This document shows, piece by piece, positions 1 through 64,000 of a stretch of 64,000 nucleotides of DNA. Position numbers and translations under genes: made by a program. The stretch is from Pseudomonas sp. S04. Lineage in GTDB: Bacteria; Pseudomonadota; Gammaproteobacteria; Pseudomonadales; Pseudomonadaceae. Under the pieces are notes generated by a model. That model worked only from the letters and a program-made list of their open reading frames with translations. It was not told the DNA's origin and made no database searches. The stretch's first letter is position 1. Each line of letters begins with the position of its first letter. The stretch is taken from assembly GCF_009834545.1 (NCBI RefSeq), contig NZ_CP019427.1, positions 310,001-374,000 of the forward strand. Direction: 5' to 3'.

Positions 1-523
1 TCTTATCCGTTGTTAAAGCATCTCTCAATCCGCAGGAAATTTCTAGCTGAAGGCCTTGCCCTTTGGTCCCACGATTACAAATGTTATTTTTGTCGTGCCC
101 TTGAATGCTCGTATCGTTATGTTGACTTGCAGTGAAACCTGCGGCTTTAAGATGGCAGATCATTGACGCACAAAGCTGGTCAGCCAAGCCTCCGACGTTG
201 ACGAAATGTTTATTCCCTTTTTGGCCATGAAAGGTCACAACCACCTGAGCTGACTGGGCAACATCGATTCCTTGTGGCTCGTCAAAGCGTGAACTTGTGA
301 TATGCAGGTGTCGATTGCTGCGCGACTTGCAACCTTCAAACAAATAATACGTGAGATCTTCCCCGGCGACGCTCCTGCATATCTCCGATGTTCCAGGCTC
401 GATCTTTCCGGCGTGAGGAGCAATTAAAGCTACTGCACTGCCTTTCGGTCTCACCACGATGCGATAAGCGCCATCAGGCTCAGATGTTGAGAGTTCTGCA
501 AAAGTGACGTACTTGTCGGACAT
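1..523 (-). CDS. Poly-gamma-glutamate hydrolase family protein (partial)
   Basis: The gene runs off the left edge, so only the first 174 residues are visible. The translation holds the signature of the phage-type gamma-PGA hydrolase family (PF05908, prototype PghP of a Bacillus phage): APHAGKIEPGTSEI at residues 35-48, LHITSSRFDEP at 73-83 and a FHGQKG segment near 98-103. The histidines and the glutamate in these motifs are the expected zinc ligands. Such enzymes cleave poly-gamma-glutamate; in proteobacteria they are mostly found in prophages and islands, where the substrate is unclear. Start chosen at 523 because MSDKY fits the family's usual beginning; an in-frame ATG at 559 is the alternative. 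It points away from the recombinase genes to its right and is probably island cargo. Confidence 0.8.
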   Translation of the reverse strand, partial: MSDKYVTFAELSTSEPDGAYRIVVRPKGSAVALIAPHAGKIEPGTSEICRSVAGEDLTYYLFEGCKSRSNRHLHITSSRFDEPQGIDVAQSAQVVVTFHGQKGNKHFVNVGGLADQLCASMICHLKAAGFTASQHNDTSIQGHDKNNICNRGTKGQGLQLEISCGLRDALTTDK

Positions 524-632
524 GGGCTCGGATACCTGAATGGGCGAAGATCGATTCATCAGTCTAGCCACTATCTAGCTTTCTACCGAGTCGCCTCTGC
601 TTTCTGAACACATCGAACGTCTGCTTCTGGCC

Positions 633-789
633 CAGAGTGTGTAAAAACGCTTCGCCAAAAATGAAGTGTACGCGTCTGTGCTAAATCTGAAATTTATCGC
701 ACGTCAGCAGATGTGGATTTCGCGTAGAAGCGCGATTTCCAGTCCAGTTTTGAGTACCTGTCGCGCTCAAAACGTTTTTACACACCCTC
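633..789. repeat. Inverted-repeat element of MITE size
   Basis: Positions 633-649 (CAGAGTGTGTAAAAACG) and the reverse complement of 773-789 (GAGGGTGTGTAAAAACG) match at 15 of 17 bases, enclosing about 120 bp without an ORF. Ends beginning with a GTGTGTAAAAACG core look like transposon termini, so this may be a non-autonomous element or the two ends of a deleted insertion sequence. The 524-809 gap contains nothing else that I can identify. The family assignment is inference. Confidence 0.45.
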
Positions 790-809
790 GGCCGTTTTCT
801 GACCTTCGT

Positions 810-1085
810 TTAGCGGTTGAACTGCCAGGGTTTTCCTAGGCGATGAGTGAGTAATTGCATGGTCAGCAAGTAGTAATAGCGCGTCGAGTCAGTGCGCTGT
901 TTTAGGTGGTGATTCAAAAACCACTCAAGGTGTTTTCTCTGCCAAGTCCATGGATTGTCGCGTTGCCAGCGCTCAGCTATTGCTGTTTGGATAGTCTTCG
1001 CCTGACGAAGGTGGCGTTGGCGCGTGGTGTGAGACCCAGTCAGGACGCCCGCCAAGAACAGCTCCGTATCGAATGGCTTGCTCAT
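810..1085 (-). CDS. Small protein translationally coupled to a recombinase
   Basis: This 91-residue protein of unknown function is rich in Arg, His, Trp and Gln. Its ATG overlaps the stop of the upstream recombinase reading frame (ATGA at 1082-1085), so the two were made to be co-translated. That arrangement suggests a partner or accessory factor of the recombinase, but there is no recognisable domain or helix-turn-helix. Because the recombinase is broken by an upstream amber codon, expression of this ORF may also be affected. Confidence 0.6.
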   Translation of the reverse strand: MSKPFDTELFLAGVLTGSHTTRQRHLRQAKTIQTAIAERWQRDNPWTWQRKHLEWFLNHHLKQRTDSTRYYYLLTMQLLTHRLGKPWQFNR

Positions 1086-2062
1086 GTTCGACCACCGATA
1101 TAAGCCGATACCACGTCGATACGGCCGTGCCCCAGCTCATAGCTGATTTGTACTCGGGCCTCCTGATCTAGGCGTCGGTCGAGTTGATAGCAATGGCCAC
1201 CGTTGATGGGTGCGGGGTAGTGGGTGATTTTTTCATAGCGTTCGCACGCATAGGCTGCCCGCAATTCGTGGAAGCCTTTGAGGTCGTGCTTATGGATGAT
1301 GTCCCGTGCGGGACGGACGATTCCCTGCACAAAATCGAGGTAGCTTTCGTTCGGTGCAAGCAGGTTGCAGCTACCGTCGAGCAAGACCTGTTCGGCAAAC
1401 TTCAGTGCGTCGACAATATGATTATCTACCGTAATCCAGCGAGGTGCTGACGCGCCTGAACGGCCACCTTTGGTGCCGTCCTGGATGTTGATTCTGCCAA
1501 GTTGCTCTGCTTCACGTTGCAGCCGGGGCAGGTTGGCCAAAATGGCCTCGCGCACGCGCATGCCGGTGGCTCGCGCCAGCTGGGCGATGGCCGCCGCACG
1601 CGGCATTTGGTGTTCGCAGAGCACGTCGACGATCCGCTTCACGTGATCGCGGTCTTGGCCTTGCGGCACCGAGCGACGAACACTGTTCCGCCGCATTCCC
1701 AGCGTCTTGCTCGGACTCGGCACTTTCACATACTGATCACCGCGAAGTGCGGCCATGGTTCGGTTTACGCTGGACAACCGGTTTTGCGCGGTGGCGATGC
1801 TGATAGCGCCTTGTTCAACTTGGTGACGCAGATGACCGGCGTAGTCCAGCAAGGTCCGCCAATCAATTTGCCTCGCATCGTTAAACCCGGGCCCATCCTC
1901 AGACCGACACCATCGTACAAATGCCAGCTAACGATCACTGTGCGCTTTGACGGTCCCGTAATGCCCTCCGCCGAACATGTCTTTTAACGCCTGCGGCCCG
2001 GCATAACTCAGTTGCCGGCCATAGCCAAAATTGCGCCCGCCACGTTTACCTACCAGTGCCAT
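1082..2062 (-). pseudogene. Tyrosine recombinase (Integrase_1-like), interrupted by an amber codon
   Basis: From the ATG at 2062 (preceded by a GAGAGGAG ribosome site) the frame is continuous for 327 codons, except for a TAG at codon 45 (1930-1928). The context reads ...AHSDR-stop-LAFVRWCRSEDG..., where a Trp codon would fit, so a single TGG to TAG change is the simplest cause. Downstream the frame has the recombinase features ARATGMRVREA (first catalytic Arg), KGFHELRAAYACERY and ELGHGRIDVVSAYIGG (box II His and the Tyr). The remaining ORF could restart at 1852, but it would lack the N-terminal DNA-binding part. It resembles the 'integrase domain-containing' proteins common in Pseudomonas islands and is unrelated to the P4-type integrase at 5214-6527. 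Confidence 0.85.
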
Positions 2063-2491
2063 GATCGAACTCCTCTCGAAGCCAAAAAGTTTCAAACCTT
2101 CCTCACGTCATCCCGCCACGAATGTTGAGTGTTATCAGGGATCAAGGCCCCTGCGACCTGTGAGGGTTGTCCTCTAACGCAGGACTGGCGGCTCTTTACG
2201 ACCGGGAGCTTGGGCATCTCATGATCTGACCTCCTGAACACTTCCAAAGAAGTGGGCGGGTGGAGGCTGCACTGGCTGACGAGACCAATGCCGCGAGATC
2301 CTGAGTCGAGTGAAGGTAGTGATGCGATGACCGGGGCATGCCTGACTGTCAGTCAGGTGCAGTCCATTCCGTAGGCTGCGGCACCATCATCGGCATCGCT
2401 GTTGCTGGTGACTTCGGCGTTTGTCACGCCGATTGTCACGAGGAGAGTTGCGGCAAAGCCATGTACGACATGGGCTGCAGCAGCGGTAGGA

Positions 2492-2526
2492 GCGCCCGTC
2501 TCTTTCCGGGAGAAAGAGACGGGCGC
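2492..2526. repeat. Perfect 14-bp hairpin
   Basis: The arm gcgcccgtctcttt (2492-2505) pairs perfectly with 2513-2526 across a 7-base loop. No run of T follows on either strand, so it does not look like an intrinsic terminator. It sits in the middle of the gene-poor segment. Confidence 0.7.
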
Positions 2527-2887
2527 CGGTTGGCGCAAGGAAATGGCCAAGCGGGTAGGTTGCTGCAGGGCAGCTATGAAAGGGGATGAGTTGCCGCAGT
2601 GGGCACACTGATAAAAGTAGGCATCCATCACATCGCTGTGACCATGCGAGCCGCCGGACGCTAATCGCACTTTGGGAGAACCACCACGGTGTGGCGTAGC
2701 CTTAAAGATTCTGGCTACCTGGGTTGCTGTCAACGACAGCGCTTTGCCCTATCTTTTCTACGCCTGTGGATAATTTGGGTCAAGGCTCGAGTTTTCGGGA
2801 GTCCTGCGGCTGTGGATGAAATTATCCACCGGTGGAGATCAGTGGTTTTCCACAGACAGTTGCGTGGGCTTTAGTTTTTTTAAGTGA

Positions 2888-2932
2888 GGTCCATCCAAGC
2901 AGGGCGGCTTTGCAGCCCTGTTTGGATGGACC
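2888..2932. repeat. 18-bp stem hairpin
   Basis: The arms 2888-2905 and 2915-2932 pair over 18 positions with a single G-T pair, and the loop is 9 bases. No T-run follows either arm in its own direction, so a standard intrinsic terminator is unlikely. It lies just before the integrase remnant. Confidence 0.7.
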
Positions 2933-2993
2933 CGCGTGGACAAGCGGATCATCGAGATTTCGAGAACGTACGCTTACTTTGCTGCGCCGCGAT

Positions 2994-3110
2994 TGGCTTT
3001 TGGCCGTGTGACATTCGTGCAGAGTCGTGAGGAGTGACATCCTCCTGCTGATGGGTGACTGGAAATCGGCTCCACCAGTTCATGATTAGTCTCCGCTCGT
3101 CGAGTTGCGT
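2994..3110 (-). pseudogene. 3' remnant of a second P4-type integrase
   Basis: Read on the minus strand, this stretch encodes LDERRLIMNWWSRFPVTHQQ followed by EDVTPHDSA, closely matching the last 45 or so residues of the intact integrase at 5214-6527 (IEERRLIMNWWSRYLEANQQ, then EHVTPHEFA). The DNA matches too, for example in the 'ggctccaccagttcatgat' block. The catalytic part is missing. It indicates that a related element once ended here, so the Schlafen gene now lies between two integrase 3' ends. Confidence 0.85.
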
Positions 3111-3206
3111 GCGACTATGGAAGACTGAGTACAATCCCCGCACGTATGTCTTTTCTTCGACCTTTTGCAGCTACGTGAAGCAGGCTGATCATTTAGGAAG
3201 TCTTTG

Positions 3207-5195
3207 ATGTCACTCAATCCCCACACCCTTGAAGACCTGCCCTCGCTGGTGGAATCTGTCGAGCTCGAATGCAAGCTCGCTCAGGGGCAGGATGGGAAGG
3301 GAGAGTTGCCTAAGGATTTCTGGTTAACCTACTCCGCTTTTGCTAACACTCAGGGTGGGGTAGTACTGCTTGGCGTGCGCGAGAAGGATGGGCGGTTCAG
3401 CGTTGCAGGTCTATCAAATATCGAGAAAGTACGTACTGACCTGTTCAATACCCTCAACAATCCGGCCAAGGTCAGTGTCAATCTGCTGACTGACCGGGAG
3501 GTGGTCGTCAGAGAGCTGGAGGGCAAGCAGGTACTTGAAGTGAAAATCCCGGCGGCTTCGCGTAAGCAGAAGCCGGTATTTCTCAATGGTCAGCCGCTAG
3601 GTAACACTTATCGTCGATTACATGAGGGTGATCGGCGTTGCTCTGAGGAAGATGTTCGCCGCATGTTCGCAGAGCAAGTGGAGGACTGTCGGGACGAGCG
3701 GATTTTGCCAAATTACGACTTCGCAGACATCGATCCGGACAGTCTGCGTATCTACCGCCAGATGCTTGGCGACATAAAGCCAGGCCATCCAGCGCTGGAG
3801 CACCAAGGGATTGAGTTTCTCCGACAGATAGGCGGCTGGCGAAAGGACCGCGCGAACGGAGTCGAAGGGCTGACTCTGGCAGGTTTACTGATGTTCGGAC
3901 GCTGGCTTTCGATCCAAGAGAGTGTGCCGCATTACTTTGTGGACTATCAGGAGCGGCCGCAGGCCAAAACAGAACTACGTTGGGTGGATAGACTCGTCCC
4001 TGATGGAACCTGGTCAGGAAATCTGTTTGATTTCTACCGGCGGGTTTATCGCAAGTTGGTTGAGGACCTAAAGGTACCGTTCGTTCTCAAAGGTGATCAG
4101 CGCCAGGATGACACACCGGTACATGAAGCTCTGCGCGAGGCTTTGGTTAATACCTTGGTCCATGCCGACTATACCGGGCGGGTTTCTGTGTTAGTCGTGA
4201 AGCGTCCTGACTTGTTTGGCTTTCGCAATCCTGGCGGCTTACGTTTACCCCTTGAGCAGGTGTTGCAAGGTGGTACCAGCGATTGCCGGAACAGGCTAAT
4301 GCACCAAATGTTTCTTCTTATAGGCCTTGGCGAGCGTGGTGGTTCTGGGGTTCCAAAAATCTACAGCGGGTGGCGCAGCCAGCATTGGCGACCGCCAGCC
4401 CTTTATGAAAAGCCCGAGCCCGAGCAAACCCTTCTTGAGCTTCGCATGTTGGACTTGCTTCCTGAAGGGGTGGTGGAGCAGTTACGAGAGCGATTTGGGG
4501 TTCGTTTCGAGAGCTTGGAACATACTGCCAGGTTGATTTTGGCCACGGCCGCGATTGAGCGGGTGGTCAGCCATAATCGTCTCCTTGAGATTTGTGATAC
4601 TCATGCTCATGACTTGAGCCAACTGCTTGCGCGGTTGGTACGCGAGGGATTCCTTGTGCCCGACGGGCGCTCACGGGGCATGATTTATCACCTGCCGGGT
4701 GAGCAACTGCCTACGCCGGAGCAAGTGTTCGCAGGTCCGCTGCAGAGCTCCGAACATTACGCCGGCAGCTCCGAACATAACGGGGCTAGCTCCGAACATA
4801 ACGCAGGTAGCTCCGAACATAAGGTCGAGCTGGATATGCAGCGAAACGATGATGGCTGTTTATTGAGCAATCATATTGACGCGCCGCTGATCGATGATTT
4901 GGACAGGCTTGATGCAGGGTTTCGAGAAAAGCTCGAAATACTGGCTGAGGAGCCGCGCAATCGAGAGCGCATGCAAAAGGATCGTATGCAACAGGTGATT
5001 ATCACCCTATGCAAGGAGCACTATCTGACGCTCAACGTTTTGGCTAATTTGGTAAAGCGCAGTCCAGATGCCCTCCGTCAGCAGTACCTGAATGGAATGG
5101 TGAAAAGTAGGCAGATTCAGTTGGCATTTCCGTCCAAGCCGACTCATGAAAGGCAGGCGTACAAAGCGCACATGGGTGGACAGGACGAGGAGTAG
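3207..5195 (+). CDS. Schlafen/AlbA-type ATP-binding protein
   Basis: This is a 662-residue protein of the COG2865 type. An AlbA_2 (Schlafen-like) domain occupies about residues 10-135 (ECKLAQG, then SAFANTQGGVVLLGV). A GHKL-like ATPase region (HATPase_c_4) follows at about 300-420, with the N-box-like HEALREALVNTLVHADY and the GGTSDCRNR segment. A linker at 513-541 carries four seven-residue repeats beginning SSEH. The last 110 residues are charged and helical, possibly a winged helix. The ATG at 3207 has AGGAAG six bases upstream; the TTG at 3204 is less likely. Family members are usually called putative transcriptional regulators and are common in islands. A role in phage defence or island control is only a guess from location. 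The integrase follows convergently 18 bp away. Confidence 0.85.
   Translation: MSLNPHTLEDLPSLVESVELECKLAQGQDGKGELPKDFWLTYSAFANTQGGVVLLGVREKDGRFSVAGLSNIEKVRTDLFNTLNNPAKVSVNLLTDREVVVRELEGKQVLEVKIPAASRKQKPVFLNGQPLGNTYRRLHEGDRRCSEEDVRRMFAEQVEDCRDERILPNYDFADIDPDSLRIYRQMLGDIKPGHPALEHQGIEFLRQIGGWRKDRANGVEGLTLAGLLMFGRWLSIQESVPHYFVDYQERPQAKTELRWVDRLVPDGTWSGNLFDFYRRVYRKLVEDLKVPFVLKGDQRQDDTPVHEALREALVNTLVHADYTGRVSVLVVKRPDLFGFRNPGGLRLPLEQVLQGGTSDCRNRLMHQMFLLIGLGERGGSGVPKIYSGWRSQHWRPPALYEKPEPEQTLLELRMLDLLPEGVVEQLRERFGVRFESLEHTARLILATAAIERVVSHNRLLEICDTHAHDLSQLLARLVREGFLVPDGRSRGMIYHLPGEQLPTPEQVFAGPLQSSEHYAGSSEHNGASSEHNAGSSEHKVELDMQRNDDGCLLSNHIDAPLIDDLDRLDAGFREKLEILAEEPRNRERMQKDRMQQVIITLCKEHYLTLNVLANLVKRSPDALRQQYLNGMVKSRQIQLAFPSKPTHERQAYKAHMGGQDEE
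4746..4829 (+). repeat. Four 21-bp tandem repeats in the linker of the Schlafen-type gene
   Basis: The 12-mer agctccgaacat recurs at 4746, 4767, 4788 and 4809, with exact 21-bp spacing and a variable remainder. It encodes SSEHYAG, SSEHNGA, SSEHNAG and SSEHKVE. Because the unit is a multiple of three, copy-number changes would lengthen or shorten the linker without shifting the frame. Confidence 0.95.
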
Positions 5196-5211
5196 GTTAA
5201 CGGCCTACTCC
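5189..5211. terminator. Possible shared terminator stem between convergent genes
   Basis: The arms ggagtagg (5189-5196) and cctactcc (5204-5211) form an 8-bp stem with a 7-base loop, spanning the stop codon of the Schlafen-type gene and the gap before the stop of the integrase. There is no clear T-run, so this is a weak call. Confidence 0.35.
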
Positions 5212-5213
5212 CT

Positions 5214-6527
5214 CTAGCGGCTTTTCGCCTTGAGCCGCGTGACGTTCGCCCCGGTCTGGTTCGCAAATTCGTGTGGAGTGACATGCTCCTGTTGATTCGC
5301 CTCAAGGTACCGGCTCCACCAGTTCATGATCAGCCTCCGCTCCTCGATGAATTCTGCCTTGTGGATGTAAGCGGCGCGGACGTTATTGCGCTCCTTGTGG
5401 CTCATCTGCCGTTCAATGGCTGTCTCCGACCACAATCCTGACTCGATCAGTGCGCTGCAGGCCATCGAACGAAATCCATGCCCGCAGATATCGGTTTTGG
5501 TGTCGTATCCCATCGTCCGAAGCGCGTTGTTCACCGTATTTTCGGACATGGGCTTCCAGGGTTTGGCATCCCCTGCGAAGACCAATGCGAATTTGCCTGT
5601 GAGTGCATGGATTTTTTCGAGTAGCGCCACTGCTTGCGGCGATAAGGGTACTAAATGGATATCCCCTGCCATCTTCGTACCCCTTGTGGAAAAGGGTACT
5701 CCCTCCAACGCGGGTCGAGTGTCCGGTATCTCCCAGACGCCGCGCTTGAGGTCGAACTCGCTCCAGCGGGCGAAGCGCAGCTCGCTGGAGCGTACAAACA
5801 CATGCAGCGACAGCATCACCGTCAGACGGGTAAGTGCCCGGCCTTTATAGGTGTCGATCCGCTCCTGCAGTTCCGGCAGTCGCGATAAGGGTAGAGCGGG
5901 GCGATGTACCACCCGCGGGGCTTTGATCGAGCCTTCGAGGTCGTAAGCAGGGTTTATGGTGATAAGCCGGAGGCGCTTTGCCTCGCGCATGATGCTCTGC
6001 AGGTAGTTTTGTACCCTTAAAGCAACGTCGATCGTTCCGCGCTTCTTGATCGCTTCCAAGGGCTGCATGAGGTCATGGGTGTCGAGATCAACAATGGCGC
6101 GGGCGCCGATCAGCGGGAATACGTGGGTTTTGAGGCGGCTCATCACAGTCCTGGAATGGCCTGGTGCCCACTTGGCCGACATTTCCGTATGCCAGCCGAG
6201 CGCAACGCTTTCAAAGGTTCTGCCTTTGATTACGGCTTCCGCCTTGGCTTGGTGCTTGGTCTCTATAGGATCAACGCCATCCGCCAGCATTCGCTTGACT
6301 TCCAAGCGCTTGCGGCGCGCATCGGCGAGGCCAACCACGGGGTAACTGCCGAACGAGGTCAGTCCTTCGCGTCCGTCAGGTTTGACGTAACGGAGCCGCC
6401 AGCCTTTGCGGCCATTGGGTTGGACTAGGAGACAGAGGCCATCGCCGTCGAAAAGCTTGTAGGCGCGGTCTGTAGGTTTTGCCAAGCGGCAAGCTGCGTC
6501 GGAGAGCGGAGCAGTGGTGCGCGACAT
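5214..6527 (-). CDS. P4-type tyrosine integrase
   Basis: This intact 437-residue phage P4/CP4-57-type integrase catalyses site-specific insertion and excision. The N-terminal arm-binding domain (DUF4102-like) has LFDGDGLCLLVQPNGRKGWR and FGSYPVVGLADAR. The core-binding domain lies at about 105-205. The catalytic domain has the first Arg in FVRSSELR, HGFR at 350-353, a second His at 377 and the nucleophile Tyr387 in AAYIH. Its start lies 172 bp from the 3' end of a tRNA-Thr gene, the standard arrangement when the attachment site is the tRNA 3' end. Copies of ACCCCTAA between 6528 and 6600 may be arm-type binding sites. Confidence 0.95.
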   Translation of the reverse strand: MSRTTAPLSDAACRLAKPTDRAYKLFDGDGLCLLVQPNGRKGWRLRYVKPDGREGLTSFGSYPVVGLADARRKRLEVKRMLADGVDPIETKHQAKAEAVIKGRTFESVALGWHTEMSAKWAPGHSRTVMSRLKTHVFPLIGARAIVDLDTHDLMQPLEAIKKRGTIDVALRVQNYLQSIMREAKRLRLITINPAYDLEGSIKAPRVVHRPALPLSRLPELQERIDTYKGRALTRLTVMLSLHVFVRSSELRFARWSEFDLKRGVWEIPDTRPALEGVPFSTRGTKMAGDIHLVPLSPQAVALLEKIHALTGKFALVFAGDAKPWKPMSENTVNNALRTMGYDTKTDICGHGFRSMACSALIESGLWSETAIERQMSHKERNNVRAAYIHKAEFIEERRLIMNWWSRYLEANQQEHVTPHEFANQTGANVTRLKAKSR

Positions 6528-6628
6528 AAGGGTACTCCCCCTTTATCGAATTACCTTACCCCTAACACTACCCCTAAAACGGTTGGAATCCACCAGTTTC
6601 TGACGGAAACCGATGGAACGCTAAAACG

Positions 6629-6656
6629 AAAAAACCCGCCAGAAGGCGGGTTTTTC
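6629..6656 (-). terminator. Intrinsic terminator downstream of tRNA-Thr
   Basis: The inverted repeat AAAACCCGCC/GGCGGGTTTT with a short loop has T-runs on both strands. It lies about 45 bp beyond the tRNA 3' end on the tRNA strand and also upstream of the integrase start, so it would insulate the integrase from tRNA read-through. Confidence 0.8.
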
Positions 6657-6698
6657 GGGGGGGTCAGAGATTTTGAAAGCCTTCTCTGGAACCTTGTA

Positions 6699-6774
<76 letters not shown>

Positions 6775-6852
6775 GTGTTGGGCGACGATTATAGCGATTG
6801 CTTTGCGTCTGTAAACCCCTGAATTCTGACTATTTTTGCGTAGCGCTCAGGG

Positions 6853-7674
6853 TCAGGCCCTGCGCAGCACTTTCTTGAGCTTTTCTACGGCTCGCCAGGA
6901 GCGGCTGTTGCGCAGGGCGTGGAGTTCGGCTTCGGCACGGTCGGCGCGTTGGCGTTCGTTGTGCAGGGCGGTTTCCAGGTCGGTCAGGGGGTAGCTGAAG
7001 CTGTGTCCGTAGCAGAACTGGAACTCGTCGAGGTTGCACGGGGCCAGTTCGAATGCGCCCTTGAAGTGCAGGTGTTCTTCGGCCAGGTAGAAGGTGTTGA
7101 GGCCGTCAAACAGTACCGAGTGGTAACCGGCGTCGAGCAGCAGTTGTTCCCAGGTCTGGTCGCGGGTCCAGGGGGTTTCGATGAGGATGATCCAGGGGCG
7201 CCATTGGCTGAAGTCCATGCCGCGCAGCACGGTTTCCTCGTGGCCTTCGACGTCGATCTTGAGGAAGTGGATCGGGCCCTTGACGTGTTCTTCGCAGATC
7301 GAGGTCAGGGTGCGGGAGTCGACGGTATGGCTGCGCACGTCCATGCCAGCGTCGCGGTGCTGCTTGGCGACGCTGGCTTCCACTGTCGACAGGCCGGTGT
7401 CGGCGATGGCGTAGAAGGTCAGGGCCTCGGCGTTTTCACCGGCCACGCATTGCAGGTTGATGTCTTTGGGCCGCTCCTGGCACAGGGCGTCGTGGTAGAC
7501 CTGCACCGGCTCGATGTTGATGCCGGTCCAGCCGCGTTCATAAAACGCCTTGGTGACCGAGTCCACGGTGGGCTGATTGGCGCCGACGTCGATGTAGAAG
7601 CCGTTTTCGAAGTGCTTGAGGGCGCGCCACAGGCGAATGTCTTCGAAGTTCTGTGCATAGGAAATGAACGTCAC
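6853..7674 (-). CDS. FkbM-family SAM-dependent methyltransferase
   Basis: This 273-residue protein has the FkbM fold: a SAM-binding FYIDVGANQPTVDSV at about 26-40, GINIEPV (beta2 acidic residue) and KIDVEGHEETVLRGM at about 139-153. The C-terminal 50 residues are a charged, predicted coiled coil (from LETALHNERQRADRAEAE). FkbM enzymes O-methylate polyketides or glycans; genes of this length with a coiled-coil tail are often linked to polysaccharide or O-antigen modification, but no such genes are adjacent, so the substrate is unknown. It starts with GTG at 7674, supported by AGGAAG seven bases upstream. Confidence 0.88.
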   Translation of the reverse strand: MTFISYAQNFEDIRLWRALKHFENGFYIDVGANQPTVDSVTKAFYERGWTGINIEPVQVYHDALCQERPKDINLQCVAGENAEALTFYAIADTGLSTVEASVAKQHRDAGMDVRSHTVDSRTLTSICEEHVKGPIHFLKIDVEGHEETVLRGMDFSQWRPWIILIETPWTRDQTWEQLLLDAGYHSVLFDGLNTFYLAEEHLHFKGAFELAPCNLDEFQFCYGHSFSYPLTDLETALHNERQRADRAEAELHALRNSRSWRAVEKLKKVLRRA

Positions 7675-8028
7675 TGGCGCTTCCTGTCAGTCGGCTACGG
7701 CGATTCATGGCACCCGCTGGGCGCCCGATGAATGTGTATAGCAACTGCATCTGATGCGCGCAATTGTTGGCATGTTAGAGGCCGGGATTCGGCAGTTATG
7801 TCCTTTGGTTTTAAAGCTTATGCACAACTGGCAGTTGTCTGGCGCTCTGGATGACGGATTTTTTGCAGGAATTCTCAACAAATCGCAACTGGCTGTTTTT
7901 TCGTTCGTTTTTTAATGTGAACAAAAAATGACCAAGGGCCTTTTAGCCCTAAAAGCCTTGGATCCAAAGGCCCAGATGGATTTTCATCAACAGAGTTATC
8001 CACAGGCTGCGCTGCGACAAAATGCCCC
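7675..8028. other. Intergenic region with DnaA-box-like sites
   Basis: No gene is seen here. The segment is AT-rich for this genome and holds two exact matches to the DnaA-box consensus TTATNCACA: TTATGCACA at 7818-7826 and TTATCCACA at 7996-8004. A third (reverse, 8257-8265) lies inside the next gene. An imperfect hairpin around 7931-7962 may terminate the methyltransferase transcript arriving from the right. Confidence 0.5.
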
Positions 8029-9258
8029 TTAATGGCGCTCGGCTAGCAGCAGCAGGTTGCGCGGCGTCAGCGCGCTTTCGCAGAAGGTGCCGAGGCGAAC
8101 CTGGTAGCCCTGGGATTCGAGAAATAACGCGCGGTCGAGGACCAGCCACAGTTCCAGTGGGCGGCGGAACAAGCCGCGTACCAGTTCCAGGTTGCGCACT
8201 TCGGCCAGGCGTTGCCAGCTTGCGGCTTCCAGTGCCAGCCAGTCCTGGGTGCCGACTGTGGATAAGTCTTTGAGTGCGGCGAGGTCGCGGCAGTAGTCGG
8301 CGAAGGGTTTGTCCAGCCAGGCGCTGGGCAGTGACGGCGTCGGCAGGTACTGGTCCAGCCCGCGCAGTTGTCGTTGCAGCAGGTCGAAGCCCAGGCGGCG
8401 GGCCATGGAGCTGTCGCGCAGGCGTCGGACCCGGGCGCCGGCGGTCACGGTTTCGTTGAGCGGCAGGGCCAGGTCGTCCAGGGAAAGCTGCAGGCTGGAG
8501 GCTTTGCCGGCGCTGGACAGGGCTTGGTATTGGCTGGCCTGGGTGCGGTTGTAGCAGCACGGGGCGATGGCCAGTTGCGGGCAGCCGGCGGCGCTCGCCA
8601 GTTGCAACAGGCGCACGTGCAGGTCGCCACAGGCGTGCAGGGCCACTGGCGTCAGGTCGGCGCTGACCTGGGCCGCTGCATCGGCTGCCAGCACGTCTTG
8701 CTGCCGATGCCGGGCAGTCAGCCGATGGTGCTGACTCAGGGCCTGGCCGCTGGCGATCAGCGCCGGGTCATGCTCGAGGCAGGTCAGTTGCTGGCCGGCT
8801 TGCAGCAGGCGGCGGCCCAGATGGCCCTTGCCCGCACACCAGTCCAGCCAGTGCCGGGGTTGTTCGGCGAACTGCAGGCAGGCGGCAAAGGCTTCGATCT
8901 GCTGCCATTTGCGCCCCGGGACGTCGACGTTCAGGCGCGGCGCGGCGGGTTGGATGGCATTGGCAGGGAATTGCGCGAGCACGCTGAGGGCCGCCGACTG
9001 CGCCGCCAGCGCCGGGAAAGGTGCCGGGGCGAGTAGCTGTTCGGGATGGTTGTGGTGGTCTTCGGCGTGTTGCAGCGAGCGCTGGCGCAACCACTGGGCC
9101 AGTTGCGGGTGGGTGGTTTCCCACGGCAACTGGCGCTGGGTAAACGGGCGCGGGCGCCAGAGTGCCTGGTGCTCGCTCAGGAAGGCATCGAGGGCGTTGA
9201 AGCGGGCGAGCAACTGCTCGCCCGTCAGCACCGACGGCTCAGCGTCCCTGGCAGGCAT
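8029..9258 (-). CDS. Class I SAM-dependent methyltransferase (Methyltransf_32-like)
   Basis: In this 409-residue protein, a Rossmann methyltransferase core begins at about residue 143 with WLDWCAGKGHLGRRLLQAG (glycine-rich motif I), then LTCLEHDPALIASG and a VALHACGDLHVRLLQ segment followed by APCCYNR. The ACGDL...CCYN pairing is typical of the PF13679 family, whose characterised relatives methylate RNA or protein. The substrate here is not known. The start overlaps the end of the amino acid permease gene by 20 bases, so it is the last gene of the ABC transporter operon. The link to transport may be only co-transcription. Confidence 0.8.
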   Translation of the reverse strand: MPARDAEPSVLTGEQLLARFNALDAFLSEHQALWRPRPFTQRQLPWETTHPQLAQWLRQRSLQHAEDHHNHPEQLLAPAPFPALAAQSAALSVLAQFPANAIQPAAPRLNVDVPGRKWQQIEAFAACLQFAEQPRHWLDWCAGKGHLGRRLLQAGQQLTCLEHDPALIASGQALSQHHRLTARHRQQDVLAADAAAQVSADLTPVALHACGDLHVRLLQLASAAGCPQLAIAPCCYNRTQASQYQALSSAGKASSLQLSLDDLALPLNETVTAGARVRRLRDSSMARRLGFDLLQRQLRGLDQYLPTPSLPSAWLDKPFADYCRDLAALKDLSTVGTQDWLALEAASWQRLAEVRNLELVRGLFRRPLELWLVLDRALFLESQGYQVRLGTFCESALTPRNLLLLAERH

Positions 9259-9928
9259 CGACGCGCAACCAGCGCTCCAGCAGCTTGAAACCCCGGACCA
9301 GGACGTAGGCCATCAGCAGGTAGAACATGCCGGCGGCGAAGAAGATCTCCACCGGCAGGTAGGTACGGGCAATGATGGTGCGAGCCATGCCGGTCAGTTC
9401 GAGCAAGGTCACGGTACTGGCCAGGGCGCTGGCCTTGAGCATCAGGATCACTTCGTTGCTGTAGGCCGGCAGGCCGATGCGCGCGGCACGCGGCAGGATG
9501 ATGTAGAACAGCGCCTTGGGCCGCGACATGCCCAGTGCCCGGGCGGCTTCGATTTCCCCCGGGGGGATGGCCTGGATCGCGCCGCGCAGGATCTCGGCGA
9601 TGTAGGCGGCCGTGTGCAGGGTCATGGTGGCGGTGGCGCACCAGAACGGATCGCGCAGGTATGGCCACATCGCGCTGCTGCGCACCGCGTCGAACTGCGC
9701 CAGGCCGTAGTAGACCAGGAACAGCTGCACCAGCAGGGGCGTGCCGCGGAAGAAGAAGATGTAGGCGTAGGGCAGGGCGCGCACGTACCAGAGCTTGGAC
9801 GATCGGGCGATGCCCAGCGGAATGGCCAGCAGCAGGCCGAGGATGACCGCGATGGCCACCAGTTCCAGGGTCAGGGTAGCGCCTTGGGCCAGCTTCGGCA
9901 GCCACTTGATGATCACTTCCCAGTTCAT
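9239..9928 (-). CDS. Polar amino acid ABC transporter permease (HisM type)
   Basis: This 229-residue inner-membrane permease of the HisM/ArtM family has about five membrane segments. The EAA loop is recognisable as GEIEAARALGMSRPKALFYIILP, where the ATPase docks. FRGTPLLVQLFLVYYG is the usual N-terminal signature. The start at 9928 (MNWEV) overlaps the preceding permease stop by 4 bases. The transporter core is this protein, the next permease and the ATPase at 11468-12241. Confidence 0.93.
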   Translation of the reverse strand: MNWEVIIKWLPKLAQGATLTLELVAIAVILGLLLAIPLGIARSSKLWYVRALPYAYIFFFRGTPLLVQLFLVYYGLAQFDAVRSSAMWPYLRDPFWCATATMTLHTAAYIAEILRGAIQAIPPGEIEAARALGMSRPKALFYIILPRAARIGLPAYSNEVILMLKASALASTVTLLELTGMARTIIARTYLPVEIFFAAGMFYLLMAYVLVRGFKLLERWLRVDACQGR

Positions 9929-10620
9929 TGGTTGCTCCGGGCAAAGCCGCGAGCGGCGCGTTTTTCCAGCAGGTGCATGCCGGTCATGGCGATGACGGTC
10001 AGCCCCAGGTACATGAAGGCGGCGACCATATAGAAAGTGAACGGCTGTTTGGTCATGGTCACGCCGTTCTGCGCGTGACGCATGATTTCTTCCAGACCGA
10101 TGACCGAGACCAGGGCCGTGTCCTTCATCAGGATCATGAACAGGTTGCCCAGCCCCGGCAGGGCGATACGCCACATCTGCGGCATGATCAGCCGGGTGAA
10201 GATCCGCCATTTCGACAGGCCCAGGGCCACACCCGCTTCGCGGTGGCCCTTGGGAATGGCCAGGATCGCCCCACGGAACACTTCCGTGGCATAGGCGCCA
10301 AAGCACAGGCCGAGGGCGATCACGCCGGCGGCAAAGGCATTGAGCGCCAGGTCAGGTTTGCCGAAAAACTCGCCGAGGGCACGCATCAGGTTGACGGTGC
10401 CGAAGTAGATCAGCAGCACCCACAGCAGTTCCGGGATGCCGCGTACCAGGGTCGAGTAGGTGCCGCCAAGCCACTGCAGTGACTTGTACGGGGAAGTCTT
10501 GGCCAAGGCGCCGAGCAGGCCGAGCACCAGCCCCAGGCTTAAGGCCGTGAGAGCCAGTTTGACGGTCATCAGCGCGCCAGCGGCGAGCGCCGGGCCGAAT
10601 CCTTGGAGTTCGATAATCAT
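9925..10620 (-). CDS. Polar amino acid ABC transporter permease (HisQ type)
   Basis: This 231-residue permease is paired with the one immediately downstream. The EAA motif reads GHREAGVALGLSKWRIF, and the family signature RGIPELLWVLLIYFG is present. The two permeases form the heterodimeric membrane core of a histidine/lysine-arginine-ornithine-type importer. It lies 78 bp downstream of the binding-protein gene, a gap often used for lower expression of permeases than of the binding protein. Confidence 0.93.
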   Translation of the reverse strand: MIIELQGFGPALAAGALMTVKLALTALSLGLVLGLLGALAKTSPYKSLQWLGGTYSTLVRGIPELLWVLLIYFGTVNLMRALGEFFGKPDLALNAFAAGVIALGLCFGAYATEVFRGAILAIPKGHREAGVALGLSKWRIFTRLIMPQMWRIALPGLGNLFMILMKDTALVSVIGLEEIMRHAQNGVTMTKQPFTFYMVAAFMYLGLTVIAMTGMHLLEKRAARGFARSNQ

Positions 10621-10698
10621 GGAGGTCTATTCAAGTTGCAGCAGGCTTTGCTAAAGACGCGGCGCGCCGGGTGGGCGCGCCGGTCAGGCACGTCAGGA

Positions 10699-11454
10699 TC
10701 AGTAGATGCTGAACGGGAAGTACTTGTCGTTGATCTTCTTGTAAGTGCCGTCAGCGACGATTTCCTTGATGGCGGCGTTCAGCTTGTTGCGCAATTCGTT
10801 GTCACCCTTGCGCACCGCGATGCCGATTTCGTCGCTTTCTACCACTGGGTCGCCTTTGAACTCGTAGTTCTTGCCGGCATCGCTTTTCAGCCAGTCGTAG
10901 TTGGCGTACTTGTCGGCCAGGATGCCGTCGACGCGACCGGAGGTCAGGTCCAGGTAGGCGTTTTCCTGGGTGTCGTAGAGGCTGACCTTGATGTCGTCAC
11001 CGTAGGTGTCTTCCAGCCAGGTACCGGCCAGGGTAGCGCGCTGGGTACCGATGGTCTTGCCCTTGAGGGAGTCCTTGTCGGTCTTGAAGTCGACGTTTTT
11101 CGGCGCGATGAATTGCAGCTTGTTGGAGTAGTAGCGGTCAGTGAAGTCCACGGCCTGCTTGCGCTCGTCGGTGATCGACAGCGAAGACACCAGGAAGTCG
11201 AACTTCTTGGCGTTGAGGGCCGGGATGATGCCGTCCCAGTCAGAGGTGACAACTTCGCACTCGACTTTCATCTTGGCGCACAGGGCGTCGCCGATGTCTT
11301 TGTCGAAACCGACTACCTGGCCGCTAGCATCCTTGTTGTTGAACGGCGGGTAGGCCGCCTCGATGCCCATCTTGAGTTTTTCGGCAGCCATTGCGTTGGC
11401 CGAGAACACCAGAGTGGCGGCAGCGGCCAGGATGAATTTCTTGTAGTTCTGCAT
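10699..11454 (-). CDS. Periplasmic amino acid-binding protein of ABC transporter
   Basis: This 251-residue solute-binding protein of family 3 has a signal peptide (MQNYKKFILAAAATLVFSANAMA) cleaved before AEKLKMG. The ligand pocket motifs of the LAO/histidine/arginine group are present: EAAYPPFNNKD, VGFDKDIGDALC and ISVTDER-like SITDERKQAVDFTD, with GTQRATLAGTWLE for the alpha-carboxylate. The likely ligands are basic or polar amino acids, but the exact one cannot be told. Start at 11454; the longer frame to 11520 lacks a signal peptide at its beginning. Confidence 0.92.
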   Translation of the reverse strand: MQNYKKFILAAAATLVFSANAMAAEKLKMGIEAAYPPFNNKDASGQVVGFDKDIGDALCAKMKVECEVVTSDWDGIIPALNAKKFDFLVSSLSITDERKQAVDFTDRYYSNKLQFIAPKNVDFKTDKDSLKGKTIGTQRATLAGTWLEDTYGDDIKVSLYDTQENAYLDLTSGRVDGILADKYANYDWLKSDAGKNYEFKGDPVVESDEIGIAVRKGDNELRNKLNAAIKEIVADGTYKKINDKYFPFSIY

Positions 11455-11467
11455 GCGGGTAGCTCCG

Positions 11468-12241
11468 TTAGCGGTTGCTGGACATGAATTGTTTGCAGCG
11501 CGCCGAAAGCGGGTTTTCAAACACCTGCTGTGGCGATCCTTGCTCTTCTACCAAGCCCTGGTGAAGGAACACAACTTCACTGGAGACCTGACGGGCGAAG
11601 CCCATTTCATGGGTGACCAGCAGCATGGTGCGGCCTTCTTCGGCCAGGGCGCGGATCACGTTTAGTACTTCCTGAACCATTTCCGGGTCAAGTGCCGAAG
11701 TAGGTTCATCGAACAGAATCACTTTGGGCTGCATTGCCAGGGTGCGGGCAATGGCCGCGCGTTGTTGCTGGCCGCCGGACAGTTGCGCCGGGTACGCGTG
11801 GCGTTTATCGGCGATGCCAACCTTGGCCAGCAGGGCTTCGGCGACTTCGATGGCCTCGGCCTTGCTCTGCCCCAGCACGCGGCGTGGTGCTTCGATGATG
11901 TTATCGAGCACGCTCATGTGCGGCCACAGGTTGAAGTTTTGAAACACAAAACCGATTTCGCTGCGCAGGCGGTTGATCTGCCGGCCGTCGGCGGCTACCA
12001 GCTCGCCGTTTTTTGCCGGCTTGAGCTTGAGTTCTTCGCCAGCCACCAGGATCTGCCCCTGGTTGGGGTTCTCCAGGAGGTTGATGCAGCGCAGGAACGT
12101 GGACTTGCCGGAGCCGGAGGAACCCAGGATCGAGATCACGTCGCCGTCGCGTGCGGTCAGCGAGACGCCCTTGAGCACCTCCAGCTGGCCGTAGCGTTTG
12201 TGCAAGTTGCGGATTTCAAGCGCGGGCGTGGCCTCAGCCAT
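11468..12241 (-). CDS. Amino acid ABC transporter ATPase (HisP type)
   Basis: This 257-residue nucleotide-binding subunit has Walker [11 protein letters not shown]-loop [11 protein letters not shown], signature [16 protein letters not shown], Walker [16 protein letters not shown] and switch His in [11 protein letters not shown]. It is first in the operon ATPase, binding protein, HisQ-type, HisM-type, methyltransferase. The binding-protein start follows 13 bp after its stop. Confidence 0.95.
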
Positions 12242-12734
12242 GTACGGTCCTCATTGTGTTCGGTTGTGCCTGTGCTGTTGGGCAGCCTTCCTGGCGAGGC
12301 GCCAAGCTAGCATAGCGTTGGAATGGCGGCCAACAGCCCCACGGGGTGCACACGGGAAGTGGTGCGCGGTTGTCGCATCGACGCAGCAGACTGTCGCGCC
12401 ATCAACAACCGAACATCTGTTTGAAGCCATGTTTGCGTGGGGGGAGCGTAAAAAAAGGCGCGATGGTGCCAGCTTTGGCCGGGTGTTGGAAGCGCTAAGC
12501 GGACATTCGTTCCTGATCGGCACGTTTATTGTGCACCAGTGGTTTTTTCTGTGTGTTTTTGGTGCGCCGATTCATCCGGTGGCTGGATGGCACGTTAATG
12601 TTCTGGCGAAGTGCTATTAATCTCAATGACTTAGCGTTGGAGCTCGGCCTTTGTGCAGGCCGCGGAATGTGAGGTCATGACACATTTTGGCGCAATTGTT
12701 TCGCGCGCAATTAGAAGCGCCATGCTGGTTTATT
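12242..12734. other. Intergenic region before the ABC operon
   Basis: About 490 bp separate the vapC stop from the ATPase start. The operon promoter must lie here on the minus strand, but I could not fix a convincing -35/-10 or -24/-12 pair. The plus-strand frame at 12198-12620 has no ribosome site and no recognisable domain. Confidence 0.4.
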
Positions 12735-13142
12735 TCAGGCGGGGTGGACCCAGTCTTCGACGCGCAATCCCGGAATCCGCTGGAATTCACGAAGGTTGTT
12801 GGTTACCACAATGAAACCTCGGGAGCGTGCGTGGCCGGCGATCATGTGGTCATAGGGACCTATGGGGGTCCCGGCTTTTGCAAGTTCCGAGCGAATCATT
12901 CCGGTATGGGCAGCGGCTTCATAGTCGAACGGCAAGACGTCAAGACGAGCCGCCAGCCCCTCGATAATGGCGAGGTTCTTTTCAGGTGCGGCCGATTTTT
13001 CCGCACCGTAGATCAACTCCATCAGAGTGACCGCGCTGATGCACAATTGCCCGTTATGACGATTGAATGCTTCGCGCACTATCTGCGGTTTGTTCTTGAT
13101 GGTGAAAATACAGATATTGGTGTCGAGCATGTATTTGAGCAT
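12735..13142 (-). CDS. vapC: Type II toxin VapC (PIN-domain RNase)
   Basis: This 135-residue PIN-domain protein opens with MLKYMLDTNICI (first catalytic Asp), has VTLMELIYGAEKS (Glu), GPYDHMIAGHA (third acidic residue) and the typical TNNLREFQRIPGL end. VapC toxins cleave specific tRNAs or rRNA and are held inactive by VapB. The start codon overlaps the VapB stop (TGATG), which ensures coupled synthesis. Confidence 0.93.
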   Translation of the reverse strand: MLKYMLDTNICIFTIKNKPQIVREAFNRHNGQLCISAVTLMELIYGAEKSAAPEKNLAIIEGLAARLDVLPFDYEAAAHTGMIRSELAKAGTPIGPYDHMIAGHARSRGFIVVTNNLREFQRIPGLRVEDWVHPA

Positions 13143-13372
13143 CAGAACGACTCGCGCTCTTGATTGGCCGGCTGCTCACGGTCTGCCATAAAGTCATCCG
13201 ACACTGTGTCGCCATCGAACCAACTGTCCCAGGCTTCTCCGGCCGGGGTGATGAGACGCGCACGGCCAATGGCAATGACCTCAACGCGCTTCACATCAGC
13301 GGGCATCGCGACTGCCTTGGGCAAGCGGACAGCCTGGCTGCGATTGCTCAGGAAAAGGGTGGTTTGTTCCAT
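13142..13372 (-). CDS. vapB: Antitoxin VapB (AbrB/SpoVT fold)
   Basis: This 76-residue antitoxin of the VapB/VagC type has an N-terminal swapped-hairpin AbrB DNA-binding domain (LFLSNRSQAVRLPKAVAMP), followed by a C-terminal acidic tail (WDSWFDGDTVSDDFMADRE) that binds the toxin. VapB usually represses its own operon, with VapC as co-repressor. The start at 13372 gives the family's normal length; the longer frame to 13474 has no support. Confidence 0.9.
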   Translation of the reverse strand: MEQTTLFLSNRSQAVRLPKAVAMPADVKRVEVIAIGRARLITPAGEAWDSWFDGDTVSDDFMADREQPANQERESF

Positions 13373-13495
13373 GAGTCTTCTCCACTTGTGGTGCCGTCGA
13401 GGCTTAAGAGTAGGCGTTTGGTGGGATATGTCAAAGGGATATACAGCTGTCCGATCGACGGGTTGTCCATGCACGCATGGTAAAGACTGCTAACG

Positions 13496-13532
13496 AAAAA
13501 CGGCCGCTGTCGGGGATGACGAGCGGCCGTTC
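13496..13532 (-). terminator. Intrinsic terminator of the tandem basic-protein genes
   Basis: The arms AACGGCCGCT and AGCGGCCGTT form a 10-bp GC-rich stem, followed on the minus strand by a T-run. It lies about 20 bp past the stop of the gene at 13553-14005, so it ends that transcript and insulates vapBC. Confidence 0.75.
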
Positions 13533-13552
13533 TGGTTAGCGGACTGCAGGGT

Positions 13553-14005
13553 TTACTCGGCCTTTTCGTCCGGTTCGCCCAGGGATTCGCGGTAGCTGTC
13601 CAGGGCGTTGCCGAAGTCGCTGATGAACTGCGGCTCGGTGAGCCAGGCCTGGGCGGTTTCGCGGTCCATGCCGTCGGCCCACATGCGGTAGTCGATCAGC
13701 ATGTCGGCGGCCAGGTGGGTGGCGGCCATGGCTTCGTTCTCGGCGTTTTCCATGTCGAGCAGATCTGGGTGCTCGTTGATGATCTCGCTGAGGTTCGACA
13801 GCAGGGTCAACAGCATGTCATTGCGGCTGGTGGCCTCTGCGGCGTGCATCTTGCTGAACATCGCCAGGGTGTACTCGGGGATCGGCGCGTCCAGGTGGCC
13901 TGTCTCGTCATCCAGTGCCAGCGGCTTTCTGCCGACCATGCGGATCTGCTTGGCCTTGGCCTTGGCGCGTTTGGCGCGTTTTTGCTGTTTGTTCGGGGAT
14001 GCCAT
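13553..14005 (-). CDS. Conserved hypothetical protein, tandem paralogue B
   Basis: The N-terminus of this 150-residue protein (MASPNKQQKRAKRAKAKAKQ) is strongly basic and almost identical to that of the neighbouring upstream gene. The body is acidic and helical, with a MLIDYRMWADGMDRETAQAWL segment that corresponds to LIEYRQWSTETDEAGALAWI in the paralogue. The basic head suggests nucleic acid or ribosome binding; no known domain was recognised. It lies 5 bp behind the paralogue and ends at a strong terminator. Confidence 0.8.
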   Translation of the reverse strand: MASPNKQQKRAKRAKAKAKQIRMVGRKPLALDDETGHLDAPIPEYTLAMFSKMHAAEATSRNDMLLTLLSNLSEIINEHPDLLDMENAENEAMAATHLAADMLIDYRMWADGMDRETAQAWLTEPQFISDFGNALDSYRESLGEPDEKAE

Positions 14006-14010
14006 GTAAT

Positions 14011-14427
14011 TCAGTTCGCTTTCTGTTGAGTGTTGGCCGCGATGGCGTCGGACGCCGCCACGTAGTCAGCCTGGAAGGCTGGCGATTCGATCCACGCCAG
14101 GGCGCCGGCTTCGTCGGTCTCGGTGGACCATTGGCGATATTCGATGAGGGCCGCCAGGATGAAGTCCATGGCACCTTCTTCGCCTTCCTGCTCGTACACC
14201 AGTTCCAGCAGCGGGTCTTCGAGGAAGGCGCTGCACAGGGCTTGCTGGCTGGTCTTTTCGGCGTCGATCATTTTCTTGAACAGCTCGGTCAGGTCGACTG
14301 ACTCGAAGTCGATGCGATCGTCGTTCGGGTCCAGGTCCACCGGCGCGGCTGCGCGTTGGGTGCGGTTCTGCTTGGCCTTGGCTTTGGCGCGGGTGGCGCG
14401 TTTTTGCTGCTTGTTCGCGGATGCCAT
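14011..14427 (-). CDS. Conserved hypothetical protein, tandem paralogue A
   Basis: This 138-residue protein starts MASANKQQKRATRAKAKAKQ, then is acidic and helical. It shares head and fold pattern with the gene immediately downstream, so the two arose by tandem duplication. It follows the alpha/beta hydrolase gene by 39 bp on the same strand, so the three may be co-transcribed. Its function is unknown. The lysine/alanine-rich head is like those of RNA-binding or nucleoid-associated tails, but this is inference. Confidence 0.8.
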   Translation of the reverse strand: MASANKQQKRATRAKAKAKQNRTQRAAAPVDLDPNDDRIDFESVDLTELFKKMIDAEKTSQQALCSAFLEDPLLELVYEQEGEEGAMDFILAALIEYRQWSTETDEAGALAWIESPAFQADYVAASDAIAANTQQKAN

Positions 14428-14466
14428 GGGCGTCGTTCCGTGTCTCGTCGAGAGGGTGCAGGCCGG

Positions 14467-15441
14467 TCAGCTACGGGGGACTCGCCGCCCGGGATGATCG
14501 GGGGCCAGTTCGCCATGTTGCAGCCAGGACAATGCAATGGGCCATAGTGTGGCTTGGTATGGGCTGCGAAAAAAGCCGAAATGTCCGACTTGTTGCTCGC
14601 CGATGTCTTGCGGGGCGATTCGCAGGTGAGTGTTGGCACTGCGGGTGAAGTAGCCCAGCAGGCGCTCGATGGCGGCAACGGTGCCGTAGGGATCGTCGCT
14701 GAGGCTGATTGCCAGGGTTTTCGCGGTAACGGCGACGAAAGGTAGCTGGCCGACTTTTGCGGCAAGCACGCGGCCGCTGGGGCACTGCTCGAAGCGCGGC
14801 GCGGATCGGCTCCAGTCGCGCACCACGCCGGCCGGAGTGTCTTCCAGCCAGCCCAGGCGTTTGCCGGGGAAGTAACCGCAGAGCCAGGTCACCAGCGGCA
14901 TCACCACATGCCACTTGCCGAACATCCGCCAGCGCAGGTCCGGGGTGTAGTCGCGCCAGTAGGCAAACTGTGCACCGACGGTCACCAGGCGCCGGATCAC
15001 CGGCCCCGAGTTCGCCAATCCCGCGGCACAGCCGCCAAAGCTATGGCCGACAACATCGATGGGCTGGCCAGGAAACTCGCGCTGGGCACGCTTGAGCATG
15101 GCCTCGAAGTCCAGGTGGCCCCAGTCCGACCAACTGGCGTCGAGGTTTTTCAGCGAGGCTGGGCGCGACTCGCCAATACCCCGGTAGTCATAGGTGATGA
15201 CGTCGAAGCCATGGGCGCACAGGTATTCGGCAAAGCGCGAGTAGTGGCGGCAGCGCACCGAAGTGGCGGCGTTGATGATCACCACTGCCCGGGACTGGTC
15301 GGTGCCGGCATGCCGCCAAGTGAAGCCACCCAGGGCAAAACCGTCGGCGGCGGGCTCCCGGAAGGAGGTCATAAGCGGCTTGGCCGGCAGTTCCAGTTCG
15401 ATTTGAGTCGGTGTCAGTGAAGGGCTTTCCTGCAAATTCAT
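14467..15441 (-). CDS. Alpha/beta hydrolase
   Basis: This 324-residue serine hydrolase fold protein has a nucleophile elbow VVGHSFGGCAAGLA, an oxyanion region VIINAATSVRCRHY, YDYRGIGESRP after beta4, and a late histidine in QQVGHFGFF. It resembles the uncharacterised 'serine aminopeptidase/alpha-beta hydrolase' group often annotated as predicted esterases in pseudomonads. The start at MNLQESPS (15441) is preferred because upstream sequence belongs to the truncated DUF1016 gene. The substrate is unknown. Confidence 0.85.
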   Translation of the reverse strand: MNLQESPSLTPTQIELELPAKPLMTSFREPAADGFALGGFTWRHAGTDQSRAVVIINAATSVRCRHYSRFAEYLCAHGFDVITYDYRGIGESRPASLKNLDASWSDWGHLDFEAMLKRAQREFPGQPIDVVGHSFGGCAAGLANSGPVIRRLVTVGAQFAYWRDYTPDLRWRMFGKWHVVMPLVTWLCGYFPGKRLGWLEDTPAGVVRDWSRSAPRFEQCPSGRVLAAKVGQLPFVAVTAKTLAISLSDDPYGTVAAIERLLGYFTRSANTHLRIAPQDIGEQQVGHFGFFRSPYQATLWPIALSWLQHGELAPDHPGRRVPRS

Positions 15442-15505
15442 TGGCGCGCAACCTTTGCGGGTAGCTGCCAACCATAGTCTGCCTTTGGCGGGTCGACAAT
15501 CCGGA

Positions 15506-16075
15506 AAGCTCCAGCACCACCGGGTCGCGGATGAAATCCCGGGGGGTGGCCGGCAGTTGCTGGATATGGGTCGCGGCTTCCTGCTTCACGGTCGAACGAT
15601 CGCGGCTGGCCAGCAGGCGCTCGTAGTAGAGCGTGCCGATCTGGCGTTCCAGGGCCCGGGTCGACCAGTTCTGGGTGGCGGATTCGATCATGTACCAGTG
15701 GCGGGCGTGGTCGTTTTCGACGCGCAAAAGCCTGCGGTAATGAGACCAGCACAATTCGGAACGCACTGCGTTCCAAATTGGGAAAGTTTGGTAGAAGTCT
15801 CGCATGTACCGCAGATTGCGCTCATCAAAGCCTTTACCAAACTCCGCCGTCAGCACACTCGCCAGCGTCGCCAGCAGTTGCTTGCCATACCTCGCTCGCC
15901 TGGCGCCTTGCTGCTCGAACTCGACGATATGCCGCCCGATCTGCCAGCAGGTCTGTACCTGGGTGGTATCGACTGCGCGCAATACTTTGCGCCGCGCCTC
16001 GCGGATCAGGTCGCCGAGATTACCCAGCAGTGAGGCAAGTTGTGGCTCCTGGGGCTGAGGTTCGATGGCGCTCAT
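15506..16075 (-). pseudogene. DUF1016 (YhcG-type) nuclease, N-terminal domain only
   Basis: Residues 1-190 from the ATG at 16075 match the DUF1016 N-terminal domain (YGKQLLATLASVLTAEFGKGF, then NLRYMRDFYQTFPI and SHYRRLLRVEN...WYMIE). The reading ends at the conserved linker FIRDPVVLEL, exactly where the PDDEXK nuclease domain should follow. Beyond that the frame continues out of phase through the start of the hydrolase gene to 15188, with no family similarity. The catalytic half has been lost, apparently by a deletion that joined this gene to the hydrolase's upstream region. Intact relatives are DNA nucleases linked to mobile elements. Confidence 0.8.
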
Positions 16076-16335
16076 GAGGGGCTCCGCGTTGGGAAGAACA
16101 GGCGAGAGAGCTTCTCAGTCGTGGGGTGGGACTGGATGCAGGGCGGGGCCTGGAAGTCTGCAGGAAAGACCTGTAGTTGCGCTGGAATCCAGCCAGAGGC
16201 GGCGGAGTCCGACAGGTGAGTCCTGTAGTCCTTTTCGTGGTTGGCTCAAGTTCAAATCAGTCTGAAACTTGGTCGTGCTGGCGGAAATCGAAAAGGGATA
16301 ACGATTGGGTTCTACAGAGCCCGGGAGTTGTCATC

Positions 16336-16785
16336 ATGAAACGTGTTCGTTTGTTCCTGTTACCACTCGCGGCGGTCGGTTTGTTGCTGTTCCCCGTGCT
16401 GGCGCAAGCCGCCAGTTATGAGCCGATCGACAGCGCCGGGGTGCAAGCCCAGCCACAGCAGCAAAACGGAATTACCTACCTGTCAGGCGGCATCGGCCTC
16501 GACGAGTCCCGAGCCATTGAGCAGGCCCAGGGCTACAACCTGCACATGACCTTTGCCGTGGGCCCGCAGAATCAATACACGGCCGACGTCGATGTAGTGG
16601 TGCAAAAGGCGCCAGGGCAAGCCGTGCTGACGCTGGATAACGCCGGTCCCCTGGTCTACGTGAAGCTGCCCGCCGGCAAGTATTCGGTGATCGCCACGCG
16701 CAATGGCGAGGAGCGGCGTGATACCGCAGATGTTGGCAGTGGCGGGGCAAGTAATCTGGTCTTTCACTGGAATGATGCCCAGTAG
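16336..16785 (+). CDS. Exported hypothetical protein
   Basis: This 149-residue protein with a clear signal peptide (MKRVRLFLLPLAAVGLLLFPVLAQA) is probably periplasmic. The mature part contains YLSGGIGLDESRAIEQAQGYNLHMTFA and a beta-rich end with VYVKLPAGKYSVIATRNG, a pattern seen in carboxypeptidase-regulatory-like or transthyretin-like folds. GGGAG lies nine bases before the ATG. The frame extends upstream to 16177 but without a ribosome site. Conserved in pseudomonads to my knowledge, function not established. Confidence 0.8.
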   Translation: MKRVRLFLLPLAAVGLLLFPVLAQAASYEPIDSAGVQAQPQQQNGITYLSGGIGLDESRAIEQAQGYNLHMTFAVGPQNQYTADVDVVVQKAPGQAVLTLDNAGPLVYVKLPAGKYSVIATRNGEERRDTADVGSGGASNLVFHWNDAQ

Positions 16786-16834
16786 CTGCCTGCAGTCGTC
16801 CCGGCCCTGTCACTGAGGACAGGGTCGTGGTGGT

Positions 16835-17914
16835 TCAGGGTTTGCCAGGCGCGTCTGGTGCCGCCAGCCTGATGGAGAGGATGACCGCACTGGGTACTTT
16901 GACCTTGATCTCCTGATCTGCAAATGACCACTTGATCACGCTAAGGCCACCCATCGACCAGACCACGTGAACGTGGTTCAGGGCGCAATCGGCCTTGACT
17001 CCATAGCTCTCGATCGCCTGGTATTTCTCGCAGAGCTCTTTGCTCAGCAGTACCTGCTCTGCCTGATAATTGCCGAGCCCCAGGGCGCTGATGATTTTCC
17101 CGGGCAGGACGCTCCAGGTATTGGCCCCAAACATCAGCAGGAGGGCCAGCAGTGGGCTGACGATCAGCACATGGCGCTGGTTTTGCCGGATCACGGCTGT
17201 AATGACCGTGAGGAGTATCAGCAAGGCCAAAAAGCACACGGCCATGAACGGGTATTCGCCCAGGGTTTTGACCATTCCGGGGGCTCCCCTGGCCAGGGCT
17301 GTCGTTGCCAGTAGTGCGACGAGGTTGCCGGTAAGGAATGTCAGGAAGGCTGTGATGGCGAACTTCAGCCAGCTATAGGACGGTAGTTCGTAGTTTTTTT
17401 GCAGGGGTAGGCCGAACGCGATGCCGATCGCCAGTGGCCCGGCCAACAAGCCGAGGGTAAAGGCGTGGCCGTCCTGTAAAAAATACAGAGCCAGCCACAA
17501 GACGGCGAGGCTGCAGAACCCGGGGGCGAAAAAATAACGGTTGATCAGGCGTCGGTCGAGATTTGTCTTGGGAGTGTTGCCGTTGATTCGATACTTCAGC
17601 TCTTCATCCACGGGTTTGTCGCTGAAGAATACTTCTGACCAGATCCACCCGGGGGCGGTGAAGCCAAAGCCGATCAGCAGCACGATGACGCACCCCATGA
17701 GGGCTGCTGCCGCCAGAAGCGATACGACGCCGAACAGGTCGAAATCCGGGTAGAAGTGGTTTTGGCCGAAATAGATCAGGAAGATCAGGAAGCCGAAAGC
17801 CAGGGAGGCGAAGTGGAACAGCTTCCAGTTGTGCTTTTCGATGAACTGGAAAACCTTGTCCAGGGCCTGGAAAGGTTCGGATGGGCCGGGGTTGCCCGTG
17901 GTTTGCCTGTCCAT
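16835..17914 (-). CDS. Multi-span membrane protein of unknown function
   Basis: This 359-residue protein has about eight hydrophobic segments, beginning at residues 35-50 (FASLAFGFLIFLIYFG) and ending near 265. A soluble C-terminal part of about 85 residues contains two Cys (LCEKYQAI and ADCALNHVHVVWSMGG). No family was recognised. It stands alone between the exported protein gene, convergent to it, and tRNA-Phe. Confidence 0.75.
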   Translation of the reverse strand: MDRQTTGNPGPSEPFQALDKVFQFIEKHNWKLFHFASLAFGFLIFLIYFGQNHFYPDFDLFGVVSLLAAAALMGCVIVLLIGFGFTAPGWIWSEVFFSDKPVDEELKYRINGNTPKTNLDRRLINRYFFAPGFCSLAVLWLALYFLQDGHAFTLGLLAGPLAIGIAFGLPLQKNYELPSYSWLKFAITAFLTFLTGNLVALLATTALARGAPGMVKTLGEYPFMAVCFLALLILLTVITAVIRQNQRHVLIVSPLLALLLMFGANTWSVLPGKIISALGLGNYQAEQVLLSKELCEKYQAIESYGVKADCALNHVHVVWSMGGLSVIKWSFADQEIKVKVPSAVILSIRLAAPDAPGKP

Positions 17915-17987
17915 GCGTAGAGGTGTCCTTGTGAAGATGCGGGTACGGCGACGGGCTATTTGAGCATCTTCAGTTTTCTACGGGCAT

Positions 17988-18020
17988 AAAAAAACCCTGA
18001 ATCTTGCGATTCAGGGTTTT
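17988..18020 (-). terminator. Intrinsic terminator of tRNA-Phe
   Basis: The arms AAAACCCTGAATC and GATTCAGGGTTTT flank a 4-base loop, with an A-run/T-run on both sides. It starts a few bases past the tRNA 3' end on the minus strand. Confidence 0.9.
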
Positions 18021-18027
18021 CGGTATT

Positions 18028-18103
18028 TGGTGCCCAGAGACGGAATCGAACCGCCGACACGGGGATTTTCAATCCCCTGCTCTACCGACTGAGCTATCTG
18101 GGC
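18028..18103 (-). tRNA. tRNA-Phe (anticodon GAA)
   Basis: On the minus strand a 76-base cloverleaf starts GCCCAGATAGCTC and ends with encoded CCA. The anticodon stem GGGGA/TCCCC holds the loop TTGAAAA, giving GAA. The T-arm GGTTCGATTCC is normal. There is no island beside it. Confidence 0.97.
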
Positions 18104-18206
18104 AACGGGGCGCATTAAACTGGTTTTTCAGGGGGTCGTCAAGCAAGTTTTCAAAAAAATTTTAATTATTACCGTCGCTTACGATCCGACCCCGGTATCT
18201 ACGCAA

Positions 18207-18479
18207 TTACTCAGCAGGCGGCACGTAGCCTTCGGCTTTGGCGTAATCCTCGCCGGAGAAGAACTTGTCCATCTCGCCCTGAAGATATTTGCGGTCTTCG
18301 GCGTTCATCATGTTCAAGCGTTTTTCGTTGATCAGCAGGGTCTGGTGTTTTTGCCAGTCGGCCCAGGCCTTTTGCGACACGTGGTCAAAAATGTCCTGGC
18401 CTTTGGCACCCGGGAAGGGCGCGCGCTCCAGGCCCGGCAGTTCTTCGTTGTACTTGCGGCACATGATGGTGCGGGTCAT
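18207..18479 (-). CDS. yggX: Fe(2+)-trafficking protein YggX
   Basis: This 90-residue protein has the family start [24 protein letters not shown] with the conserved Cys7, and [19 protein letters not shown]. YggX protects iron-sulfur clusters against oxidation. Its ATG overlaps the mutY stop by 4 bases. The pairing with mutY, itself an iron-sulfur enzyme, is conserved across gammaproteobacteria. Confidence 0.96.
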
Positions 18480-19543
18480 GACGACTCTCCTGCGTTCAAT
18501 ACGTCGGCCGCGCGCTTGAGCAGTTTTTTCACCGGGGCGGCGAGGCCCAGGCGCGGCGGGGTGGCGAGGTTATACCAGAGCCAGTCGGCCTCGGCCACGT
18601 GATGGCCAGCCTCCTCGACCTGAACCAGCCAGGGTTCGATGGCCAACTGGAAATGACTGAAGGTGTGGATCAGGTTCGCCAGCTCGGTGTGTTTGCCCAG
18701 TTGCAGCGAGTGTTGCAGGGCCAGGTGCTCCAGGTCGCCGAGGTCATCCAGCTCCGGCAGGCTCCATAAACCGCCCCAAAGGCCGGTGGAGGGGCGCCGG
18801 TAAAGCAGGATGGCGCCGTCGCGGTTGGCCAGCAGCGGCATCAGCGTACGTTTCTGGGGTACGGTTTTGCGCGGCTTGGGGATCGGGTAGCGGGTTTCCA
18901 GGCCGAGCATGTGCGCTTCACAGCCCTTTTCCAGCGGGCACAGCAGGCAGCTTGGCTTGCTGCGGGTGCAAAGCGTTGCGCCCATGTCCATCATCGCCTG
19001 GGTGTAGGCGTTGACGCGGTCGTGGGGGGTGAAGCGTTCGGCGGTGGCCCACAGCTGCTTGGCAACCTTGGGCTCGCCTGGATAACCCTCTTGTGCGGTA
19101 AAGCGCGCCAGCACCCGCTTGACGTTGCCGTCGAGGATCGGCGCCCGCAGGCCCATGCTCAGGCTGGCGATGGCGCCCGCGGTGGACAGGCCGATACCCG
19201 GCAGGTCGGTGAGTTTTTCCACATCCTGGGGGAATTCGCCGCCGTACTGCTCGACGATGATCTTCGCGGTCTTTTGCAAATTGCGCGCGCGGGTGTAGTA
19301 GCCCAGCCCGGTCCACAGGTGCAGCACTTCATCTTCCGGTGCGGCGGCCAGGTCCTGGACCGTGGGCAACGATGCCATGAAACGGTCGAAGTAGTTCAGC
19401 ACAGTGCTGACCTGGGTCTGCTGCAGCATGATTTCCGAGACCCACACCCGGTAGGGGGTGATGCCCTGTTGCCAGGGCAGGTCATGGCGGCCGTGGCGGT
19501 CGTACCAGTCCAGCACCGCCGTTGAAAATTGCTCGGCTCTCAT
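18476..19543 (-). CDS. mutY: Adenine DNA glycosylase MutY
   Basis: This 355-residue DNA repair enzyme removes A opposite 8-oxoG. The helix-hairpin-helix [18 protein letters not shown] precedes the catalytic Asp in [12 protein letters not shown]; the catalytic Glu is in [14 protein letters not shown]. The 4Fe-4S cluster Cys are in [17 protein letters not shown] (C-x6-C-x2-C-x5-C). The C-terminal third is the NUDIX-like 8-oxoG recognition domain ([13 protein letters not shown]). It overlaps asmA by 4 bases upstream and yggX by 4 bases downstream. Confidence 0.97.
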
Positions 19544-21765
19544 CGTTTGAACAGCCCCTTGAGCGCGTTCTTCAGTTCCGGGCTGACTTTGTCGCCGAGT
19601 TTTTCATCGATTTTCTCACTGAGCTTGTCGCCGGCCAGTTTGCTGGCGACCTGGCCGAGGCGCTCGTTGTCCAGGCGGCAGGCCTTGGCGCCGAGCTCCA
19701 GTGGGCCGCGGCAGCGCAGCGGCCACTCGATACCGACGAATTTCTCGCCAACCTGGCAGGCCGGGTCCGGCATGTCGCGCTGGTCGCCTTCGACAATGAT
19801 GCCGACGCGGTAATCCATGCCCAGCACGCGCAGGTCGACGTCGCCGTTGCCGTTGACGGTCATCCCCGGGATACGCACTTTCAGGTCTGGATTGCTGGCG
19901 ACGCCATTACGCAAGGTCAGGTTGCCCTTGAGTTCCTGGAACGGCGTGTCCTTGCCCCGTGGCTCGCCGCTGAGGGTCTTGCGGTTGAGGGTGGCGATGC
20001 CTTTGCACAACTGCTGTTCGAGGTTGGCGTTGAGCAGCACGCCATTGTTGATGACGAAGCTGGCGTTGCCGTTGAGGCTGTCGATCAGAGTTTTCTGGCT
20101 GTTGCCGTTGGCGGTGAGCTGGCTGTTGAGCGTGATCAGGCCCTTGACCGGTGGGTTTTTGCCTTGGCTCTCGAGAATTTTTTCCGCAGGCACCCGGTTG
20201 ATCGCCGTCTGCATGCTCAAGGCCGGCACCGGCTGGCGCACATCGAGGGTGCCCTTGGCGTTGAAGGTGCCGTTGTACAGCTCGCCACTGAGGTTTTGCA
20301 GGGTCAGCAAGCCGCCCTGGCCGGTGGCCTTGAGGGCTGCGTTGTGGATTGGCAGTTGGCTGAGGGTCAGTTGGCCGAAGGTCAGGTCGGCGTCGAGGTC
20401 GAGCTTGCTCAGGCGCTCGGCCGGGATCAGCTTGTCGTTACTCCACGCACCTTTGGTCGGGGCGTTCGGCAGGGGCGTGCTGCCGGCGCCGGCCAGGGCA
20501 TCGGCTTCGGTGCTGCTGACTTCCGCCTGGCGGGCCACCGCTGCACTGTTGGCATCGGCGGACTTGGGCGGCAGGTAGCGATCAGCGTTGAAGGTGTCGG
20601 CCTTGAGCTGCACGCGCAGCGCTTGTTTGGCGAAGTCCTCGACGGCGATGCGGCCACTGAAGGTGCTGTCGTCGAGTTTCAGGTTGATGTTGTCCAGCGA
20701 CAGGCTGGTGGGGGTCGCGGCCAGGCGGCTGACCAGTTCGACTTTGCTCAGGCTGCCCTCGGCCATGGCCGGGAGTTTCTGGCCGATGCTGTCGACAAAC
20801 TTGGCCAGGTCGAACTGGGCGATCGACAGGGCGCCGCTGATTTGCGGGGTTTTGTCGAGGTCATTGGCCTTCAGTTCACCGAGGGCGCGCAATTGATTGA
20901 CGGACAGCTTGATGCCCGTCCATTCGGCGACGTTCGCCGCTTTATCGATGAATACCTGCCCTTGGGCGGCAAAGGTTACGGCCTTGCCTTGCAGCGGTTC
21001 TCCGGTCAGTTCGCCTGACAGTTTCATGTCTTCGAACTTGTAGCGCTGCAGCGCGCGTTCGAAGCGCAGTTCGCCATTGAGCTCGGTGCGCACCCGCAGT
21101 GCGGGTTGGTTACTGGCGAGGAACGCGGTCAACTTGACGTCGATATTGGTCGCATCGTGCACGGGCCCGGTGCTCAGCTGGATGCTCTCGGCGGTGAATT
21201 GCTTGCCGGTGCGCTCGTCGGTGTACTCCACCCGGGCGTTATTCACGGTCAGGCTGTCGATATCGAGGCGAATCGGCTGGGCGGGTTTCTCTGTCGGGAC
21301 CGGAGCGCTGGCAGTGGTGTCGCTGCTGGTCGCCGCTACCTCGGGCTGGCCCGCGACCGGCACGGCCTTGCCGATGTCTTCCCAGTTGCCGTGGCCATCC
21401 TTGTCGCGGTTCAGGCGCAGGTTCAGGCCTTCGACCCGGACATCGCTCATCTGTACTTCGCGGCGCAGCAACGGCAGGACCCGCACCGAAAGACCGAGCA
21501 TCTGCAGGTCGGCGAACGGTGCCTTGGGGTTGCTCAGGGTCGCGACACTGGCTTCGTGCAGTTCCAGGCCGAGCCAGGGGAACAGGCTCCAGCCGATGTC
21601 GCCATTGAGCGTCAGCTCGATGTGGGCCTTGTCGCGGGCAATCTGGCGAATCTCGTCTTTGTAGTCATTGGGATCAAAGAAGTGGGTCAGGGCAAAGCCC
21701 AGGGCCACAATGACCAGCAACAGCCCGAGAAGTACCAGACCCAGGATTTTGCCGAACGCTTTCAT
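19540..21765 (-). CDS. AsmA family protein
   Basis: This 741-residue protein has one N-terminal membrane anchor (ILGLVLLGLLLVIVALGFAL) and a long periplasmic part. Typical AsmA elements are the early FDPNDYKDEIRQIARDKAHIELTLNGDIGWSLFPWLGLEL-type segment and the C-terminal AsmA_2 region (GDVDLRVLGMDYRVGI). AsmA-like proteins form bridge-like grooves implicated in phospholipid transport to the outer membrane. The asmA-mutY-yggX order with overlapping ends is typical of Pseudomonas. Confidence 0.92.
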   Translation of the reverse strand: MKAFGKILGLVLLGLLLVIVALGFALTHFFDPNDYKDEIRQIARDKAHIELTLNGDIGWSLFPWLGLELHEASVATLSNPKAPFADLQMLGLSVRVLPLLRREVQMSDVRVEGLNLRLNRDKDGHGNWEDIGKAVPVAGQPEVAATSSDTTASAPVPTEKPAQPIRLDIDSLTVNNARVEYTDERTGKQFTAESIQLSTGPVHDATNIDVKLTAFLASNQPALRVRTELNGELRFERALQRYKFEDMKLSGELTGEPLQGKAVTFAAQGQVFIDKAANVAEWTGIKLSVNQLRALGELKANDLDKTPQISGALSIAQFDLAKFVDSIGQKLPAMAEGSLSKVELVSRLAATPTSLSLDNINLKLDDSTFSGRIAVEDFAKQALRVQLKADTFNADRYLPPKSADANSAAVARQAEVSSTEADALAGAGSTPLPNAPTKGAWSNDKLIPAERLSKLDLDADLTFGQLTLSQLPIHNAALKATGQGGLLTLQNLSGELYNGTFNAKGTLDVRQPVPALSMQTAINRVPAEKILESQGKNPPVKGLITLNSQLTANGNSQKTLIDSLNGNASFVINNGVLLNANLEQQLCKGIATLNRKTLSGEPRGKDTPFQELKGNLTLRNGVASNPDLKVRIPGMTVNGNGDVDLRVLGMDYRVGIIVEGDQRDMPDPACQVGEKFVGIEWPLRCRGPLELGAKACRLDNERLGQVASKLAGDKLSEKIDEKLGDKVSPELKNALKGLFKR

Positions 21766-22016
21766 GGGGCGAGTCCTTGTAGAGAGTCGAATTCGAAATT
21801 TAGCGGGGGAGTATAGCGCTCCGAAACTGACGACTGGTCAGTGACTGGTTTTTCTCTCACGGGCAAATGGTAATCTTCGCCCGTCCGCCTGCCTCGCTGC
21901 GACCGGTTGTCGCGCCAGACGCACCCTCACTCGATAAAACGGCCATGCCAATGTGCAAACAAGGCTGTGGGTGAGGAGTGGCGGGCGAACCATACTAATA
22001 ATTGGGGGAAACACAC

Positions 22017-23678
22017 ATGAGCACGAGCACCGAGGCGGGCATTATTGCGCCCCCGCCGACGTTCCTGTCCAAGGAGCGCATCATCGCCAAGCCCGGTTTC
22101 AACCGCTGGCTGGTGCCACCGGCCGCACTGGCCATTCACTTGTGCATCGGCATGGCCTATGGCTTTTCGGTGTTTTGGCTACCGCTGTCCAAGGCCCTGG
22201 GTGTGACCGCGCCCGTGGCGTGCGCGCCGGACATGAGCTTTATCGCCCAGGTGTTCTCGTCCCAGTGTGACTGGCCGATCTCGATGCTCGGCTGGATCTA
22301 CACCCTGTTTTTCATCTTCCTCGGTTGCTCGGCGGCTATCTGGGGCGGCTGGCTGGAACATGCCGGGCCGCGCAAGGCCGGTGTGGTGTCGGCACTGTGC
22401 TGGTGTGGTGGCCTGTTGGTTTCCGCGCTGGGTATCTATACCCACCAGATCTGGCTGATGTGGCTCGGTTCCGGGGTGATCGGTGGGATCGGCCTGGGCC
22501 TGGGCTACATCTCCCCGGTGTCGACCCTGATCAAGTGGTTCCCGGACAAGCGCGGCATGGCCACCGGCATGGCGATCATGGGATTTGGTGGCGGGGCCAT
22601 GGTTGGTGCGCCGCTGGCAGCCGCGTTGATGGGGCATTTCGCCTCGCCAGGCGGAGTCGGCGTCTGGCAGAGCTTCCTGGTGATGGCGGCGATTTACTTC
22701 GTGTTCATGATCGGCGGGGCGCTGTCGTACCGCGTGCCGCCGACCGGCTGGAAGCCTGAGGGCTGGACCCCGCCGGCGAAAAAAGTCGCCAACGCGATGA
22801 TTACCCATCGTCACGTACACGTGAATGTGGCGTGGAAAACCCCGCAGTTCCGCCTGGTATGGCTGGTGTTGTGCCTCAATGTATCGGCCGGGATCGGCAT
22901 TCTCGGCATGGCCTCGCCGCTGCTGCAGGAAGTGTTTGGCGGCAAGTTGCTGGGTAACGATTTGGCATTCGGTCAACTGGACGCCGGGCAACTGGCCTCG
23001 ATCGCGGCCATCGCCGCCGGTTTTACCGGGTTGCTGAGTCTGTTCAACATTGGCGGGCGGTTCTTCTGGGCGTCGTTCTCCGACTACCTGGGGCGCAAAA
23101 ACACCTACTTTGTGTTCTTCGCCCTGGGCTTTGCCCTGTATGCGCTGATCCCGAACCTCGGGCATCTGGGCAACGTCTCGCTGTTCGTCGCCGCGTTCTG
23201 CATCATCCTGTCGATGTACGGCGGTGGTTTCGCCACGGTGCCGGCGTACCTGGCCGACCTGTTCGGCACCCAGATGGTCGGGGCGATCCACGGTCGCCTG
23301 CTGACGGCCTGGGCGGCGGCGGGCGTGCTGGGCCCGGTGCTGGTGAACTACCTGCGCGAGTATCAGCTGAGCATCGGCGTCGAGCGTGCAGCGGCCTATG
23401 ACATCACCTTGTACATTCTCGCCGGCTTGCTGGTGCTGGGGTTCCTCTGCAACCTGCTGGTGCGTCCAGTGGCAGACAAGTACTTCATGACCGACCCCGA
23501 GCTCGCAGCAGAACAGGCCCTGGGGCACGACAAAGGCGCCGACAGCACTACGGTGCTGGAGTGGAAGGCGTCGTCGGCCAGCGTGCCGTTGGCCGTGGCG
23601 GCCTGGCTGGTGGTGGGGATTCCGCTGGCGTGGGGCGTGTGGGTGACCCTGCAGAAGACGGCAGTGCTGTTTCACTAG
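22017..23678 (+). CDS. MFS transporter, OFA (oxalate/formate antiporter-like) family
   Basis: This 553-residue transporter has 12 predicted membrane segments. The first half has MAYGFSVFWLPLSKALG, GSGVIGGIGLGLGYISPVSTLIKWFPDKRGMATGMAIMGFG, a hallmark of the OFA/YhjX group. An extended loop between helices 1 and 2 contains two Cys. A long inter-domain loop (TPPAKKVANAMITHRHVHV) follows helix 6. Substrates are likely small carboxylates; E. coli YhjX responds to pyruvate. The start at 22017 has GGGGGAA upstream and is preferred over TTG at 22002. Confidence 0.88.
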   Translation: MSTSTEAGIIAPPPTFLSKERIIAKPGFNRWLVPPAALAIHLCIGMAYGFSVFWLPLSKALGVTAPVACAPDMSFIAQVFSSQCDWPISMLGWIYTLFFIFLGCSAAIWGGWLEHAGPRKAGVVSALCWCGGLLVSALGIYTHQIWLMWLGSGVIGGIGLGLGYISPVSTLIKWFPDKRGMATGMAIMGFGGGAMVGAPLAAALMGHFASPGGVGVWQSFLVMAAIYFVFMIGGALSYRVPPTGWKPEGWTPPAKKVANAMITHRHVHVNVAWKTPQFRLVWLVLCLNVSAGIGILGMASPLLQEVFGGKLLGNDLAFGQLDAGQLASIAAIAAGFTGLLSLFNIGGRFFWASFSDYLGRKNTYFVFFALGFALYALIPNLGHLGNVSLFVAAFCIILSMYGGGFATVPAYLADLFGTQMVGAIHGRLLTAWAAAGVLGPVLVNYLREYQLSIGVERAAAYDITLYILAGLLVLGFLCNLLVRPVADKYFMTDPELAAEQALGHDKGADSTTVLEWKASSASVPLAVAAWLVVGIPLAWGVWVTLQKTAVLFH

Positions 23679-23703
23679 TCAACTCGCACTACCCGGCACA
23701 CCG

Positions 23704-23740
23704 TGAGCCCCGTCGGAGCAACGCTTGCTCGCGACAAACG
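23704..23740. repeat. Degenerate single REP sequence
   Basis: The sequence around 23706-23738 (cgtcggagcaacgcttgctc, then gcgacaaac) resembles one half of the REP palindromes found elsewhere in the window, but without the inverted partner. Confidence 0.45.
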
Positions 23741-23877
23741 GCAGCGCGGTGTGCCTGATACACCACGCTCGACAGCGTTCAGGCTCATACATGTCATGAC
23801 AGGTATATCCCCGGCCACATTGGCTTCAACCGGTCAGGGATATCATTTGGCGTGTTTCTGTTTGCCGCTGCCGTGCC

Positions 23878-23883
23878 TATAAT
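23878..23883 (+). promoter_or_regulatory. Candidate -10 box of the his operon
   Basis: A perfect TATAAT lies 38 bases before the hisB start. The -35 region at normal spacing (TTTCTG, 23855-23860) is poor, so the call rests mainly on the -10 box and its position. Confidence 0.4.
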
Positions 23884-23921
23884 GGATGCCTTTTTCGCCC
23901 AATGATTTTGCGGAGCTGGTG

Positions 23922-24515
23922 ATGGCCGAACGTATGGCGTCCGTCGAGCGCGACACTCTGGAAACCCAGATCAAAGCCTCGATCAACCTGGATGGCACCG
24001 GAAAGGCCCGATTTAATATCGGTGTACCTTTTCTTGAGCACATGCTGGACCAGATCGCCCGACACGGGCTGATCGACCTGGATATCGAGTGCAAGGGCGA
24101 CCTGCATATCGACGACCACCACACCGTGGAAGACGTCGGTATCACCTTGGGGCAAGCCTTCAGCAAAGCCATCGGCGACAAGAAAGGCATCCGTCGCTAC
24201 GGCCACGCCTATGTGCCGCTCGATGAAGCGCTGTCGCGCGTGGTGATCGACTTCTCCGGCCGTCCTGGCTTGCAGATGCATGTTCCCTATACCCGCGCAA
24301 CCGTGGGTGGTTTTGACGTCGACCTGTTCCAGGAATTTTTCCAGGGTTTCGTCAACCACGCCAACGTCAGCCTGCACATCGACAACCTGCGTGGCACCAA
24401 CACCCACCACCAGATCGAAACCGTGTTCAAGGCTTTCGGCCGCGCCCTGCGCATGGCCGTCGAGCTCGATGAGCGCATGGCCGGGCAAATGCCTTCGACC
24501 AAGGGCGTTCTGTAA
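23922..24515 (+). CDS. hisB: Imidazoleglycerol-phosphate dehydratase HisB
   Basis: This 197-residue enzyme for step 6 of histidine synthesis is monofunctional (no phosphatase domain). Metal-binding histidine motifs are [13 protein letters not shown] and [24 protein letters not shown] is also conserved. The ATG at 23922 ([12 protein letters not shown]) matches the normal length and has GGAG ten bases before it; the frame to 23886 is too long. Its stop overlaps the hisH start by one base. Confidence 0.97.
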
Positions 24516-25153
24516 TGCAGACGGTCGCGGTTATCGATTACGGCATGGGAAACCTGCACTCGGTGGCCAAGGCCCTCGAACACGTAGGTGCCGGCAAGGT
24601 GCTGATCACCAGCGATGCCAATGTGATTCGCGAAGCCGACCGGGTGGTTTTCCCCGGTGTTGGCGCGATTCGCGATTGCATGGCCGAGATCCGTCGCCTG
24701 GGCTTCGACTCGCTGGTGCGCGAAGTCAGCCAGGACCGTCCGTTCCTCGGCATTTGTGTCGGCATGCAAGCCCTGCTCGAACACAGTGAAGAGAATGACG
24801 GCGTTGACTGCATCGGCCTGTTTCCAGGCGCGGTAAAGTTCTTCGGCAAGGGCCTGCATGAAGACGGCGAACACCTGAAAGTCCCGCACATGGGCTGGAA
24901 CGAAGTGCAACAGGTGGTGGATCACCCGCTGTGGCACAACATCCCGGACCTGGCGCGCTTCTATTTTGTGCACAGCTACTACATCGCCGCCGGTAACCCG
25001 CGGCAGGTGGTCGGCGGCGGTCACTACGGCGTCGACTTCGCCGCTGCGCTGGCCGAAGGCTCGCGTTTCGCGGTGCAGTTCCACCCTGAGAAGAGCCATA
25101 CCCATGGCCTGCAATTGCTGCAGAACTTCGCGGCGTGGGATGGTCGCTGGTAA
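24515..25153 (+). CDS. hisH: Imidazole glycerol phosphate synthase glutaminase HisH
   Basis: This 212-residue class I glutaminase supplies ammonia to HisF. The nucleophile Cys is in [18 protein letters not shown]; the His-Glu pair is in [28 protein letters not shown] is the family start. The stop is directly followed by the DUF2164 ATG, so translation is likely coupled. Confidence 0.97.
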
Positions 25154-25411
25154 ATGGCCGTGAAGAAGAAGCCGCCGATCCTGACCCTCACTCCTGAACA
25201 GGAGAACGAGGCCAATCACAAGATCAAGCGCTTCATGGAGGACCGCTTCGAACTGGACCTGGGTTCGTTCGAAGCGGGCGAAATCCTTGAGCTGTTTACC
25301 CGCGAAATTGCTCCGCACTATTACAACAGGGCGATTTTCGATGTGCAGACACACCTCAAAGAGAGGTTTGAAAGCATCGAAAGCGACCTGTGGGCGCTCG
25401 AGAAAAACTGA
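25154..25411 (+). CDS. DUF2164 family protein
   Basis: This 85-residue soluble protein has the family pattern LTPEQENEANHKIKRFMEDRFELDLGSFEAGEILELF and a late YNRAIFDVQ. Members are found within or near his operons of pseudomonads, between hisH and hisA, as here. The function is unknown; the tight spacing argues for co-regulation with histidine synthesis. Confidence 0.9.
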   Translation: MAVKKKPPILTLTPEQENEANHKIKRFMEDRFELDLGSFEAGEILELFTREIAPHYYNRAIFDVQTHLKERFESIESDLWALEKN

Positions 25412-25453
25412 TTTCCGAGCAATGCTGAAAAATCGAATTTGAAGGTTTGCCAG

Positions 25454-26191
25454 ATGCTGATTATTCCCGCTATCGATCTCAAGGACGGTGCCTGTGTACG
25501 TCTGCGCCAGGGCCGCATGGAAGATTCCACAGTGTTCTCCGATGACCCGGTGAGCATGGCAGCCAAGTGGGTAGAGGGCGGTTGCCGTCGTCTGCATCTG
25601 GTCGACCTGAACGGCGCGTTCGAAGGCCAGCCGGTCAACGGCGAAGTAGTGACCGCCATCGCCAAGCGCTACCCGAACCTGCCGATCCAGATCGGCGGTG
25701 GCATCCGCTCGCTGGAAACCATCGAGCACTACGTCAAGGCGGGCGTGAGCTACGTGATCATCGGCACCAAGGCAGTCAAAGATCCGGCCTTCGTCGCCGA
25801 AGCCTGCCGCGCATTTGCGGGTAAGGTGATTGTTGGCCTGGACGCCAAGGACGGTTTTGTCGCCACTGACGGCTGGGCTGAAATCAGTACCGTGAACGTC
25901 ATCGACCTGGCCAAGCAATTCGAATCCGATGGCGTGTCTGCCATCGTTTATACCGACATCGCCAAAGACGGCATGATGCAGGGTTGCAACGTGTCGTACA
26001 CCGCTGCCCTGGCTGCGGCCACCCGGATTCCGGTAATTGCCTCCGGCGGTATCCACAACCTGGGTGACATCAAGTCGCTGCTCGACGCTCGCGCACCGGG
26101 CATCATCGGCGCCATCACCGGCCGGGCGATCTACGAAGGCACCCTCGACGTTGCCGAGGCGCAAGCCTTCTGCGACTCGTACCAAGGCTGA
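25454..26191 (+). CDS. hisA: ProFAR isomerase HisA
   Basis: This 245-residue TIM-barrel isomerase opens the ribosyl ring of ProFAR to PRFAR. Catalytic Asp8 is in [18 protein letters not shown]; the second Asp is in [13 protein letters not shown]; phosphate-binding loops are IGGGIRS and [10 protein letters not shown]. The start at 25454 gives the standard N-terminus. Confidence 0.97.
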
Positions 26192-26200
26192 GGACTGACC

Positions 26201-26971
26201 ATGGCGCTGGCCAAACGTATCATCCCTTGCCTGGACGTGGACAACGGCCGGGTCGTCAAAGGTGTGAAGTTCGAAAACATCCGTGACGCCGGCGACCCGG
26301 TGGAAATCGCTCGTCGCTACGACGAGCAGGGTGCCGATGAGATTACCTTTCTCGACATCACCGCCAGCGTCGATGGCCGCGACACTACTTTGCATACCGT
26401 CGAGCGCATGGCCAGCCAGGTGTTCATTCCGCTGACCGTGGGCGGTGGTGTACGCACCGTGCAAGACATTCGCAACCTGCTCAATGCCGGTGCGGACAAG
26501 GTCTCGATCAACACCGCGGCGGTGTTCAACCCGGAGTTCGTCGGCGAAGCCGCGCAGCATTTCGGCTCGCAGTGCATCGTCGTGGCCATCGACGCGAAGA
26601 ATGTCTCCCTGCCGGGCGAAACCCCGCGCTGGGAAATCTTCACCCACGGCGGGCGCAAACCCACCGGGCTGGATGCGGTGGAGTGGGCGAAGAAGATGGA
26701 AGGCCTGGGGGCCGGGGAAATCCTCCTGACCAGCATGGACCAGGACGGCATGAAAAACGGCTTCGACCTGGGCGTGACCCGCGCCATCAGTGATGCCCTG
26801 GGGATCCCGGTGATCGCTTCCGGCGGCGTCGGCAATCTGCAGCACTTGGCTGACGGTATCCTCGAAGGTCACGCCAGTGCAGTGTTGGCGGCCAGTATCT
26901 TTCACTTCGGCGAATACACCGTGCCGGAAGCGAAGGCCTACATGGCGGCGCGCGGGATTGTGGTTCGATAA
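26201..26971 (+). CDS. hisF: Imidazole glycerol phosphate synthase cyclase HisF
   Basis: This 256-residue TIM-barrel cyclase makes IGP and AICAR from PRFAR using ammonia from His[16 protein letters not shown] holds the first catalytic Asp, and [16 protein letters not shown] the second. It follows hisA by 9 bases and closes the hisB-hisH-DUF2164-hisA-hisF cluster. Confidence 0.97.
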
Positions 26972-27037
26972 AGGCCAGTGGACAGCATGGCGGGCTCAAG
27001 GCAAGCTTGGGCACGCCAATGGATTGCGGTAGCCGAC

Positions 27038-27793
27038 ATGCTCAGACGCCTTTTCCTCGTTCTTGCCAGTACTTCGTTACTGTTCTGCGGCGTGCTACGG
27101 GCTGCTGAAAAAACCGATATCGACCTGGTCTTGCTGACGGAAAACTTCCCGCCCTACAACATGGCGAAGAACGGCAAGAACTTCGCTCAGGACGAGAACA
27201 TCAATGGCATCGCCGTGGACATCGTTCGCGAGATATTAAAGCGGGCCAACATCACCTACAGCCTGACCCTGCGTTTCCCCTGGGAGCGAGTCTACAAACT
27301 CGCCCTGGAAAATCCCGGATACGGGGTGTTCGTCATGGCGCGCTTGCCCGACCGCGAAAACCTCTTCAAGTGGGTCGGCCCTATTGGTCCGGACGACTGG
27401 ATCATGCTGGCCAAGGCCGACAGCAAAATCACCCTGCAGACCCTGGAAGATGCGCGCAAATACAAGATCGGCGCCTACAAGGGCGACGCCATCGCCGAGA
27501 CATTGGCCAAGCAGGGACTCAAGCCGATCGTGGTGCTGCGCGATCAGGACAACGCGAAAAAACTGCTTAATGGCCAGATTGACCTGTGGGCCACCGGGGA
27601 CCCTGCCGGGCGCTATCTGGCGCGCCAGGACGGGGTCACGGGCCTCAAGACGGTCCTGCGTTTCCACAGCGCGCAGTTGTATCTGGCGTTGAACCGCGAG
27701 GTGCCTGACGAAACCGTCGCCAAACTGCAGGCTGCGCTCGATCAGTTGCGCAAGGAAGGCGGGGTCGACGAGATCATGGGGCGATATCTGTAG
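27038..27793 (+). CDS. Periplasmic substrate-binding protein (SBP family 3-like)
   Basis: This protein has about 251 residues, with a signal peptide (MLRRLFLVLASTSLLFCGVLRA) followed by ENFPPYNMAKNGK, NGIAVDIVREILKRANI and RFPWERVYKLALENPGYGVF, typical of the 'transporter substrate-binding domain' proteins without their own permease. Many such proteins in pseudomonads are orphan binders or parts of sensors. Start uncertain: 27038 gives the best signal peptide, but in-frame GTG (26978) and ATG (26987) exist. It follows hisF closely and may be read from the his promoter. Confidence 0.8.
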   Translation: MLRRLFLVLASTSLLFCGVLRAAEKTDIDLVLLTENFPPYNMAKNGKNFAQDENINGIAVDIVREILKRANITYSLTLRFPWERVYKLALENPGYGVFVMARLPDRENLFKWVGPIGPDDWIMLAKADSKITLQTLEDARKYKIGAYKGDAIAETLAKQGLKPIVVLRDQDNAKKLLNGQIDLWATGDPAGRYLARQDGVTGLKTVLRFHSAQLYLALNREVPDETVAKLQAALDQLRKEGGVDEIMGRYL

Positions 27794-27808
27794 TTTTTTG
27801 ACCCTGCG

Positions 27809-29080
27809 CTATTGTTCCGGCGGATATTCGCTCAAATGCAGTTTGTCGTAGTCCGAGTAACTGCCCTCGCTTGCCACTTGTGTGCCGTTGCTGCGTAGCA
27901 ATTGGTAGTCAAACTGTGTGCGATAAACCGCGACGACGCGCTTCTTCGCAACGATGGTAACCACGAGGGCCGCCAGGGGGCCGATCAACCTGCTGTTCTG
28001 GGTGCCGACGGGGGAGAAACTGTTGCCCAGTTTTGCCGAGAACTCGACTGAAAAGGTCGGTGGCAGCGATATGGAAAATTCCGGCAACCTGGAGCTCCAT
28101 TCCACTCCTACCTCGACAGAGGTCAGTCGAGAGAAGGTTTCGAGGCTTTCGGCGGTGGGTGCCTCATCGGTCCATTTGAAGGTTTTTCCCGAGGAGCTGG
28201 TGTTATGGCCGTGGCCGATCAATACGTACTGCTCTTTTCTATGTAATAGGTAGTAGGGAGAAGTACGAAACTGCTCGAAGGCGCTCAGGTTGGGATCCTT
28301 GATCGCGAACCAGGGGAGCCGCGCAGTCTGGGTGACTGTGGCGGATTGGCTTGAGGTGGGGGGTTCGTATCCGGTCAGGGACGGAGGCACTGGCGAAGGT
28401 TCGGCTTTGAGCGAAATGCGCATGCGCAGTGCATGCGCGGCGGCGTGCGTTGCTGGTTTGGTATAGCTGTTGACGCCGACGAATGTGCCTGGCGCAAAAT
28501 GAATCTCTCCTGCGGCCGCGACCGGTGGCAGGACACTCCACACGCTGAAGTCCTGCTTGGCGCGACTGCCCTTGTCGCTCCAGATCATTGTGTCGATGGA
28601 TGCCGCCACGACAAGATCTGCCCGCACGCAACGCACGGAGTTGACTGAAGGTTTATCGAGACCGTCAGCGCACACCAACCCAAGTGCCACGTAGCCCTCA
28701 GGTGGTACGGGGCGCCATATTGAACAGTCCGTTTTGGCGCCTGAGCCCGTGTCTTTCCAGACCTGTTCAAAATCATCGGGCTTGCTCAGTGCCTTGCCCT
28801 GGTTAGCGCCAGCACTTGGCGGCTCGCCTTCGCAAACGACGGCCACTACTCTTCGATTATTGATGTTGTCGTGGCCGGATACGGCGAGGTCACCGAGTGG
28901 GAAAAAGCCTGGCAGCGAGTCAGGGGCAGGGCTGGGGCGCCAAAAGCCACCGGGTTTCGAGCGTGAGCCTTTGTTATCCCAGATCCGGAGAAATTCGGTC
29001 GTAAAGTTGATCAGCAGGTTTTCAACTTTGATTGATTCCATTGGCCTTGAGGGTGCCGCGTCATCTTCATGTGGGTTCAT
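27809..29080 (-). CDS. Vps62/DUF946-like protein with three internal repeats
   Basis: This 423-residue protein has three related units in its N-terminal half: IWDNKGSRSKPGGFWRP (33-49), VWKDTGSGAKTDCSIWRP (107-124) and IWSDKGSRAKQDFSVWSV (166-183). Each of the first two is followed by a PPxGY/PLG-type segment and a stretch like VALGLVC. This repeat is characteristic of the Vps62 family (PF06101), best known from fungi and plants (plant DUF946). The C-terminal half (about 260-423) is beta-rich. There is no signal peptide. In bacteria related domains occur with insecticidal toxins, so a secreted or contact-dependent role is possible, but nothing nearby shows it. Lower GC than its neighbours suggests transfer. 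Confidence 0.75.
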   Translation of the reverse strand: MNPHEDDAAPSRPMESIKVENLLINFTTEFLRIWDNKGSRSKPGGFWRPSPAPDSLPGFFPLGDLAVSGHDNINNRRVVAVVCEGEPPSAGANQGKALSKPDDFEQVWKDTGSGAKTDCSIWRPVPPEGYVALGLVCADGLDKPSVNSVRCVRADLVVAASIDTMIWSDKGSRAKQDFSVWSVLPPVAAAGEIHFAPGTFVGVNSYTKPATHAAAHALRMRISLKAEPSPVPPSLTGYEPPTSSQSATVTQTARLPWFAIKDPNLSAFEQFRTSPYYLLHRKEQYVLIGHGHNTSSSGKTFKWTDEAPTAESLETFSRLTSVEVGVEWSSRLPEFSISLPPTFSVEFSAKLGNSFSPVGTQNSRLIGPLAALVVTIVAKKRVVAVYRTQFDYQLLRSNGTQVASEGSYSDYDKLHLSEYPPEQ

Positions 29081-29183
29081 GGTTATTCCTGATAATTGAA
29101 AGGCAGCCCAATTGGGTTGCGGGTTTCAATATCCAGAATTGGCTGAGACGCCTGGCGGTAACTATGTAGTGGCCCGCTGCTGG

Positions 29184-29960
29184 TTAGCGATAAATCCCAT
29201 CTTTGCCATGGGCAGTCATGGCGCGATTGCCGCGCACGCTGATCATCTGCCGGATATCAATCCAGTCGATGCCCTGGGCCTTGAGCTTGGGCAGCTCGCG
29301 TTCCAGCACTGCCAGGGTCTGCGGGTAGGGATGGCCGATCATCACCGCCGAACCCTGTTTGCGCGCCAGGCTTATGGCGCTCTGCAGTTGGTTGTAGATC
29401 GCTGCTTCGGTGCGTTCGTCGTCGAGGAACACATCCCGTGAAGCGCTGGCCAGGCCGATCTTCTGCGCCTCGGCGGCGGCGACGGTCTGGGCGCTGGTGC
29501 GGCTGTCGACGAAAAGCTTGTGCCGGCGTTGCAGCTCGGCCATCAACCAGGCCATGGCCGGTCGCTGGGCGGTCATGCGGCTGCCCATGTGATTGTTGAT
29601 GCCGGCGGTGAAGGGGACGGCCTTGAACGCGGCGTCCAGGCGCTTGCGCAGTTCTTCGACGGGCAGTTCGGGGTGCCAGGCGAACGGGCCGGTGGCCGGG
29701 TCCATGGGCATGTGCAGGATGACGATCTTGCCAGCGCGGTGGGCCTCGCGGGCAAATTCAGCGGCGTGGGGGGTGTCGGGCATGATCGCTGCGGTGACTG
29801 GTCCGGGCAGCGCCAGCACGCGGCGGTCCCGGGGCAGGTTCTGCCCCAGGTCATCGATGATCAGGCTCAGGTAGGCCTTGTGGGGTGGCGCCTGCCCGGG
29901 CGTTGCATGGGCAACGCCGGCCAGGCAGCACAGCAGGCCGAGGAGCAACCGCAGGCGCAT
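29184..29960 (-). CDS. yibQ: Divergent polysaccharide deacetylase family protein YibQ
   Basis: This 258-residue protein has a signal peptide (MRLRLLLGLLCCLAGVAHA). The NodB-like fold is recognisable by LSLIIDDLGQNLPRDRRVL, ILHMPMDP and INNHMGSRMT, with the histidines that in active enzymes hold the metal. Its start lies just beyond the ctpA stop. The order gpmI, envC, ctpA, yibQ suggests a role at the cell wall. Confidence 0.92.
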   Translation of the reverse strand: MRLRLLLGLLCCLAGVAHATPGQAPPHKAYLSLIIDDLGQNLPRDRRVLALPGPVTAAIMPDTPHAAEFAREAHRAGKIVILHMPMDPATGPFAWHPELPVEELRKRLDAAFKAVPFTAGINNHMGSRMTAQRPAMAWLMAELQRRHKLFVDSRTSAQTVAAAEAQKIGLASASRDVFLDDERTEAAIYNQLQSAISLARKQGSAVMIGHPYPQTLAVLERELPKLKAQGIDWIDIRQMISVRGNRAMTAHGKDGIYR

Positions 29961-29961
29961 C

Positions 29962-31269
29962 TCAGCGGCCGCGGGTAATGCTCAGGCCCTTGAGCAGGCT
30001 CAACGCCTGGGCCAGTTGGTAGTCGTCGTCCTGTGGCATCGGCTTGGCCTTGCCGCCGGAGCCGCTTGGCTTGTCGGCGCCGCCGTTGCCATTGCCCAGG
30101 TGGCCTTGCAGGTCAGCTTCCTTGAAGTACTCGCTGTCCTGCTCGCTGGTGATCTTGGCCCGACGCACTTCGATGTCCGGAACGATGCCCTGGGCCTGGA
30201 TCGAGCGCCCGTTCGGGGTGAAGTACAGTGCGGTGGTGATCTTCAGCGCGCGGTCGTTGTTCAGCGGCAGCACGGTTTGCACCGAGCCCTTGCCGAAACT
30301 GGTGGTGCCCATCACGACTGCACGTTTCTGGTCCTGCAGGGCACCTGCGACAATTTCCGAGGCCGAGGCGCTGCCGCCGTTGATCAGCACCACCATCGGC
30401 ACTGCTTCGCTTTCGTCCTTGCCGGTGGCCGAGAAGCGCAGTTCGGAGTTGGCGATCCGGCCCTTGGTGTAGACGATCAGGCCCTTGGTGATGAAGTGGT
30501 CGACCACTTCCACCGCCGATTGCAGGACACCGCCTGGGTTGTTGCGCAGGTCGAGCACGATGCCGCTGAGCTTCTTGCCGTTTTCCTTGCGCAGCTTGGC
30601 CAGGGCCTGGGAGACCTCTTCGCCGGTCTTGACCTGGAACTGGGTGATGCGGATGTAGCCGTAGCCCGACTCCAGCAACTGCGCCTTCACGCTCTTGACC
30701 TGGATGGTCGCGCGGGTCAGCGTCACGTCGAAGGGCGAACCGCCGTCGCGGACCAGAGTCAGGGTGATTTTCTCGCCGATCTTGCCGCGCATCTTGTCCA
30801 CGGCTTCGGTCATGCTCTGGCCGCGGGTAGGCTGGCCGTTGATCTTGACGATGAAGTCGCCCGCCTGGATGCCCGCCTTGGAGGCAGGGGTGTCGTCGAT
30901 CGGCGACACCACCTTGATGAAGCCGTCTTCGGAGCCGACTTCGATGCCCAGGCCGCCAAACTCACCGCTGGTGCTTTCCTGCAGCTCGGCGAAGTCTTCC
31001 GGCCCCAGGTAGGCGGAGTGTGGGTCGAGGTTGCTGAGCATGCCCTTGATGGCGTTTTCCAGCAGGGTCTTGTCGTCCACCGGCTCGACATACGCGGCCT
31101 TGATCCGGTCCATGACCTCGGCAAAGGTACGCAACTCATCCAGCGGCAATGGCGCCTTGGTGGTCGCAGCCGAGGTCGACGAGGCCGGTTCAGCGGCAAA
31201 CGCCAGGGGCGCACCGATCACCAGGGCGATCGTCAGGGCCAGCGAAGTGAGGCGGGACAAATGCAGCAT
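29962..31269 (-). CDS. Carboxy-terminal processing protease (S41) CtpA type
   Basis: This 435-residue periplasmic serine protease has a signal peptide (SLALTIALVIGAPLAFA). A PDZ domain lies at about 100-185 (FGGLGIEVGSEDGFIKVVSP). The catalytic Ser is in NGGSASASEIVAGALQD, and the Lys in GTTSFGKGSVQTVLPL. Pseudomonas has two such proteases, Prc and CtpA; this one, behind envC, has the shorter CtpA length. CtpA-type proteases degrade peptidoglycan hydrolases and need a partner lipoprotein encoded elsewhere. Confidence 0.93.
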   Translation of the reverse strand: MLHLSRLTSLALTIALVIGAPLAFAAEPASSTSAATTKAPLPLDELRTFAEVMDRIKAAYVEPVDDKTLLENAIKGMLSNLDPHSAYLGPEDFAELQESTSGEFGGLGIEVGSEDGFIKVVSPIDDTPASKAGIQAGDFIVKINGQPTRGQSMTEAVDKMRGKIGEKITLTLVRDGGSPFDVTLTRATIQVKSVKAQLLESGYGYIRITQFQVKTGEEVSQALAKLRKENGKKLSGIVLDLRNNPGGVLQSAVEVVDHFITKGLIVYTKGRIANSELRFSATGKDESEAVPMVVLINGGSASASEIVAGALQDQKRAVVMGTTSFGKGSVQTVLPLNNDRALKITTALYFTPNGRSIQAQGIVPDIEVRRAKITSEQDSEYFKEADLQGHLGNGNGGADKPSGSGGKAKPMPQDDDYQLAQALSLLKGLSITRGR

Positions 31270-31300
31270 GTCGAACGAACTCCTGAGTTAGATGGTGCGC

Positions 31301-32596
31301 TTATCCTTGCGCACGGCACCATTGTGCCGGATCACTCGGGTGACCCTGCTGACGAATAGCGAAATACAGCGCGGGCGTGTCCTGGCCGCCACTGTTACCG
31401 ACAGTGGAGATGGACTCGCCGGCCTTGACCACGTCGCCAGCCGATTTGAGCAGCGTCTGATTGTGGCCGTACAAGCTCAAGAAGCCGTTGCCGTGGTCGA
31501 GAATCACCAGCAAGCCGGCGCCCCGCAACCAGTCGGCGAACACCACGCGTCCGCCGTGCACGGCATGCACCTGGCTGCCAGCGGAGGCGCTGATCATCAC
31601 GCCGTCCCACTTGGTGCGGGCATCGTCGCCGCGACTTTCACCAAAGCGGGCAAGCAATCGACCATCAACTGGCCAAGGAAGTTTTCCCCGCGTTGCAGAA
31701 AATGCCCCGCCGAAGGTTTCGCCAGCGCTGGAGACCAGGGCGCCGGGTGTCGGTCGGGTAATTTTGCGTGGGGCATCGGTCGGGGCGTCTGCCGCGGCCT
31801 GTGCCTCACGTAAACGCTTTTTTTCCGCTTCCTGCTGGGCGATCAGCGCTTTTTGCCGCGCTTCTTCTGCCTCCCGGGCCTGGCGTGCCAGGGTTTCCTC
31901 AATGGTTTTCAGGACTTTCGACAAGTCGGCCTGGTCCTGCTCGCGAGCCTGCAGCTTCTGGTCGCGGTCCTTGACGTCCGTGTTGAGCTTGGCCAGCACT
32001 TGCTGGCGCTCCTTGCGGACCTTGTCCAGCTCGTCGCGCTGGCTGTCGAGGCTGCTTTTCTGGACCAGCAGTTGGGCTTGCTGCAGGGCGATGTCCTGCT
32101 CGACATTGGCCAGTTGGCGCAGGGTTTCGTTGAAGTTCTTCAACTGCTCCATGCGCGCCTGGCTGAGGTAGTCGTAATAAGTCAGGGTGCGGGCGAATTT
32201 CTCCGGGTTCTGCTGGTTGAGCAGCAGCTTGAGATATTCCTGGCGACCGTTCTGATAGGCCGCGCGGGCCTGGGTGGCAATCAGTTGTTGCTGTTCAGTG
32301 CGTGCGCTCTGGAGTTTTTTTTTCTCGGTATCGAGTCGCTGCAGCTCGGATTCGCTTTTCTTCAGCTCTTTTTGCAGGGCATCGACCTGCTTCTCGAGCT
32401 TGCCCATCTCGGTCTCGGTGCCCTTGAGGTCCTTCTGCACCCCGGACTTTTCTTCCTGCAGCTTGCCCAGCAGCTTTTTCAGCTCGGCAATATCCTGACG
32501 CGTGGCGTCCAACTGTTGTTGGGTTTGCGCGCGCTCGTCAGCCAAGGCCGGTTGGAGCAGGCAGGTCAGAGCTAGGGCTATCAGGACGCGGAGCAT
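31301..32596 (-). CDS. envC: Murein hydrolase activator EnvC
   Basis: This 431-residue periplasmic protein has a signal peptide (MLRVLIALALTCLLQPALA), a long coiled coil (about 25-265, rich in Gln, Glu and Lys) and a C-terminal LytM/M23 domain from about 320 (LPWPVDGRLLARFGESRGDD). The zinc-binding histidines of true M23 peptidases are not in place (DARTKWDGVMISA, LYGHNQ), as in E. coli EnvC, which activates amidases at the division septum rather than cutting itself. GTG at 32611 is an alternative start; neither start has a strong ribosome site. Confidence 0.93.
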   Translation of the reverse strand: MLRVLIALALTCLLQPALADERAQTQQQLDATRQDIAELKKLLGKLQEEKSGVQKDLKGTETEMGKLEKQVDALQKELKKSESELQRLDTEKKKLQSARTEQQQLIATQARAAYQNGRQEYLKLLLNQQNPEKFARTLTYYDYLSQARMEQLKNFNETLRQLANVEQDIALQQAQLLVQKSSLDSQRDELDKVRKERQQVLAKLNTDVKDRDQKLQAREQDQADLSKVLKTIEETLARQAREAEEARQKALIAQQEAEKKRLREAQAAADAPTDAPRKITRPTPGALVSSAGETFGGAFSATRGKLPWPVDGRLLARFGESRGDDARTKWDGVMISASAGSQVHAVHGGRVVFADWLRGAGLLVILDHGNGFLSLYGHNQTLLKSAGDVVKAGESISTVGNSGGQDTPALYFAIRQQGHPSDPAQWCRAQG

Positions 32597-32651
32597 AGAG
32601 GCGGGCGACACCGGGGGAAAAAAGACAGCCTAGTATGCCCGGCAAGCGTTG

Positions 32652-32677
32652 CAAAAAAAACGCCCAATTAGGGCGGT
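32652..32677 (-). terminator. Intrinsic terminator between gpmI and envC
   Basis: On the minus strand a short CGCCCTAATTGGGCG stem is followed by eight T. It ends the gpmI transcript, or attenuates it, 56 bp before the envC start. Confidence 0.7.
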
Positions 32678-32722
32678 GTGATAACTGGAGCAGAGTTACC
32701 TCTGAAAACACCCCAAAACCAA

Positions 32723-32814
32723 TGTGGGAGCGAGCTTGCTCGCGATGGCGTCATAACATTCAACGTAGATGTTGACTGTCAGATTGCTATCGCGAGCAAG
32801 CTCGCTCCCACAGG
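32723..32814. repeat. REPIN (inverted REP pair)
   Basis: The 26-base copy tgtgggagcgagcttgctcg, continuing cgatgg (32723-32748), is repeated inverted at 32789-32814, with about 40 bp between. It lies between gpmI and envC. Confidence 0.9.
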
Positions 32815-32840
32815 GTTTTGTCGGTGTTTGATGGGGCGGG

Positions 32841-34370
32841 TTACACCAGGATCGAGGTGCCGGTCATTTCGGCCGGTTGCTCAAGCCCCAGCAGCTTGAG
32901 CATGGTCGGTGCTACGTCGGCCAGGACCCCGCCTTCGCGGACCTTGAGGTCGCGCTTACCGAAGTAGATGAACGGTACCGGCTCGGTGGTGTGGGCGGTG
33001 TGGGCCTGGCCGGTGGATTCGTCGGCCATCTGCTCGACGTTGCCGTGGTCGGCGGTGATCAGCGCCTCGCCACCGACTTTTTCCAGGGCTTCGACAATCC
33101 GGCCGACGCACAGGTCCAGGCACTCGACCGCTTTCACTGCAGCAGCAAACACGCCGCTGTGGCCGACCATGTCGCCGTTGGCGTAGTTGACCACGATCAC
33201 GTCGTAACGCTGGTTCTCGATGGCCTCGACGATGCGGTCGGTGACCTCCGGCGCGCTCATCTCTGGCTGCAGGTCGTAGGTGGCGACTTTTGGCGAAGGG
33301 ATCAGGATGCGTTCTTCACCCGGGAACGGTTCTTCGCGGCCGCCGGAGAAGAAGAAGGTCACGTGGGCGTATTTTTCGGTTTCGGCGATCCGCAGTTGGG
33401 TCTTGCCGTTTTTCGCCAGGTAGTCGCCCAGTACGTTTTCCAGGCTGCCCGGGGCAAAGGCCGACGGGGCAGGGATGCTGGCGGCGTATTGGGTGAGCAT
33501 GACAAAACCGGCCAGTTTCGGCTGGCGGGCACGTTCGAACTCGCTGAAATTGTCCTCGACGAACACCCGGCTCAGCTCGCGCGCACGGTCGGCGCGAAAG
33601 TTCATGAACACCACGGCGTCGCCGTCTTCGACCTTGACCGGCTCACCGATGGTGGTGGCCTTGACGAATTCGTCGCTCTCGCCACGCTCGTAGGCGGCTT
33701 GCAGGCCTTCCTGGGCGGTCGCGGCGTTGAATTCGCCGTTGCCGTCCACGATCAGGTTGTAAGCCTGGGAGACGCGATCCCAGCGGTTGTCGCGGTCCAT
33801 GGCGAAGTAACGGCCGATGAGGCTGGCGATCCGGCCTTTGCCCAGGGTCTTGAAGGCTTCATCCAGCAGTTCGATCGACGACTGGGCACTTTTCGGCGGC
33901 GTGTCGCGGCCATCGAGGAAAGCGTGCAGGTAGATCTTCTCGGCACCGCGCTTGAAGGCCAGTTCGGCCATGGCGATCAGGTGATCCTGGTGGCTGTGCA
34001 CGCCACCATCGGACAGCAGGCCCATGAAGTGCACGGCCTTGCCGGCGGCGACGGCCTTGTCCACGGCGGCGCAGATGGTCGGGTTGTCGAAGAACTCGCC
34101 GTCGCGGATCGCTTTGGTCACGCGGGTGAAGTCCTGATACACCACGCGGCCGGCGCCGAGGTTCATGTGGCCGACTTCCGAGTTGCCCATCTGGCCGTCC
34201 GGCAGGCCGACGTCCATGCCTGAACCCGAGATCAGGCCGTTCGGTACGGTGGCGCACAACCGGTCGAGGACAGGCTTGCGGGCCGCGAACACGGCGTTGG
34301 ATTCTTCGCTCTCACTGTGACCGAAGCCGTCGAGAATCATCAGGACCAAAGGTTTAGGCGTGGTAGTCAT
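32841..34370 (-). CDS. gpmI: Phosphoglycerate mutase, 2,3-BPG-independent
   Basis: This 509-residue manganese enzyme interconverts 3- and 2-phosphoglycerate. It has the alkaline-phosphatase fold start [20 protein letters not shown], catalytic Ser in [20 protein letters not shown] and metal-binding [11 protein letters not shown] near the C-terminus. The start at MTTTPKPL (34370) is the usual one; the longer frame to 34451 is rejected. Confidence 0.97.
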
Positions 34371-34525
34371 AGATTCCACTCGTGGCTGAGTTAAAAAAGG
34401 GGCGATGAAAAAAGGGAGTGGCAGTTTAAAGCTAAGTTCCGGCGGCGTCACCGCCGGACGGGGTTTGGCCCACCATAGTGGCTGTGTATACTGGCCGACA
34501 TTTTAACGCCCTGGAACCTCCTTCG

Positions 34526-34939
34526 ATGGTTGCTCACCTGATTGAATTTGCCACTAACCACTATCTGCTCGTCGGTATCTTCGTCGTACTGCTGGCGTTG
34601 CTGATCGCTTATCAAATGCAGGGCGGCGGTCGCAGCCTGAGCACCGGTGAGCTGACCAGCCTGGTCAACAAGGACGCTGGTGTGGTGATCGACATCCGTG
34701 CGGCCAAGGATTTCGCCGCCGGTCACATCGTTGGCGCGCTGAATATTCCACACGACAAACTGACTGCCCGCGTCGGCGAGCTGGAAAAGCACAAGGCCAA
34801 GACCATCATCCTGGTCGATGCCATGGGCCAGACAGCCGGTACCCACGCGCGCGAACTGCTCAAGGCCGGCTTCACCGCCGCCAAGCTGTCCGGCGGGATC
34901 TCCAGCTGGAAGGGCGATAACCTGCCGCTGGTGAAGTGA
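34526..34939 (+). CDS. Membrane-anchored rhodanese-like protein (no catalytic Cys)
   Basis: This 137-residue protein has an N-terminal membrane helix (YLLVGIFVVLLALLIAYQM), then a rhodanese domain: LTSLVNKDAGVVIDIRAAKDFAAGHIVGALNIP. At the active-site loop the sequence is VDAMGQTAG, with no Cys, so sulfur transfer in the normal way is unlikely. E. coli YibN lies in the same place, before grxC and secB. The start at 34526 gives the normal length. Confidence 0.88.
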   Translation: MVAHLIEFATNHYLLVGIFVVLLALLIAYQMQGGGRSLSTGELTSLVNKDAGVVIDIRAAKDFAAGHIVGALNIPHDKLTARVGELEKHKAKTIILVDAMGQTAGTHARELLKAGFTAAKLSGGISSWKGDNLPLVK

Positions 34940-34940
34940 T

Positions 34941-35195
34941 ATGGCCAGCGTCGTCGTCTACTCCAGCGATTACTGCCCTTATTGCTCGCGCGCCAAGTAC
35001 CTGCTCGAAAACAAGGGCGTAGCCTTCGACGAGATCAAGGTCGATGGCAAGCCACAGGTGCGTGCCGAAATGGCCAGCAAGGCCGGGCGTACGTCCGTGC
35101 CGCAGATCTGGATCGGCAGCACCCATGTCGGTGGCTGTGATGATTTGTTTGCCCTGGACCGCGCTGGCAAGCTCGACGCGCTGCTCAAGGCCTAA
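34941..35195 (+). CDS. grxC: Glutaredoxin 3
   Basis: This 84-residue glutaredoxin has the active site CPYC (SSDYCPYCSRAKYLL) and the GSH-binding TSVPQIWIG and GGCDDLFALD. It reduces disulfides and mixed glutathione disulfides in the cytoplasm. It follows the rhodanese gene by one base and leads secB. Confidence 0.97.
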   Translation: MASVVVYSSDYCPYCSRAKYLLENKGVAFDEIKVDGKPQVRAEMASKAGRTSVPQIWIGSTHVGGCDDLFALDRAGKLDALLKA

Positions 35196-35234
35196 TTCCT
35201 TCCCTATAAGACCCAAGATCAGAAAGGATCTGAG

Positions 35235-35717
35235 ATGACTGACCAACAGAACACTGCAGCTAGCGAAGAAGAAACCGCACCGCAATTCTCCTTGCAGCGC
35301 ATCTACGTACGTGACCTGTCCTTCGAAGCCCCGAAAAGCCCGGCGATCTTCCGCCAGCAGTGGGAGCCGAGCGTCGGTCTGGACCTCAATACCCGTCAGA
35401 AAGTACTGGAAGACAACTTCCACGAAGTGGTGCTGACCCTGTCCGTGACCGTGAAGAACGGTGACGAAGTGGCCTTCATCGCCGAAGTCCAGCAGGCCGG
35501 TATCTTCCTGATCAAGAACCTCGACGAAGGTTCGATGAGCCACACCCTGGGCGCGTTCTGCCCGAACATCCTGTTCCCGTACGCTCGCGAAGCCCTGGAC
35601 AGCCTGGTGACCCGTGGTTCGTTCCCGGCCCTGATGCTGGCCCCGGTCAACTTCGACGCGCTGTACGCGCAAGAAGTGCAACGCATGCAGCAGGACGGCG
35701 CTCAGACCGTTCAGTAA
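35235..35717 (+). CDS. secB: Protein-export chaperone SecB
   Basis: This 160-residue chaperone keeps precursor proteins unfolded and hands them to SecA. Typical segments are [19 protein letters not shown] and [29 protein letters not shown] before the ATG is a good ribosome site. It is third in rhodanese-grxC-secB. Confidence 0.97.
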
Positions 35718-35733
35718 GCAGCGCGGCTGACAA

Positions 35734-35798
35734 CATCGCGGGCAAGCCCGCTCCCACAGGATTGTGCAAAACCTGTGGGAGCGGGCTTGCCCGCGATT
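35734..35798. repeat. REPIN (inverted REP pair)
   Basis: The copy catcgcgggcaagcccgctc, continuing to 35760, is inverted at 35771-35798, separated by about 10 bases. It lies between the convergent secB and trmL and may act as a shared terminator. Confidence 0.9.
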
Positions 35799-35828
35799 GT
35801 TTTGGCCAGGCGAAAAATCGCCGGTGGG

Positions 35829-36284
35829 TTACTTGAAGCCCAACTGCCGCCAGCCTTCGTACACGGCGACCGCCACGGTATTGGACAGGTTCAGGCTGCG
35901 GCAGCCTTCGCGCATCGGCAGGCGCAGGCGTTGGCCGTCGGGCAGGGCGTCTAGCACCTCGGCCGGCAGGCCACGGCTTTCCGGGCCGAACAGGAACGCA
36001 TCGCCCTCGGCGAAACTGGCGTCGTGAAACGGCCGCGAACCCTTGGTGGTGAATGCGAACAGGCGTGGATGGCCAAGGCTTTCCAGGCAGCTGGCAAGGT
36101 CGGCATGCCGTTGCAAGGTGGCATACTCGTGATAGTCGAGGCCGGCCCGACGCAGGCGCTTGTCATCCATCTCGAAGCCCAGTGGCTCGATCAAGTGCAG
36201 GTGGCAGCCGCTGTTGGCGCACAGCCTGATAACGTTGCCGGTATTCGGCGGAATTTCTGGTTGAAAAAGGATGACGTGAAACAT
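35829..36284 (-). CDS. trmL: tRNA (cytidine/uridine-2'-O)-methyltransferase TrmL
   Basis: This 151-residue SPOUT methyltransferase modifies the wobble base (position 34) of leucine tRNAs. The trefoil-knot motifs are IPPNTGNVIRLCANSG, FLFGPESRGLP and RSLNLSNTVAVAVYEGWRQL. Start at MFHVILFQPEI (36284). The start codon overlaps that of the divergent gene at 36283 by two bases; the longer frame to 36944 crosses the RNA repeats and is rejected. Confidence 0.95.
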   Translation of the reverse strand: MFHVILFQPEIPPNTGNVIRLCANSGCHLHLIEPLGFEMDDKRLRRAGLDYHEYATLQRHADLASCLESLGHPRLFAFTTKGSRPFHDASFAEGDAFLFGPESRGLPAEVLDALPDGQRLRLPMREGCRSLNLSNTVAVAVYEGWRQLGFK

Positions 36285-36723
36285 GCACGGCTCCGAAGGT
36301 AAAGATGGACGGCATTCTACGCCGGAAGTGGATCGGCGATCGAAGCTATTGCCGCGGGTGATGGCCTCGCTGGCGATTGTCGGCCTGATGGTGGGATTGA
36401 TGATCGGTCGCCTGACCAGCCCCGAGCCGACCGAGCTGCAGCAGGTCGAGGTCACCGGGGATGGCCTGGTGGTGTGGTTCAACCACGCGCCCAAGACCCA
36501 TGGTGAACTGATCGACGGCAGCCTCGCGCTGCTGTTCGAGGCCCAGGGGCAGGCACAGAAAGGCCAGCTCAAGCTCAACGATAAGGATGTGAACTGGCGG
36601 GTGCGTTTGAGTGACAAGGGGTTGTTGCTGACGCTGGTGGCGGCCCGGCCGCTGAAGGGCGATTGGGCCGGCAGCGAGGTGGACGATCGCTGGCGGTTGG
36701 AGATCCATCTCCAGGAGCAATAA
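36283..36723 (+). CDS. Small membrane-anchored hypothetical protein
   Basis: This 146-residue protein has one membrane segment at about 26-44 (VMASLAIVGLMVGLMIGRLT) and a soluble beta-rich part with VEVTGDGLVVWFNHAPKTH and DRWRLEIHLQEQ, probably periplasmic. No family was identified. In many pseudomonads a similar gene lies between trmL and ntrC. Its start shares bases with that of trmL on the other strand. Confidence 0.78.
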   Translation: MHGSEGKDGRHSTPEVDRRSKLLPRVMASLAIVGLMVGLMIGRLTSPEPTELQQVEVTGDGLVVWFNHAPKTHGELIDGSLALLFEAQGQAQKGQLKLNDKDVNWRVRLSDKGLLLTLVAARPLKGDWAGSEVDDRWRLEIHLQEQ

Positions 36724-36947
36724 AAGAGGAATCCCCGGCCTGCCTGTACCAAGGACCCCGAAACGGCAGGGCTCACGCGTTGCGTCGTGAGCCCGGTGTA
36801 AAGAAGGAACCCCTGACCTGCCTGTATCAAGGGCCCCAAAACTGCTTGGGCTCGTCGCTTGTGCGGTGTGAGCCCGATGTAAAGAGGGGAATCCCCGGCC
36901 TGCCTGTACCAAGGTCCCCGAAACCGGGTAGTGAACTGAATCACTGA
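36722..36947 (-). ncRNA. nrsZ: NrsZ-like nitrogen-regulated small RNA
   Basis: Three imperfect repeats (36728-36759, 36806-36837, 36888-36919) fold alike on the minus strand: an 11-bp stem with G-U pairs closing the invariant 10-base loop TACAGGCAGG. Stem bases co-vary: GGGGTCCTTGG/CCGGGGATTCC in one unit becomes GGGGCCCTTGA/TCAGGGGTTCC in another. The units are separated by hairpins at 36769-36794 and 36848-36875. The last stem is followed by TCTTTTATT, a terminator. A sigma-54 promoter lies just upstream. P. aeruginosa NrsZ, known from published work, is encoded downstream of ntrC, is controlled by NtrBC and RpoN, and is processed into three similar modules; position, promoter and modular build all agree. 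The exact ends are estimates. Confidence 0.82.
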
Positions 36948-36956
36948 ATGAACTAT

Positions 36957-36972
36957 TGCAGGGGGCGTGCCA
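36957..36972 (-). promoter_or_regulatory. Sigma-54 promoter of the NrsZ-like RNA
   Basis: On the minus strand TGGCACG-CCCC-CTGCA matches the RpoN consensus TGGCAYR-N4-TTGCW with one mismatch. It would start transcription at about 36946, just before the first module. GGTGCA half-sites of NtrC type lie farther upstream, around 37073 and 37111-37134. Confidence 0.75.
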
Positions 36973-37012
36973 GGTTTTAACGAGCTGAAACAAAATGTTG
37001 TGTTGAAACGTC

Positions 37013-37045
37013 GAAAGCCCCGTATTCCGGGGCTTTGGTGTTTTT
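37013..37045. terminator. Intrinsic terminator between ntrC and the NrsZ-like RNA
   Basis: The arms AAAGCCCCG and CGGGGCTTT enclose a short loop and are followed on the plus strand by seven T. On the minus strand the stem lies about 190 bp past the ntrC stop and could also end ntrC read-through. Confidence 0.65.
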
Positions 37046-37147
37046 TTGATAGGGGTTTTATTGCAGGTGCAGGTGGGATTTCGGATCTGTTGCCGTGCGC
37101 GATCGCGGGTCACGGTGCATTCAGGCGGTGCACGCTGGCCCTGAAAG

Positions 37148-37211
37148 CATCGCGGGCAAGTCCGCTCCCACAGGATTGTGCAAAACCTGTGGGAGCGGAC
37201 TGCCCGCGAAT
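37148..37211. repeat. REPIN (inverted REP pair)
   Basis: The copy catcgcgggcaagtccgctc and its inverted partner (acctgtgggagcggactgcc) flank an about 10-base centre identical to that at 35734-35798. It lies 24 bp from the ntrC stop. Confidence 0.9.
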
Positions 37212-37234
37212 GGATCTACAGGTCGGTGAAGGAT

Positions 37235-38671
37235 CTAACCCTCATCCCCTTCATCATCGTCCCCACCATCAACTTTCATCCCCAGCTCCTTGATCTTGCG
37301 CGTCAGGGTATTACGCCCCCAACCCAGCAAAACCGCAGCATCGCGGCGGCGGCCGGCGGTGTGCTTGAGGGCGGTTTCGATCATGATGCGCTCGAACGCC
37401 GGCACCGCGCTGTCCAGCAGGCTCGACTGGCCGCGAGCCAGCGCCTGGTCGGCCCATTGGCGCAGGGCCTGTTCCCAGTTGGTCACCGGTGCCGAGTCCT
37501 GCGGCAGGCTCAGCAACTCCGGCGGCAGGTCGCCGATGTGCACTTCGCGCCCCGAAGCCATCACCGTGATCCAGCGGCAGGTGTTCTCCAGCTGGCGCAC
37601 GTTGCCTGGCCACGGCAGGTTCTTCAGGTATTCCTCGGTTTCGCTTTTCAGCAGCTTTGGCTCCACCGCCAGCTCTTGTGCGGCGCGGGCCAGGAAGTGC
37701 TTGGCCAGGGTCGGAATGTCTTCGCGACGGTCCGACAGGCGTGGGATGTGGATGCGGATCACGTTCAAGCGGTGGAACAAGTCCTCACGGAACTTGCCGG
37801 CGTGGACCAGGGTTTCCAGGTTCTGGTGGGTCGCGGCGATGATGCGCACGTCGACCTTGACCGGTACATGGCCGCCGACCCGGTAAAACTCGCCGTCGGC
37901 CAGGACCCGCAGCAGGCGGGTCTGGGTGTCGGCCGGCATGTCGCCGATTTCATCGAGAAACAGCGTGCCGCCATCGGCTTGCTCAAAACGTCCACGGCGC
38001 AGGTTGGCGGCGCCGGTAAATGCACCTTTCTCGTGGCCGAACAGCTCGGACTCCATCAAATCCTTGGGGATCGCCGCCATGTTCAGGGCGATGAACGGCG
38101 AGGCCGCCCGTGGGCTGTGGCGGTGCAGGGCGTGGGCCACCAGCTCTTTACCGGTCCCGGACTCGCCGTTGATCAGCACGGTGATGTTGGAGTGGCTCAG
38201 GCGCCCGATGGCGCGAAACACTTCCTGCATCGCTGGCGCTTCGCCGATGATTTCCGGGGTACGGGTCAGGGCGACGGGCACTTCCAGGCCCTGTTGTTCC
38301 TGGGCGTGCTGGTTGGCGCGCTTGACCAATGACACCGCCTCGTCGACGTCGAACGGCTTGGGCAGGTACTCGAACGCGCCGCCCTGGTAGGACGCGACAG
38401 CGCTGTCCAGGTCGGAGTGCGCGGTCATGATAATCACCGGCAAGCGCGGGTGCTGTTCGCGAATCCGTGCCAGCAGATCCAGGCCACTGGCACCCGGCAT
38501 GCGGATGTCAGAGATGATCACGTCCGGTTGCTGGCGCGCCAGGCGGCTCATCACGCCATCGGCGCTGTCGAAGCTCTGCGTGGTCATGCCTTCCTGCTGC
38601 AAGGCTTTTTCCAGGACCCAACGGATAGAACGGTCGTCATCGACGATCCACACGGTTTCACTACGGCTCAT
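37235..38671 (-). CDS. ntrC: Nitrogen regulation response regulator NtrC
   Basis: This 478-residue activator of sigma-54 promoters has a receiver domain at 1-120 (VWIVDDDRSIRWVLEKAL; phospho-Asp in DVIISDIRMPG), an AAA+ domain at about 140-375 with Walker A GESGTGKELVAHALHRHS, the sigma-54 contact loop GAFTGA and Walker B GGTLFLDEIGD, and a Fis-type helix-turn-helix at the end (AAVLLGWGRNTLTRKIKEL). It overlaps ntrB by 4 bases. It probably activates glnA, the NrsZ-like RNA and perhaps hutU in this window. Confidence 0.97.
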   Translation of the reverse strand: MSRSETVWIVDDDRSIRWVLEKALQQEGMTTQSFDSADGVMSRLARQQPDVIISDIRMPGASGLDLLARIREQHPRLPVIIMTAHSDLDSAVASYQGGAFEYLPKPFDVDEAVSLVKRANQHAQEQQGLEVPVALTRTPEIIGEAPAMQEVFRAIGRLSHSNITVLINGESGTGKELVAHALHRHSPRAASPFIALNMAAIPKDLMESELFGHEKGAFTGAANLRRGRFEQADGGTLFLDEIGDMPADTQTRLLRVLADGEFYRVGGHVPVKVDVRIIAATHQNLETLVHAGKFREDLFHRLNVIRIHIPRLSDRREDIPTLAKHFLARAAQELAVEPKLLKSETEEYLKNLPWPGNVRQLENTCRWITVMASGREVHIGDLPPELLSLPQDSAPVTNWEQALRQWADQALARGQSSLLDSAVPAFERIMIETALKHTAGRRRDAAVLLGWGRNTLTRKIKELGMKVDGGDDDEGDEG

Positions 38672-39753
38672 GTCGATGTGGCTCCTTGTTCCAGTGGCAG
38701 AAAGATCGAGAAGGTGGTGTGGCCTGGATGGCTGTCACATTCGATCAGGCCCTGGTGCTGGCTGATGATGTTCTGGGTTATGGCCAGGCCCAGCCCGGTA
38801 CCGTCCGGACGACCGCTGACCATGGGAAAGAAGATGGTTTCCTGCAGGTCTGCGGGAATCCCGGGGCCGTTGTCGATGATCTCGATCTTGGTCACCAGGC
38901 GATGGCGCACGTGGCCGATGGTGAACTGGCGCATGGCCCGCGAGCGCAGGGTGATGCGGCCCAGGCGCAGCTCGTTCTGGCTGCTGATGGCTTGCATCGC
39001 GTTGCGCACGATGTTGAGGACGGCCTGGATCATCTGTTCGCGGTCGATCAGCACGTCCGGGATGCTCGGGTCGTAGTCGCGCACCAGAGTGATGCAGCCT
39101 TGGCTTTCCGCTTCCACCAGGCTGCACACGCGCTCAAGAACTTCGTGGATGTTGCACATGGCCAGCGATGGCAGTTTGTTCGAGCCGAGCATGCGGTCGA
39201 CCAGGTTACGCAGGCGATCCGCTTCCTCGATGATCACATTGGTGTAGTCCTTGAGGCTTTCCTCCGGCAACTCGCGGGCCAGCAACTGGGCCGCGCCGCG
39301 AATCCCGCCCAGCGGGTTCTTGATCTCGTGGGCCAGGCCGCGCACCAACATCTTGCTGGTTTCCTGCTTGGACAACTGCGCTTCTTCCTTGGTGATCCGC
39401 AGCAGTCGGTCGCGCGGGTGTACCTCAAGCAGCAGCAGGGTGGCACCGTTGCTCAGGATCGGCGTCACCGCGTAGTCGACGGTCAGGGTCTGGCCGGTCA
39501 GGGCGGTGAGCATCGCCTCGCGCTTGGTAAAGGGGTGGGCCTGTTCGACCGCCTGACGCAGGGAGTTCAGCGCTTCGGTCGACTCGGTGAACAGCTCGCT
39601 GATGAATTGCCCATGACTGCGCTGGCCGCTGATGGCCAGGAGCATTTCCGCCGCCGGGTTCATGTACTCAAGGCGCAGTTCGGCATTGAGCAGGATGGTG
39701 GCAGTGGTCAAGTTGTCGAGTAGCAAGCGGTGCAGTGCGTCGCTGATGGTCAT
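38668..39753 (-). CDS. ntrB: Nitrogen regulation sensor kinase NtrB (GlnL)
   Basis: This 361-residue cytoplasmic kinase has an N-terminal PAS domain (LTTATILLNAELRLEYMNPAAEML), the H-box with the phospho-His in GLAHEIKNPLGGIRGAAQLL, and the ATPase boxes NIVRNAMQAI, DNGPGIP and GTGLGLAIT. It phosphorylates NtrC under nitrogen limitation and is controlled by PII. The start at MTISDALHR (39753) has AGAGGTCCTC-type sequence before it; the frame to 39843 is rejected. Confidence 0.96.
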   Translation of the reverse strand: MTISDALHRLLLDNLTTATILLNAELRLEYMNPAAEMLLAISGQRSHGQFISELFTESTEALNSLRQAVEQAHPFTKREAMLTALTGQTLTVDYAVTPILSNGATLLLLEVHPRDRLLRITKEEAQLSKQETSKMLVRGLAHEIKNPLGGIRGAAQLLARELPEESLKDYTNVIIEEADRLRNLVDRMLGSNKLPSLAMCNIHEVLERVCSLVEAESQGCITLVRDYDPSIPDVLIDREQMIQAVLNIVRNAMQAISSQNELRLGRITLRSRAMRQFTIGHVRHRLVTKIEIIDNGPGIPADLQETIFFPMVSGRPDGTGLGLAITQNIISQHQGLIECDSHPGHTTFSIFLPLEQGATST

Positions 39754-39950
39754 GAGGACCTCTTTTGGAGCAGGCGCGCGCGAGAAGGAGGCGCTGTTGC
39801 GAGGAAAATGCAAAAACCAAACCAAGGCTCCGAAAAGAAGCAATAACTCCCTGAAATGGGCGCTTTAAGTTGCCTTGCGTGGCGTTCTGCCAGCTTTGCC
39901 GGGTATTTTCGAACCAAAATGGGTTGATAAGTGGCAAGCGTGCAAGTCGT

Positions 39951-39967
39951 TGCACCAATATAGTGCG
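39951..39967 (-). promoter_or_regulatory. Candidate NtrC-binding site upstream of ntrB
   Basis: TGCACCAATATAGTGCG agrees with the NtrC consensus TGCACC-N5-GGTGCA at 10 of 12 defined positions. It lies about 200 bp before the ntrB start and would fit autoregulation of ntrBC. Confidence 0.5.
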
Positions 39968-40013
39968 CAAACCTGAATGGCGCCTCAATGGCTGCAAAAT
40001 GAGTTTGCCTGCT

Positions 40014-40376
40014 CTAGCGCTTGCGTACTCGCAGCACGGTGAACCTGAGGGTTGGGCTCTGTTGGATCACCTCGTCTGCGGCCAACACCTGCACTGCGAG
40101 GCTGTGCTCGCCGCGATCGATGTTCAGCAGGTGCAGTCGGGTGGTTTCGCTCGCTGGGCCGTAGGGCTGGCCATCGAGCAGCAGGCGCAAGCGATGAGTG
40201 GCCTGCAGCGGTGGCTGGATCTGTACGCCAACGCTGAATGAACCGTTATTGGCGCGCAGGGCCTGGCCGTCGGTCAGCTCGCTGAGGGCCAGTACGCAGT
40301 AGGTGGGGCGCGGTGCGCTCAGCGCGGCGGCAGACAGGGCGAGCCATATAAGCAGGCACCACCTCAATGAGCGCAT
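40014..40376 (-). CDS. Exported hypothetical protein between glnA and ntrB
   Basis: This 120-residue protein has a signal peptide (MRSLRWCLLIWLALSAAALS). The mature part, with GSFSVGVQIQPPL, HRLRLLLDGQPYG and LLNIDRGEHSLAVQVL, looks like a small immunoglobulin-like beta domain as found at the end of some penicillin-binding proteins. Pseudomonads usually have a small exported protein of this kind between glnA and ntrB. Its function is unknown. The start at 40376 is set by the signal peptide. Confidence 0.8.
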   Translation of the reverse strand: MRSLRWCLLIWLALSAAALSAPRPTYCVLALSELTDGQALRANNGSFSVGVQIQPPLQATHRLRLLLDGQPYGPASETTRLHLLNIDRGEHSLAVQVLAADEVIQQSPTLRFTVLRVRKR

Positions 40377-40532
40377 GGCAGATTCCTTTTTGACGTAAGG
40401 GGAAGGGCGGGCGAGCTGGGGTGTTGCGGTGCGGCCTTGTGAAAGACTAAGTGCCCGGGCCTGCACTGGATGTCAGGCGCGACGCTGAATCAGCGAGCAG
40501 TCGATGTTTCGTGGTGTCGGAATTTTCCATAG

Positions 40533-40561
40533 AAAAGGCCTCCCGTAGGAGGCCTCTTTCA
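40533..40561 (-). terminator. Intrinsic terminator of glnA
   Basis: On the minus strand GAGGCCTCC-TAC-GGGAGGCCTTTTC forms a 9-bp stem followed by a T-run, 32 bp after the glnA stop. Confidence 0.85.
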
Positions 40562-40592
40562 TCGTCACGCCGCTTGCGCTGGCGCTACTGGA

Positions 40593-41999
40593 TTAGCAGC
40601 TGTAGTACAGCTCGTATTCCAGTGGGTGTACGAAGGTCCGAACCTTGATTTCTTCTTCGCTTTTCAGAGCGATGTAAGCGTCGATGAAGTCATCGGAGAA
40701 CACGCCGCCTTTGGTCAGGAACGCGCGACCTTTGTCCAGCTCTTCCAGGGCTTCTTTCAGGCTGCCGCAAACTTGTGGGATCTCTTTCGCCTCTTCAGGC
40801 GGCAGGTCGTACAGGTTTTTGTCAGCAGCGTCGCCAGGGTGGATCTTGTTCTGGATGCCGTCCAGGCCAGCCATCAGCAGTGCGGCGAAGCACAGGTACG
40901 GGTTGGCAGCCGGATCCGGGAAGCGAGCTTCGATACGGCGAGCGCGTGGGCTGGACACGTAAGGAATACGGATCGAAGCGGAGCGGTTGCGAGCCGAGTA
41001 GGCCAGCATCACTGGAGCTTCGAAACCTGGCACCAGACGCTTGTAGGAGTTGGTCGCCGGGTTGGTGAAGCCGTTCAGGGCCTTACCGTGCTTGATGATA
41101 CCGCCGATGAAGTACAGGGCGGTGTCGGACAGGCCGGCATAACCTTCGCCAGCGAAGGTGTTCTTGCCATCTTTGGCGATGGACAGGTGAACGTGCATAC
41201 CCGAGCCGTTGTCGCCGTACAGAGGCTTAGGCATGAAGGTAGCGGTGCGGCCGAAAGCTACAGCCACGTTGTGTACGCAGTACTTGAGGGTCTGAACTTC
41301 GTCAGCCTTGGCAACCAGGGTGTTGAACTTCACACCGATTTCGTTCTGGCCGGCAGTCGCCACTTCGTGGTGGTGAACTTCGATGGTCAGGCCCATCTCT
41401 TCCATGGCGTTGCACATGGAGGTACGGATTTCGTGGTCGTGGTCGAACGGTGGAACCGGGAAGTAGCCGCCCTTGATACCTGGGCGGTGGCCATGGTTGC
41501 CGCCTTCCACGTCCTGGTCGGACATCCACGAACCTTGTTCGGAGTAGATCTTGAACATCGAACCGGAGATATCGGACTTGAACTTGACCTGGTCGAAGAT
41601 GAAGAACTCAGGCTCAGGACCGACGAATACGGTGTCACCGATAGCGGTGGACTTCAGGTAGTCCTCGGCACGCTTGGCGATCGCACGTGGGTCGCGGTCG
41701 TAGCCTTGCATGGTCGAAGGGTCGATCACGTTGCAGACGATGATCAGGGTTGGGTCTTCGGTGAACGGATCGAGGACAGCGGTGCTGTCGTCCGGCATCA
41801 GGATCATGTCGGAAGCTTCGATGCCTTTCCAGCCAGCGATGGAGGAACCGTCGAACATTTTGCCTTCTTCGAAGAAAGCATCATCCAGCGCATCGCGAGC
41901 CGGCATGGTCACGTGGTGCTGAGTGCCCTTGGTATCTGTGAAGCGCAGATCAATCCATTTGACGTCATGATCTTTGATGAGTTGAACCGACTTCGACAT
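40593..41999 (-). CDS. glnA: Glutamine synthetase type I
   Basis: This 468-residue enzyme makes glutamine from glutamate and ammonia. Typical are [27 protein letters not shown], the ATP-binding [16 protein letters not shown] and the adenylylation site NLYDLPPEE. It therefore belongs to the type regulated by GlnE. The start [17 protein letters not shown] at 41999 is standard. A sigma-54 promoter lies about 100 bp upstream, consistent with NtrC control. Confidence 0.98.
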
Positions 42000-42330
42000 A
42001 GTGTCCTCCGGGTGGCTTCGGGCTTGAGTAGTGGATGCCCTTAGAATGTGGGTGATGCCGGCGCGAATACTCTGCCAAGGCAACCTGCCTCACAAGGGAG
42101 CAAATTGCATGCCAGTGCCCCGAGTTGGGTTTTTTGCCCCAATATCACGCTTATAAAGGTGCAAAGCGTGGAAAATGGCAAAATCGCGCCCCCTAATGTA
42201 GCGCTCAAAAGCATAAATGACCCGTTTTGGTGCACTGAAAACCTTCTGCACATTAACTGGTTAAACCTTGAGCAATTTCCGCTATAATCCGCGCCCCCCT
42301 TTTTCGGCTGGCCCAGCGCGCGCTGTTTTC
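42000..42330. other. Divergent regulatory region between glnA and thiI
   Basis: No gene is present. Beside the sigma-54 promoter it contains GGTGCA half-sites at 42158-42163 and 42229-42234 and a TGCAC at 42247-42251, upstream of glnA on its strand, as expected for NtrC enhancer sites, but none forms a full consensus dyad. TATAAT at 42282-42287 may serve thiI. Confidence 0.5.
42099..42114 (-). promoter_or_regulatory. Sigma-54 promoter of glnA
   Basis: On the minus strand TGGCATG-CAAT-TTGCT is a perfect match to the RpoN consensus TGGCAYR-N4-TTGCW. Transcription would start near 42088, leaving an untranslated leader of about 90 bases. Confidence 0.9.
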
Positions 42331-43785
42331 ATGAAACTAATCGTAAAAGTCTTCCCCGAGATCACCATCAAAAGCCGCCCGGTACGGATGCGTTTCATCC
42401 GTCAGTTGGCCAAGAACATCCGTGCCGTGCTCCGCGATCTGGACCCGGCTGTGGTGGTGAACGGTGTATGGGACAATCTCGAGCTGGAAACGCAGCTGAC
42501 TGACCCCAAAGCCTTGAAGGACATGACCGAGCGCCTGAGCTGCATGCCGGGCATCGCGCATTTCCTGCAGGTCGACGAGTACCCGCTGGGTGACTTCGAC
42601 GACGTGGTCGCCAAGTGCAAGCAGCACTTTGGCGAGGCGCTGGCCGGGAAGATTTTCTCGGTGCGCTGCAAGCGCGCCGGCAAGCACGAATTCAGCTCCA
42701 TGGATGTCGAGAAATACGTCGGCAGCCAACTGCGTCGCCAGTGCGGCGCCGCCGGAATTTCCCTGAAAGACCCGGAAATTGAAGTCCGCATCGAAATTCG
42801 CGACAAACGGTTGTTTGTGATCCACAACCAGCACAGCAGCATCGGCGGTTACCCGCTGGGCGCCCTGGAACAGACCCTGGTACTGATGTCCGGCGGTTTC
42901 GATTCCACAGTGGCGGCCTACCAGATCATGCGGCGCGGGCTGATGGCGCACTTCTGCTTCTTCAATCTCGGCGGGCGTGCCCACGAATTGGGCGTGATGG
43001 AAGTGGCGCACTTCATCTGGAAGAAGTACGGCAGCTCGCAACGCGTGTTATTTGTCAGTGTGCCGTTCGAGGAAGTGCTGGGAGAAATTCTCGGCAAAGT
43101 AGATAACAGTCATATGGGCGTCGTATTGAAGCGTATGATGTTGCGCGCTGCTTCGCGAATCGCCGATCGACTGGAGATCGAGGCGCTGGTGACCGGTGAG
43201 GCGATCTCCCAGGTTTCCAGCCAGACGCTGCCGAACCTGTCGGTGATCGACTGTGTGACCGAGAAGCTGGTGTTGCGCCCGCTGATCGCCAGTCACAAGC
43301 AGGACATCATCGACCTGGCCAACGAAATCGGCACCGCCGACTTCGCCAAGCACATGCCAGAGTACTGCGGGGTCATCTCGGTGAACCCCAAGACCCACGC
43401 CAAGCGTCCCCGCGTGGAGCATGAAGAGAAAGAATTCGACATGGCAGTCCTTGAGCGTGCGCTCGAGAACGCCAAACTGGTGCCGATCGATCGGGTAATC
43501 GACGAGTTGGGCCAGGACGTGCAAATTGAAGAAGTCAGCGAAGCGCTGGCAGGTCAGATCGTCATCGACATCCGTCACCCGGATGCTGCTGAAGACGACC
43601 CGCTCGCCCTGGCTGGCGTCGAGGTACAAACGATGCCGTTTTATGCACTGAACGCTCGTTTCAAGGAACTGGACCCTACTCGCCAGTACCTGCTGTATTG
43701 CGACAAAGGCGTGATGAGTCGCCTGCATGCCCACCATTTGCTCAGTGAGGGGCATGCCAATGTGCGCGTTTATCGACCGAGCTAA
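42331..43785 (+). CDS. thiI: tRNA 4-thiouridylation and thiazole synthesis protein ThiI
   Basis: This 484-residue protein has a ferredoxin-like and THUMP domain at 1-165, then a PP-loop ATPase ([19 protein letters not shown]) at about 180, and a C-terminal rhodanese domain with the persulfide Cys in [15 protein letters not shown]. The rhodanese extension is the gammaproteobacterial form. It takes sulfur from IscS for 4-thiouridine in tRNA and for thiazole. Start ATG at 42331 ([15 protein letters not shown]). Confidence 0.97.
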
Positions 43786-43924
43786 GAGCCCGGGGCTGTT
43801 TGCCTGTGGCCTGCGTCACCGGCCCCCCGACTCTGCCGTCAAGCTGTAACGGCAAGGCCTGACTCTACTGTAAATCGCTGCCACGACCTGTCAGCACACC
43901 GAATCCTCTGATCGAGATACACAA

Positions 43925-45745
43925 GTGATCGAAAATCTACGCAACATCGCCATCATTGCTCACGTTGACCATGGTAAGACCACCCTGGTAGACAAACTCT
44001 TGCGTCAATCCGGCACCCTGGAGCGCAACGAGCTCAACGACGAGCGCGTGATGGACTCCAACGACCAGGAGAAAGAGCGCGGTATTACCATTCTGGCGAA
44101 AAACACCGCCATCAACTGGAACGGCTACCACATCAACATCGTGGACACCCCGGGCCACGCCGACTTCGGCGGCGAAGTTGAACGTGTAATGTCGATGGTT
44201 GACTCCGTTCTGCTGCTGGTTGACGCTCAAGACGGCCCTATGCCGCAAACCCGTTTCGTGACCAAGAAGGCTTTCGAAGCCGGCCTGCGTCCAATCGTGG
44301 TAATCAACAAGGTTGACCGTCCAGGCGCACGTCCGGACTGGGTTCTGGACCAGATCTTCGACCTGTTCGACAACCTGGGTGCTACCGAAGAACAGCTGGA
44401 CTTCAAAGTGGTTTACGCCTCTGCCCTGAACGGCATTGCAGGTCTGGACCACACCGACATGGCTGAAGACATGACCCCGCTGTACCAGTCGATCGTCGAC
44501 AACGTACCAGCGCCGAAAGTCGACCGTGACGGTCCGTTCCAGATGCAGATCTCCGCTCTGGACTACAACAGCTTCCTGGGTGTTATCGGCGTTGGCCGTA
44601 TCGCTCGTGGTCGCGTCAAGCCGAACACTCCGGTCGTGGCTATCGATGCCGACGGCAAGAAGCGTAACGGTCGTATCCTCAAGCTGATGGGTCACCACGG
44701 CCTGCACCGCATCGACGTTGAAGAAGCAGCTGCCGGCGACATCGTCTGCATCAGCGGCTTCGACCAGCTGTTCATCTCCGACACTCTGTGCGACCCACTG
44801 AACGTCGAAGCAATGACTCCGCTGACCGTTGACGAACCAACCGTTTCCATGACCTTCCAGGTAAACGACTCGCCTTTCTGCGGTAAAGAAGGCAAGTTCG
44901 TGACCAGCCGTAACATCAAGGAACGTCTGGACAAAGAGCTGCTGTACAACGTTGCTCTGCGCGTTGAAGAAGGCGACTCGGCTGACAAGTTCAAAGTATC
45001 CGGCCGTGGTGAGCTGCACCTCTCGGTACTGATCGAAACCATGCGTCGCGAAGGCTTCGAAATGGGTGTTGGTCGTCCGGAAGTGATCATCCGCATGGTT
45101 GACGGCGTCAAGCACGAACCGTACGAAAACGTGACCATCGACCTGCCGGAAGAATCGCAAGGTTCGATCATGGAGCAGATCGGTATCCGTAAGGGCGACC
45201 TGACCAACATGGTTCCGGATGGCAAGGGCCGTGTGCGCCTTGAGTACAACATCCCGGCCCGTGGCCTGATCGGTTTCCGTAACGAGTTCCTGACCCTGAC
45301 CTCCGGTGCAGGCATCCTGACCTCGATCTTCGACCGTTACGACGTGATGAAGTCCGGCGACATGTCCGGCCGTCAGAACGGCGTGCTGGTATCGGTTGCT
45401 ACCGGTAAGGCGCTGACCTACTCGCTGGAAACCCTGCAGTCGCGTGGCAAGCTGTTCATCGAACACGGCCAGGACATCTACGAAGGTCAAATCGTTGGCT
45501 TGAACAGCCGCGACAACGACCTGGGTGTTAACCCGACTAAAGGCAAGAAGCTCGACAACATGCGTGCTTCGGGTAAAGACGAAACCATCGCTCTGGTTCC
45601 GCCTGTACGTTTCACTCTGGAGCAAGCTCTGGAATTCGTACAAGAAGACGAGCTGTGTGAAGTCACTCCTAAGTCCATCCGTCTTCGTAAGAAGATCCTG
45701 GGCGAAAGCGAGCGTACCCGCGCTGCCAAGAAGTCCAATAACTAA
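43925..45745 (+). CDS. typA: Ribosome-dependent GTPase TypA/BipA
   Basis: This 606-residue translational GTPase has G1 [11 protein letters not shown]2 within [13 protein letters not shown]3 [14 protein letters not shown] and G4 [12 protein letters not shown]; domains II and III follow, with the BipA-specific C-terminal domain ([16 protein letters not shown]). It starts with GTG at 43925. The codon choice is strongly biased to frequent codons, as in highly expressed genes. It acts in 50S assembly and stress adaptation. Confidence 0.97.
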
Positions 45746-45764
45746 GTCATTTAGTTAGCGGGCA

Positions 45765-45803
45765 AAAAAAACGCCCCCGACCGCAAGGTCGGGGGCGTTT
45801 TTG
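45765..45803. terminator. Strong bidirectional terminator after typA
   Basis: The arms AACGCCCCCGACC and GGTCGGGGGCGTT with a 4-base loop are flanked by A-run and T-run, so the stem can end transcription from both sides. Confidence 0.93.
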
Positions 45804-45838
45804 TTCGTCTGGGATTATGTGATGACTGTGTGGGCCTT

Positions 45839-45921
45839 ATCGCTGGCAAGCCAGCTCCCACAATTTACCGCGTTCAGCCAGGCAACTCGGTCCGTGTGGG
45901 AGCCGGGCTTGCCCGCGATGA
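45839..45921. repeat. REPIN with degenerate arms
   Basis: Left arm tcgctggcaagccagctccc, right arm gtgtgggagccgggcttgcc, with a centre of about 40 bases. It lies between typA and the YkgJ-type gene. Confidence 0.8.
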
Positions 45922-45949
45922 GGGCCTTTGGAGCCATACAAAATCCAGA

Positions 45950-46384
45950 TCAGAACTTGTCCAGCGTCCGCCGTTGGGTATCGCGCACCACTTCCTTGGG
46001 CTTGTAGGCGCAGTAGCCTGGTCGTGGGCCGATCTTGGGGTGATTGCGGCAGGTATCCGGGCGCTTGTCATAAATAGTGCAGAAACGGCTCTTACGATCC
46101 AGATACAGGCAATCGTTGTTGCTCATGCGCTGGAGCGTGAAGATTTCCGATTTCTGGTTGTAACGCTCGACGATCCCTTCCTTTTGCAGGCGCTTGGCGA
46201 TGTTCTTCGGCGGGTCGCCGCGTTCGAATTCATCGACGATGCCGATGCGGATCAGATCCTTGATCTTGACCTCCACTGGCAGCGTGCAGCAGCTGGACAC
46301 GCAGCCGCCGCACATATGGCTGGAGTATTTCTGCCAGGTCTCGAGACGGTCGAGTTCCGCGGCGGCGATCAGTTGAGGCTTCAT
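45950..46384 (-). CDS. YkgJ family cysteine cluster protein
   Basis: This 144-residue protein has CGGCVSSCC near residue 25 and later single Cys in NDCLYLD, RFCTIYDKRPDTC and GYCAYKP, which together form the metal-binding cluster of the YkgJ/CxxCxxCC family. The function of the family is not settled (metal or Fe-S binding). It stands alone between typA and glgP. Confidence 0.88.
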   Translation of the reverse strand: MKPQLIAAAELDRLETWQKYSSHMCGGCVSSCCTLPVEVKIKDLIRIGIVDEFERGDPPKNIAKRLQKEGIVERYNQKSEIFTLQRMSNNDCLYLDRKSRFCTIYDKRPDTCRNHPKIGPRPGYCAYKPKEVVRDTQRRTLDKF

Positions 46385-46600
46385 CAGGGTTCCAAGGGGG
46401 AGCGTTGTATCCGGGCGCGGGATGATACGGGATTGGTGGTTTTTTGAACAACTTTTTCAAGGATCCGGCACGCCCCCTGCATCCTTTTGTTTCTGAACCG
46501 CTCAATTCAGGTGATTGTGCAAAACACCCGAACCAGCGACTGCACCGTTTGTCAGACCGTCTAGGCTCAGTCAATTCCATGCTCGCCCGAGGCCCTATCG

Positions 46601-49051
46601 ATGACTCAAGAACCACTTGTTCGCGAAGCTGAGGTGGCCGCATTTCGCGAAGCCGTCCTGACCAAACTCACCTATGCCGTCGGCAAGGATCCGGATCACG
46701 CCTTCGACCACGACTGGTTCGAGGCCATTGCGCTGGCAGCGCGCGATCACATGGTCGAGCACTGGATGGACCATACGCGGCAGATTTACCGCAAAGGCCA
46801 GAAGCGGGTGTACTACCTGTCGCTGGAATTCCTCATCGGCCGCCTGCTCTACGACAGCCTGAGCAACCTGGGTCTGCTCGACGTAGCCCGCGAGGCCTTG
46901 ACCGAGCTGGGGGTCGACCTGGAGCGGATCCGCCTGCTGGAGCCGGACGCCGCTTTGGGCAACGGTGGTCTCGGCCGCCTGGCCGCGTGTTTCATGGAAA
47001 GCATGTCGACCCTGGGCATCGCCGGGCATGGCTACGGCATTCGTTATGAGCACGGCCTGTTCCGCCAGGCGATTGTCGATGGCTGGCAGCAGGAGCAGAC
47101 CGAGCACTGGCTGGATTTCGGCAACCCCTGGGAGTTCGAGCGGCCGGAGGTGATCTACCCGATCGGGTTTGGCGGCAGCGTCGAGACCGTCATCGATGCC
47201 GGCGGCAAGAGCAAGCAAGTCTGGACGCCTTCGGAAACGGTGCGCGCGGTGGCGTACGACACGCCCGTGGTCGGTTGGCGCGGGGCCAGCGTCAACACCT
47301 TGCGCCTGTGGCGGGCACGGGCCATGGAGGACCTGCACCTGGAGCGCTTCAACGCCGGTGATCACTTGGGCGCGGTGGCCGAAGTGGCCCGGGCCGAAAG
47401 CATCTCCCGGGTGCTTTACCCGGCCGACAGCACCGAAGCGGGGCAGGAACTGCGCCTGCGCCAGGAGTACTTTTTTGTCGCCGCGTCCCTGCAGGACCTG
47501 CTCCGGCGCCATCGCAACATGCACAGCTCGGTGCTGACCCTGGGCGATCATGCGGCGATCCAGCTCAACGATACGCACCCCTCGATTGCCGTGGCCGAGC
47601 TGATGCGCCAACTGGTCGACATCTACGACGTGGAGTGGGATGCGGCCTGGCAGGTCACGGTCGATACCCTGTCCTACACCAACCACACGCTGTTGCCCGA
47701 AGCGCTGGAAACCTGGCCGGTAGGGCTGATGGAGCGGATGCTGCCGCGGCATATGCAGATCATCTACCTGATCAACGCCCAGCACATCGACTCATTGCGG
47801 GCCAAGGGCATCCACGACTTCGACGTGCTGCGCGCAGTGTCGCTGATCGAGGAAGACAACGGCCGTCGGGTGCGCATGGGCAACCTGGCGTTCCTCGGCT
47901 CCCATAGCGTCAACGGCGTGTCCGGCCTGCACACGCAACTGATGCGCAGCACGGTATTTTCCGAACTGCACAAGCTCTACCCCGAGCGGATCAACAACAA
48001 GACCAACGGCATCACCTTCCGCCGCTGGTTGTACCAGGCCAACCCGGAACTGACCTCGATGATGGTCGATGCCCTGGGGCCGGAGCTGCTGGATAACCCC
48101 GAGCAACTGTTGCAGGGCCTGGAGCCGTTTGCCGAGAAAGCGGCGTTCCGCAAGCAGTTCGCCGAGCAGCGGCTGCACAGCAAGAAAGCCCTGGCCTATT
48201 TGATTCACGAGCGCCTGGGGATTGCGGTCAACCCAGCGGCGCTGTTCGACGTGCAGGTCAAGCGGATCCACGAGTACAAGCGCCAGTTGCTCAACCTGTT
48301 GCACACGGTGGCGCTGTACCAGGCGATTCGCGCCGAGCCTGAGACCGACTGGGTGCCGCGGGTGAAGATCTTCGCCGGCAAGGCGGCGGCCAGTTATCAC
48401 CAGGCCAAGCTGATCATCAAGTTGACCAACGACATCGCCCGCACAGTGAACAACGACCCGACCGTGCGCGGCCTGCTGAAAGTGGTGTTCCTGCCCAACT
48501 ACAACGTCAGCCTGGCCGAAAGCATCATTCCGGCGGCCGACCTGTCGGAGCAGATCTCCACCGCCGGCTTCGAGGCGTCCGGCACCAGCAACATGAAGTT
48601 CGGCCTCAATGGCGCCCTGACCATCGGCACCCTGGACGGGGCCAACGTGGAAATGTGCGAGCGCATCGGTGCCGAGCACATGTTCATCTTTGGCCTGAGT
48701 GCCCAGCAGGTCGAGGCGCGCAAGCAGAACCACGAGTTCCACGCCGCCCCGGACATTGCCGCCTCGCACCGGCTCAATGACGTGTTGCAGGCAATTCGCA
48801 GCGGGGTGTTCTCGCCGGATGATCCGGCGCGCTACACCGGCCTGATCGACTCCTTGATCGAGTACGACCGCTTCCTGGTCTGTGCCGACTTCGACTCCTA
48901 CTGGGCCGCGCAGATGCGCGTCGAGACCCTTTGGCACGACTCCAAGGAGTGGTGGCGTTCAGCGGTGCTCAACAGTTCGCGGATGGGCTGGTTTTCCTCG
49001 GATCGGACCATTCGTGAGTACGCCACGGATATCTGGAAGGCGCTGGAGTAG
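46601..49051 (+). CDS. glgP: Glycogen/starch/alpha-glucan phosphorylase
   Basis: This 816-residue GT35 enzyme releases glucose-1-phosphate from alpha-glucans. ALGNGGLGRLAACFMESMST and NNKTNGITFRRWLYQANPEL are family signatures; the pyridoxal-phosphate lysine is in EASGTSNMKFGLNGALTIGT. No other glycogen gene is adjacent, so this is a detached copy, as usual in pseudomonads. Start ATG at 46601. Confidence 0.97.
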   Translation: MTQEPLVREAEVAAFREAVLTKLTYAVGKDPDHAFDHDWFEAIALAARDHMVEHWMDHTRQIYRKGQKRVYYLSLEFLIGRLLYDSLSNLGLLDVAREALTELGVDLERIRLLEPDAALGNGGLGRLAACFMESMSTLGIAGHGYGIRYEHGLFRQAIVDGWQQEQTEHWLDFGNPWEFERPEVIYPIGFGGSVETVIDAGGKSKQVWTPSETVRAVAYDTPVVGWRGASVNTLRLWRARAMEDLHLERFNAGDHLGAVAEVARAESISRVLYPADSTEAGQELRLRQEYFFVAASLQDLLRRHRNMHSSVLTLGDHAAIQLNDTHPSIAVAELMRQLVDIYDVEWDAAWQVTVDTLSYTNHTLLPEALETWPVGLMERMLPRHMQIIYLINAQHIDSLRAKGIHDFDVLRAVSLIEEDNGRRVRMGNLAFLGSHSVNGVSGLHTQLMRSTVFSELHKLYPERINNKTNGITFRRWLYQANPELTSMMVDALGPELLDNPEQLLQGLEPFAEKAAFRKQFAEQRLHSKKALAYLIHERLGIAVNPAALFDVQVKRIHEYKRQLLNLLHTVALYQAIRAEPETDWVPRVKIFAGKAAASYHQAKLIIKLTNDIARTVNNDPTVRGLLKVVFLPNYNVSLAESIIPAADLSEQISTAGFEASGTSNMKFGLNGALTIGTLDGANVEMCERIGAEHMFIFGLSAQQVEARKQNHEFHAAPDIAASHRLNDVLQAIRSGVFSPDDPARYTGLIDSLIEYDRFLVCADFDSYWAAQMRVETLWHDSKEWWRSAVLNSSRMGWFSSDRTIREYATDIWKALE

Positions 49052-49158
49052 GGGAGGCCTTTAAGAAAAGTCTCGTAGTTCGGGTGGGAGGGATCGATAT
49101 ACTGGTGTAGCGGGCCAATCGCAGCCTGCGGCAGCTCCTACGCGAAGGGATATCGACC

Positions 49159-52100
49159 ATGCAATGGATGTTCATGCTGATTGGGCTGGTGCTCGGCTGG
49201 CTGCTCGATGAGTCGTTCAGCGACGCCTTGATCGGTGCGCTGATCGGGCTGGGTGCTGGCCAGGCGTTTGTGCTGCAACGCTTGAATGCGCAAGCTTTGC
49301 AGCAGGGGCGTGAATTGAAGCTGGCCCAGGTGGCCTTGGGTGCGGTCGAGCAGCGCCTGGCCTCGCTGGAGGGCGGGGGCGTTGCTGCCGAGCCGCTCTC
49401 CCATGCCGAGGCTGTCCCGGCGCCAGCGCCTCAACTCGAGCCAACGCCTGCCGCGTCCGAGCTGGTCTGGGAGCTACCGCCTGAAATCAGCATGGCCCAA
49501 GCCAGTGTCGAGCCTGCACCGGTCGACCTGTGGACGCCCCAGCCTGAGCCATTCGCCGCTCCCCAGCCCCCGGCGCCTCGCGCGCCCAACTTGTTCGACC
49601 GCGCCATCGCCGGTGCGCGTGACTGGCTGTTTGGCGGCAACACGGTGCTGCGAGTGGGTGTGGTGCTGCTGTTCTTCGGCCTGGCGTTTCTGCTGCGTTA
49701 CGCCACCGAGGGCATGGTGGTGCCGATCGAGTTGCGCTATGCCGGCGTTGCGGCGGCGGCCCTGGCCTTGCTGGGGCTGGGGTGGTGGCTGCGGCTGCGC
49801 AACACCCAGTACGCGTTGATCCTCCAGGGCACCGGGATTGCCGTGTTGTACCTCACCGTGTTCGCCGCCATGCGCTTGCACCCTTTGCTCGATCCGACGG
49901 CGGCCCTCGGCCTGCTGGTGGCGGTGACGGTGTTTTCGGCGATCCTGGCGATCACCCAGGACTCCCTGGCCCTGGCCTGCGCCGCGGCATTGGGCGGATT
50001 CGCCGCACCCATCCTGACCTCCACCGGTGCCGGCAACCATGTCGCGCTGTTCAGTTACTTCGCCCTGCTCAACGCCGGCATCCTCGGCATCGCCTGGTTC
50101 AAGGCCTGGCGCCTGCTGAACCTGATTGGCTTCGTCGGCACCTTCGGCATCGGCCTGGCCTGGGGCTTGCGCTCCTATACCCCGGAACTGCTGTGGAGCA
50201 CCGAGCCGTTCCTGATGCTGTTCTTCCTGATGTACCTGGCCATCGGCCTGCTGTTCGCCCGGCGCAAGTTGCTGGAGATCAGCGACGCCCCGCTGGACGG
50301 CGACCGCGAAGCACTGCTGCATTGGTCGGCGCGCAAGGGCGACTACGTCGACGGCACGCTGCTGTTCGGCCCGCCGCTGGTGGGCTTTGGCTTGCAGTTC
50401 GCGCTGGTGCATCACCTGGAGTTCGCAGCGGCCTTCAGTGCGCTGCTGCTGGGTTTTATCTACATGGGCCTGGCCCGCGTACTCAGTGGCGGGCGCGCGC
50501 TGTTGCTGGGTGAGACGTGCCTGGCGCTGGGGGTGATCTTTGCCAGCCTGGCCATTCCCCTGGGTCTGGATGCACGTTGGACGGCCGCCGCTTGGGCCGT
50601 CGAAGGCCGGGTATCTATTGGCTCGGCTTGCGCCAGCAGCGGCCGCTGGCACGGGCCTTTGCCTTGCTGCTGCAGTTGGGCTCGGCGCTGGCATTTCTCA
50701 GCGAGCTGGATGTCGGCGTCAGCAGCCTGATCGAGGGGGCACCGCTGGGCGCCTTGATGCTCGGCCTGGCGTTGTTGTTCACCTTCTATCAGCTACGCGC
50801 TGCGGCACCTGGGCACAGCCATGCCTGGGAGCGCCAAGGCATGCCGGTATTGGCCTGCGCCGGCCTGACGTTCCTTTATCTGTTGGCACCGCTGTTCTTC
50901 TTCACCCAGGGCACGGCCATCAGTTGGGCCCTGGCGGGATTGGCGACCTTGTTCGTCGGCCTGCGCCTGCAATCGCGCACTTTCCTGTTCACCGCGTTTG
51001 CCGTGCAACTGCTCGGTGGCGTGCTGTTCCTGCTACGGCTGCAGGGTGCCAGCGGCGATTCGACGGCGGTGTTCAACACCGGCTGGAGCGGTCTGCTGGC
51101 CGCATCGTTGATTGGCCTGGCATTGATCGGCGGGATGCTGTTTGCCGCCCGCGACAGCATGGTGCGCAGCGATCTGCGCTTGCTGCGCGGCTTGTCACTG
51201 GTGTTGTTGGCGGGCCTGGCGCTGATCAACCTGGCGGTGTTGTTTGTCCTGCCCTGGCAAACTGCGAGCGCGGTGTGGGCCGCCAGTGGGGTGTTGATCA
51301 TCTGGTTGAGCCTGTACTTGCAGCAGCGCCTGAGTTTTGTCTTTGGCCTGGTGCTGCAGGTGATCGGCGGCGCGGCGTTCCTGATCGCCGGCCCGGACTT
51401 GCTCGGGCCTCTGGATCACCAAGGCTTGCGGCCGCTGGCCCATGGCGGGTTCTGGACGCCCATGGTGCTGGGGCTGGCGGCGATGGTCGGGGCCTGGCGC
51501 TTGCAGGTGGGCAACCATGCCAGTGCGTTTGATGCCTTGAGCCTGCGGCGCTTGTCCGAGTTGCTGTTGGCGTGGGGCGCGGCCTGGTGGGCATTGGCCC
51601 TGCTGACCGAGGTGTTGCGTTTTGCGCCGGTGCAGTTGTCTGGCGCGCTGTTGCTGGGCTGCGCAGCGTTGAGTGTGGCGCTGTGGACTTGGCTGGCCTT
51701 GCGCCTGAACTGGTCGGCCCTGGGCATCCTGTGCACGCTGTTGATCCCGGCGGCCAGTCTGTTGTTGTGGGCGGCGTCCCATGGGCGTTATCACCCGGCG
51801 GCGAATTTCGGCTGGCTGGCGTGGGCGGCGGTGTTCGCCGTGCATTTCGTTTCGTTGCGGCGTCTGGCGCCGATGCTCGTGCAACCGGTGGCGAGCGTGG
51901 CTCATGTGCTGGGTTGCTGGCTGTTGATCGGGGTGTTGGCGCTGGAGTTACGCTACGGCCTGCTGGTGCTGTCCGAGCAGTACAATGCCTGGCGTTGGTT
52001 GGGCTGGGCGATTCTGCCGAGCCTGTACCTGGTGCTGATGGCCGCGCCACGTGCCTGGCCGTGGCCGGTGTCGGCCTATGCCCGCGAGTACCGGCTGTAT

Positions 52101-52721
52101 GCCGCGCTGCCCTTGGCGGTGCTGATGCTGGGCTGGTTCTGGTTGGCCAACACGGTCAGCTCCGGCAACGCCGAGCCGTTGCCCTACGTGCCGCTACTGA
52201 ACCCACTGGATATCGGCCTGCTGTTCGCCTTGTTCGGCGTCTATGCGTGGACGCGCAGTGCCCAGGGCCAATTGGCCATCCGCTTCGAGCACGCGGGGCT
52301 CGCCAGCGATGTTGTGGTTGGGGTGTCGCTGTTCGCGTTCTTCACCGCCGTGGTGATGCGCAGCGCCCACCATTGGGGTGGCGTGCCATATGAGCTGGAT
52401 GCATTGCTCGGGTCGATGCTGGTGCAGGCCAGCCTGTCGCTGGTCTGGACCCTGATCGCCCTCGGCCTGATGATCGGCGGGCACCTGCGCAAACGTCGGG
52501 AAGTCTGGCTGGTGGGCGCGGCGCTGATCGCGCTGGTGGTGGCCAAACTGGTGTTTGTCGAGTTGAGCAACCGCGGTGGGCTGGCACGCATCGTGTCGTT
52601 CATTGGCGTTGGCGTATTGCTGCTGGTGGTCGGCTACTTTGCGCCGCTGCCGCCCAAACGAATCGAAGCTGCGCCTGAGCCGCATGAAGCGGCCAATGAA
52701 TCTGAAGGAGTGTCGTCTTGA
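49159..52721 (+). pseudogene. DUF2339 membrane protein, interrupted by a frameshift
   Basis: Two overlapping frames, 49159-50730 and 50517-52721, together encode one DUF2339 protein of about 1187 residues: an N-terminal helix, an Ala/Pro-rich linker (about 70-150) and then some 25 to 30 membrane segments. The first frame is correct to TAAAWAVEG and the second from GIYWLGLRQQ on. The break lies at about 50606-50610, where gaaggccgggtatc has one base less than needed (for example gaaggcgcgggtatc). It may be a real mutation or an assembly error; a loss in one strain would be recent, as the rest is intact. Such genes regularly precede DUF3999, with which this overlaps by 4 bases. Confidence 0.85.
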
Positions 52722-54088
52722 ACATGATGTTGAGCCCGCGCTGGCTGGCTGTGCTTGGATGCTGCATGGTGCTGTCGGCGCAGGCCGCGCAAACCGCGGC
52801 GAACTTCGCCACTCACGTGCCGCTGACCCTCAGCGGCGAAGGCCCCTGGTACCGCCTCGATTTGCCCCTGGCCGTGCAACTGCACGCCCATCAGAGCGAT
52901 CTGGCGGATGTGCGAGTGTTCAATGCCGCCGGTGAAGTGCAGGCCTATTCGCTGACGCGCGAGCAAGCGCCCAGTGGTGAGAGCCTGCAACTGCATGAGG
53001 TCAAGTGGTTCCCGTTGTACGACTCGGCCGATGCCGGCTCGGCGGTGCCGAACGTGCGTGTGTTGTCCAATGCCGCCGGCACCCTGGTGCAGGTGCAACC
53101 GTCCAGCCAGCTGGAGGCCGGTGAGGAAGTGCGCCGTGGCTGGCTGCTGGACGCCAGTGCAATCAAGGCGCCGTTGCAGCAATTGATCCTCGACTGGTCC
53201 AGCGAGCAGGACGGTTTCCAGCGATTCAGTATCGAAGCCAGTGACGATTTACAGAACTGGCAGGCCTGGGGCGAAGGGCAAGTGGCGCGCCTGTCGTTTG
53301 CCGACGAACGGGTTGAGCAGCATGAAGTCGCGCTGCCCGGTCAACGGGCGCGTTACCTGCGATTGCTGTGGCAAACCCCGCAGGCGGCCCCGGTACTGAC
53401 CTCGGCGCTGTTGCAGAGCCTGACCACCAGCAGCCCGGCGCAGCCCCTGGTGTGGTCCGAGCCGGTGGCCGGCAGCCGTACCCCGGCCGGTGAATACACC
53501 TGGCAGTTGCCGATGGGCCTGCGTGTCGAACGCCTCCAGGTGCAATTGACCGAAGCCAACAGCCTGGCGCCGGTGTCGCTGGCCGGGCGTCGCGACGCCA
53601 GCCTGCCTTGGCAGACCGTGAGCAGCGGTTTGCTCTACCGCCTGACCCAGAACGGCCAGGACGTGGTGCAAGACCAGTTGCAACTGCCAGGGCAGGTGGT
53701 GCAGCAGTTGAAATTGACCGTCGATGATCGCGGTGGCGGTTTGGGTGCCGAGGCGCCCAGCGTGCGTTATGCGGTGCGCGCGACCCAGTTGGTATTCCTC
53801 GCCCGGGGTGCCGGGCCTTACCGCCTGGCACTGGGCAGCAGCAGTGAAAAAACCGCGAGCCTGCCGTTGGCTACCCTGATCCCGGACATCAGCCCCAAGC
53901 GCCTGGAGAGTCTCGGCCAGGCCCGGATCGAGGAGGGGACGCTGGTGACTCCGCCGATCGTAGCGCCGCCTCTGGCCCAAGGAACCGACTGGAAGAAGCT
54001 GGGCCTGTGGGCTGTACTGTTGCTCAGCGTGCTGTTCCTGGCGGCCATGGCCTTCAGTTTGTTACGCAAACCGGCGGTCAAGCCCTGA
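52718..54088 (+). CDS. DUF3999 family protein
   Basis: This 456-residue protein has a signal peptide (LAVLGCCMVLSAQAAQ), a long periplasmic beta-rich part (LSGEGPWYRLDLPLAVQLHA, later YRLALGSSSEKTASLPLATL) and one C-terminal membrane helix (LWAVLLLSVLFLAAMAFSLL). It is the regular partner of DUF2339 and probably works with it at the inner membrane. TTG at 52718 has GGAG at good distance (7 bases) and overlaps the DUF2339 stop; ATG at 52724 is possible but farther from GGAG. Confidence 0.88.
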   Translation: MNMMLSPRWLAVLGCCMVLSAQAAQTAANFATHVPLTLSGEGPWYRLDLPLAVQLHAHQSDLADVRVFNAAGEVQAYSLTREQAPSGESLQLHEVKWFPLYDSADAGSAVPNVRVLSNAAGTLVQVQPSSQLEAGEEVRRGWLLDASAIKAPLQQLILDWSSEQDGFQRFSIEASDDLQNWQAWGEGQVARLSFADERVEQHEVALPGQRARYLRLLWQTPQAAPVLTSALLQSLTTSSPAQPLVWSEPVAGSRTPAGEYTWQLPMGLRVERLQVQLTEANSLAPVSLAGRRDASLPWQTVSSGLLYRLTQNGQDVVQDQLQLPGQVVQQLKLTVDDRGGGLGAEAPSVRYAVRATQLVFLARGAGPYRLALGSSSEKTASLPLATLIPDISPKRLESLGQARIEEGTLVTPPIVAPPLAQGTDWKKLGLWAVLLLSVLFLAAMAFSLLRKPAVKP

Positions 54089-54226
54089 TCCCAATCTACG
54101 TTTTTGCTACTACGCTCAACCCGGCGCATGAACTCTGTCAGGCGAATCTCGTCTGATAAGAGCAATTGCGTAACGACTCGCGTTAAACTGCGCGGGTTTT
54201 TAGCCCCCACTTCTCCGGAGCCTTAC

Positions 54227-55237
54227 ATGTCCCGCGTTACCCTGAGTCGCTATTTGATCGAGCAGACCCGTAGCAACAACACTCCTGCCGATCTGCGTTT
54301 CCTGATCGAAGTAGTGGCGCGAGCTTGCAAGGAAATCAGCCACGCCGTCTCCAAAGGCGCCCTGGGCGGTGTTCTGGGCAGCATGGGCACTGAAAACGTG
54401 CAAGGCGAAGTGCAGAAGAAGCTCGACGTGATCTCCAACGAGATCCTGCTCGAAGCCAACGAATGGGGCGGTCACCTGGCCGGCATGGCGTCCGAAGAAA
54501 TGGACAATGCCTACCAGATCCCGGGCAAGTACCCGAAAGGCGCATACCTGCTGGTATTCGACCCACTGGACGGTTCGTCGAACATCGACATCAACGCCCC
54601 GGTCGGCACGATCTTCTCGGTACTGCGTTGCCCGAACGAGTACCTGACCCAGAACGAACCCCTGAATGAAAAAGCCTTCCTGCAGCCAGGCACCCAGCAG
54701 GTAGCTGCCGGTTATGCCATCTATGGTCCACAGACCATGCTGGTGCTGACCCTGGGCGACGGCGTCAAGGGCTTCACCCTGGACCGCGAAATGGGCAGCT
54801 TCGTCCTGACCCACGAAGACATCACCATTCCTGCGGCCACTCAGGAATTCGCCATCAACATGTCCAACCAGCGTCACTGGGAAGCTCCGGTACAACGCTA
54901 CGTGGAAGAGTTGCTGGCTGGCGAAGAAGGCCCGCTGAAAAAGAACTACAACATGCGTTGGGTTGCCGCGATGGTCGCGGACGTGCACCGCATCCTGACC
55001 CGTGGCGGTCTGTTCATGTACCCGCGCGACAGCCGCGAGCCGTCCAAGCCGGGCAAGCTGCGCCTGATGTACGAAGCCAACCCGATGTCGTTCCTGGTGG
55101 AACAGGCTGGCGGTGCGTCCACCGACGGTCACCAGCGCATCCTCGACATCCAGCCCGATGGCCTGCACCAGCGCGTAGCGGTGTTCCTCGGTTCGAAAGA
55201 AGAAGTCGAACGCGCCACGGCTTACCACAAGGAATAA
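54227..55237 (+). CDS. fbp: Fructose-1,6-bisphosphatase class I
   Basis: This 336-residue gluconeogenic enzyme has the metal-binding signature [20 protein letters not shown] and [20 protein letters not shown]. Earlier the segment [19 protein letters not shown] is typical of the class. The start at [13 protein letters not shown] (54227) is the normal one. It is probably co-transcribed with the DUF924 gene 3 bp behind it. Confidence 0.97.
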
Positions 55238-55240
55238 ACC

Positions 55241-55843
55241 ATGACCGCGCCTTGGTTGCCGTTGCTCCAATGGTGGTTCGGTACAGCCGACAACCCCAAC
55301 GAAGTGGCGGCGCAACAGGGCGGTCTGTGGTTCGGCAAGCGTGACAGCCAGGACCGTGAGGCGCGTGAGCGTTTTGCGGACCTGGTGGACCAGGCACTGG
55401 CCGGCGGATTGACCGAGTGGACGCAACGTCCCGAAGGTTGGCTGGCCCTGGTGTTGTTGCTCGACCAATTGCCGCGCATGATCTATCGCGATACCCCCGC
55501 TGCATTTTCCGGTGACCTGCGTGCCCAGCAGCTTGTGGCGCAAGGCATAGCCGCGGATTTCGATCGGCAGTTGCCAGCGATCCAGCGCGTCTTTATCTAC
55601 CTGGTGTTCGAGCACTGCGAGCATCTGGCGGTGCAGAACGAGGCGATTTCGCGTTTTGCCGACTTGCTGGCCGAGCAGCCCCAGGCACAGCGCGAGGTGT
55701 TTGCCGATAACCTCGATTACGCCGAACGGCATCAAAAGATCATCTCGCGGTTTGGCCGCTTTCCCCATCGCAATGCGATCCTGGGGCGTGAGAGTACGCC
55801 CGAAGAGGTCGCGTTTTTGCGTGAGCCGGGGTCGCGGTTCTAG
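55241..55843 (+). CDS. DUF924 family protein
   Basis: This 200-residue all-helical protein has the family pattern LLLDQLPRMIYRDTPAAFSGD, FIYLVFEHCEHLAVQNEAI and the end FGRFPHRNAILGRESTPEEVAFL. Members resemble TPR folds; the function is not known. It follows fbp immediately. Confidence 0.92.
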   Translation: MTAPWLPLLQWWFGTADNPNEVAAQQGGLWFGKRDSQDREARERFADLVDQALAGGLTEWTQRPEGWLALVLLLDQLPRMIYRDTPAAFSGDLRAQQLVAQGIAADFDRQLPAIQRVFIYLVFEHCEHLAVQNEAISRFADLLAEQPQAQREVFADNLDYAERHQKIISRFGRFPHRNAILGRESTPEEVAFLREPGSRF

Positions 55844-56213
55844 CTTTTTGTTGTTGCTGATGCCGCCATCGCGGACAAGCCGCAAGCGGGCGCCCGCTCC
55901 CACAGAGATCCCTGTGGGAGCGGGCTTGCCCGCGATGAGGTCGGTGACAGCACCCTGGATCCGCAAACTCCCCACCAATTGCTGAAGCTCTTCGATCATC
56001 TTTTGCACTGACTGCGCCACGACGGCAAAGATGAGACGGGTTTGGCAAAAAACGACGAAATGTCGTACACCGCAAAAAGGTGTCCGATTCGAGCCTTGAG
56101 CGTCGATCTGACCGTTCAAGAAATACCCGCCTGCGGTGGGAACCAGATGGGCGATTTCTCTTCTAAGCTTTTGGTTGGCAGCCATGCCAGCGTCTCTTTC
56201 CAGGAGTTTCACC
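55844..56213. other. Intergenic region with REPIN
   Basis: After the REPIN there is about 270 bp without a gene that I can support. A minus-strand frame contains the fragment MIEELQQLVGSLRIQ but runs into the REP sequence and has no ribosome site. CAGGAG at 56200-56206 serves the next gene. Confidence 0.5.
55868..55938. repeat. REPIN (inverted REP pair)
   Basis: Left arm around atcgcggacaagccgcaagc to cgctcccacag, right arm ctgtgggagcgggcttgccc continuing gcgatgag. The left arm has an inserted segment. Confidence 0.85.
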
Positions 56214-56468
56214 ATGTCGCTGCGATCTATCGCCTTGCTGTCGTTTTGCGTGCTGTTGGCCGCATGCAGCAAGGTCAACCAGGAAAACTACTCGAAACTT
56301 TCGGCGGGCATGCCCAAGGCCGAGGTCGAAACCCTGCTGGGCAAACCGGCCGATTGTTCTGGCGCATTGGGGATGTCCAGCTGCACCTGGGGCGACAAGA
56401 ACAGCTTTATCAGCGTGCAGTTTGCCGGTGACAAAGTGTTGATGTTTTCCGGGCAAGGCCTGAAGTAA
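56214..56468 (+). CDS. Small lipoprotein (DUF3862/BamE-like)
   Basis: This 84-residue protein has a lipobox in LLSFCVLLAACSKVNQ (lipid-bearing Cys at 18). The mature part KLSAGMPKAEVETLLGKPADC...MSSCTWGDKNSFISVQF follows the SmpA/OmlA-like pattern in which a helix pair packs on a small sheet. The two later Cys may form a disulfide. Probably anchored in the outer membrane. Start ATG at 56214 after CAGGAG. Confidence 0.85.
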   Translation: MSLRSIALLSFCVLLAACSKVNQENYSKLSAGMPKAEVETLLGKPADCSGALGMSSCTWGDKNSFISVQFAGDKVLMFSGQGLK

Positions 56469-56499
56469 ACCGGGGCCAAGCGCCCACGGGAGAAAAATA

Positions 56500-57069
56500 A
56501 TGATGCGGTTTGTATTAGTTCTTTTAGCCGGTCTGTTCTTGGCCGGCTGTGCCACCTCTGGCGATGATTCGCTGGCACCGAAAACGGCCAATAACGTCAA
56601 CCTCAAGCGTTACCAGGGCAAATGGTACGAGTTGGCGCGCATGCCCATGTACTTCCAGCGCAACTGCGCCCAGTCCGAGGCCCATTACGCCCTCAAGCCT
56701 GACGGCGACATGGACGTGCTCAACCGCTGCCTGACGCCAGAATGGACCTGGGAAGAAGCCCGGGGCACGGCGACGCCGCAGGTGCCGGGCAAGACCGACA
56801 AGCTGTGGGTGAATTTCGATAACTGGTTTACCCGCCTGTTGCCGGGAGTGGTCAAGGGCGATTACTGGGTGCTGTACGTCAGCGATGACTATCAGACCGC
56901 GATCGTCGGCAACCCCAACCGCCGCTACCTCTGGCTGCTGTCACGCAAGCCGGAGGTCAACGCCGAGACCCGTGAAGAACTGCTGAGCAGGGCGCGTCAG
57001 CAGGGCTACGACACCACTCGCCTGATCTGGCGTGTGTCGGATACGCGGATGGCCAAGACCTCGAAGTAA
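56500..57069 (+). CDS. blc: Outer-membrane lipocalin (Blc type)
   Basis: This 189-residue lipoprotein has the lipobox LLAGLFLAGCATSG. The lipocalin core has the signature YQGKWYELARMPMYFQRNCAQSEAHYAL and a late YRYLWLLSRKP-like segment (RRYLWLLSRKPEV). Bacterial lipocalins bind lipids such as lysophospholipids. GGGAG lies nine bases before the ATG. It follows the small lipoprotein gene by 31 bp. Confidence 0.92.
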   Translation: MMRFVLVLLAGLFLAGCATSGDDSLAPKTANNVNLKRYQGKWYELARMPMYFQRNCAQSEAHYALKPDGDMDVLNRCLTPEWTWEEARGTATPQVPGKTDKLWVNFDNWFTRLLPGVVKGDYWVLYVSDDYQTAIVGNPNRRYLWLLSRKPEVNAETREELLSRARQQGYDTTRLIWRVSDTRMAKTSK

Positions 57070-57077
57070 CCGTAGAA

Positions 57078-57142
57078 ACGAGGCTTGCCCGCGATGGCGA
57101 ATGTGTCGCCGCCATCGTGGGCAAGCCTTGCTCCTGCAAGAG
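57078..57142. repeat. Degenerate REPIN
   Basis: The arms aacgaggcttgcccgcgatg and catcgtgggcaagccttgct are inverted around tggcgaatgtgtcgccgcca. It lies between convergent blc and hutF, 7 bp from the hutF stop, and may serve as terminator for both. Confidence 0.75.
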
Positions 57143-57148
57143 CGGGTA

Positions 57149-58513
57149 TCAGCCCAGCAGGTCGCGCAACACCTGGGTAAACGCCCGGTTGCTCTCTTCT
57201 TCGCCAGCATGATGGCCGTCACGCACCACCCACTTGCCGTTGACCAGCACGTCGCGGACCTGACGGTCGCCGCCAGCAAACAGCCAGCGGTTGAGAATGG
57301 CGTCGCCACTGGCGGTCGCCAGGTAAGGATCATTGCCATCGAGCACCAGCCAATCGGCGCGCTTGCCGACCTCAAGGGCGCCAATCGGTTGGCCCAGCGC
57401 CTGCGCGCCGCCATCGAGCGCGGCGTCGTACAGGGTGCGACCGACCATCGGTTGCTCGGCGCCATACAGGCGGTTACGGCGTTGATCGCGCAGGCGCTGG
57501 CCGTATTCCAGCCAGCGTAATTCCTCGACCACACTCAACGACACATGGCTGTCGGAACCGATACCCATGCGTCCGCCCTGGGCGAGGAAGTCCACGGCCG
57601 GGAAAATTCCGTCGCCCAGGTTGGCTTCGGTGGTCAGGCACAGGCCGGCGATGGCGCGGCTTTTCGCCATCAAACTGACTTCTTCCGGATTGGCATGGGT
57701 CGCGTGCACCAGGCACCAGCGCTGATCGACCTCGGTGTTTTCATACAGCCATTGCAGCGGTCGGCGACCGCTCCAGGCCAGGCAGTCGTCGACTTCCTTC
57801 TGCTGTTCGGCGATGTGGATATGTACCGGGCACTGCTGGTCGCTGGCGGCCAGCACGTCGCTGATCTGCTGTGGTGTCACCGCACGCAACGAGTGGAAAC
57901 ACAAACCCAGGCGCTGTGCCGGCTGTTGCGCCACGATCGGCTGCAAGCGAGCCTGCAGGTCGAGGTAGTTTTGCGTGCTGTTGATAAAGCGGCGCTGGCC
58001 GTCGTTCGGCGCCTGGCCACCAAAACCGGAATGGCTGTACAGCACCGGCAACAGGGTCAGGCCGATACCGGCGGCGCTGGCGGCCTGGCTGATCTGCAGC
58101 GACAGCTCGGCCGGGTCGGCATACGCCTGGCCATTGTGATCGTGGTGCACATAGTGGAATTCGGCGACCGAGGTGTAGCCGCACTTGAGCATTTCGATGT
58201 ACAGCTGGCGGGCAATCACACCCAACTGATCGGGGCTGATTTTTCCGACGAGGCGATACATCAGGTCGCGCCAGGTCCAGAAACTGTCGTTCGGATTGCC
58301 CGCTACTTCTGCCAGCCCAGCCATCGCCCGCTGGAACGCATGGGAGTGCAGGTTGGGCATGCCCGGCAGCAGCGGGCCACTCAGTTGCTCCGCGCCTTGT
58401 GCGCTTGCATCGGCCTGGATGTGGGTCAGCAGGCCATCGGCGCCGACCTCAAGACGTACATTGTTGGCCCATCCGTTAGGCAGTAGCGCGCGCTCGGCAA
58501 AGAAGGCGGACAT
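57149..58513 (-). CDS. hutF: Formimidoylglutamate deiminase HutF
   Basis: This 454-residue amidohydrolase of the five-step histidine route converts N-formimidoyl-L-glutamate to N-formyl-L-glutamate and ammonia. Metal ligands are in LPGMPNLHSHAFQRAM, LVHATHANPEE and IGSDSHVSLSVVEELRWLEY. It lies divergent to hutC, with a HutC-type operator between them. Confidence 0.96.
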   Translation of the reverse strand: MSAFFAERALLPNGWANNVRLEVGADGLLTHIQADASAQGAEQLSGPLLPGMPNLHSHAFQRAMAGLAEVAGNPNDSFWTWRDLMYRLVGKISPDQLGVIARQLYIEMLKCGYTSVAEFHYVHHDHNGQAYADPAELSLQISQAASAAGIGLTLLPVLYSHSGFGGQAPNDGQRRFINSTQNYLDLQARLQPIVAQQPAQRLGLCFHSLRAVTPQQISDVLAASDQQCPVHIHIAEQQKEVDDCLAWSGRRPLQWLYENTEVDQRWCLVHATHANPEEVSLMAKSRAIAGLCLTTEANLGDGIFPAVDFLAQGGRMGIGSDSHVSLSVVEELRWLEYGQRLRDQRRNRLYGAEQPMVGRTLYDAALDGGAQALGQPIGALEVGKRADWLVLDGNDPYLATASGDAILNRWLFAGGDRQVRDVLVNGKWVVRDGHHAGEEESNRAFTQVLRDLLG

Positions 58514-58540
58514 GGTTCAGCACCCCATCGTGTGTTATTT

Positions 58541-58550
58541 GTATATACAT
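58541..58550. promoter_or_regulatory. HutC-type operator between hutF and hutC
   Basis: TGTATATACA is a perfect palindrome of the form TGTA-N2-TACA reported for HutC in Pseudomonas. It lies 28 bp before hutF and 70 bp before hutC, so binding could control both, including hutC itself. Confidence 0.8.
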
Positions 58551-58619
58551 ATACAGACGTTTGCCTGCTCGGTAAACTCCGGCAAGCTAGTGACTTTCAT
58601 CCATCAACAAGGATTTCCT

Positions 58620-59369
58620 GTGCCGACTCCGCCCGCAGTATCGACGCTGAGTGCCAACCTGGGCGACAGTCCGGCGCCCTTGTACGCACGCGTCAAACAG
58701 ATGATCACCCAGCAGATCGACAGTGGAAACTGGCCGCCGCACTACCGTGTGCCGTCGGAAAGCGAGCTGGTCAGCCAGTTGGGTTTCAGCCGCATGACCA
58801 TCAACCGCGCCCTGCGCGAGATGACGGCCGACGGCTTGTTGGTGCGCATGCAGGGCGTCGGCACCTTTGTCGCCGAACCCAAGAGCCAGTCCGCTCTGTT
58901 TGAAGTGCACAACATTGCCGATGAGATCGCCTCCCGTGGCCACCGCCACACCTGCAAGGTGATCACCCTGGAAGAAGAGGCTGCCGGTTCCGAGCGTGCG
59001 CTGGCGCTGGACATGCGCGAAGGGCAGAAGGTCTTCCACTCGCTGATCGTGCATTTCGAGAACGATATTCCGGTGCAGATCGAAGATCGCTTCGTCAACG
59101 CCCTGGTGGCGCCGGACTACCTCAAGCAAGACTTCACCCAACAAACGCCATACGCCTACCTGAACCAGGTGGCGCCCCTGACCGAGGGCGAGCACGTGGT
59201 CGAGGCGATCCTGGCCGAGTCCAGCGAGTGCAAGTTGCTGCAAATCGAAAAGGGCGAGCCCTGCCTGCTGATTCGTCGGCGCACCTGGTCGGGCCGCCAG
59301 CCGGTGACTGCCGCTCGCCTGATCCACCCCGGTTCCCGTCATCGCCTGGAAGGGCGGTTTCATAAATAA
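58620..59369 (+). CDS. hutC: Histidine utilisation repressor HutC
   Basis: This 249-residue GntR-family regulator has an N-terminal winged helix (YRVPSESELVSQLGFSRMTI) and a C-terminal UTRA domain from about 90 that senses urocanate. It starts with GTG at 58620 after AAGGAT; the longer frame from 58296 overlaps hutF and is rejected. hutD follows 14 bp later. Confidence 0.96.
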   Translation: MPTPPAVSTLSANLGDSPAPLYARVKQMITQQIDSGNWPPHYRVPSESELVSQLGFSRMTINRALREMTADGLLVRMQGVGTFVAEPKSQSALFEVHNIADEIASRGHRHTCKVITLEEEAAGSERALALDMREGQKVFHSLIVHFENDIPVQIEDRFVNALVAPDYLKQDFTQQTPYAYLNQVAPLTEGEHVVEAILAESSECKLLQIEKGEPCLLIRRRTWSGRQPVTAARLIHPGSRHRLEGRFHK

Positions 59370-59383
59370 GACACGAGGCACCC

Positions 59384-59956
59384 ATGAGTCAGTTGAAGGT
59401 CTTGCGCGCGGCCGACTATCCGCGCATGCCGTGGAAGAATGGCGGCGGTAGCACTGAAGAAATCACCCGCGATGCGGGCACCGGCCTGGACGGTTTCGGC
59501 TGGCGCCTGTCGATTGCCGATATCGGCGAGTCGGGCGGCTTCTCTACCTTCGCCGGTTATCAGCGGGTGATTACCGTGCTGCAAGGCGCGGGCATGCGCT
59601 TGACGGTCGACGGCGAGGACACGCGCCCACTGTTACCGCTGGATCCCTTTGCCTTCAGCGGCGAGAGCCAGGTGTCGTGCACCCTGCTGGGTGGCGCGAT
59701 CCGCGACTTCAACCTGATCTATGCGCCGCAGCGTTATAGTGCGCGGCTGCAGTGGTTGGAGGGTGAGCAGCGTTTCTTTACTGCAGCGGGCAGCGTGTTG
59801 GTGTTCAGTGTCACCGAGCAACTTGAAGTCAGGCTGAGTGAAGGTCCCCAGCAACTGGGTCGCCATGATTGCCTGCAACTGGACGCTAACCGCGGCTTGC
59901 TGGAAATTTCCGTCAATGGCCCCTGCTGCGTGATCGAGTTGACGCAGCACCGGTAA
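59384..59956 (+). CDS. hutD: HutD family protein
   Basis: This 190-residue cupin-like protein has the family start LRAADYPRMPWKNGGGSTEEI and GFGWRLSIADIGESGGFSTF. In P. fluorescens HutD has been proposed to limit hut expression, acting like a governor for fitness. It lies directly behind hutC; the next gene on its strand is hutU, beyond the chemoreceptor. Confidence 0.94.
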   Translation: MSQLKVLRAADYPRMPWKNGGGSTEEITRDAGTGLDGFGWRLSIADIGESGGFSTFAGYQRVITVLQGAGMRLTVDGEDTRPLLPLDPFAFSGESQVSCTLLGGAIRDFNLIYAPQRYSARLQWLEGEQRFFTAAGSVLVFSVTEQLEVRLSEGPQQLGRHDCLQLDANRGLLEISVNGPCCVIELTQHR

Positions 59957-59962
59957 TGCCGG

Positions 59963-61606
59963 TTATTCCCGTTCGAGGGTGAAGCCTCGAACGGTGTCTT
60001 CCAGCTCACTCGACATCCGTTTGAGCGCATGAGTGGTTGTCACGACGTCCTGTTGTGCCGAGACATTTTCCTCAACACGCTGGGCGACGGTTTCCACATT
60101 GCGCGCGACGTCCTCACTGGCTACACGTTGCTCCTGCAAGGCGTGGGAAATCTGCCTGACCGCGTCGAGTGACTGATCCAGCGCGCCTTTTACATCATTC
60201 ATCGATGCGCCAGCACTGTCGATCAGTTGCTGGCCCTGAAGCACCCGCTCACGACCGGCGCTCATGCTGTTGTTCGCTTTGCGCATGCCGCTCTGGATCG
60301 TACTCACCAGCTTCACGATCTCGGCGGTGGAGCGGGTCGTGCGGATCGCCAGCTCGCGTACTTCTTCGGCGACTACGGCAAACCCGCGGCCTTGGTCCCC
60401 GGCCCGGGCGGCCTCGATGGCGGCATTGAGTGCGAGCAGGTTGGTTTGTTCGGCGATGCTGTGGATCACGTCGACGATTTTCCCGATGGAATTGGAATGC
60501 AGGGTCAGTTGATCGAGATCGCTCGATGTCTGGGTCACCAACTGCGCGATTTGCTGCATTTCGATGATGGATCGGTCCATGGTGGCAATGCCCTGGACGG
60601 TGATCTGTTCGGCTTTTTGCGTGGTATCGCGCGCTTGTACGGCACTCTCGGCGATGTGGGTGATGTTGGCCGACATCTGTTCAGCGGCCGCGGCAATCGA
60701 AGACGCTGCACTGGTTTGTTCGGCGGCCTGTTTCAGGCCTTGCTCGGACGAGGTGCCGAGGCTTTTCGTCGAGGCCTCGATGTGCCGCGAGGCCTCGCGA
60801 ATTTTGCCGATCATGGTACGCAGGCTGCGCCGCATCGCCTCGACGGACTGCATGACCCCCGTAGTGGTTGCGGTGATGGTTGGCGGATCGAAGAGCTGGC
60901 CCTGAGCGATGTGCGTGCTGATGGCGGCCAGTTCGTGAGGCTCGGCACCGAGGTAGCGCAGCAGTCTGGCGCAAAATATCGCGGCGTAGAGGCTGGCGAA
61001 CAGCAGCGTCAGCGCCAGGACTATAGCCTCCAGCTTCATATAGAAATCGTAGCGGGCGTGACTGAACTCGTACTGTTTTCGGGCCTCTTGCAGTTGAACG
61101 TCGGTCAGTTGCGAAAACAGTGAGGTCAACGGGTCGATCAAGGGGTAGAGCTGTCGGGCGGCGAAGCGCTCCAGGTTCGGGTTTGAGATTGAGAGGTCCC
61201 TACTGTTCAGTAGCGCCTGCAAATGCCGCAGCGGAGCTTCGGTTGCCTGCATCAGCGGGGTGATTTCGTCGATCAGTTGCACTTCGTCGGCAATCAAGTG
61301 CGTCGACTGGTAGTTGAGCCAGAGTTGTTCGATCTCCGGCAGCGCCAGGCTGATCTGCTCCGCCGCTTGTGCTGCGGTGTAGATGCCGTCCCGGGCCTTG
61401 TGTATGGCGTCGACGATCTGCACGGAATACAGCGCGGAAATTTTCTTCAAGTCTTGCAGCGGGATGACCCGGTCGAGGTAGACCGTCTCCAGTCCCTGGA
61501 CTGTGGAGCGCATCCCGTACAGCCCGAGTGCGCCGATGCACATCAAGCTGGTCAGCAGGGTGCCGGCAAGCAGTAGGAGATGGGTTCTGACTTTCCACTG
61601 TTTCAT
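59963..61606 (-). CDS. Methyl-accepting chemotaxis protein in the hut locus
   Basis: This 547-residue receptor has membrane segments at about 8-30 and 192-212. The periplasmic part of about 160 residues is helical and looks like a four-helix bundle ([40 protein letters not shown]). A HAMP region ([17 protein letters not shown]) and a long cytoplasmic coil follow, with the conserved tip [35 protein letters not shown]. There is no C-terminal CheR-docking pentapeptide. It lies on the opposite strand between hutD and hutU, only 6 bp after hutD, and shares its upstream region with hutU. Histidine or urocanate are likely ligand candidates by context; this is inference. The start at 61606 gives a normal first helix. 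Confidence 0.93.
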
Positions 61607-61890
61607 TGCGGGTTCTCGCAGGAGTGACTTCAGGGGGTGGTCATGAAGTCGGCGGGGATCAGCGGCGGTAGAGTCGGACGCATCTAATGAGGTTGTAGGG
61701 TGTTTCTGGAATGCGCTGAATTGGGCACTACGTGTTACCGAACGCCCCACCGTGGCGAAAAACCATGTTGCAGTAACATCGGGCATGCCCTCGAAAAACT
61801 CCCCACGAAAAAAATCATCCGCGCCAGAGCCCTTGTTCCTGGCGCTCTCCAGCCATTTCAGGGTTTTTCTTGAATGCTTGTCCAGCAAGT

Positions 61891-61906
61891 TGGCCGCTCG
61901 ATTGCA
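61891..61906 (+). promoter_or_regulatory. Sigma-54 promoter of hutU
   Basis: TGGCCGCTCGATTGCA has the invariant GG and GC ten bases apart and agrees with TGGC-N7-TTGCW. Transcription would start near 61917, inside the HutC operator. Dependence of hutU on sigma-54 with CbrB and NtrC is known in P. fluorescens. Confidence 0.78.
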
Positions 61907-61910
61907 TATG

Positions 61911-61924
61911 CTTGTATGTACAAG
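61911..61924. promoter_or_regulatory. HutC-type operator of hutU
   Basis: CTTGTATGTACAAG holds TGTA-N2-TACA with matching flanks. It overlaps the predicted transcription start, the right place for a repressor that blocks hutU in the absence of urocanate. Confidence 0.85.
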
Positions 61925-62054
61925 TAAAGACGTATGCGTATGAGTCACGAAGACTCGACCATCGTCCACAGATTCGCTGGTGTGCATCGTTGTTCGCCGG
62001 CTTGCTCGCCCGCCGCCTGGGTTGGTTTGGATTGATTGCTGAGGAGTTCTGTTC

Positions 62055-63737
62055 GTGACCGAGAATAAGCCTACGAAATACCGTGACGTTGAAATCCGCG
62101 CTGCCCGCGGTAACAAGCTGACCGCCAAGAGCTGGCTGACTGAAGCGCCGCTGCGCATGTTGATGAACAACCTCGACCCGGAAGTTGCCGAGAACCCTAA
62201 AGAACTGGTGGTTTACGGCGGTATCGGTCGCGCAGCGCGTAACTGGGAATGCTACGACAAGATCGTCGAAAGCCTGACCAACCTGAATGACGACGAGACC
62301 CTGCTGGTGCAATCCGGCAAGCCGGTCGGCGTATTCAAGACTCACGCCAACGCCCCGCGCGTACTGATCGCCAACTCCAACCTGGTGCCACACTGGGCCA
62401 GCTGGGAACACTTCAACGAACTGGATGCCAAGGGCCTGGCCATGTACGGCCAGATGACCGCCGGCAGCTGGATCTACATCGGCAGCCAGGGCATCGTCCA
62501 AGGCACCTACGAAACCTTCGTCGAAGCCGGCCGCCAACACTACAACGCTGACCTCAAAGGCCGTTGGGTGCTGACCGCAGGCCTGGGCGGCATGGGTGGC
62601 GCCCAGCCTCTGGCTGCAACCCTGGCTGGCGCTTGCTCGCTGAACATCGAATGCCAGCAAGTGAGCATCGACTTCCGCCTGAACAGCCGTTATGTCGATG
62701 AGCAAGCCACCGACCTCGACGACGCGCTGGCACGCATCGAAAAATACACCAAGGAAGGCAAGGCGATTTCCATCGCGCTGCTGGGCAACGCGGCAGAGAT
62801 CCTGCCGGAACTGGTCAAGCGTGGCGTACGCCCGGACATGGTCACCGACCAGACCAGCGCCCACGACCCACTGAACGGCTACCTGCCGGCCGGCTGGACC
62901 TGGGAAGAGTACCGCGCCCGTGCCAAGACCGAGCCGGCTGCCGTGGTCAAAGCCGCCAAGCAATCGATGGCGGTGCACGTCAAGGCGATGCTCGACTTCC
63001 AGAAAATGGGGATTCCGACCTTCGACTACGGCAACAACATCCGTCAGATGGCGCAAGAAGAAGGCGTGGAAAACGCCTTCGACTTCCCAGGCTTCGTACC
63101 GGCCTACATCCGTCCGCTGTTCTGCCGTGGCATCGGCCCGTTCCGTTGGGCTGCACTGTCGGGCAACGCGCAAGACATCTACAAGACCGACGCCAAGGTC
63201 AAGGAACTGATCCCGGACGACGCGCACCTGCACAACTGGCTGGACATGGCGCGCGAGCGCATCAGCTTCCAGGGTCTGCCGGCACGTATCTGCTGGGTTG
63301 GCCTGGGCCTGCGCGCCAAGCTGGGCCTGGCGTTCAACGAAATGGTGCGCAGCGGCGAGCTGTCGGCACCGATCGTGATCGGCCGCGACCACCTGGACTC
63401 CGGTTCGGTATCGAGCCCGAACCGCGAAACCGAATCGATGCAGGACGGTTCCGATGCCGTGTCCGACTGGCCACTGCTCAACGCCCTGCTCAACACCGCG
63501 AGCGGCGCGACCTGGGTTTCCCTGCACCACGGCGGCGGCGTCGGCATGGGCTTCTCCCAGCACTCGGGCATGGTGATCGTCTGCGACGGTACCGACGAAG
63601 CGGCTGAGCGTATCGCTCGTGTCCTGCACAACGACCCGGCCACTGGCGTAATGCGCCACGCCGACGCCGGTTACCAGATCGCGATCGACTGCGCCAAAGA
63701 ACAGGGCCTGAACCTGCCGATGATCACCGGCCAGTAA
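62055..63737 (+). CDS. hutU: Urocanate hydratase
   Basis: This 560-residue NAD-dependent enzyme converts urocanate to imidazolone propionate. Family signatures are [40 protein letters not shown] and the active-site Cys region [20 protein letters not shown]. It starts with GTG at 62055 after GAGGAG. Further hut genes should follow to the right of the window. Confidence 0.97.
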
Positions 63738-63990
63738 CGCACTACCCGCAGGAGCCGGCGGGCAGCCAGCTCCTGCATCAGTGATGTCGGCAGAGATTGC
63801 TTGTGCAGGCTGAAAACCGTGGATTAATGACCATGCTGTTGAAAGACCCGGCCTCGCTGCAAGAGACATTTGCCGATTTGTACTGACTTCTAACCAAGAC
63901 CAGCGTGCCAAGGCGCCACCCCTCAAAAGCGGGAAGCGACGGACAACGGATACTTCCGGAGCGTCTGGTTAATAAACTCTCAAAAGGAGA
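63738..63990. other. Intergenic region behind hutU
   Basis: An inverted repeat (caggagccggc / gccagctcctg, 63749-63777) may be a degenerate REP or terminator. A 17-codon frame from 63833 has no support. The rest contains the leader of the next gene. Confidence 0.5.
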
Positions 63991-64000
63991 ATGAATGTGA
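63991..64000 (+). CDS. Start of the next gene (partial)
   Basis: AAAGGAGA followed by ATGAATGTG at 63991 is a strong translation start, cut by the window's end. Its position suggests a further hut gene such as a permease, but nothing can be said from three codons. Confidence 0.5.

Follow-up and report, generated by a model that had tools for sequence, protein, structure and literature searches.

The nrsZ locus of Pseudomonas sp. S04 and the varying number of hairpin modules among its relatives

The nrsZ locus and its neighbours

The window, that is, the whole 64,000-nucleotide stretch of Pseudomonas sp. S04 DNA that was analysed, carries on its minus strand the genes of an NtrB-type sensor kinase (ntrB, 38668-39765; start codon uncertain) and an NtrC-type response regulator (ntrC, 37235-38671), both recognized by their Pfam domains, which for ntrC comprise receiver, sigma-54 interaction and Fis-type HTH domains. 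Further upstream on the same strand is an ORF of 496 aa, which we take to be glutamine synthetase. On the plus strand a convergent ORF of 146 aa (36283-36723), identified from the ORF list and without a Pfam domain, approaches ntrC from the other side. Beyond it is a SpoU-type methylase gene (Pfam), presumably trmL and so called here. Of 30 stretches with a trmL-like match, a set in which one stretch is from the own genome and two are the same place, 25 contain a relative of the convergent ORF (39-85% identity outside the own genome).

The plus-strand letters of 36300-37300 were read for the description of the locus. Directly behind ntrC, on the same strand and between it and the convergent ORF, the full Rfam model of the NrsZ sRNA (RF02695) matches 36713-36930 of the minus strand with 132.9 bits (gathering cut-off 76.9, E 5e-33). 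A preliminary description of this DNA had named the element NrsZ; this match and the ntrC-type neighbour (Pfam) with the NtrB-type kinase behind it bear the name out. The locus is nrsZ, an ordinary ortholog of an already described Pseudomonas sRNA. The find is correct but the sRNA is already known, and our own contribution is comparative. At 2621-2754 of the window, also on the minus strand, the Rfam radC RNA motif (RF01754) is matched with 76.1 bits (cut-off 40).

Terminator scans place a GC-rich hairpin with a T-tract between ntrC and nrsZ, at 37014-37049 on the plus strand. A GCCCCG...CGGGGC hairpin was found in this interval in 30 of the 36 loci looked at; the antisense tail was the T-richer one in 28 of these 30, the sense tail in one, and in one the two were equal. 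In a wider scan of 49 loci, terminator-like sequence was antisense in 31 and sense in 12. As a lead only, the hairpin at 37014-37049 would end a plus-strand transcript after it had run antisense through all of nrsZ. Such a hairpin may let the convergent mRNA cross nrsZ as antisense RNA, or it may simply be bidirectional. The interval also holds, at 37159-37201, an inverted repeat whose 19-nt arms match almost perfectly (95%) across a 5-nt gap; from its look we take it to be REP-like.

Sequence, fold and orientation of the three modules

Three direct repeats of 43 nt (36722-36764, 36800-36842 and 36882-36924) follow one another at spacings of 78 and 82, in agreement with the three repeats of about 77-81 bp described earlier. 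Read on the minus strand they form modules of 45 nt, each with the loop UACAGGCAGG: module 1, the 5' module (36880-36924, loop at 36899-36908), module 2 (36798-36842, loop at 36817-36826) and module 3, the 3' module (36720-36764, loop at 36739-36748), which overlaps the stop codon of the convergent ORF and is followed by TCTTTTATT. The letters TACAGGCAGG occur exactly at these three loop positions of the minus strand, with no other exact copy in the 64 kb.

Folded alone, hairpins 1, 2 and 3 reach -17.5, -19.3 and -18.7 kcal/mol on the minus strand and -11.7, -7.4 and -7.0 kcal/mol on the plus strand. The minus-strand hairpins are the more stable ones, and the orientation proposed earlier therefore holds. 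Of the 11-bp stem with an invariant loop that had been proposed, the loop stands; the stem length does not, as the helix consists of 12 pairs around the 8-nt ACAGGCAG. The loop-closing pair is U-G, identical in the three copies, and the stem of module 1 contains one bulge or mismatch. Compensatory changes had also been claimed, and two pairs do change on both sides: columns 16-27 read GC, AU and GC, and columns 10-33 are CG in copy 2 and UA in copy 3, copy 1 being unpaired there. The T-run expected behind the last module is present as TCTTTTATT, with just four consecutive T, and linkers 1 and 2 are T-rich as well. A terminator scan of 1.1 kb gave 4 sites against 1.0 expected, and on the minus strand these include the hairpins of modules 2 and 3. 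The T-tract of the last module is weak for a terminator.

Each linker contains a hairpin of its own on the minus strand. That between modules 1 and 2 (GGGCUC...GAGCCC, 36848-36875) is seen in the sequence, in the pairing of the NrsZ alignment and in the whole fold; that between modules 2 and 3 (GGGCUCAC...GUGAGCCC, 36769-36794) is seen in the sequence and in the whole fold. The whole minus strand (238 nt) folds better than all of 200 shuffles (z -3.7), compared with z -1.7 for the whole plus strand, for which 11 of 200 shuffles were as good. The repeats are able to pair among themselves, so that modules 1 and 3 are joined in the best whole-RNA fold of the minus strand, and this counts against the mechanism proposed below.

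Promoter and NtrC-like site

The sigma-54 promoter that had been placed before the first module is found as an exact element, TGGCACGCCCCCTGCA, at 36957-36972 on the minus strand (TGGCACG-N5-TGCA, no mismatch); its first base lies 64 nt ahead of that of UACAGGCAGG in module 1. It is the sole zero-mismatch match in the window. With up to two mismatches the pattern has 25 matches in the window versus 35.8 expected, so that the exact match and its position alone carry meaning. At 46466-46481 on the plus strand a sigma-54-like site differs from the nrsZ element in its first base only.

A predicted NtrC-like enhancer site, TGC-N11-GCA, lies at 37116-37132 on the minus strand, 160 bp upstream of the first base of the promoter. 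In sequence it fits the TGC/GCA spacing rule for NtrC sites as given in an excerpt of PMC6606865.

We surveyed the window and 66 chosen loci, 67 in all and many of them closely related, with a pattern looser than the exact element (T[GT]G[CT][AC][CT][GA]-N4-6-TGC[ACT]). A sigma-54-like element precedes the first UACAGGCAGG by 47-74 nt in 67/67 loci. TGC-N11-GCA was present 20-260 bp upstream of that element in 46 loci, compared with 4.3 expected from mononucleotide shuffles, and was absent from this searched stretch in the other 21.

Distribution and module number

For the genus we used 199 genomes, sampled evenly from a larger group. The Rfam NrsZ model matches in 197 of them and exceeds its cut-off in 132; RF02695, with its three-module consensus, misses the threshold in roughly one in three of the genomes in which it matches. 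We built a one-module covariance model from aligned modules and searched it in samples of the genus, the family and the order. This check across the genus, which the preliminary description had proposed, again placed the module in 197 genomes of this sample of 199, with a stem that covaries. In the family, 162 of 198 genomes and 15 of 19 genera had matches. The order sample of 194 gave eight genomes of the own family and three weak matches in other families. We reject these three as chance: their loops are broken, and ntrC tblastn beside them gave at most a 31% receiver-domain match.

Counted as matches per genome, the 199 genus genomes hold no module in two cases, one in 60, two in 37, three in 69, four in 20, five in six, six in one, seven in three and eight in one. 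In the loci that were read these counts correspond to a single array, with one exception, G211. That genome has two separate NrsZ loci (L106; L107/L143): one module is near trmL, the other follows ntrC at a distance of about 2.4 kb, and both have a sigma-54-like element of their own. As to the two genus genomes without a match, the contig of G157 ends 156 bp behind ntrC, and G037 has no module in the roughly 4.1 kb behind ntrC.

The array is not always found behind ntrC. In G206 (genus g9, locus L112) trmL, an ORF of the 146-aa type and a four-module array lie beyond ntrC, and the array is on the strand opposite ntrC, so that it is not directly behind it. Around the single-module loci L036-L038, L041-L045, L047-L050, L059, L060, L113-L115, L123 and L128, tblastn found no ntrC or trmL within 3-5 kb; the single-module loci of genus g15 that have neither gene in the 3-5 kb examined still carry the sigma-54 element. 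In G249, one of these g15 genomes, ntrC is located on another contig. A long opposite-strand ORF follows the module in L036 and L113, of LamG or pilus type by its look.

Loop conservation and stem covariation

For a first alignment we took, from the 30 best-scoring loci and the window, all modules in which ACAGGCAG is exact and another module is no more than 150 nt away; these are 56 distinct ones, and their loop is invariant by selection. Two-sided change of a pair is seen here in 18 cells versus 5.9 +/- 1.8 in shuffles, and both the covariation score and the cells paired exceed 500 of 500 shuffles. Two of the five measures lie within the shuffles, namely the pairs with two-sided change (4; reached by 31 of 500) and the further pair types (15; reached by 281 of 500).

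With E values up to 0.01 the covariance model collected 134 modules from 59 chosen sources, which amount to 133 places because L058 and L106 hold the same place. The loop UACAGGCAGG is exact in 130 of the 134, a count from a model that was built from exact-loop modules and therefore leans towards them; the four exceptions are the three weak matches outside the family and the degenerate fourth module of G206. A second alignment, of these matches and made to fit the structure, has 22 cells with two-sided change (shuffles: 5.2 +/- 1.5), spread over 7 pairs (shuffles: 2.3 +/- 0.9), and in none of the five measures does a shuffle reach the observed value. As a control the partners were slid by +1. 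This gave 29 two-sided-change cells, more than the 22 of the structure but in two pairs only, and lowered the cells paired from 87.7% to 74.6% and the covariation score from 0.246 to 0.161. The loop is strongly kept while the stem covaries across relatives.

Growth of the arrays

Loop-to-loop units were compared in 20 arrays of at least four modules, the kinship of the species not being corrected for. Units of one array have a mean identity of 82% (136 pairs), units of different arrays one of 73% (3024 pairs). In 11 of the 20 arrays the two most similar units are 89-99% identical, consistent with recent tandem duplication; in the other nine they reach only 71-77%, about the between-array mean. 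Loops follow one another at 67-87 nt (121-129 in L126), often no multiple of three.

Target searches

In its own genome the loop complement CTGCCTGTA has 45 exact sites, three of which are nrsZ itself. The other 42 divide, by gene calls that rest on simple codon scores, into 24 that fall within a called gene, 14 on the strand opposite such a gene and four that are neither (L066, L077, L085 and L104). Seven copies (L067, L083, L095-L098 and L101) are antisense to an ORF of 265 aa and have common flanks; they therefore belong to a repeated element, perhaps an insertion sequence. Two sites at the end of an upstream gene are mildly interesting as target leads: L082 lies 57 nt before an acyl-CoA-ligase-like ORF and L089 195 nt before an assimilatory nitrate-reductase-like ORF, both ORFs being named by look.

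A seed-SD-ATG pattern occurred at 52 places in six genomes versus 15 for the reversed control, whose 8-mer may be rarer. Two coding sites like ttcA were left out, 49 stretches of these places were examined and 29 had an ORF of at least 50 aa; the only homologous pair among those 29 ORFs was ttcA, where the site is coding. The two seed searches, in the own genome and in six genomes, gave no convincing shared mRNA target by loop complement. Duplex energies between the loop and the leaders of the 46 called window genes reached z -2.5 at the strongest among the 12 lowest (mononucleotide shuffles). The gene rhlA has a narrow distribution. Since the module is near-universal in the genus, we consider rhlA unlikely to be the original target of NrsZ.

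Proposed mechanism

Our results are best explained, with a high degree of confidence, by an nrsZ gene for an NtrC/sigma-54-driven, multi-hairpin RNA whose loop pairs with mRNAs. By analogy with excerpted accounts of P. aeruginosa, phosphorylated NtrC bound upstream would activate the sigma-54 promoter when nitrogen is short, and a minus-strand RNA of roughly 220-240 nt would be made behind ntrC. This RNA would comprise three near-identical hairpins joined by linkers, the U-rich stretches of which suit cleavage; it is therefore probably cut into separate hairpins, and processing is reported for P. aeruginosa in those accounts. Each hairpin would show the loop UACAGGCAGG for pairing with mRNAs, as the motif and the rhlA activation reported there suggest. 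A role of the loop as the pairing seed would fit both its conservation and that motif. The module would be the working unit and, since related species differ in having between 1 and 8 of them, we tentatively suggest that module number probably sets the dose of units per transcript.

We consider it unlikely that the RNA is instead a protein sponge, in which the invariant loop would bind an RNA-binding protein, the repeats would titrate it and module number would be the binding capacity. RsmY, RsmZ and CrcZ, which titrate proteins by means of repeats, are the model for this idea. In its favour, a protein-binding array would likewise show repeated copies of a covarying stem with an unchanging loop, the loop-complement searches gave no conserved mRNA target, and Hfq CLIP-seq, in an excerpt of PMC6890931, found NrsZ more enriched in planktonic cells, a difference that was not statistically significant. 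Set against this, RsmA prefers GGA and the loop is without GGA, and a single module is common (60 of 199 genomes). Activation of rhlA and a functional first 60 nt, both given in review excerpts (PMC9308961, PMC8395346, PMC6321483), also count against a sponge.

Far less probable is an origin as the 3' UTR of a glnA-ntrBC transcript, released by processing and with no gene of its own. The position and orientation of nrsZ behind ntrC would suit it, as would the scarcity of sense terminator-like hairpins between the two (the 12 of 49 loci given above, the window not among them), but every surveyed locus has its own sigma-54 element and in G249 ntrC is on another contig. That the repeats are mere structural or mobile, REP-like sequence or part of a coding frame, as direct repeats crossed by an open minus frame of 371 aa might suggest, is already contradicted and has practically no chance of being right: promoter and loop are kept across the loci examined, the loop spacing is often no multiple of three, and among the matches listed each genome other than G211 has one small cluster.

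Returning to an NtrC/sigma-54-driven RNA whose loops pair with mRNAs, we put forward an extension that is possible and, taken as a whole, rather doubtful. NrsZ would be an array of a variable number of 45-nt riboregulators, each sufficient by itself; tandem duplication and loss would tune the supply of an almost unchanging 10-nt loop, at 1-8 copies per sigma-54 transcript, towards a family-wide target other than rhlA. In addition the convergent mRNA, with an antisense 3' UTR reaching up to the conserved terminator, may hold NrsZ down when nitrogen is plentiful.

A module number changed by nature from 1 to 8 around an almost constant loop amounts to a ready-made experiment, and makes two things testable. 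Firstly, a family-wide target could be sought, with the single-module species as a clean background. Secondly, repeat number in an sRNA could be examined as a control of dose. The literature searched, of limited coverage, yielded no mention of a varying NrsZ module number, which we do not claim to be unpublished, and a search with the loop letters had no match. Both the variation in module number and the strong conservation of the loop merit a brief comparative note.

Comparison with known systems

RsmY, RsmZ and CrcZ titrate proteins via GGA or A-rich motifs. They resemble NrsZ in carrying repeated short motifs in one RNA that is switched on by a two-component system. As far as the loop is concerned, which is what this comparison covers, they differ from NrsZ, the loop of which is neither GGA nor A-rich.

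NfiR of Pseudomonas stutzeri A1501 is likewise a small NtrC-dependent stem-loop RNA, described in an excerpt of PMC6606865 with the pairing stretch CGUGGAGCGGC and a locus between PST2408 and PST2409 (nasA). We considered it as a single-module form of NrsZ and rejected it; neither that pairing stretch nor the nasA-side locus, as excerpted, matches the sequence or genes here.

The closest counterpart is NrsZ of P. aeruginosa PAO1. According to excerpts of three reviews (PMC9308961, PMC8395346, PMC6321483) it is controlled by NtrB/C and RpoN, is 226 nt long and is cut into processed pieces; its first 60 nt are functional, it has the motif ACAGGCAG, and it activates rhlA translation, perhaps by opening the structure at the ribosome site of that mRNA. 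The preliminary description had held that place, control and three-part structure are those of P. aeruginosa NrsZ, and these passages agree on the place, the control and ACAGGCAG. The likeness, as far as the excerpts go, extends to a position between ntrC and PA5126 (or its like), to a length of about 226 nt and to the RF02695 consensus, likewise with three such loops. The two RNAs differ in their stem and linker sequences.
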